Below, one piece after another: positions 1 to 24,360 of a stretch of 24,360 nucleotides of DNA. The DNA is taken from positions 1 to 24,360 of IMG/VR virus record IMGVR_UViG_3300029309_000337; one strand, given 5' to 3'. The first letter of the stretch is position 1. Each line of letters begins with the position of its first letter. Source of the stretch: a virus. Under the pieces are notes generated by a model. The model saw nothing but the letters and a program-made list of their open reading frames with translations, was not told the DNA's origin and made no database searches. Both the position numbers and the translations under genes were made by a program.

Positions 1-1
1 T

Positions 2-52
2 GTGCAAGAAATGGCAAACTATCAATTAAATCAATACTTATTTAACATTTAG
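2..52 (+). CDS. possible 3' end of a gene entering from the left
   Basis: A plus-strand frame open from the left edge ends at TAG 50-52 and would give the last 16 residues of a protein (…QEMANYQLNQYLFNI). The amino-acid mix is protein-like, but 16 codons are too few to identify anything. A second open frame ends at TAA 43-45. If real, the gene converges on the terminase gene at 99-527, with an AT-rich gap of about 46 bases between them. Minus-strand starts in this stretch give only 4-5 codons, so no downstream partner of the terminase begins here. Confidence 0.25.
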   Translation: MQEMANYQLNQYLFNI

Positions 53-98
53 TAAATAAATAATACCTATTTAATTTAAAATTTATTCATAATTTAGT

Positions 99-527
99 TT
101 ATTTATTGTTCCAACTTATATTAATTGGTTCGTTTTGTGAACCTTTAAGCGTTAAAACTTCGGCTTGTTTACCATATTTTTTACTAGCTAACTTACTAGC
201 CGACCATTGGCTAGAAGCTACAATAATTTTATAAAGATTTACTAAATTTTGTCCGGCCTTGCCGTCTATTTCACCGGATTCAATTTTTGCTTCAAGTTCT
301 AGTCTTTTGTCTTTTAAGTTTGATAATTCTAAATCAATAGCAAGTTCTTTAGATTTTTGGTATCTATCCATCAAATTAGAATCGCTAACTAATTCTTTCC
401 TAAAACTTGTCCAAGTATATTGAATATCTTCCCTTTCAAATATTTGTCTAATAGTTAAACCATCGGCTATCAAATCCAAAATCTTTTCAGCTAATTTATC
501 GGTTAATTTTCTTTTTCTTCCTACCAT
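99..527 (-). CDS. terS: terminase small subunit
   Basis: This 142-residue protein probably recognises the packaging site and hands phage DNA to the large terminase. Residues 8-60 form the helix-turn-helix part with the family's usual 'LTDKLAEKILDLIADG…TIRQIFERED' layout, followed by a long charged helix at about 60-100. Near the C-terminus, 'SASKLASKKYGKQ' (about 109-121) matches the 'KWLASKLxPKKYG' signature of Nu1/terS-like small terminases. AAAGGA lies about 10 bases before the ATG at 527. No large terminase follows on the minus strand, so the usual terS-terL pair is separated or lies outside the window. The family call is recognition from motifs, not a search. Confidence 0.82.
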   Translation of the reverse strand: MVGRKRKLTDKLAEKILDLIADGLTIRQIFEREDIQYTWTSFRKELVSDSNLMDRYQKSKELAIDLELSNLKDKRLELEAKIESGEIDGKAGQNLVNLYKIIVASSQWSASKLASKKYGKQAEVLTLKGSQNEPINISWNNK

Positions 528-547
528 AATTTTAAATCCTTTCTAGG

Positions 548-587
548 GTTGGGGGCGGTAAGAAAGGAAAGAGAACCGCCCTCCAAC
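548..587. repeat. GC-rich imperfect hairpin upstream of terS
   Basis: A strong inverted repeat: GTTGGGGGCGGT (548-559) pairs with ACCGCCCTCCAAC (575-587) with one G-T pair and one bulged C, enclosing a purine-rich 15-base loop (AAGAAAGGAAAGAGA). It stands out in otherwise very AT-rich DNA. No U-run follows on either strand, so it is a poor intrinsic terminator. Its place just upstream of terS makes a packaging-site or mRNA-structure role possible. The pairing is seen directly; the role is inference. Confidence 0.6.
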
Positions 588-588
588 G

Positions 589-649
589 AAGTAGCTACTT
601 AATAAAACATGCGAAAGGGTCTTGCATGTGTGATATTTATACAACACAC
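589..649. repeat. cluster of three further dyad symmetries
   Basis: Directly after the hairpin comes the perfect 12-base palindrome AAGTAGCTACTT (589-600). Next is ACATGC (607-612) facing GCATGT (624-629), then GTGTG (628-632) facing CACAC (645-649). With the hairpin at 548-587, four dyads fill the 132-base gap between terS and the next gene. This could be an operator or packaging site. No protein-coding frame of interest spans the gap. Confidence 0.5.
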
Positions 650-659
650 TGTTACATAA

Positions 660-965
660 TTACCAGTCAAAAAAACCTTTTTTTTCCCTAAATCTTCGCT
701 TGTCAAGGGTAATAGGATTTAGCTTAATTATTTCCTTTTCTAGCATATCGTCAATAATACATTCAACGGTGAACTTACCAAAGCGGCCATTTTCCCAAAT
801 CCAAACCAACTTTCCAACGGACAAGATTCCGGCTTTATATTCTTGATTTAGCTTAATACAAATTTCAACCTTTTCTTTAAAAGTATAAGAATTTTTTTTT
901 GTTGGTTGTAATTCCTTGCCTTTAAAATAGTAAGGCAGGGGGGTTACCGGATAACTATTAGACAT
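660..965 (-). CDS. hypothetical phage protein, second gene after HTH protein
   Basis: This 101-residue basic protein has no family that I recognise. The N-terminus is proline- and tyrosine-containing (PVTPLPYYFKGKEL). The centre (about 28-80) looks like a small mixed alpha/beta or winged-helix fold, including 'VGKLVWIWENGRFGKFTVE' and 'IIDDMLEKEIIKLNP', and the end is aromatic (KKGFFDW). It starts 5 bases after the winged-helix gene 971-1363 ends, so the two are surely cotranscribed. A second DNA-binding or replication accessory role is possible but unproven. Confidence 0.6.
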   Translation of the reverse strand: MSNSYPVTPLPYYFKGKELQPTKKNSYTFKEKVEICIKLNQEYKAGILSVGKLVWIWENGRFGKFTVECIIDDMLEKEIIKLNPITLDKRRFREKKGFFDW

Positions 966-970
966 TTAAA

Positions 971-1363
971 TCAACCCTTAAAACCTTTTAATTTCTTAAA
1001 CCCTTTTATATATTTAGTATTTTGAGTATTAGTATTACTCTTCTTAATACTACCCATTTTTTGGGTAATCGGTTGCCCAAAATTTGGGTAGGGCAATACT
1101 ACTTTATTAGGAATAGCTAATTCATATTTATTGGCGGAAGTCTTTCTAATTACCTTTAAATAACCATATTTTATAAGTTCGGCCTTGCAATTTTGTAAAG
1201 TATTCAAGCTAATCCCCAGCTTTATTAACAGCGTCTTATTTCGTAAAGTCCGGTATTTTTCCGATAAGCTACGCAAATAGCTAAATAATAGCTTTGCATC
1301 ATTTGATAAATCTTCGTCCCAAATCACTTGATTCGGAATCATTGAAAACCCTTTATTTTTCAT
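971..1363 (-). CDS. winged-helix (HTH_36-type) replication/regulatory protein
   Basis: A 130-residue protein. 'FSMIPNQVIWDEDLSNDAKLL' through 'LGISLNTLQNCKAELIKYGYL' follows the HTH_36/RepA-N pattern: a short N-terminal strand, helix, then a helix-turn-helix that binds DNA. The C-terminal third is basic and ends in 'YIKGFKKLKGFKG'. The frame opens at a GTG at 1381, but the ATG at 1363 is preceded by AAAGGG and fits the family's N-terminus, so I start there. Two copies of a palindrome (1051-1070 inside the gene, 1388-1407 just upstream) suggest self-regulation. A role in replication initiation is family knowledge; a plain repressor is also possible. Confidence 0.65.
   Translation of the reverse strand: MKNKGFSMIPNQVIWDEDLSNDAKLLFSYLRSLSEKYRTLRNKTLLIKLGISLNTLQNCKAELIKYGYLKVIRKTSANKYELAIPNKVVLPYPNFGQPITQKMGSIKKSNTNTQNTKYIKGFKKLKGFKG
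1051..1070. repeat. palindrome copy 2, inside HTH gene
   Basis: TACCCATTTTTTGGGTAATC: TACCCA and TGGGTA are inverted around five T. It matches the copy at 1388-1407 at 18 of 20 positions. It is followed at once by another GGG/CCC dyad (CCCAAAATTTGGG, 1076-1088), itself flanked by TTGCCC and GGGCAA. It lies in coding sequence, so codon constraint partly explains it. Confidence 0.5.
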
Positions 1364-1387
1364 AAACCCTTTGCCGGACACCTTATA

Positions 1388-1407
1388 TACCCAATTTTAG
1401 GGTAATC
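1388..1407. promoter_or_regulatory. candidate operator upstream of the HTH gene
   Basis: TACCCAATTTTAGGGTAATC: TACCC and GGGTA are inverted around seven bases, 24 bases upstream of the chosen HTH start (1363). It repeats the element at 1051-1070 with two mismatches. Site shape (about 17 bases, two-fold symmetric), duplication, and location at the divergent control region all fit a binding site for the winged-helix protein. Binding is inference. Confidence 0.5.
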
Positions 1408-1525
1408 AAATAAAAAAAATAAAGAACAAACCAAGAACATAGCTATATATTACTTGTATAAGTTTTGTATTATGTTACTTTTATTTATGATTCGTAATTT
1501 ACAAATTAAACAAAAGGAGGGAAAT
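1408..1525. promoter_or_regulatory. divergent control region between left and right early genes
   Basis: This AT-rich stretch separates the minus-strand HTH gene from the plus-strand gene at 1526. It has several promoter-like hexamers (TTGTAT at 1454-1459 and 1465-1470, TATTAT at 1468-1473, TATGAT at 1486-1491), but none is at an ideal spacing, so no promoter can be assigned firmly. The ribosome site of the next gene, AAAGGAGGG (1513-1521), is excellent. Confidence 0.35.
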
Positions 1526-1954
1526 ATGAATCAAGCTACAATAAAAGATTTTATTAAAAATAATAATCTTTCAATAAGTTCAAGTCATTCGGATAGTAAC
1601 CCTAATATGGATAATCAAGACATGAACCATTACAAAGTTACTATTAAAAGAAAGTTCAAGCTAGACGGAAACCATTTAGATACTAGGTACGGCTTTAAAC
1701 AAATGACTATTTTTTATAGTCAAGGTTTTGGCATAGAAGGTGAACCAAAATTAGATTCTGTTTTGGATTGTTTATTGTGCGATTCACTAGGTGTTGACGG
1801 CGAAATATTTGAAGATTTTTGCGATAATTTTGGATATGAAATAGATTCGCCATTAGCTAAAAAATCTTACAACGCTACAATTAAAAATACTAATAAACTT
1901 AAAAATTTATTAGATAATAAATATTACGATTTAATTAAATGTGAAAGGTTATAA
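1526..1954 (+). CDS. conserved phage hypothetical protein
   Basis: A 142-residue, acidic-to-neutral soluble protein and first gene of the rightward early block. AAAGGAGGG ends 4 bases before ATG 1526. An upstream in-frame ATG at 1454 would add a 24-residue hydrophobic piece with no ribosome site and is rejected. After a polar, low-complexity N-terminus (about 1-37) comes a compact domain 'HYKVTIKRKFK…MTIFYSQG…LDSVLDCLLCDSLG…FEDFCDNFGYEIDS…KKSYNATIKNTNKLKNLL'. I recognise this as a widespread phage protein of unknown function. No catalytic motif is evident. Confidence 0.7.
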   Translation: MNQATIKDFIKNNNLSISSSHSDSNPNMDNQDMNHYKVTIKRKFKLDGNHLDTRYGFKQMTIFYSQGFGIEGEPKLDSVLDCLLCDSLGVDGEIFEDFCDNFGYEIDSPLAKKSYNATIKNTNKLKNLLDNKYYDLIKCERL

Positions 1955-1955
1955 T

Positions 1956-2183
1956 ATGAAAAACAAAGATTATACTTCAATTTGTGATATTTTAACAAAA
2001 CAATTAAAGCGTAAATGCTTCCCATTTATGACATTTGGCGAAGTACATAGGTTGAAATATCCACAACATTACAAATACCCCATAGAAAAACACTATAAAC
2101 AACCAAAAAGAAAGACTTTTATATATATAGCTTTAGGGCTTTTAGTTGTATTAGTCTTGTATATTTCATGGCTTTTGATATAA
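1956..2183 (+). CDS. small membrane-anchored protein
   Basis: This 75-residue basic protein has one C-terminal transmembrane segment (IYIALGLLVVLVLYISWLLI, the last 20 residues) after the stretch 'KHYKQPKRKTF'. The positive flank implies that the N-terminal 50 residues stay in the cytoplasm (a tail-anchored layout). AAAGG lies 7 bases before ATG 1956; a GTG at 1941 in frame overlaps the previous gene and is less likely. The function is unknown; an early inner-membrane protein could act in exclusion or host takeover. Confidence 0.6.
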   Translation: MKNKDYTSICDILTKQLKRKCFPFMTFGEVHRLKYPQHYKYPIEKHYKQPKRKTFIYIALGLLVVLVLYISWLLI

Positions 2184-2207
2184 ATAACATAGAAAGGAAT
2201 CAATATT

Positions 2208-2453
2208 ATGCCTAAAAAAATGCAATTTAACCAAAGGGAAATACTAGCGGTTAATAATCCGGAATATTTTACATGTATCAATTGGAAGCCGTTAGGGGAT
2301 AGACAACGATTTGAATACCCTAACAAGCAAGAAGCTATTCAAAAAGGTAAAAGCATTATTAAGCAAGACAATAAAGCTAAAATAATGATTTATGCCGTTA
2401 ATGGTTCTAATATGGCTTTAGTTGATAGCTTTAAGGGTTCGGCATGGAAATAA
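2208..2453 (+). CDS. hypothetical protein
   Basis: An 81-residue basic soluble protein preceded by AAAGGAA. It has no motif I recognise. 'YFTCINWKPLGDRQRFEYPNK' and 'KAKIMIYAVNGSNMALVDSFKG' suggest alternating beta strands around one helix (about 43-57). It sits 3 bases before the methyltransferase gene at 2457 and is probably cotranslated with it. Confidence 0.6.
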   Translation: MPKKMQFNQREILAVNNPEYFTCINWKPLGDRQRFEYPNKQEAIQKGKSIIKQDNKAKIMIYAVNGSNMALVDSFKGSAWK

Positions 2454-2456
2454 TTA

Positions 2457-3413
2457 ATGGCGGAAGATTTTAAACAATCCAAAGAAAATATTCAAGTTGA
2501 TTTATTTGGTAATGAAGTAACCAAAAAATTTGAATTAAGGGATAAATACCTAGAACCGCCATTTTCGGTATTTGATACCAAACAAGGTTCTTGGCAAAGA
2601 AGACGAAATAAATGGAAAGCGTTAGGTATAGAAAGCGAACTAGGGCGAAAGGTTGATGGAGCTCATTTTGCCGGTAGGCATAGACAAGCCGAACGAAGCG
2701 GAAAAAAACCGGCCGAATCTACCCAAAGAATACTAGATGTCGGCGAACATAGTATATTTGATCCGGTTGTTTGTGAATTGGCCTATTTGTGGTTTAGCGG
2801 TAAAGAAAATGCAAGGATATTAGACCCATTCGCAGGGGGTTCGGTTAGGGGTATTGTTGCGGCTACTATGGGGCATGATTATACCGGTATTGAATTACGC
2901 CCTGAACAAGTTGAAAGCAACATTGAACAAGCTAACAAAATTTTTGAAGAAAAAGAAAAGAAGCCCAAATGGATTGTAGGCAATTCAAATAAAATTTTAG
3001 ACAATTTAAATGACGGCGTACAAAGTAATCAATTGGAAGAATTTGATTTTATTTTTAGTTGTCCGCCTTATGGTAATCTTGAAATTTATAGCGATATGCA
3101 AGACGATATTTCTAACATGGAATATCCACAATTTTTAAAAATATACGAATCAATTATTGCAAAGTCATGCAAGATATTAAAACAAGGGGAATTGGCTTGT
3201 TTTGTTGTGGGCGAATTTAGAGATAAAAAAGGATATTATTACGGCTTTGTTCCGGACACAATTAACGCTTTTAAAAAATGTGGAATGAAGCTCTATAATG
3301 AAATTATCTTATTAAATGCCATTGGTTCAGCTAGTGTAAGAGCTAATACTGCAATGAAAAATAGAAAGGTAGTTAAAATACATCAAAATGTATTAGTTTT
3401 TAAAAAGATATGA
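2457..3413 (+). CDS. DNA methyltransferase, SAM motif before catalytic motif
   Basis: This 318-residue enzyme would transfer a methyl group from S-adenosylmethionine to an amino group of adenine or cytosine in DNA. The SAM-binding motif I is 'DPFAGGS' (123-129), an acidic 'TGIELRPEQ' follows, and the catalytic motif IV is 'SCPPYG' (201-206), so the order is I then IV. The N-terminal 60 residues (DLFGNEV…PPFSVFDTKQGSWQRRRNKWK) are a known phage methylase N-terminus and may help in DNA binding. No restriction enzyme is next to it, so self-protection against host restriction, or regulation, is more likely than a restriction-modification pair. It is flanked by tiny genes and shares four bases with the next gene. 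Confidence 0.85.
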   Translation: MAEDFKQSKENIQVDLFGNEVTKKFELRDKYLEPPFSVFDTKQGSWQRRRNKWKALGIESELGRKVDGAHFAGRHRQAERSGKKPAESTQRILDVGEHSIFDPVVCELAYLWFSGKENARILDPFAGGSVRGIVAATMGHDYTGIELRPEQVESNIEQANKIFEEKEKKPKWIVGNSNKILDNLNDGVQSNQLEEFDFIFSCPPYGNLEIYSDMQDDISNMEYPQFLKIYESIIAKSCKILKQGELACFVVGEFRDKKGYYYGFVPDTINAFKKCGMKLYNEIILLNAIGSASVRANTAMKNRKVVKIHQNVLVFKKI

Positions 3414-3577
3414 CAATTAAAAAAGATTTATATGTTTATAGGGTTTTAAATGGAACAAAACGAATCAAAAAAATTAAATTAAGTAAATTATTAAATCATT
3501 TAAATATGGAAGTATTTACAAAAAAATTTTTTGCAACCGAAAAAGAAGCTAAAGATTATATAAAAAATGTTAAATAA
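3410..3577 (+). CDS. small basic hypothetical protein between methyltransferases
   Basis: A 55-residue lysine-rich protein found by hand: its ATG overlaps the preceding stop as ATGA (3410-3413), and its end overlaps the next start (3567) by 11 bases. The sequence 'MTIKKDLYVYRVLNGTKRIKKI' followed by 'FFATEKEAKDYIKN' resembles a single beta-alpha unit in which a cofactor-sized helix ends the protein. The double overlap on both sides strongly supports translation. Function unknown; it may be an accessory of the neighbouring methyltransferases. Confidence 0.6.
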   Translation: MTIKKDLYVYRVLNGTKRIKKIKLSKLLNHLNMEVFTKKFFATEKEAKDYIKNVK

Positions 3578-4187
3578 ATTCTACCATGAAAATTGTATTA
3601 AACGCCTAACAAATAAAAAGTTTAAATATAATTATATTATTACTTCGCCGCCAGACTTTAGCGAAATAGGGCTTTCATTAAAAGAAAGTTATTATACTTG
3701 GATTAAAGGATATATTGAAAATTTTAATCCTATCAATGGTTTTGTTACTATTTGCATAACCGATAGAAGAGGCAACGGCGGTGTAATTACCAAGCATAAG
3801 GAAGTAATAGATGCTTTTCAAAGTATAGGGTGGGAAGTCCATAGTTATAAAATTTGGGTAAAGTCTTTTAATATAGATTTATACAAATTACCTTATCAAC
3901 ATTTAATTACCTTTACACAAAACAAAAGAAAAGTACCGCCAACAAAAAGAATTTTAGAAGATATATTTTGTATTAAACCAAGCGGATTTAAAAATTCTAT
4001 GCCGGTTGAAATATGTTCTAGACATATAAATTGTTTTACCGAACTTGGCGAAGTTGTTTATGATCCTTTTTTAGGTAGCGGCACTACGGCGATAGCTTGT
4101 AAGTTAAATGAAAGAAGATGGGTTGGTTCTGAAATAAATAAAGATATACTTCCTATTATAGAAGAAAGGTTAAAAAATGAAACTTGA
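3567..4187 (+). CDS. DNA methyltransferase, catalytic motif before SAM motif
   Basis: A 206-residue N4/N6 amino-methyltransferase of the beta-type order: catalytic 'TSPPDF' at 26-31 comes first and SAM motif I 'DPFLGSGTT' at 166-174 near the end, with 'WVGSEIN' (motif II) after it and a 'KNSMPVEICSRHI' stretch (motif X-like) just before it. It is short for the class, with little room for a separate target-recognition domain. Catalytic SPPD has Asp where Tyr or Trp is usual, with Phe next; this may mark a subfamily or altered activity. No restriction nuclease accompanies it. Confidence 0.8.
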   Translation: MLNKFYHENCIKRLTNKKFKYNYIITSPPDFSEIGLSLKESYYTWIKGYIENFNPINGFVTICITDRRGNGGVITKHKEVIDAFQSIGWEVHSYKIWVKSFNIDLYKLPYQHLITFTQNKRKVPPTKRILEDIFCIKPSGFKNSMPVEICSRHINCFTELGEVVYDPFLGSGTTAIACKLNERRWVGSEINKDILPIIEERLKNET

Positions 4188-4356
4188 ACAAACTATTGAT
4201 ATTAAAGAAGTAGCAAGATTAACCTTAAAAAATATTTTATCTTCTAAAGGTATTATTTATAAACATTATGAAAACAAATTTAAAAAAAAATCCTATTGCG
4301 AAGACTTTGATAAAAGCATATTACAAATTACGAATAATAAAACCGAAAAAGGGTAA
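4177..4356 (+). CDS. small hypothetical protein after methyltransferase
   Basis: A 59-residue protein found by hand, starting 11 bases before the methyltransferase stop, with AAAGG 8 bases before its ATG. It is a mostly helical, charged N-terminus (MKLEQTIDIKEVARLTLKNI) followed by a lysine-rich middle (about 34-39) and a single Cys. No family recognised. Length, overlap and ribosome site support a real gene. Confidence 0.55.
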   Translation: MKLEQTIDIKEVARLTLKNILSSKGIIYKHYENKFKKKSYCEDFDKSILQITNNKTEKG

Positions 4357-4364
4357 GGGTAGTT

Positions 4365-4427
4365 ATGTTAGAAACAATTATAATAATAGAACTAGCTTTG
4401 ATTAGTTTATATTTTCTTCAAAATTAA
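4365..4427 (+). CDS. possible 20-residue hydrophobic peptide
   Basis: ATG 4365 follows GGGTAAGGGTAG and gives a nearly all-hydrophobic peptide (MLETIIIIELALISLYFLQN) that could span the membrane once. It runs into the convergent oxygenase-like gene, overlapping it by 26 bases on the opposite strand. Small size makes chance equally possible. Confidence 0.3.
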   Translation: MLETIIIIELALISLYFLQN

Positions 4428-5067
4428 TAGTAGCGTTGAAACTAAAAGAAATTCTTTCTTCGTCTTTGTTTGTAGAATTGAATGGATAAACTTGATGTGA
4501 AAGATTATTTGGAAAAAGAATCCAAGTACGCTCCATATCTTTTGGCATAACCCTGTAATTAGAATCATTGAACATACCCTCCGAACCCTCTACAAATTCT
4601 GTATTACCGGAAAAATCATTATGCTCTTTTGCATTTTCCGTAGGAATCATTGATTGCGGAATTTGTAAGTAACCTACGCTTGATAAATGATAATTTTTGT
4701 TTTTTGTGTATTCCGTATGTCTATGAATTGGGTTGTAATCGTTGGGTTTAGATATGACATACCAAGCTGAATTAATTAATATTGATTTTACAGTTTCTTC
4801 TCTAAAATGTGCATTGGTATAAGAAACCATAATAGGGTCAAAGAATTTTCTTTTCCATTTTAACATTATTTCCGGCGAAATTAAATATTCTTCGGCAACA
4901 TGGCCAACAAGTCTTTTTGACCAATCATGGTCTTTTCTTTTTTGTTTGTCTTGTCTTATTTTTTTTAAATCTTCTTTGAAATCTTTAATTAATTCTAAAG
5001 GTAATGTGGCTTTTGCTAATGTAGAACCGAATGGCTTAAAAATTTTAAAATTAATTTTGTCCGTCAT
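4402..5067 (-). CDS. 2OG-Fe(II) oxygenase-like protein
   Basis: This 221-residue protein resembles the putative 2-oxoglutarate/Fe(II) oxygenases common in marine phages (PF13759-like). The likely metal site is 'NPIHRHTE' (112-119; His115, His117, Glu119) with the distal His191 in 'NLSHQVYPF', and Arg205 in 'EERISFSFN' is the expected 2-oxoglutarate anchor. 'ILFPNNL' before the distal His is typical of the jelly-roll core. The N-terminal 100 residues are a basic helical extension. It is the last gene of a five-gene minus-strand operon and shares ATGA with the gene before it. The substrate is unknown; protein, nucleic acid or small metabolite are all open. Confidence 0.65.
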   Translation of the reverse strand: MTDKINFKIFKPFGSTLAKATLPLELIKDFKEDLKKIRQDKQKRKDHDWSKRLVGHVAEEYLISPEIMLKWKRKFFDPIMVSYTNAHFREETVKSILINSAWYVISKPNDYNPIHRHTEYTKNKNYHLSSVGYLQIPQSMIPTENAKEHNDFSGNTEFVEGSEGMFNDSNYRVMPKDMERTWILFPNNLSHQVYPFNSTNKDEERISFSFNATINFEENIN

Positions 5068-5546
5068 AAATCGTTAATGTTGTATAAATCTTTTATAGGA
5101 ATACTCCAGCATTTAGGTCTATCAAGGCCAAAATTTGTGAGGTATTTATCTTCTAGCTTTGTAAAATATGGAAACCAACCTTGTATTGTATAGGTGTGAT
5201 TGCCCTCATAAGTAATCAAAACATATCTACCCTTTTTTTCTATTGGCCTTATAATTAGAGTATTGTTTTGTTTTCTTTGTTGTGTTCTTATTTCAATATC
5301 CTTACCAACATCAGCTTTATCGTAACGGCTATAAGTATCGGTATAACTACCATTAAAAAAAACATTTTTACCTTTACAATATGCAACTTCGCCCATTGCT
5401 CCAATAATTCCTAAAGATAATGTTTTTTCTTCCGTACCTTTAAAACCATGCCCAAAAGTTTTTTTCATTTTTATATTTTCAACATATCTTTTATTAGCAA
5501 CTTGCGAAGCCATTTCTATTTCGTAAGGTTCTAATTTGACAATCAA
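5064..5546 (-). CDS. conserved phage protein with D…ExR motif, possibly nuclease-fold
   Basis: A 160-residue protein of a widespread phage family that I recognise by its pattern: an N-terminal helix 'KLEPYEIEMASQVANKR', 'GAMGEVAY' (50-57), then 'DKADVGKDIEIRTQ' (76-89) and 'YTIQGWF'. Glu53, Asp79 and Glu85-x-Arg87 are spaced like a PD-(D/E)XK site with Arg in place of the Lys. Nuclease activity is only a suggestion. The start is TTG 5546, overlapping the MT-A70 stop by four bases; an internal ATG at 5513 has no ribosome site and would remove the conserved N-terminus. Confidence 0.6.
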   Translation of the reverse strand: MIVKLEPYEIEMASQVANKRYVENIKMKKTFGHGFKGTEEKTLSLGIIGAMGEVAYCKGKNVFFNGSYTDTYSRYDKADVGKDIEIRTQQRKQNNTLIIRPIEKKGRYVLITYEGNHTYTIQGWFPYFTKLEDKYLTNFGLDRPKCWSIPIKDLYNINDL

Positions 5547-6100
5547 ACTTCGTTACCCCAACAATCCCAACCTTTAACCTTTTGCCTAGCAAACAATTCA
5601 ATTCTTGGTAAATCGCCGCAAAGATTTACAATGTTAGTTCTAATAATATCCGGTTTTCTTGAATGTTCCCTACGGCTATCAATAACTAATTGTTTTACAT
5701 TTTTATAAAATCTTTTTGGTTTACCTTTAGTAGCTAACAAACAAATTTCAGGGTTAGCCCTTGTCCAATAACCTAATCCCATAAAGAAATTATCATTTGT
5801 TTTATTTTTTTTAGCCCATGTAAAAGCGATTGTTTTATATTTAAATCCCCATTGTTTAAGTAACTTAAAAGATTTTTCCAAAAAAGGATCAGTAACCCAC
5901 ATAAACAAACAACAATCCATATCAGCAATATCATTGATATTAAGAGCCAATAAATCGTTAAATTCCATGCAAGAATAATGTTTGGTAGCGTTACGGTCTT
6001 CACCTTTTTTAGAATAACTTTTAAAATACCAGGGTGGGTCAGCATAAATAATTTTATATTTCTTTGAAACTTTTAATATCTTCTTGTCTTCTTTTTTCAT
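5543..6100 (-). CDS. MT-A70 family adenine methyltransferase
   Basis: This 185-residue enzyme probably methylates adenine N6 in DNA (phage members) using SAM. The catalytic 'DPPW' is at 21-24 in 'IIYADPPWYF', followed by 'CLFMWVTDPFLEKSFKLLKQWGFKY', the family's TxWxK-like stretch 'FTWAKKN', 'GYWTRANPEICLLATKG', and the final 'ELFARQKVKGWDCWGNEV', all standard MT-A70 blocks. AAGGAG lies 8 bases before ATG 6100, so this start is preferred to ATG 6118. It overlaps its neighbours on both sides. It is the third methyltransferase in 3.7 kb. Confidence 0.9.
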   Translation of the reverse strand: MKKEDKKILKVSKKYKIIYADPPWYFKSYSKKGEDRNATKHYSCMEFNDLLALNINDIADMDCCLFMWVTDPFLEKSFKLLKQWGFKYKTIAFTWAKKNKTNDNFFMGLGYWTRANPEICLLATKGKPKRFYKNVKQLVIDSRREHSRKPDIIRTNIVNLCGDLPRIELFARQKVKGWDCWGNEV

Positions 6101-6275
6101 CTTCAAGCTCCTTTTCATTTACCATATTTTTTTCATATTTTTTTAACGATGTTTTAGTTCCTGAAAATCTTTTCCACCAACATTCAGCGCAGTAATCCCT
6201 ATGATTTTCAACAACATCAGCTTTGTTATCACAACTAAGTACACTACAAATTGTTATATCACCGTAAATATTCAT
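6054..6275 (-). CDS. small zinc-ribbon-like protein
   Basis: A 73-residue protein with paired cysteines 'CSVLSC' (10-15) and 'YCAEC' (28-32) and an intervening His25, a likely single zinc site in the first half. The second half is highly charged (KKYEKNMVNEKELEDEKRRQED) and probably a helix. Its 3' end overlaps the MT-A70 gene by 47 bases, and the ribosome site of MT-A70 lies inside it. Nucleic-acid or protein binding is typical of such ribbons. Not assignable to a specific family. Confidence 0.6.
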   Translation of the reverse strand: MNIYGDITICSVLSCDNKADVVENHRDYCAECWWKRFSGTKTSLKKYEKNMVNEKELEDEKRRQEDIKSFKEI

Positions 6276-6558
6276 TAATCAATTTCCGTAACTTGTTGTT
6301 AGATTTTAAAATGGGAATAAATTCTTCGGCCAAAAGAGCTGTTTTTTCTTCGCCGATTTTATTTATGTTAATTTTATTTACCCAACAAATAATATGCCAA
6401 AGTTCATGAAACAATGTTTGTGCCATCATTTGTTTTGACAAGTTTGGATTGATTCGCAGAATAAGGGAATCCGGATAGAATATTGCATGACAATCTCCGC
6501 AATTTTCCCATAAAACTTTGATTCGTTTTTTTTTATATTTAATGATTCGAAAACCCAT
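6259..6558 (-). CDS. minimal HExxH metallopeptidase-like protein (ImmA/IrrE-like)
   Basis: A 99-residue protein with the zinc-peptidase motif 'HELWH' (51-55) preceded by a helix 'KQMMAQTLF' and followed by 'EEKTALLAEEF' (70-80), which offers the third, glutamate ligand as in gluzincins. The organisation is that of ImmA/IrrE-type peptidases but lacks the usual extra domain, so the whole protein is just the catalytic core. In other phages such proteins cleave repressors; the XRE regulator at 9281-9628 is the only candidate target here, and it is far away. First gene of the leftward operon, ending with a 17-base overlap into the zinc-ribbon gene. Confidence 0.65.
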   Translation of the reverse strand: MGFRIIKYKKKRIKVLWENCGDCHAIFYPDSLILRINPNLSKQMMAQTLFHELWHIICWVNKININKIGEEKTALLAEEFIPILKSNNKLRKLINEYLR

Positions 6559-6663
6559 AACCTAGATTTATAAAATATTATTTTTAAAATCAATGAAAAT
6601 ATGTATTGTTTTTTTACAAGATTTGTATTAGGTTTCGAATCAATGTTAATTAAAATAGGTAAG
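6559..6663. promoter_or_regulatory. divergent control region
   Basis: The stretch between the leftward modification operon (start 6558) and the rightward recombination operon (start 6664). It is almost pure A/T. Leftward, TTGATT and TATAAA are visible but only 15 bases apart. Rightward, TTGTTT (6606-6611) and TATTAG (6626-6631) have a similarly short gap. A divergent pair of promoters must lie here or close by, but I cannot place them firmly. Confidence 0.35.
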
Positions 6664-6936
6664 ATGTGGAAGCATAGAAAGGAGGGGGGTTGTTTCTCCG
6701 CAGATCATCTTTCTCCCTCACAATTAACTAAATCAACGGATCAATGGTTTTACAACTATTGCGTTCTTGATGAAAAAGATAGGAAGAAGCAGCCCCCTAA
6801 TATGAAAATGATCTTTGGTGGAATTGTAGGTAGAGCTTTACAAGACATCATAGTTCATAAACTAACTATAAATGAAATAATGAAAGGCAAACCAAATGCT
6901 GGAGCAACTAGCAAAATTACAAACACAAAATCGTAA
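6664..6936 (+). CDS. N-terminal module of a RecB/Cas4-like nuclease (split)
   Basis: A 90-residue protein resembling the first third of PD-(D/E)XK exonucleases of the RecB/Cas4 group. 'HLSPSQLTKSTDQWFYNYCVL' (15-35) is the typical opening, and 'FGGIVGRALQDIIVHKL' (51-67) the helix that follows. The catalytic residues are absent and occur instead in the gene at 9615-10259, 2.7 kb away. Together they sum to 304 residues, the usual length of an intact phage enzyme. AGG sits 5 bases before ATG 6664; earlier in-frame ATGs (6601, 6643) give an atypical hydrophobic extension. The last ~15 residues look like read-on into the overlapping next gene. Confidence 0.6.
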   Translation: MWKHRKEGGCFSADHLSPSQLTKSTDQWFYNYCVLDEKDRKKQPPNMKMIFGGIVGRALQDIIVHKLTINEIMKGKPNAGATSKITNTKS

Positions 6937-7147
6937 TCTTACAAAACAAGTAAAAAAACAAGATACTTTGATAAGAGAAAGGGATCAAGAAATTACCGAT
7001 TTAAGAAAGAAAGTTGAAGATTTAAAACAATCGGAAAGAAATAAAGCTAAAAATCAAAGTTATATACATGCTAAAGCATTAAAGGATATTGAACAAAAAA
7101 ATGAAAATGAAAGGAAACATGACACAAAAGACGGAAGAAAAAAGTAA
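6896..7147 (+). CDS. coiled-coil protein
   Basis: An 83-residue highly charged protein with heptad-like leucine spacing (LEQLAKLQTQNRNLTKQVKK…LIRERDQEITDLRKKVEDL), so a parallel coiled coil over about residues 2-50 with a basic tail. AAAGG lies 8-9 bases before its ATG. It overlaps the preceding gene by 41 bases and the next by 29. It may multimerise a recombination complex; no specific family. Confidence 0.6.
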   Translation: MLEQLAKLQTQNRNLTKQVKKQDTLIRERDQEITDLRKKVEDLKQSERNKAKNQSYIHAKALKDIEQKNENERKHDTKDGRKK

Positions 7148-7706
7148 AGGTTCTTTTAAAGATAGAAGAAAAGAATGTATTGAAAAATTAGACAAAGAAG
7201 TAAAAAAAATAGATTTTAAAGGTAAAGAATATCTTACGGTGGCAGCCAGACATAATCATTTACTAAAATTTTTTCCGGAATCTAAAATAGACGAACAATT
7301 AATTTATCAAGATGATAAAAAAGTTATAACTAAAACGACTTTGTATATAGGCGATACTCCTTATAGTACCGGCCATGCAGAAGAAAAAAGAGATGCAAGT
7401 TTTGTTAATAGAACTTCGGCTTTAGAAAATGCTTTTACATCAAGTTTAGGAAGATGTTTAGCAAGTTTCGGACTGCATGGTACGGAATTTGCTTCGGCCG
7501 AAGAACTAGCTAACGCATTAAACAATCAAAATAAACCTAATAATAATTCAATTGAAAAACAAATTGAAAGTCAAAAGACTGAAACAAAATTAAATGCTTT
7601 ATATTCTAAATGGGAAACGGAAAATGAAAGAATAAAGAAAGTATTTGATACCAAAGCTAATACAATCAAAAACAACGGAGGACAAAATGTCAAATCAGGC
7701 TGGTAA
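7119..7706 (+). CDS. ERF/Rad52-like single-strand annealing protein
   Basis: A 195-residue protein that probably anneals single-stranded DNA during phage recombination or replication. 'KGKEYLTVAARHNHLLKFFPESKI' (34-57), a beta sheet around 60-90 (TTLYIGDTPYSTGHAEE), then 'NRTSALENAFTSSLGRCLASFGL' (97-119) and 'ASAEEL' follow the layout of ERF/Sak-type annealers and a related phage group. The C-terminal third is Asn/Lys-rich and probably flexible. I prefer ATG 7119 with AAAGGA just upstream to TTG 7089. The next gene's strong ribosome site is in its last codons. Nuclease modules either side are the expected partners. Confidence 0.68.
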   Translation: MTQKTEEKSKGSFKDRRKECIEKLDKEVKKIDFKGKEYLTVAARHNHLLKFFPESKIDEQLIYQDDKKVITKTTLYIGDTPYSTGHAEEKRDASFVNRTSALENAFTSSLGRCLASFGLHGTEFASAEELANALNNQNKPNNNSIEKQIESQKTETKLNALYSKWETENERIKKVFDTKANTIKNNGGQNVKSGW

Positions 7707-8070
7707 GCAAAAAGACTGGGTGCTGTTTCCATATAACCCAAACCATGAAAAATCTGTAAAAATAGATTTTTCCGGCAACACAAAGTTAGCCAACGGCGAA
7801 AAGGGAACAATATTAGGAAGTAAAGGAACTTCTGCTAAAGGTACTAAATTCATAAGAATTTTTGCCCAAGTAGGTGTTTTATTTAGAGGCGATGATAATA
7901 AATTTACCGGTAATTTACATGCACCGGAAGTAGCCCCTAATGAAAAAAGTTTAATAGGTTGGTTAAATGATCAATCAGATAGTCCAAATATTGCCGGTTA
8001 TCAAAATGATCCAAAACCAAAAGAACAACAACAAACACAATCACAACCAAGTAATGCTTTTGATATTTAG
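7687..8070 (+). CDS. hypothetical protein, possible ssDNA-binding protein
   Basis: A 127-residue protein with GGAGG 5 bases before ATG 7687 and a 20-base overlap with the annealing gene. Strands 'DWVLFPYNP', 'VKIDFSGN', 'GEKGTILGSKG' and 'KFIRIFAQVGVLFRG' suggest a beta barrel, followed by a disordered Gln/Pro tail ending in 'PSNAFDI', which faintly recalls the acidic tip of SSB proteins. No OB-fold motif is certain, and the name rests mainly on context. It could equally be an unrelated structural or recombination accessory protein. Confidence 0.5.
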   Translation: MSNQAGKQKDWVLFPYNPNHEKSVKIDFSGNTKLANGEKGTILGSKGTSAKGTKFIRIFAQVGVLFRGDDNKFTGNLHAPEVAPNEKSLIGWLNDQSDSPNIAGYQNDPKPKEQQQTQSQPSNAFDI

Positions 8071-8348
8071 TGAAAGTGTTTTTTTTGTACTTGTTAATAA
8101 TTGTTGGCGATAGTTATGCTGCCGTTAAGATACCTATTGGCTTTACATTAAGACCTATAACTTGTGAAGAAGCATTTTATAACAATGTAAAATTTGTAAA
8201 GAATAAAAATCATAAACAATATGAACCATTAACTTATGCTACTTATAAAAATTATCATGTGTTTGGCCATTATTGTAAAGATTTAAACAACAATTATTAT
8301 ATGGGTTATGAAGAACAACTTAATTATGATTTAGGCCATGACAAATAA
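8070..8348 (+). CDS. small secreted protein
   Basis: A 92-residue protein starting at GTG 8070, which shares a base with the previous TAG. The N-terminus 'MKVFFLYLLIIVGDSYA' is a classic signal peptide with likely cleavage after Ala17. The mature 75 residues contain two cysteines (32 and 69) that could pair in the periplasm and are rich in Tyr/Asn/His. No family recognised. An exported product inside an early recombination operon is unusual. Confidence 0.6.
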   Translation: MKVFFLYLLIIVGDSYAAVKIPIGFTLRPITCEEAFYNNVKFVKNKNHKQYEPLTYATYKNYHVFGHYCKDLNNNYYMGYEEQLNYDLGHDK

Positions 8349-8649
8349 TATTAAAAATATAAACGAAATAACTAAAGAACTAGAAAAACTTTTAAAAACC
8401 AAACAAGAACAATATGGTAGTTTTAGTTCTACAAGTTATGCTTTTAAAGGCATGTTAGAAAGTATTTTATCGGCTTTTAATGGTTATCAAGTTCGTTGCC
8501 CAAATAATATTTTTGGTATTTGCATGACTTTAGTTAAATTATGGCGTTCAATTACAAATAAAAAATATAAAAAAGATACCTATGATGACATAAATGGATA
8601 TAACGAATTAAATAGGAATCTTAAAATGGAAGAAAATAATGGCAAGTGA
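8338..8649 (+). CDS. DUF6378-like conserved phage protein
   Basis: A 103-residue protein whose features follow a phage family related to DUF6378: an N-terminal helix with 'KTKQEQYGSFSS', the middle 'NGYQVRCPNNIFGICMTLVKLWRSI', and the signature 'YKKDTYDDINGYNEL' (about 78-92). The helices and conserved acidic residues resemble MazG-type nucleotide-pyrophosphatase folds, but the function is unproven. The start ATG lies inside the previous gene's end (11-base overlap). Confidence 0.6.
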   Translation: MTNNIKNINEITKELEKLLKTKQEQYGSFSSTSYAFKGMLESILSAFNGYQVRCPNNIFGICMTLVKLWRSITNKKYKKDTYDDINGYNELNRNLKMEENNGK

Positions 8650-8866
8650 AACAACTATTCCTATGACACCTTTAATGATGAAACTATTGAATTTCATTAA
8701 AAAATATGTCAAAAAGAACAAGTATTATCCAACTTATCAAGAAATGGCTGATGCGTTGGATTTTAAAAGTAAAAATTCGGTAACTGTTTTGATTACTAAA
8801 TTAGAACAAAGAAAAGATTTAAAGCGTTTAAAAGGATATAGAAGAAACATTGTATTAAATGGCTAA
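8639..8866 (+). CDS. stand-alone LexA-type DNA-binding domain
   Basis: A 75-residue protein that consists only of a LexA N-terminal winged-helix domain: 'MTPLMMKLLNFIKKYVKKNKYYPTYQEMADALDFKSKNSVTVLITKLEQRKDLKRLKGYRRNI' is shown here in outline by helix 1 (about 10-24), the turn 'YPTYQEMADAL' and the recognition helix 'SKNSVTVLITKLEQ'. The S24 autocleavage domain of LexA is absent, so it cannot self-cleave. It might occupy host SOS operators or regulate phage promoters. It overlaps genes on both sides. Confidence 0.75.
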   Translation: MASETTIPMTPLMMKLLNFIKKYVKKNKYYPTYQEMADALDFKSKNSVTVLITKLEQRKDLKRLKGYRRNIVLNG

Positions 8867-9125
8867 AGTTGAAAAGAATACTTTACAAGAAATGATTGTA
8901 AATTTTAAAGAATTTTTTGTTGGCGATTCGGTAGAGGAAGCTACTAGAAAAGCTCATGAACAAGAAATGCCCAAAGAAGACGCATTAATAACAATTACTG
9001 ACAGGCGTAGTCTTGGGTCAAAAATTAAATTAGTCAGTAAGGATAATGATGAACATAAATCCCAAACAAATCAGGGATCTAAAAGCAAAGAAAAACAGGT
9101 GGGTGGAACGAATGAACAAACATAA
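8859..9125 (+). CDS. hypothetical acidic/charged protein
   Basis: An 88-residue hydrophilic protein overlapping the preceding LexA-like gene by 8 bases. The first half (LQEMIVNFKEFFVGDSVEEATRKAHEQ) is probably helical; the last 35 residues are disordered (Lys, Gln, Ser, Gly rich). No motif recognised. Confidence 0.5.
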   Translation: MAKVEKNTLQEMIVNFKEFFVGDSVEEATRKAHEQEMPKEDALITITDRRSLGSKIKLVSKDNDEHKSQTNQGSKSKEKQVGGTNEQT

Positions 9126-9216
9126 AAGAATGATTCGTAAATACCAAGACAAATTACCTGTTTTGCATGAAAAGATTGCTGTTTTGGAAAATAGACAAGA
9201 TAGTATTTATACTTAA
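9112..9216 (+). CDS. 34-residue hypothetical peptide
   Basis: Found by hand: ATG 9112 with GTGGAA just upstream, overlapping the previous gene by 14 bases, ending at TAA 9214. The peptide (MNKHKRMIRKYQDKLPVLHEKI… then AVLENRQDSIYT) is a basic then acidic amphipathic helix. Its length and overlap fit the style of this operon, but no homology is claimed. Confidence 0.45.
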   Translation: MNKHKRMIRKYQDKLPVLHEKIAVLENRQDSIYT

Positions 9217-9280
9217 ATACTAATTAAATTAAAAATTGTATTTTAGGGTTAGGGTATTTATGTCTTCAAAGAAAGGAAAC

Positions 9281-9628
9281 ATGCCAAGTCAATTAACACA
9301 TACTACACAAGACGATATAGAACTATATAAACATATAGGTACTAGAATTAAAGAAGCTAGAACTAAAGCTAGTAGAAATATATTACCAACAAATCCAAAT
9401 AGAAAAATGCCAGACAAATTTGTAACACAAACAGATTTAGGCAACGCAATAAAAGTAACATTTCAACAGATACAGAAATATGAAAAAGCTACAAACAAAA
9501 TTCCTATTTGCAAACTTGTAGCCGTATCAAAATATTTAAAAAAACCTTTATCTTATTTTATTCCGCAATTAGAAGAACCTTTAGTATTAAAGCCGGAATG
9601 GGAGGTGAAAGATAATGTCAAGCAATAA
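9281..9628 (+). CDS. XRE-type (Cro/CI-like) helix-turn-helix regulator
   Basis: A 115-residue DNA-binding protein. The domain spans about 18-98: helix 1 'HIGTRIKEARTKA', the turn 'VTQTDLGNAIKVTFQQIQKYEKA' with 'TQTDLGNAI' and 'TFQQIQKYE' as helices 2 and 3, and 'PICKLVAVSKYLKKPLSYF' to close the fold. The insertion between helices 1 and 2 (RNILPTNPNRKMPDK) is longer than in the standard family. AAAGGAAAC precedes ATG 9281; ATG 9260 in frame is an alternative. A repressor role is plausible. It overlaps the nuclease module by 14 bases. Confidence 0.7.
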   Translation: MPSQLTHTTQDDIELYKHIGTRIKEARTKASRNILPTNPNRKMPDKFVTQTDLGNAIKVTFQQIQKYEKATNKIPICKLVAVSKYLKKPLSYFIPQLEEPLVLKPEWEVKDNVKQ

Positions 9629-10259
9629 TTTTGTACCGGTAAATGAAAAGTTAAAAAGACTTATACCTGATCCGGTAGAACTAGACGCTTATAATCATTT
9701 TTGCACAATAATTGAAAGAATGATTATTAATGGACATGAAGCACATAAAACAATACCTGACTTTGATAAGTGTAAGCCGGAAATAGAAGCATATAAAGTT
9801 TTTGACGGAATACAAATTCCTGTTCATGGCTACGCTGATTTAAAAGGTAAAATGGTTATTGAGGATAAATGTAAGTTTCCAAAACAAGGAAGACTTAAAA
9901 AAGATAATACTAGATCATGGTTAACTGTAAAATTACCGGATAAACCAACTAGCGACCACCTTTTGCAAACGGATTTTTACCATTATGCAACCGGCCTACC
10001 AATTTATATTTGTTATATAAATGAAGAAACATTTAAAGTTTTTCATGCCGGTAATTACGACTTACTTAAACCGGAGGCTATCATGTCAAGATTGCCTAAT
10101 TTTATTCAAAGATGTAAAGTTAGGCAAAACCTCTTATCAATAAGCAATGACGCAAAAGTAATCAAAGACTACATTCAACCGGATTTTGAAAACTTTAAAT
10201 GGAAGAATGAACTAGACCCTGATTACTTAATTAATGCAATGAACTATTGGAAAAGTTAA
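9615..10259 (+). CDS. C-terminal catalytic module of a RecB/Cas4-like nuclease (split)
   Basis: A 214-residue protein that carries the active site of a PD-(D/E)XK exonuclease: 'HGYADL' (Asp75) and 'VIEDKCKF' (Glu83, Lys85), then the RecB-family helix 'LLQTDFYHYATGLP' with the Q-x3-Y pair (Gln118, Tyr122). It opens with 'VNEKLKRLIPDPVELDAY', the stretch that lies mid-protein in intact relatives, and the usual N-terminal part is found in 6664-6936. The ribosome site GGAGGTGA (9601-9608) 6 bases before ATG is the best in the window, so it is translated separately. It likely digests DNA ends to feed the annealing protein. Whether it is active alone is unknown. Confidence 0.7.
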   Translation: MSSNNFVPVNEKLKRLIPDPVELDAYNHFCTIIERMIINGHEAHKTIPDFDKCKPEIEAYKVFDGIQIPVHGYADLKGKMVIEDKCKFPKQGRLKKDNTRSWLTVKLPDKPTSDHLLQTDFYHYATGLPIYICYINEETFKVFHAGNYDLLKPEAIMSRLPNFIQRCKVRQNLLSISNDAKVIKDYIQPDFENFKWKNELDPDYLINAMNYWKS

Positions 10260-10280
10260 TCTTATCCCACCGTCTATCCC

Positions 10281-10298
10281 AGCTTTACAACGAAAGCT
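10281..10298. terminator. weak hairpin between convergent operons
   Basis: AGCTTT (10281-10286) and AAAGCT (10293-10298) form a six-base stem with a six-base loop in the 51-base gap where the rightward nuclease gene meets the leftward lysine-rich cluster. The run of T (after 10306) starts a few bases late for a classic intrinsic terminator. The position is right for one; the sequence is only suggestive. Confidence 0.3.
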
Positions 10299-10310
10299 AC
10301 ACCTAACTTT

Positions 10311-10559
10311 TTAAGTTCTTGCGTAATTCGGTTTTTTGCCTTTTCTTGATTTTTTTTCGGCACTTTGTTTTCTTGAAACTGCGGCTCTTCTTTGTGAAGA
10401 AGACATTGATCTGGCTTTAGCAATGGGTACACATTTGGGATAGTTTTTTCTTTTTTCCCCTTTGCTTCGTCCACATGGTGGGTAGCTTCCGTCCGACCTT
10501 TTGTTTGCTATGTCAACCCATCTTTCGGAAACCCAGCTTCTTAATCCTTTTTTGGCCAT
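10311..10559 (-). CDS. DUF5872-like basic protein
   Basis: An 82-residue very basic protein recognised from the DUF5872 family of phages and large DNA viruses: 'KGLRSWVSERWVDI', 'DGSYPPCGRSKG', 'YPKCVPIAKARSMSSSQRRAAVSRK' and a lysine-rich end. The two Cys (29 and 43) and conserved order are as I remember the family; function unknown, perhaps nucleic-acid binding. It is the last of a chain of lysine-rich minigenes and starts on the last base of the previous stop (TAATG). An alternative frame continues past its stop with no better support. Confidence 0.65.
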   Translation of the reverse strand: MAKKGLRSWVSERWVDIANKRSDGSYPPCGRSKGEKRKNYPKCVPIAKARSMSSSQRRAAVSRKQSAEKKSRKGKKPNYART

Positions 10560-10705
10560 TATCTTTTTTTCTTTTTTTTCTTTTTACCGCCAGGTGTAAT
10601 TTTTCCGCTGCAAACTCCACTAGCATACATATTAGCATACGCTGATGGGTACACTTTAAATTTTCGCTTTGCAGCGGCTTTACCTCTAGCACATAGTTTG
10701 GCCAT
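10559..10705 (-). CDS. 48-residue lysine-rich protein ('VYPSAYAN' type)
   Basis: Found by hand. The core 'GKAAAKRKFKVYPSAYANMYA' continuing to 'SGVCSGKI' is a small family that I recognise from phages next to DUF5872-like genes, and the protein ends in eight basic residues (seven Lys, then Arg) encoded by an A-rich run. It joins both neighbours by TAATG junctions (at 10705 and 10559). Probable DNA- or capsid-interior-binding peptide; function unknown. Confidence 0.65.
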   Translation of the reverse strand: MAKLCARGKAAAKRKFKVYPSAYANMYASGVCSGKITPGGKKKKKKKR

Positions 10706-10800
10706 TACTTTTTCTTTTTATTTTTTTTCTTTTTCATCTTCGCCGCAATAATTTTTTTCTTTAATGCTGGTGGAAGAGTTTTTTGTTTTGATGTTAACAT
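10705..10800 (-). CDS. 31-residue lysine-rich protein
   Basis: Found by hand: 'MLTSKQKTLPPALKKKIIAAK' then 'MKKKKNKKKK'. The opening 'KQKTLPxALKKKIIAA' is a recurrent phage minigene in my memory. More than half of the residues are basic. It begins on the last base of the stop of the gene before (TAATG at 10800) and ends in the same way at 10705. Confidence 0.6.
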   Translation of the reverse strand: MLTSKQKTLPPALKKKIIAAKMKKKKNKKKK

Positions 10801-10895
10801 TATTTTTTCTTTTTCTTTTTATTTTTATTCATTTTTTTATTTTTTTTTGACGGTCTACCTTTTTTTGAACCATAAGTTCCTGTTCCCATTGGCAT
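10800..10895 (-). CDS. 31-residue lysine-rich protein ('MPMGxGTYG' type)
   Basis: Found by hand. The N-terminal 'MPMGTGTYGSKKGRPSKK' has a GRP-type AT-hook-like core, so minor-groove DNA binding is conceivable, and the rest is Lys/Asn-rich (NKKMNKNKKKKKK). GGAGAAAAGTT precedes ATG 10895, a good ribosome site, unlike its two downstream partners, which depend on TAATG coupling. A recurring phage minigene by recognition. Confidence 0.65.
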   Translation of the reverse strand: MPMGTGTYGSKKGRPSKKNKKMNKNKKKKKK

Positions 10896-10905
10896 AACTT
10901 TTCTC

Positions 10906-11046
10906 CTATTTTTTTTTGTTTTTGTTTTTATTATTTCCCATATACCAATCTGAGGGTTCGTAATTCCATCTTTTACCATGATGACCTCTTAAATCAGCAT
11001 ACAGCATTCTAGCTTTCACTATGAATTTTATAATTGATTTTACCAT
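10906..11046 (-). CDS. 46-residue hypothetical protein with lysine tail
   Basis: Found by hand: helix 'VKSIIKFIVKARMLYADLRG', then 'HHGKRWNYEPSDWYMG', then Asn/Lys repeats (NNKNKNKKK). The ATG overlaps the stop of the DUF6321-like gene by seven bases. It shares the lysine tail with its three downstream neighbours, though the rest is different. Function unknown. Confidence 0.55.
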   Translation of the reverse strand: MVKSIIKFIVKARMLYADLRGHHGKRWNYEPSDWYMGNNKNKNKKK

Positions 11047-11279
11047 TTTTTACAAGACCAATACCTTGCCGAAAACTTATCATTAGCTGTATCGCATCTA
11101 TGTCTAGCCCTAAAGCTCCGTCTTCTTGCAGGGTTATTTTTTTTTATTGTCATATTAGCATCTCCAAATCGTATTATCTTTTCTTTACCATTCTTACATG
11201 CTTTGACTACGAATTTCTTACCCCCAGATATTTGTCTTCTAGGGCTATTGCATTTCATTTTAGCTTTGTTTATTGCCAT
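11040..11279 (-). CDS. DUF6321-like basic, Cys-containing protein
   Basis: A 79-residue very basic protein with the pattern of DUF6321 in phages and large DNA viruses: 'MKCNSPRRQISGGKKFVVKAC', 'GKEKIIRFGDANMTIKK', 'ARRRSFRARHRCDTAN', and 'KFSARYWSCKKW' at the end. The four Cys could bind a metal. ATG 11279 (with AAGGA just upstream) gives a short addition before the conserved 'MKCN' at residue 8, so 11258 is an alternative. It overlaps the peptidase gene's end by 10 bases. Confidence 0.7.
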   Translation of the reverse strand: MAINKAKMKCNSPRRQISGGKKFVVKACKNGKEKIIRFGDANMTIKKNNPARRRSFRARHRCDTANDKFSARYWSCKKW

Positions 11280-11728
11280 TCCTTGTAACCTTGTTCGTCT
11301 TTAATTAAAGACATTTGCCTATTATCATTTTCAAATGTTGTATTTTTTAAGCTAACATGAATCCAACCTGAGTTTATATCAGTGTCATTGTAATATTCTA
11401 AAATTAGCTGATCAAAAGTAAATTCATTTTTTATTTTTGAAGCTACTTCTTTATTGTCAACACCTGGTATTTCAAAATCGACCGCTTCGCCTTTGCAATG
11501 TTGACTTGTTGGCTTTGAGCCTATCATAGTTGCCAATTGTTCACTTCTAAATCCGCTAGTAACTTTAACAGGTAAATTATAAAATTCCCTTAATGGTTGG
11601 AGTATTTTTTCGCAAATATTTTTTAAATTATCTATTTGTTGTTCGTCTGGGGTATTATCTAAACCATTTCTTAATGCCGTTTGGCTTTGTGTTAATTCTT
11701 TTAATGAAAAATTATTTGTAAGTTTCAT
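11270..11728 (-). CDS. peptidase M15-like endolysin
   Basis: A 152-residue cell-wall peptidase of the M15 (D-Ala-D-Ala carboxypeptidase/VanY) type. The conserved 'TSGFRS' (57-62), 'SQHCKGEAVDFEI' (75-87; zinc ligands His77 and Asp84) and 'WIHVSL' (122-127; His124) are all present. The N-terminal 'NFSLKELTQSQTA' is standard for phage endolysins of this kind. No signal peptide, so export depends on the holin at 12182-12574. I start at ATG 11728, which shares ATGA with the preceding stop. This is the main lysis enzyme candidate. Confidence 0.85.
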   Translation of the reverse strand: MKLTNNFSLKELTQSQTALRNGLDNTPDEQQIDNLKNICEKILQPLREFYNLPVKVTSGFRSEQLATMIGSKPTSQHCKGEAVDFEIPGVDNKEVASKIKNEFTFDQLILEYYNDTDINSGWIHVSLKNTTFENDNRQMSLIKDEQGYKEWQ

Positions 11729-11967
11729 GCTTCTATTTTTGGTTTTGGTTTTGGTACTATAACTTTTTCTTCTTTGCAAACAAATTTTAGATAAATTTGA
11801 TGTTCGTTTATTTGTTGTCTTCCTATTTCTTTTGATTTAGCTAAAGATTCTTTATATCCAGCATTTAAACAATTATACATATCATTATATTTAGTTTCCA
11901 TTTGATGAGGGGGCATACATTGTTCGGCAATACCTGAACACATAATCATAAATAAAACATATTTCAT
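11725..11967 (-). CDS. small secreted Cys-containing protein of the lysis cassette
   Basis: An 80-residue protein with hydrophobic start (MKYVLFMIMCSGIA), four Cys (10, 17, 33, 64) and a proline/lysine tail (PKPKPKIEA). I recognise the family from marine phages, between holin and endolysin genes, with no known function. The short hydrophobic start could be a signal sequence or lipoprotein-like, but there is no clean lipobox. A spanin-like role is conceivable from the position only. It starts on the last base of the preceding stop (TAATG). Confidence 0.6.
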   Translation of the reverse strand: MKYVLFMIMCSGIAEQCMPPHQMETKYNDMYNCLNAGYKESLAKSKEIGRQQINEHQIYLKFVCKEEKVIVPKPKPKIEA

Positions 11968-12182
11968 TATTTTTTTTCCGTAAGTTTTTTATTTTCTTCT
12001 TCTAATTGTTTAATTTTTTTGTTTGCTTGTTCTAAATCTTGTTGTGAATGTTCAAGTTTTTGCAAACATCTTTTGTTAGCAGAATCTTTAGATTTACCGG
12101 CATCTTGAAGTTCTGCCACTTCTTGTTTAAGAATTCTAACTTGATCCTTATATTCGTTTATCAGATCTAAATTATCGGACAT
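11967..12182 (-). CDS. coiled-coil protein
   Basis: A 71-residue fully helical coiled coil (YKDQVRILKQEVAELQDAG, then KLEHSQQDLEQANKKIKQLEEEN) with no membrane segment. It is placed between holin and the small secreted protein with TAATG links at both ends, so it probably serves lysis control or as a spanin partner, though evidence is positional. Confidence 0.6.
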   Translation of the reverse strand: MSDNLDLINEYKDQVRILKQEVAELQDAGKSKDSANKRCLQKLEHSQQDLEQANKKIKQLEEENKKLTEKK

Positions 12183-12574
12183 TATTTTTTATTAGACATT
12201 CCGCCTTTAAAAATCTGTGTACCTTTAATTCCGTAAATTGATGCAACGACCAAAATCCACAAATTAGTGAACCATGATGGAAGTTGTTGAAATTGCTCAA
12301 AAAATTCTTTTATTTTAGCAGAAACACCTGGATCATCTGAAAAAACTCCATAAGCAATTACTAAAATTGGTAAAGTGAGTACAATTAAAACAAACTCATC
12401 TTTCCAGTCCGATTGTCTTGCTTCTAATAATTTTCCGGAGTATTCTAACTCACCTTTGGCCATCTTTTCTGCATGAAGCATTTGTGCGTCCGCCATACGC
12501 ATTTGCGTTTCTTTTTTCTTTTTATAAATATGCGAACCTGCATTTACAGCCAGTTTAATTGCACTTAACCACAT
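12182..12574 (-). CDS. holin, 3TM (GTA-holin-like) family
   Basis: A 130-residue membrane protein that would form the lysis pore. An amphipathic N-terminal helix (about 1-40, rich in Lys and Ala) precedes 'SDWKDEFVLIVLTLPILVIAYGVFS' (55-79, first TM) and 'WFTNLWILVVASIYGIKGTQIF' (101-122, second TM), separated by a hydrophilic loop. This matches the phage holin family also found in gene transfer agents, where 'W(K)DEFVL' is characteristic. AAAGGAG lies ahead of ATG 12574, within the end of the preceding minigene. Followed at once by the coiled-coil gene. Confidence 0.8.
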   Translation of the reverse strand: MWLSAIKLAVNAGSHIYKKKKETQMRMADAQMLHAEKMAKGELEYSGKLLEARQSDWKDEFVLIVLTLPILVIAYGVFSDDPGVSAKIKEFFEQFQQLPSWFTNLWILVVASIYGIKGTQIFKGGMSNKK

Positions 12575-12576
12575 AA

Positions 12577-12684
12577 CTATCTCCTTTTTTTAAGATGTTT
12601 TAAAGTAAATTTTATTCTTTGCCGCCAAACAAAACCATATAACTTTCTTAATAAACATTCTAGTTTTATAAGTAAATATTCCAT
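12577..12684 (-). CDS. 35-residue basic amphipathic peptide
   Basis: Found by hand. GAGG lies about 7 bases before ATG 12684. 'MEYLLIKLECLLRKLYGFVW' followed by 'RQRIKFTLKHLKKRR' is a strongly cationic amphipathic helix, so membrane association is likely. Its last codons contain the holin's ribosome site (AAAGGAG), so its translation probably affects that of the holin. Another open frame here (12590-12838) has no such support. Holin regulator or antiholin is a guess. Confidence 0.5.
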   Translation of the reverse strand: MEYLLIKLECLLRKLYGFVWRQRIKFTLKHLKKRR

Positions 12685-12704
12685 AGTATCGCCTCATAAA
12701 ATCC

Positions 12705-12899
12705 TTAATGTTTGCAATTATCACAAGCACAAAGATCGCCATCGTACCAATGAGCATGTAATATATCTTCACAATGACAATTACATTTACAATCTTTACA
12801 CTTTTTTTTTCTTTTCTTTTTTTTTGGAAAAAACACATTATCTAAATGTGTTGAAAATTTATCTAATAAATTAAAAAAACTATAAAAAAATTTATCCAT
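12705..12899 (-). CDS. Cys/His-rich small metal-binding protein
   Basis: A 64-residue protein whose second half has eight Cys and four His in a tight array: CKDCKCNCHC (34-43), then HAH (48-50), then CACDNCKH (57-64). This could bind two or more zinc ions or an iron-sulfur cluster. A Lys/Arg block (26-33) separates it from an aromatic N-terminal helix (DKFFYSFFNLLDKF). It starts by TAATG on the preceding gene. I recall similar proteins in marine phage lysis regions, without known function. Confidence 0.65.
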   Translation of the reverse strand: MDKFFYSFFNLLDKFSTHLDNVFFPKKKKRKKKCKDCKCNCHCEDILHAHWYDGDLCACDNCKH

Positions 12900-13114
12900 T
12901 ATTCTAATATCAAAGATGTTATCTTTTTTTCTCCCATATAAATTTCTATGTTTGCTTTAGATTGAATACATTTAAAAACAACCCTATCTTTACTATTTCT
13001 ATCTTTCATTGCGTATCTTTTTGCTTTAAGACATGAACTTAAACTTTCATGATACCTATGCTCAACAATTTTATGATCTTGTAAAAGAAGTAATGCAAAT
13101 ACCATTTCTATCAT
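12899..13114 (-). CDS. small protein with hydrophobic N-terminus
   Basis: A 71-residue protein beginning 'MIEMVFALLLLQDHKIVEHRY', a weak membrane segment, then 'SLSSCLKAKRYAMKDRN' and 'RVVFKCIQS', with two Cys. The pattern 'EHRYxxSLxxCLxAKR' is one I recognise in marine phages, in the same lysis neighbourhood. It is partly similar in style (short hydrophobic start, one Cys before a basic helix) to the gene at 11725-11967. Joined upstream by TGATG at 13114 and downstream by TAATG at 12899. Confidence 0.6.
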   Translation of the reverse strand: MIEMVFALLLLQDHKIVEHRYHESLSSCLKAKRYAMKDRNSKDRVVFKCIQSKANIEIYMGEKKITSLILE

Positions 13115-13497
13115 CAGTGTCCGCTTCCATTTCTAATTAATTTTTCTACATCAGATTGTAGTTTTGATATTTGTTCTTTTAGAAAATCAATATTTACTTT
13201 ATTGTTTCTCATACCTTTTAATTCTTCGTCCATAGTTTCAATTAAACCTGCCATGTGTTCAACTAACATAAAAAGCTCTGCTTCACCTGAAGATTGACCT
13301 AATTCCCCTCTTGGGTATTTAATTCTAAATTCAGAATTAGCTTCTAAATCTTTTTCCATTAACTCTAATTTTGTAGAGTGTTTATTTAAAGTTTCTACCA
13401 CACCAAAATAAGCCCAAACGCCAACAGCTACAGCAAAAACTATGCTGATTAAATTTTTCATTGGCATTGATATTGATGTGTTTTCGCTAACTTTCAT
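13114..13497 (-). CDS. conserved phage membrane protein, coiled-coil
   Basis: A 127-residue protein. After 'MKVSENTSISMPMKNL' comes a transmembrane segment (ISIVFAVAVGVWAYFGVV), then a long charged region with 'FRIKYPRGELGQSSGEAELFMLVEHMAGLI' (about 57-86) in the middle, and a C-terminal coiled coil (DFLKEQISKLQSDVEKL). This near-invariant arrangement is known to me from marine phages, but its function is unknown. Possibly an antiholin or inner-membrane scaffold in lysis. ATG 13497 is used instead of an upstream TTG (13503); it overlaps the nuclease gene's end by 11 bases. Confidence 0.7.
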   Translation of the reverse strand: MKVSENTSISMPMKNLISIVFAVAVGVWAYFGVVETLNKHSTKLELMEKDLEANSEFRIKYPRGELGQSSGEAELFMLVEHMAGLIETMDEELKGMRNNKVNIDFLKEQISKLQSDVEKLIRNGSGH

Positions 13498-13858
13498 AAT
13501 CAATCATAAATAATTTTATACCTAATTGTTTTTGATGTTTAGTAGGAGCTCTATAAATTTTATATGTGCCTTTAGCTTTATCTTCTAAACTAACGCCTTT
13601 ATTTGTTTTGCGATAGGTATTTGTTTTAATATCTAAAAGTTCTATTTTACCTTTTTTACTAACAATAACAATATCAAACGGACAAGCAGGATCTACCGCT
13701 TTGGCTACAAAATAACCTTGTTTTGTTAATTGAGCAATAGCTTCATATTCACTTGCCGTACCTTTTTGTGAAGTTCTTTTTTGTCTATCGGATATTATTG
13801 AAGAAGTGTAATCACCAAGTTGACAAGTCCACTTATGCTTATTGTTAGAATCAGCCAT
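13487..13858 (-). CDS. Holliday-junction-resolvase-like PD-(D/E)XK nuclease
   Basis: A 123-residue protein. 'QKGTASEYEAIAQLTKQGYFV' (31-51) is the Hjc-type first helix with a Glu, 'DPACPFDIVIV' (56-66) gives Asp62, and 'KIELLDIKTNTYRK' (71-84) gives Asp76-x-Lys78, the core of a PD-(D/E)XK site. It probably cuts branched DNA formed in recombination or during packaging. It overlaps the upstream gene by 64 bases and the downstream one by 11, and no good ribosome site is seen. It is unusual to find it in a lysis cassette. Confidence 0.65.
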   Translation of the reverse strand: MADSNNKHKWTCQLGDYTSSIISDRQKRTSQKGTASEYEAIAQLTKQGYFVAKAVDPACPFDIVIVSKKGKIELLDIKTNTYRKTNKGVSLEDKAKGTYKIYRAPTKHQKQLGIKLFMIDYES

Positions 13859-14001
13859 ATTAATTTATAAATGTTATTAATTTTGTAATCAATATGTTGT
13901 AGATGATTGTTCTTTATAGTGTCTATTTTGTTATTAATTAATTTTAATTCGCCTTGTAATTTAATTATTTCCTTTTCGTTTTTTTGTGATTGTGTAGCCA
14001 T
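13795..14001 (-). CDS. small coiled-coil protein with C-terminal TM segment
   Basis: A 68-residue protein beginning 'MATQSQKNEKEIIKLQGELKL' (coiled coil) and ending in 'LIWLILTISISGLVNLVITLLQ', one membrane anchor. AGGGGA precedes ATG 14001 by about 7 bases, so I reject an upstream start near 14094 that overlaps the ejection-protein gene. Probably a tail-anchored lysis or DNA-entry helper. It is the first gene after the internal virion protein and overlaps the nuclease. Confidence 0.6.
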   Translation of the reverse strand: MATQSQKNEKEIIKLQGELKLINNKIDTIKNNHLQHIDYKINNIYKLIWLILTISISGLVNLVITLLQ

Positions 14002-14005
14002 TAGA

Positions 14006-16024
14006 CTATTCCCCTTTTTTACCTTGAAGCATTTGTAAATACTCATAGATAAATTGTCTTGTTTCACTATCTGCGTTTGCCATAATAACTCCAAGTTTTC
14101 CTAAATGTTGAATTACAGCGTCAGCACCTTTATTACCGGATATTTTAATTCCTTGTGCTAACCAACCTATAAATTTAGGGTTAGTCATCAAACCTGCCGT
14201 TACCCTTGCACTACCAATAACTAAAGGTACGGATAATATAAAAGCCGGATTACCTGTAAATGCAGTTGCACCACCACCAAAGATTAAACCTTGTCCGACT
14301 AATCTATCTGCTGTTCCGCTTGGGTTAGCAAAAGTCTTACCACTAGCTCTAATGTTATCTGAAATGTTTAAAACTTGTTGTAAATTTTTTTGAAATTCTT
14401 TTCCAAAAGGTGCATTTCTAAATAAAGTATCTTTTGCTTTTTCTGATAATTTACTAAAATTAGTTAAAAAAGTTTCCGAAGAAAATCTTCCGGCAGTCAT
14501 TACAGTATCGCCGCCAAATGTTTGGGCAGGTTGCATACGACCTAATCTTTCAAGAATGTTTGATACTAAAATTTTATAATTATCGTTTGCCGTAGCTTTA
14601 TTTACTTTTGCTAAAGAATTTCTAACGGCGTTAAGTCTAGTTGCACCTTCTTTACCTGAACTTAATAAAGACATAACAAGTTTATCAGGATCTGCTGCAT
14701 TTACTATTGGTTGCAAATAATCTTCTATTCTTTGTAATCCTTTACTATAAAATTTATTAGAATTAATAACTTCTTTTACAGCTTTATCGCCACCATATTT
14801 TTTAGCTGCTATTTTTAAATCTTCGCTTAACGCTTTGTAAATTAATTTAAGTTGTCCTTTTTCTACATCAGGTATTAAATCAAAAGAAGCCATTTTTTTA
14901 CCTATTTTTTGTTTTATAGCTTTTACAGCCGCATAAGGAAGTTCTCCATTTTTTGTAATATCTTTTGTTATGTTTTCAAATAAATCACTTATAAAAGGGC
15001 TTTTAAGTTGATCGCCTACATTTTTTGCACCTGGAATATCGTCAGCTAAAGAACGAATAGTATTAATTGTACTACCTTTAGCTTTTGATAAATCAATTAA
15101 AGCATCTTTTTTAATATATTTATCTAATTTACCAAATAATGTTCCTGCTTTAGAATTAAATAAACCAACAAAACTTTTAGTATTATTTACACCATCAATA
15201 GAATTTTTTAATGCTCTACCAACTATTGATTCATCTGGAATAACAGGTTTTCCTATTAAACTTTTTGCGGTAGATAAAACTTTATCGCCTAATTGTTTTT
15301 GTGCATTTCCAGCAACAGCTGCTATTTTACCTGAACTTCCTGGAAAATTACCTAATAACAATTCAACTGTTTGCATACCTCTTTTTTGTGTTACTTGTCC
15401 TAAAGAAGGTGTAACACCAGCGTCTATATAATCTGATAATCTTTTACTTGTAGCAACACCTGTTTTTCCAAAACCTGTTATTGCACCTTTTAAAGGTTTT
15501 AATAATAATGGTGCCACCGCTTGTCCTATTGAACCAAAAGCAAAATCCGTTCCCCTTTGTGCTGCCCATTCTTTGTTAGTTCTTAAAATTTCAGCACCAT
15601 ACATTTGGCCAACTCTTTCAAACAATTCAGCTCCGGCTGCCATACCAACTCCAGAACCAACTATTGCACCACCTGCTGTTCCTACTACCGGTACAACACT
15701 TCCAGCAACACCGCCTTTTGCTGCACCATAAATAGAACCTACTAATTCCGCAGCTTCTTTACCTAAATCTATTGCGTCCGCTAAATTTGTTTTATTTTTA
15801 TTATCTAATTGAAATCTATTTCCGTCTTTATCGGTAACTATAAAATTATTACCCTCAAGAGGTTGAACATCTGTATAAAATTTTTGAAGTGTTGCTACTT
15901 TTGAAGCCATATTAGGTGCGGCTTCAACTAGAAATCTTACTTTGTTAGGTACTTCTTCTAAAGTAATTAATTCTTTTTTTCTGTCTTTTGGAAGTTGACT
16001 TACATATTCTAAAGTTGTTGCCAT
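14006..16024 (-). CDS. large internal virion / DNA-ejection protein
   Basis: A 672-residue protein that is probably carried in the virion and injected with DNA. It has a glycine-rich hydrophobic stretch, 'GGVAGSVVPVVGTAGGAIVGSGVGMAAGAE' in outline (about 103-134), of the type that lets podovirus ejection proteins enter the membrane. It is surrounded by charged helices and a second hydrophobic patch near 598-620. The final 'FIYEYLQMLQGKKGE' is hydrophilic. No lytic transglycosylase motif is visible. AAAGGTTAG precedes ATG 16024. It forms a set with 16027-17115, 17115-18491 and 18611-19315. A tail tape-measure protein is the main alternative, less likely without other long-tail genes. Confidence 0.6.
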   Translation of the reverse strand: MATTLEYVSQLPKDRKKELITLEEVPNKVRFLVEAAPNMASKVATLQKFYTDVQPLEGNNFIVTDKDGNRFQLDNKNKTNLADAIDLGKEAAELVGSIYGAAKGGVAGSVVPVVGTAGGAIVGSGVGMAAGAELFERVGQMYGAEILRTNKEWAAQRGTDFAFGSIGQAVAPLLLKPLKGAITGFGKTGVATSKRLSDYIDAGVTPSLGQVTQKRGMQTVELLLGNFPGSSGKIAAVAGNAQKQLGDKVLSTAKSLIGKPVIPDESIVGRALKNSIDGVNNTKSFVGLFNSKAGTLFGKLDKYIKKDALIDLSKAKGSTINTIRSLADDIPGAKNVGDQLKSPFISDLFENITKDITKNGELPYAAVKAIKQKIGKKMASFDLIPDVEKGQLKLIYKALSEDLKIAAKKYGGDKAVKEVINSNKFYSKGLQRIEDYLQPIVNAADPDKLVMSLLSSGKEGATRLNAVRNSLAKVNKATANDNYKILVSNILERLGRMQPAQTFGGDTVMTAGRFSSETFLTNFSKLSEKAKDTLFRNAPFGKEFQKNLQQVLNISDNIRASGKTFANPSGTADRLVGQGLIFGGGATAFTGNPAFILSVPLVIGSARVTAGLMTNPKFIGWLAQGIKISGNKGADAVIQHLGKLGVIMANADSETRQFIYEYLQMLQGKKGE

Positions 16025-16026
16025 TA

Positions 16027-17115
16027 CTAACCTTTAATTTTAAATATTTTTCCATTTGGTAATTTAAAGAAAAATTCTCCATTTTGATAATCTACTAATC
16101 TTGTTCCAGATGGTAATCTACCTGTCATTTCCGTCATTTGACCTGGAGGTCCATCTTGAACCATTTCTTTTATAAATAATGGTCTTAAATCACTATCAAC
16201 AAATATATTTTCAATATTCAAACCTTTGTTTGCCGCTACTGTTTCATATCCTTTTCTAATGTTATCAATTGCACCTTCTGATGAATTATGAAATGCTATT
16301 GCAGCATTTTTAAAGTTTTCTTTTTCTCTTTCTGTTAATCTTTGTCCTGTTTTTAATTTTTGCCATTTTTGAAATGCTTTTTCAAAACTTAAAAAAGTAG
16401 AACCACCTGTACCCTCCGCTACTTCAAATTCTGACTCTCTTACAACCGAATTAGGGTCTAGTGTTTTCATAAATGCAAAAATTGCTGCTACATCACCGGC
16501 ACCTGTATCTTGTTCTAATGCCGCTAACATTTTTTTAAGTTGAACAGTTGATTCATTAAAATTTTCTACTTGTTTGTCATCATTGTAATTTTTAAAGAAA
16601 GTTTGTTCATCTTTGTTTTTCATTTCTAATAATTTAAATGCTTGGTTTTTTTTATCTTTTGCATCTTTTCCTGACTCAATAATTTTTTGTAGTTCAAGAT
16701 TTACAATACCAGCGGCTGCTTTATCTGGAAACGCTTTAGCAACATCTTTAAATGGGTGATCGTCAGGTAGGGCTTCAAAGAAACTTCTTTGTTTATCTGC
16801 TAAAGCTCTAGCTTTTTTGTTTTCTTCCATTTTTCTTTTCATTTCTTCCATTTGCATAAAGTTAGATTGAATTTTACCTGTTTCTTGAACAGCAGGTAAG
16901 AAAGAACTAAAAGGGTCATTACCTTTTATGCCTTGCCCAACTATGTTTGCACCTAATAAAATGTTTGGATTTATGTTACCTAGATTACCAAAAAAACCAC
17001 CTGTGTTTTCTAATAAACCGGTACTAACATTATTAGTATCTCCTAAAACACCTGTGTTTTGGTTTTTAGTTGCATAGTCCATCATCAACATTTCTCTAAA
17101 TCTTTTATCAAACAT
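16027..17115 (-). CDS. internal virion/structural protein
   Basis: A 362-residue protein with an N-terminal Gly/Asn-rich region, a charged helical centre (KMEENKKARALADKQRSFFE), and the region 'AGDVAAIFAFMKTLDPNSVVRESEFEVA', which I recognise as a recurring block in phage internal structural proteins. The C-terminus 'FFFKLPNGKIFKIKG' is beta-type. It starts by TAATG on the stop of the gene at 17115 and is followed after two bases by the ejection protein. Function inferred from location and block. Confidence 0.6.
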   Translation of the reverse strand: MFDKRFREMLMMDYATKNQNTGVLGDTNNVSTGLLENTGGFFGNLGNINPNILLGANIVGQGIKGNDPFSSFLPAVQETGKIQSNFMQMEEMKRKMEENKKARALADKQRSFFEALPDDHPFKDVAKAFPDKAAAGIVNLELQKIIESGKDAKDKKNQAFKLLEMKNKDEQTFFKNYNDDKQVENFNESTVQLKKMLAALEQDTGAGDVAAIFAFMKTLDPNSVVRESEFEVAEGTGGSTFLSFEKAFQKWQKLKTGQRLTEREKENFKNAAIAFHNSSEGAIDNIRKGYETVAANKGLNIENIFVDSDLRPLFIKEMVQDGPPGQMTEMTGRLPSGTRLVDYQNGEFFFKLPNGKIFKIKG

Positions 17116-18491
17116 TATATTAGTCCTCTATTTTTCATATAATCAATATTATAAGGGTTATTGCTTAAATTATCCATTGTAAAACCGCCAGGGAAAGCCG
17201 CAGAATAGCCAAATTGCTGGTTTGTAGGGGTAAGTATCATATTAAGGTTTGCTTTAGCCTGATCGTATGCTGTTTGCACAGCCGAAGCAGATCCTTGATT
17301 ACCTAGATTAGCAAAGTAATTATTTACCATAGAATTAACCGGTGTCGTATTTCCTACAACATTAGCCGCTAAAGGCGTTAATTGGTTCATAGCTTCCCTT
17401 TCCCCACCGCTAACATTTCCGGTAAGATAATTTCCACTATATTTAAAATCATTAGGGTCATTGGGATTGTATCTTATAGTTTGGCCTGTAAATCCTAATA
17501 ATTCTAATGCTTTATTATTTTTATAAGTATCTGTAACCCCTCTAATCATAGTACCTAATATACCCCCAGATTTTGCTACAGTTCCTAAAGGATTATCCGA
17601 TAAATCTCCTGCAAAAGTTGAAGCATCTTCGTCAATTGAAGAAGTAAATTCACTATATTTAGTTTGATTTTTAACATTGTTAAAAGCTAAATCTAAATTA
17701 TCTACAACAAAATCTGTTTCTATATCGGATAATTTACTTCCTTTTAAATTAGAATTAGAAAGAGCTTGTAATTGATTTAAGGTATTTATTTTATCTTCTT
17801 TAGAAACAGCGTTTGAATCAAGATATGCTTCTAAATTTGCCGTTTGATATTGTTCCGTTGTAATAATTCCAGGTGTTTGTGTTATAGTAACTTGTTTTGT
17901 TTCAGGATTATAAAAAGAACTTTCTATACTTCCTAAACCATAACCAGCATCAATATCATTTGTTCCGGTTGAATATGCTTCTGTTTCGTAATCAAAATTT
18001 TGTGAAATAACACCTGGTGGTAATTGTGGGTCAGAAAAATCATTATTATTATTTGTGCTTGTAACACTAGAAATAGTATCAGGTGCACCGTAAGCCGCTG
18101 TTTCATAATCAAAACTATTATTATTACCTCCGCTACTTACACCGCTCATATCATTTGTACTTACTCCGCCTGAACTATCGCCACCATAATTTCCTCCGGA
18201 AGAAGCTCCACCTGCAGGTCCAGAACTTCCGCCACCAAAACCATCACTAGCATCTCCATAACCATCAAAACTTAAAATACCGGAAGCACCGATATTAGGT
18301 TGATTGTTCACTAATGAACCATGAAGATTAGCTTGTAGTAAAAGATTTTTTTCTGCGTCCGTAATATAAGATAATTCTGTTGGTGGGCTATTTTCAGAAG
18401 ATTGCCAAAATTTAGGAGCTGTTACTTCTTCTGTTTCGCCAAGAAAATTTTTAACACCGCCTTGTATAGCATAACCTTTATCTGATAACAT
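17115..18491 (-). CDS. Gly/Ser-rich structural protein
   Basis: A 458-residue protein. The N-terminal region 'MLSDKGYAIQGGVKNFLGE…' through 'ELSYITDAEKNLL…NLHGSL…GASGILSFDGYGD' (1-80) is a conserved domain that I recognise from marine phage virion proteins. Next comes a long Gly/Ser/Asn region (81-126) and two near-identical short segments, FDYETAAY (127-134) and FDYETEAY (166-173), then a helical C-terminus. AAGGAG TTCAA precedes ATG 18491. It probably belongs to the internal core or tail, and the low-complexity linker may be for flexible extension. Confidence 0.6.
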   Translation of the reverse strand: MLSDKGYAIQGGVKNFLGETEEVTAPKFWQSSENSPPTELSYITDAEKNLLLQANLHGSLVNNQPNIGASGILSFDGYGDASDGFGGGSSGPAGGASSGGNYGGDSSGGVSTNDMSGVSSGGNNNSFDYETAAYGAPDTISSVTSTNNNNDFSDPQLPPGVISQNFDYETEAYSTGTNDIDAGYGLGSIESSFYNPETKQVTITQTPGIITTEQYQTANLEAYLDSNAVSKEDKINTLNQLQALSNSNLKGSKLSDIETDFVVDNLDLAFNNVKNQTKYSEFTSSIDEDASTFAGDLSDNPLGTVAKSGGILGTMIRGVTDTYKNNKALELLGFTGQTIRYNPNDPNDFKYSGNYLTGNVSGGEREAMNQLTPLAANVVGNTTPVNSMVNNYFANLGNQGSASAVQTAYDQAKANLNMILTPTNQQFGYSAAFPGGFTMDNLSNNPYNIDYMKNRGLI

Positions 18492-18500
18492 TTGAACTCC

Positions 18501-18611
18501 TTAAAATATTATTGCAATTGCAACTAAAATATATATGGCCAAAATGTGTTTTGCAGGTTTGTTTTTTATTTTAGTTTCAATATCAAAAATAATTTTTTTT
18601 ATTTTATCCAT
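18501..18611 (-). CDS. 36-residue membrane peptide
   Basis: Found by hand: 'MDKIKKIIFDIETKIKNKPA' followed by the membrane segment 'HILAIYILVAIAIIF'. It begins on the last base of the preceding stop (TAATG at 18611). Its stop and the AAGGAG for the next gene overlap, so it likely tunes the next gene's translation. Perhaps part of the ejection machinery; nothing more can be said. Confidence 0.5.
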   Translation of the reverse strand: MDKIKKIIFDIETKIKNKPAKHILAIYILVAIAIIF

Positions 18612-19315
18612 TATAATAATCCCCCTAATAAACCAACACCACCACCAATAAGAGGTCCAATTCCAGGTATTGCAGAACCTATTAATGCACCACCCATAGC
18701 CGTAGTTAATGGATTAGCTCTTGTATTTACTTGTTGATTAGTTACCGGAAATCCTGCCGCTATCGGCGATACTATTCCGGAGTATTGTTGTAAAGATTGA
18801 AATGGTGCTAAATTCTGTTCTCTAGTTAATTGTTCTAATTGTCTTCCGGTTGTAAATAATGACGGAGCTCTAGAAGCAATATTCAATTGTCTATTTCTTT
18901 CTTGTCCGTATTCGCCGAAAGCTAAAGGTAAAGCTGCTTGGGCAACTTGTGTTACAATTTGATTTTGATTCATTGGCGAACCAGGTGTTCTACCTGCACC
19001 GCTAAATTGAGAATTAACATTTGTTGCAATATCCGAAGCTGTTTTTTGTAATAAAGGAGATAAAAAAGGATTTAAAAATTTTCCGGATAAAGTATCTGCA
19101 AGTTGTTGATTAGCTGCACCGGCCATAGCCTCTTGTTGTGCAAGTCCTGTTAATGTTTGTTGTGTTGGTGTAACATAACCTGAAGCCGCAACTCCTTGAT
19201 TGTAAAGATTACCGGCTTCACTAATAATTTGATTTAATGCTGGTTGAGCAGGTGCATAAGGCGTAACGCCTGTTTGTTGTGTGCTACCGCTAGAACTTCC
19301 TCCTCCAAAACTCAT
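18611..19315 (-). CDS. podovirus-type internal/tail protein
   Basis: A 234-residue protein rich in Gln, Ala, Gly and Ser. 'LNPFLSPLLQKTASDIATNVNSQFSGAGR' and 'GEYGQERNRQLNI' form a pattern typical of phage internal core proteins that interact with the tail or the ejection proteins. The last 30 residues are a glycine-zipper hydrophobic helix (GGALIGSAIPGIGPLIGG) that can enter a membrane. The ATG shares ATGA with the GNAT-like gene before it. Likely injected along with the other core proteins. Confidence 0.55.
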   Translation of the reverse strand: MSFGGGSSSGSTQQTGVTPYAPAQPALNQIISEAGNLYNQGVAASGYVTPTQQTLTGLAQQEAMAGAANQQLADTLSGKFLNPFLSPLLQKTASDIATNVNSQFSGAGRTPGSPMNQNQIVTQVAQAALPLAFGEYGQERNRQLNIASRAPSLFTTGRQLEQLTREQNLAPFQSLQQYSGIVSPIAAGFPVTNQQVNTRANPLTTAMGGALIGSAIPGIGPLIGGGVGLLGGLL

Positions 19316-19755
19316 TTTTTCTCCTCTTGTTTAATTTTTTTTTCTAAAACAACATGGGTTCTATTATACCCAAAGTTATTTAAAACTTTTTGCCAACCAG
19401 GTCTTGCTATTAATTCCATCATTTTGCAATCTTCTTGTTTAGCAAACTTTTCAATATCTTTAATAAGATATTGCCATTTGTGGCGTTGCTTACCTGTCAT
19501 AATATAAATATGACAAACTTTACCTAATTTTCTTTTTATAATTTCGGTAATTACAACACCAAAATATTTTTCGTTAGTTTGTTCTTTAGCATTATCCCAA
19601 AGAACCCATACTTGAAATTTACCTTGTTTTGCCGTTTCATAGACAAAATTTGAATCGTTTAGTTGACTTGAATAAGCTAAAGCATCTCTTATATCTTTAT
19701 CTACAATAGGCCAAACTTTATCAAGTTCTTGTATCGGTATTCGTACTAACTCCAT
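19312..19755 (-). CDS. GNAT-like acetyltransferase fold protein
   Basis: A 147-residue protein with GNAT-like order: strand 'FQVWVLWD', 'YFGVVITEII', 'KVCHIYIMTG', then 'QRHKWQYLIKDIEKFAKQEDCKMMELIARPGWQKVLNNFGYNRTHVVLEKK' in outline, where 'KQRHKWQYLI' would be the acetyl-CoA loop and the last strands close the fold. The CoA loop is degenerate (no R/Q-x-x-G-x-G/A). Such proteins sit near podovirus internal virion genes and may not be enzymes. It is the first gene after the spacer that precedes the core-protein set. Confidence 0.6.
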   Translation of the reverse strand: MELVRIPIQELDKVWPIVDKDIRDALAYSSQLNDSNFVYETAKQGKFQVWVLWDNAKEQTNEKYFGVVITEIIKRKLGKVCHIYIMTGKQRHKWQYLIKDIEKFAKQEDCKMMELIARPGWQKVLNNFGYNRTHVVLEKKIKQEEKK

Positions 19756-19768
19756 AAATATAGTATAT

Positions 19769-19788
19769 TATTGTTCAAAACAACAATA
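19769..19788. repeat. AT-rich inverted repeat in spacer
   Basis: TATTGTT (19769-19775) and AACAATA (19782-19788) pair around CAAAAC in the 36-base spacer between the fibre block and the GNAT-like gene. No U-run follows in the leftward direction, so it looks more like a protein site or RNA structure than a terminator. A weak promoter for the core-protein genes could overlap it (leftward TGTTGT…TATATT, 17 apart). Confidence 0.35.
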
Positions 19789-19791
19789 TAA

Positions 19792-20130
19792 TTAAGCACT
19801 TTTTTCATCAAATATTTCTAAATAACTTACAACGCCCTCAATTTTATTAGCGGTAGCTACTTGTATTTTAAGTATATCGCCTGATTCTAAAACCAAAGGT
19901 GCTATAACTCCATTATCCGTAGTATCTGCCGCTAAATCTTTATGGTATATTTTATATGTTTGACTAGCGGACGAATCTGTAAAAAAAATTTCTGTTTGTA
20001 TTGCAGAAGCGTCATCATTATTTATTTGAATACTTTTTACAATTGCCGTTCTATTAGTAGGAACGGTGTAAATTGTTGTTAAATTAGTATTTGATAAATT
20101 AAAACCTGAATTTTTATATACATTTGCCAT
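19792..20130 (-). CDS. small virion structural protein (head-tail or tail)
   Basis: A 112-residue all-beta protein: 'MANVYKNSGFNL', 'TTIYTVPTNRTAIVKSIQINN', 'QTEIFFTDSSASQTYKIYHKDL', 'VLESGDILKIQVATANKIEGVVSYLEIFDE'. I recognise this as a recurring phage structural family whose individual role is not established. It begins after the last fibre-like gene with a two-base gap. Confidence 0.6.
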   Translation of the reverse strand: MANVYKNSGFNLSNTNLTTIYTVPTNRTAIVKSIQINNDDASAIQTEIFFTDSSASQTYKIYHKDLAADTTDNGVIAPLVLESGDILKIQVATANKIEGVVSYLEIFDEKSA

Positions 20131-20132
20131 TT

Positions 20133-21164
20133 TTATCTGGCCGTACAGGGTATATTGTTTGAACCTACTAATGATTGACCAAATGCCATGTAGATATAAT
20201 TTCTACCACTTCCATTTGTCCAAGTATCATTAACTCTATGCTTTATACCATTGCTTGTAAAATCCATATAGTTTGTACTTGAACTTGCAGCATTAGATAG
20301 ATTAGGTCTTAAATATTCTGCCACAACATTATGTGGGTCTCTTTTGTTATCAAACATAATCCAATCTTGAGCCTCAGAAAAACATTTAATCATAACAAAC
20401 GCAGGTTTAAATCCTGTATAAACAAATGCACCATCTGCATTTCCATTACCAGTATAAGAACCAAACTTGCTGTAACCAGTTTTTTCTGCAAAGCAGTAAG
20501 CTATATACTTTTCTCCACTTGTATTAACTACATTATTTGTTCCAATACTAAAAACAGAATTTGTAGGAGTAGTATCTTGCCACAAAGTTGAGTTTGTTCC
20601 ACCAGTTCCAGTAGAGTTTAGTATTATATGTTTTGTTGCACCTCTACTTACATGATAAACATACCAATCATCATTTTGGTCTAAATTTTTAACAATTATC
20701 ATTTTAGGCACTGCACCTAAGCCATGACCAACAGTAGCATTACTTCCTGTTCCTGTGTATGAACATATTGAAAAACCTGCTGTTGTATTAACAGAAGTAT
20801 AAGTAGTATTTATTGAACCATCTGTATTTGATGAACCTGCTCCAGTTCCTGCTTTCCAGTTCCATGAAGCAAAAGTAGCACCATTTCCATTACCACCAGC
20901 ATCAGAACCAACACTAAAACCATCAGAATCAAAACTAGTTATTCCTGATAATGTACTTTCTGAATCAGAAGAATTTGATTTTAAAAATTTATTTACACCT
21001 CTAACTGCATCAAATAATCCATGATTGTAAGTATTAGACCTAGATTTATACCATACCCAATCAGGCTGAAAACCTACACCTGTTAAAGATTGTGTTCCAC
21101 CATTTCCTGTATAAAGTTTAGTATTAAAATGATCTGTTGATTTATTAATTGTTGTGTATGCCAT
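20133..21164 (-). CDS. tail fibre protein with DUF7483-type modules
   Basis: A 343-residue beta-rich protein rich in Asn, Ser, Thr and Gly. Two halves have related motifs: N-terminal 'YTGNGGTQSLTGVGFQPDWVW' (18-38) and C-terminal 'YTGNGNADGAFVYTGFKPAFVMIK', with 'TGSNATVGHGLGAVPKMIIVKN' between. This is the DUF7483-type repeat that I know from marine phage fibres. The C-terminal half matches 23676-24360 strongly, and both end in TAR. Starts by TAATG. Probably binds host surface. Confidence 0.7.
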   Translation of the reverse strand: MAYTTINKSTDHFNTKLYTGNGGTQSLTGVGFQPDWVWYKSRSNTYNHGLFDAVRGVNKFLKSNSSDSESTLSGITSFDSDGFSVGSDAGGNGNGATFASWNWKAGTGAGSSNTDGSINTTYTSVNTTAGFSICSYTGTGSNATVGHGLGAVPKMIIVKNLDQNDDWYVYHVSRGATKHIILNSTGTGGTNSTLWQDTTPTNSVFSIGTNNVVNTSGEKYIAYCFAEKTGYSKFGSYTGNGNADGAFVYTGFKPAFVMIKCFSEAQDWIMFDNKRDPHNVVAEYLRPNLSNAASSSTNYMDFTSNGIKHRVNDTWTNGSGRNYIYMAFGQSLVGSNNIPCTAR

Positions 21165-22501
21165 TATAAGTTTAATCCTTTTGTTGATAAAGCAGTATAT
21201 CCTGTTGGTACATCATACTCAAAAATTCCATTATTACTAGCATTAGTCCCTGCACTAGATACCGCTGTTGTTCCGAAGTAGCCATTGCCGAAGTTAATTG
21301 ACCATTTACCTCTTGCACTATCGGTGTTATCTCCAAAAGCAAAAAAGTAATCTGTATTATCATTTATTGATATTGCACCTGTTCCTGAAGCACCACTTGT
21401 AGGATCTCCACTATTTAACCAAGTTCCATTTTTTCCAAAATATAATTTATTATTTACTGTATCACAGGCAATTTGAATAATATCATTCGTTGTAAAAGTC
21501 GCCCAAGTTCCTGATTGTGTACTAGTTGCTTTTAAAACATCGCCTTGATTTCCTCTAAATCCAACACCACCAGTAATATTAGGTAAAGCTGTATTACTAC
21601 CACCACTTCCAGTAGTCACATTTGATGCTATACCACAAGTATTTTGGTTCATTGCAATTACTTTTCCCTCACAATAGAATTTTGTAGCTTCTGGTATTTT
21701 TAAAGTTGATGTATTATAAGTCCAAGCACTTTGACCATGTTCTACTGTGTTATTTCCTTCAGTAAAAGTTGATGATTGGTAATAATTATCCAAAGGATTC
21801 ATTGTAGCAAAAACATTGCTTGGATTATCTTCTGTTTTTGTTAGTGTACCAGTAGAAAGTGTCCAATCATTACTATTAGGCGATTGGTCTGTTAATCCAT
21901 TTCCATCTTTTAAAATCCAATACCCAGTTGTTCCATAAGAAACACTTGGTGAGGTATTTATTTTCCATTCTCCAGTTGTGCTGTCTGTTGAACCAAAGTC
22001 AGATGCAGCATAGGCATAACCATCTGTAAGATGTACATGCGATAATAAACCATTAAAGTAGTCATAACCACCATAAGCTGAACTTCCACCTATATCATGC
22101 GTTCCTGATTTATTAAAATGTAAATCGACATTTTGTCCTGGATAAGTTTCAGTATCAAAAGCAGTTTGCTGTACACCGTTAATATAAATTTTTACTCTGT
22201 TAGATGCTGTCGCTTGTGCTGTATCTACAGCTACCACTACATGATACCAAGCGTTAGGATCATTAAAAGTCATAGATGGTCTTAAATCCATACCTTGACT
22301 TTCATAAAATTGTATTTTTTGAGTGCTACCAGTTATTATAAATCTACAATAATTAGATAGAGTTTGACCAAAAACTTGTCTTGAATTTCCGCCTCCACCA
22401 TCAGTATAATTTATTCTTGATACTTTCATCCAAAATGACATAGTCCATTTTTTCTGATTTCCACTTGCAAATGTTCTTACTATTCTAGTTGCTGCTGACA
22501 T
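21164..22501 (-). CDS. tail fibre/adhesin with LamG-like and SPRY-like domains
   Basis: A 445-residue beta protein. Residues 10-190 look like a concanavalin/LamG fold ('KKWTMSFWMKVS', 'WYHVVVAVDT', 'VKIYINGVQQT', 'DYFNGLLSHVHLTDG'), followed by a SPRY-like domain (about 255-440: 'KFYCEGKVIA', 'IACDTVNNKLYFGKNGTWLNSG', 'WSINFGNGYFG'). Both bind carbohydrates or proteins in other adhesins. Two TAATG junctions link it to its neighbours. Likely a host-recognition fibre. Confidence 0.7.
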   Translation of the reverse strand: MSAATRIVRTFASGNQKKWTMSFWMKVSRINYTDGGGGNSRQVFGQTLSNYCRFIITGSTQKIQFYESQGMDLRPSMTFNDPNAWYHVVVAVDTAQATASNRVKIYINGVQQTAFDTETYPGQNVDLHFNKSGTHDIGGSSAYGGYDYFNGLLSHVHLTDGYAYAASDFGSTDSTTGEWKINTSPSVSYGTTGYWILKDGNGLTDQSPNSNDWTLSTGTLTKTEDNPSNVFATMNPLDNYYQSSTFTEGNNTVEHGQSAWTYNTSTLKIPEATKFYCEGKVIAMNQNTCGIASNVTTGSGGSNTALPNITGGVGFRGNQGDVLKATSTQSGTWATFTTNDIIQIACDTVNNKLYFGKNGTWLNSGDPTSGASGTGAISINDNTDYFFAFGDNTDSARGKWSINFGNGYFGTTAVSSAGTNASNNGIFEYDVPTGYTALSTKGLNL

Positions 22502-23673
22502 TAGTTAAATTGTGCTCCTCCCGACGCTCCATGAGATATTGTAATTGAAAACTGACGGTCCGCTGTTTGCCCCTCTGCATCCGTTGCTCGTATAGTAAAC
22601 GTATACGTAGTCGTTTGCGTTGACCCTGACTCAGTTCCAGATATCACACCAGAGTTATTAATAGTTACACCACCTGGAAAACTTCCAGATGTCTTAGCAA
22701 AGCTTGTAGCATTTGTTGCAGCAACTGTAAAGTTGACAGATCCTGCAGCGGCCACTGTTCCTAGGCTACCTGCAGATGTTGTCCATGCAGGTGCATCAGA
22801 TACAGTTAGTAAAGCTGTTCCAGATCTACATGCGATACCATCATTGTTCTCTAATCTTAAAAAATATGTACCGTCAACTGGTAAAGTAAAGTTTGCGGTT
22901 ACAGATGTTGCACTTGTAAATGTCACAGAGTTTGCGGTCACGATCGCACCAGTGGATGCATTGATCGCATCAACAAAAGGTGGTGTAGAACTATCTTTGA
23001 AATTTGTACCAGTAATAACCACGTTGGTTGCATTGTTCTCGATAACACTTGGACTGATAGATGAGATAGTTGGAAACGTAATACTGTCTGCAAAAGATAA
23101 TGTCCCTGATCCGTTGGTCGAGATTACTTGGTTTGCTGTACCATCAGTTGTTGGTAATTTTAAAAATACACCAGTGTTAATTGTTGGTGAATTATGTATT
23201 GTGTGATTACCCATGTGTGCATGTGATGAACATTGATAATATAAAATGCTTGGTGTATCTTTATCTACAGCAATTGTTGTGTTTGCACCTGAGTTTCCTG
23301 GTGCAGGTGAACTGCCTGTGTTAGTTACTCCAGTCGTAAATTCTGTTGTCTTAGCAGCATCAACATAAAATCTTATTGGGTGTCCAGAGTTAGTTCCATC
23401 TGATTGATCAAACTTATAATAATATGGCTTTGCTGTATCATTACCTTTTAACTCTATGATTGGCGCTTCAATACCATTTATAAAATATGCATTAGAACTA
23501 CCAACACCATTGTAAGGGTGAGCTGCAGTTTTAGTTGCAACTGTAACTGTGTATACTATTGGAGCAGATGATGACGCGTAAGGACTAAGAAAACCTCCAC
23601 CACCAGAATCTTTACTGATGATCAGATTACCGTCTTGGTCCTGTATCGTATCTACTTTTAATATACTGCTCAT
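22501..23673 (-). CDS. fibre protein with cupredoxin-like, IPT/TIG-like and Ig-like domains
   Basis: A 390-residue protein. 'MSSILKVDTIQDQDGN' (1-16) is a common phage fibre start. Residues about 40-160 resemble a cupredoxin: His98 ('SGHPIRFY'), then Cys148-x2-His151-x2-Met154 in 'YYQCSSHAHMGN', the ligand set of type-1 copper proteins. Then an IPT/TIG-like domain (about 200-295: 'TISSISPSVIENNATNVVITGTNF') and a putative Ig of the He_PIG type ('GGVTINNSGVISGT…TYTFTIRATDAEGQ'). The gene is visibly more GC-rich than its neighbours, which suggests recent transfer. TAATG links it to the next gene; the fibre partner at 23676 precedes it. Confidence 0.68.
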   Translation of the reverse strand: MSSILKVDTIQDQDGNLIISKDSGGGGFLSPYASSSAPIVYTVTVATKTAAHPYNGVGSSNAYFINGIEAPIIELKGNDTAKPYYYKFDQSDGTNSGHPIRFYVDAAKTTEFTTGVTNTGSSPAPGNSGANTTIAVDKDTPSILYYQCSSHAHMGNHTIHNSPTINTGVFLKLPTTDGTANQVISTNGSGTLSFADSITFPTISSISPSVIENNATNVVITGTNFKDSSTPPFVDAINASTGAIVTANSVTFTSATSVTANFTLPVDGTYFLRLENNDGIACRSGTALLTVSDAPAWTTSAGSLGTVAAAGSVNFTVAATNATSFAKTSGSFPGGVTINNSGVISGTESGSTQTTTYTFTIRATDAEGQTADRQFSITISHGASGGAQFN

Positions 23674-23675
23674 AA

Positions 23676-24360
23676 TTATCTTGCCGTTGCTGGTATACCT
23701 TGTCCTACGTTAGCCACAAGAGGTTCTGCTGCAAATGCCATGTAGATGTAGTCATTTGTTGTATTTACTTCATCATTGCCAACTCTACATTTAAAACCAT
23801 TTGATAACATATCTATTGCTGGAATAGTAGAACTAGTTGAACCACTGCCTCGTCTTCCTTCAGGTTCATTTCTATTTGCATATAAAGTTTTATTAACATT
23901 AGGATTAAAAGTCTGTCTAGTAGTATCAAAAATTGACCAAGATTTATTAGAACCAGATGATGTGCTTTTAATCATAACCCAAGCAGGTTTAAATCCTGTG
24001 TAAACAAATGTTCCATCAGCATTTCCATTACCAATATATTTTCCAAATTTTGAATATCCTTTTTTTTCTGCAAAGCAGTAAGCCATAAACGATGAGCCAT
24101 TGTTACTTACTGCACTATTTGCTCCAATACTAAATACTTGGTTAGTTGGTAAAGTGTCACTGAAAAAATCAGCATTATTAGTTCTAGCTGCTGTGCTTTG
24201 TAATTGTATAAAATAATCAGCAGGTGCGGTTGCATCTATTCCTTTATGATAAGTAGCCCAAACATCAGAACCTGAATAAGATTTTAAAATAACTACTTCA
24301 GGTGCTGCTGACAATCCATGTCCAACAGTTCCTGCAGAACCACCACCAGTATACTTAACA
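23676..24360 (-). CDS. tail fibre protein with DUF7483-type repeat (5' end missing)
   Basis: The frame remains open to the right edge, so the gene is truncated at its start. Upstream of the TTG at 24314 it continues in frame as 'VKYTGGGSAGTVGHGL', which lines up with 'SYTGTGSNATVGHGL' in the fibre 20133-21164. The shared C-terminal half ('YCFAEKKGYSKFGKYIGNGNADGTFVYTGFKPAWVMIK' in outline) and ending 'GIPATAR' show the two are paralogues. Probable host-binding fibre. Confidence 0.7.
   Translation of the reverse strand, partial: VKYTGGGSAGTVGHGLSAAPEVVILKSYSGSDVWATYHKGIDATAPADYFIQLQSTAARTNNADFFSDTLPTNQVFSIGANSAVSNNGSSFMAYCFAEKKGYSKFGKYIGNGNADGTFVYTGFKPAWVMIKSTSSGSNKSWSIFDTTRQTFNPNVNKTLYANRNEPEGRRGSGSTSSTIPAIDMLSNGFKCRVGNDEVNTTNDYIYMAFAAEPLVANVGQGIPATAR

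What the first reader, a model, noticed from the sequence alone, without database searches (positions are those of the whole stretch)
6664..10259. RecB/Cas4-like nuclease split into two genes 2.7 kb apart
6664-6936 carries the 'HLSPSQL…GGIVGRAL' start typical of RecB/Cas4-like PD-(D/E)XK exonucleases but no active site. 9615-10259 carries Asp75, Glu83-x-Lys85 and the Q-x3-Y pair but lacks the usual start; its first residues look like the middle of the protein. Lengths sum to 304, about that of intact relatives. Nine genes, including the annealing protein and two regulators, lie between. The second half has the best ribosome site of the window (GGAGGTGA), so it is translated on its own. Either a cassette has been inserted into the gene, or the enzyme works as two interacting chains.
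Basis: partly seen in the sequence, partly recalled or inferred. Interest (0 to 1): 0.72.

Follow-up and report, generated by a model that had tools for sequence, protein, structure and literature searches.

The report
Phage DNA exonuclease split across operon
In a whole lineage of viruses related to a phage of the abundant ocean bacterium Pelagibacter, a DNA-chewing enzyme that related viruses make from one gene is encoded as two separate, well-preserved pieces about 2.7 kb and nine genes apart, which probably fold together into one working enzyme.

Summary
Window 6643-6936 (97 aa) and 9615-10259 (214 aa) match residues 6-66 and 79-268 of one 270-aa nuclease, without overlap. The intact form occurs in over 70 distinct related viral sequences and has a predicted RecE/Cas4-like PD-(D/E)XK fold.

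The split is not a local accident. It is present in 131 fetched loci (99 distinct stretches) and in the isolate Pelagibacter phage HTVC106P. Wherever the contig has room, both halves are present. Both evolve at dN/dS of about 0.17, and all split forms make one branch (100/100).

The break lies in a loop between the N-terminal helices and the catalytic core. Intact relatives keep the gene directly before the annealing-protein slot. In the split clade the N-half stays there, and the catalytic C-half follows the XRE regulator at the operon's end. The intervening genes include the operon's own, so "cassette insertion" is rejected: the gene's 3' part moved, or two copies each lost a different part.

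Best explanation: a two-chain exonuclease working with the phage annealing protein. Assembly is inferred, not shown. Main rival: the C-half acts alone and the N-half was repurposed. Novelty: new variant of a known kind (phage genes-in-pieces).

The parts
6643..6936 (+). N-half of the nuclease, 97 aa: N-terminal helical part (HLSPSQL...W..Y..L...R...FGG..G..LQ)
   Evidence: matches positions 6-66 of the intact-family profile; equals HTVC106P gp12; conserved start
9615..10259 (+). C-half of the nuclease, 214 aa: catalytic core with D75, E83-x-K85 and Q118-x3-Y122
   Evidence: matches positions 79-268 of the intact-family profile; catalytic residues invariant in 27 homologues; equals HTVC106P gp22
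9601..9608 (+). GGAGGTGA ribosome-binding site of the C-half, inside the 3' end of the XRE gene
   Evidence: sequence; not conserved in the clade
6896..7147 (+). ORF with coiled-coil-like sequence, overlapping the end of the N-half
   Evidence: ORF; relatives in many split loci
7104..7706 (+). annealing-type (ERF-like) protein; function inferred from position and HTVC028P relatives
   Evidence: profile match 100% to the HTVC028P gp09 family; no Pfam or PDB support
7687..8070 (+). SSB-like small protein in the slot after the annealing-type protein
   Evidence: conserved position in split loci and in intact operons
8338..8649 (+). DUF6378-like protein
   Evidence: Pfam E=4.6e-5, below the curated cut-off; present downstream of the intact nuclease in HTVC028P-type loci
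8639..8866 (+). LexA-type DNA-binding domain protein
   Evidence: Pfam LexA_DNA_bind E=3.6e-9
9260..9628 (+). XRE-type helix-turn-helix regulator; its 3' end overlaps the start of the C-half by 14 bases
   Evidence: HTH_3 E=1.4e-4 just under its cut-off; 99% profile match to the HTVC028P XRE family

Best explanation
An ancestral single-gene PD-(D/E)XK exonuclease of RecE/Cas4/AdnA-nuclease type, encoded directly upstream of the phage annealing protein and SSB-like protein, was split at a loop between its N-terminal helical part and its catalytic core. The N-terminal part stayed in place. The catalytic part became a gene after the XRE regulator about 2.7 kb downstream, by relocation or by duplication followed by complementary loss. 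The two products most likely re-associate as a two-chain exonuclease: the C-half supplies the D/ExK/QxxxY active site, and the N-half supplies the helical side of the fold, against which the C-half's C-terminal tail probably packs. The enzyme would resect DNA ends so that the annealing protein can work, as Exo/Redbeta and RecE/RecT do. Shown here: the split, its tiling, its conservation, its single branch and its place in the predicted fold. Inferred: physical assembly, nuclease activity and partnership with the annealing protein.
For: Tiling without overlap. Both halves in 131 loci, 99 distinct stretches, with complete co-occurrence where the contig has room: 70/70, 65/65 and 40/40. Median dN/dS 0.18 (N) and 0.16 (C). 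One branch, 100/100. The break falls in loop 74-82 between helices of the intact model, mean pLDDT 93, a stretch that also varies in length among intact relatives. The C-half modelled alone has a confident core, but its last 40 residues drop to pLDDT 47-61, against 83-93 for the corresponding end of the intact protein. The N-half keeps 12 of 21 near-invariant residues of intact enzymes, against 6 of 48 variable ones, p=2e-4. Fold matches RecE Z 14.2, Cas4-family 12.9, AdnA 12.5, lambda exonuclease 8.7. 85 of 86 intact genes lie directly before an annealing-protein gene.
Against: No complex was modelled or measured. The motif I His is Gly in the split N-halves, so the N-half adds no known catalytic residue. 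All catalytic residues are in the C-half, which could work alone. The annealing role of the 7104-7706 product is inferred. The contrast in pLDDT between the two models may partly reflect different alignments.
Confidence: 0.75

Rival explanations
1. The C-half is a self-sufficient nuclease, and the N-half has been repurposed, for example as a docking or regulatory protein for the annealing protein beside which it still lies.
For: All catalytic residues are in the C-half; its core models confidently alone; small nucleases of this superfamily such as Hjc match the core without N-terminal helices.
Against: The N-half keeps the signature residues of intact enzymes and is never seen without the C-half where there is room; the C-half's tail loses confidence without it.
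Confidence: 0.19
2. A gene cassette was inserted into an intact nuclease gene.
For: Nine genes lie between the halves; about 1 kb more lies there in L297-L301.
Against: The annealing-type, SSB-like, DUF6378-like and XRE genes follow the intact nuclease in HTVC028P-type phages. In an insertion they would lie after the C-half. No homing endonuclease, intein or intron was detected.
Confidence: 0.04
3. The pieces are decaying remains of a lost gene, or an assembly artefact.
For: The motif I His is missing, and no function is annotated for either piece.
Against: dN/dS of about 0.17 on both halves, open frames kept down to about 57% identity, an isolate genome and many independent contigs.
Confidence: 0.02

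Closest known systems
Pelagibacter phage HTVC106P gp12 and gp22 (MN698244)
   Same: The same two halves in the same order and spacing.
   Different: Annotated only as hypothetical proteins; the link between them was not recorded there.
Intact phage nucleases: Phage C72C1 CDS0045, Pelagibacter phage HTVC028P gp07, HTVC203P gp17
   Same: Same protein family, and the same slot before the annealing protein.
   Different: Single gene of 270-360 aa; C72C1-type keeps the motif I His, HTVC028P-type does not.
RecE exonuclease, Cas4-family nucleases (SSO0001, ACE1), AdnA nuclease domain, lambda exonuclease
   Same: Predicted fold of the intact relative (Z 14.2, 12.9, 12.8, 12.5, 8.7); same catalytic motifs.
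   Different: Sequence identity only 8-16%; all are single chains or single domains.
Phage genes-in-pieces: Aeromonas phage Aeh1 nrdA, T4 topoisomerase gene 60/39, DNA polymerase 43A/43B
   Same: One enzyme encoded as two polypeptides; in the studied cases the pieces form active enzyme (PMC2988022).
   Different: Those pieces lie beside an inserted homing endonuclease or spacer. Here they are nine genes apart, by rearrangement inside the operon, with no homing endonuclease detected, and the state is kept through a whole clade.

Membership tests
PD-(D/E)XK exonucleases of RecB/Cas4/RecE type | Asp, Glu-x-Lys and Gln-x3-Tyr catalytic motifs | tested here: met
   D75, E83, K85, Q118, Y122 invariant in 27 homologues
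PD-(D/E)XK exonucleases of RecB/Cas4/RecE type | Nuclease core fold with N-terminal helices | tested here: met
   intact relative matches RecE, Cas4-family, AdnA, lambda exonuclease over its length; the C-half alone matches the core
PD-(D/E)XK exonucleases of RecB/Cas4/RecE type | Motif I metal-ligand His (common in RecB/Cas4, not in all members) | tested here: not met
   Gly at this position in all 17 split representatives; also absent in HTVC028P-type intact enzymes
PD-(D/E)XK exonucleases of RecB/Cas4/RecE type | Exonuclease activity | not testable with these tools
   needs purified protein
Cas4 (iron-sulphur nuclease) | Four cysteines binding an Fe-S cluster | tested here: inconclusive
   the C-halves have invariant cysteines, but N-half cysteines are not invariant and spacing was not tested against Cas4
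Phage genes-in-pieces | Two genes whose products tile one intact enzyme | tested here: met
   positions 6-66 and 79-268 of the intact profile, no overlap
Phage genes-in-pieces | Pieces beside an inserted homing endonuclease or spacer (usual origin) | tested here: not met
   operon genes lie between; no homing endonuclease among the intervening ORFs scanned
Phage genes-in-pieces | Pieces assemble into active enzyme | not testable with these tools
   complex prediction and purification were not available
Split intein or trans-spliced intron | Intein halves or intron RNA at the junction ends | tested here: not met
   no Rfam match in 6000-10600; only about 20-30 extra residues at each junction end

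The most novel reading that the evidence does not exclude
The separation is itself functional. The N-half is a separately made activating or docking subunit that stays with the annealing protein, while the catalytic half is made last, overlapping the XRE regulator gene. Active end-resecting nuclease would then appear only after the whole early operon has been read: a built-in delay or AND-gate on a DNA-degrading enzyme.
Probability: 0.2. Interest if true: 0.7.

Novelty: new variant of a known kind. Interest (0 to 1): 0.52.

Why it matters
If the two chains assemble, this is a naturally two-chain member of the RecE/Cas4-type exonuclease fold, with a break point kept through a large virus clade. 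It shows that a phage gene can be split by rearrangement inside its operon rather than by a mobile insert, and stay split. It also gives a likely function to two unannotated genes in phages of Pelagibacter, and points to a natural split site for studying or controlling nucleases of this fold.

Tried and rejected
Cassette or homing-endonuclease insertion: rejected by synteny with intact HTVC028P-type operons. Split intein or intron: no Rfam match and little room at the junctions. A hidden second copy or leftover fragments: no further nuclease-like frame in 75 split loci or the window or in the rest of HTVC106P, where one 10-bit match is at chance level. Intermediates (intact gene at the downstream place, re-fused halves, one half only): none in two further scans; single-half loci end at contig edges. 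Nearest intact lineage: unsettled, because the tree joins the split clade with HTVC028P-type but warns of long branches meeting. Sequence searches of solved structures found no convincing relative of the nuclease or of the annealing-type protein. Literature searches found no report of this split; only open-licence papers are held. The window's annealing-type protein is not detectably related to the Sak-like protein of C72C1, so only its slot is shared with that group.

Full report
What was checked. The finding states that 6664-6936 and 9615-10259 are the N- and C-terminal parts of one RecB/Cas4-like nuclease. Both reading frames exist as stated. Comparison with relatives puts the N-half start at ATG 6643 (MLIKIGK..., the conserved start), giving 97 aa; the C-half is 214 aa. 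The window is a 24,360-base virus record. Its closest isolate here is Pelagibacter phage HTVC106P, in which gp12 (65% identity over the matched part) and gp22 (61%) are the same two halves in the same order; both are annotated as hypothetical proteins.

Do they tile one protein? Yes. Intact relatives are Phage C72C1 CDS0045 (270 aa), HTVC028P gp07 (360 aa), HTVC203P gp17 (322 aa) and many environmental virus sequences. A profile of 58 intact proteins of the 270-aa type matches the N-halves at positions 6-66 (median 34 bits, best shuffled sequence 6) and the C-halves at 79-268 (median 132 bits, best shuffled 5), with no overlap. Profile-profile comparison gives 97.9% and 99.9% probability. The stretch between these positions also varies in length among intact relatives.

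Is it real biology rather than an assembly error or decay? 131 loci, 99 distinct stretches, carry both halves. Where a C-half has room upstream, the N-half is there (70/70, then 40/40 in a further scan), and where an N-half has room downstream, the C-half is there (65/65). Some loci come from one contig fetched twice, so these counts are not all independent. Loci with only one half end near a contig edge, and the borderline cases checked are consistent with that. The gap between halves runs from about 2.5 to 3.6 kb. Both halves are under purifying selection, median dN/dS 0.18 and 0.16. All split forms make one branch with 100/100 support, so one origin is the simplest reading. No further nuclease-like frame lies in the split loci, the window or HTVC106P.

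How did the gene come apart? In 85 of 86 intact cases with room, the nuclease gene lies directly before an annealing-protein gene. In HTVC028P-type phages the order is intact nuclease, annealing-type protein, SSB-like, DUF6378-like, others, XRE regulator. In the window the N-half and a coiled-coil ORF are followed by the homologous annealing-type protein (profile match 100%), SSB-like protein, DUF6378-like protein, LexA-type protein and XRE regulator (99%), and the C-half comes directly after XRE. So these resident genes were not inserted. Either the 3' part of the nuclease gene moved to the end of the operon, or two copies each lost the opposite part. No intermediate was found, so these two routes cannot be told apart.

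What is the enzyme? The intact relative models with high confidence (mean pLDDT 93) and matches E. coli RecE (Z 14.2), a putative exonuclease 3l0a (14.0), Cas4-family SSO0001 (12.9), ACE1 (12.8), AdnA (12.5) and lambda exonuclease (8.7). The break falls in the loop 74-82 between two helices. The N-half is thus the N-terminal helical part and the C-half the catalytic core. The Asp, Glu-x-Lys and Gln-x3-Tyr residues are invariant in 27 aligned proteins. The motif I His of C72C1-type enzymes is Gly in all split representatives, but HTVC028P-type intact enzymes also lack it, so its loss is not particular to the split.

Does the enzyme work as two chains? This is inferred. The C-half modelled alone keeps a confident core, but its last 40 residues drop to pLDDT 47-61, while the corresponding end of the intact protein stays at 83-93, as expected if the tail packs on the N-part; different alignments may explain some of this contrast. 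The N-half keeps 12 of 21 near-invariant residues of intact enzymes, against 6 of 48 variable ones (p=2e-4). Together with the co-retention this favours a two-chain enzyme over a repurposed N-half. The main rival, a self-sufficient C-half with a repurposed N-half, is not excluded, since all catalytic residues are in the C-half.

Function. By family and neighbourhood the enzyme most likely resects DNA ends for single-strand annealing, as Exo/Redbeta or RecE/RecT do (established knowledge of those systems). The annealing role of the 7104-7706 product rests on position and on its HTVC028P relatives; Pfam and PDB sequence searches gave nothing convincing.

Known or new? Split phage enzymes are known: nrdA of Aeh1, T4 topoisomerase, and DNA polymerase 43A/43B, whose pieces lie beside an inserted homing endonuclease or spacer and, where studied, assemble into active enzyme (PMC2988022). 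No report of this split was found in the open-licence library. I rate it a new variant of a known kind: a clade-wide, rearrangement-type fission of a recombination exonuclease with its pieces at two places in one operon.

Noticed in passing
window 6612-6645: A TTGTAT-like stretch followed by CGAATCA lies just before the N-half ATG in the window and in many split relatives. It could be a promoter giving a very short or no leader, which would make the N-half the first gene of the operon.
   Followed up: partly
window 13487-13858, - strand: A small protein with a sub-threshold PDDEXK_5 match (E=6.8e-5), a second, unrelated nuclease candidate in the structural half of the window.
   Followed up: partly
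window 3567-4187, + strand: An N6_N4 methyltransferase that matches only the last third of the Pfam model; a TSPPDF-like motif stands near its start, so it may be shortened or rearranged.
   Followed up: no
window 2457-6118: Three methyltransferase-type genes (two N6_N4, one MT-A70) and a 2OG-Fe(II) oxygenase lie together just upstream of the operon.
   Followed up: no
L297, L299, L300, L301; L263: About 1 kb more DNA lies between the halves than usual in L297-L301, and about 0.46 kb extra lies between the N-half and the coiled-coil ORF in L263, so the spacing is not fixed.
   Followed up: partly
L011 1053-1718: The C-half looks mosaic: its first part resembles the L016 type and the rest the window type, suggesting recombination inside the gene or a chimeric assembly.
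   Followed up: no
L006 1431-1745; L200 5971-6324: A C-half (L006) and an intact-type nuclease (L200) have broken reading frames, either sequencing errors or decayed copies.
   Followed up: no
window 9615-10259: Several cysteines (in CKPEIE, EDKC next to the catalytic Lys, CYINE and QRCK) are invariant in the aligned split C-halves; at two of these positions intact enzymes have Thr or Ala instead. Meaning unknown.
   Followed up: no
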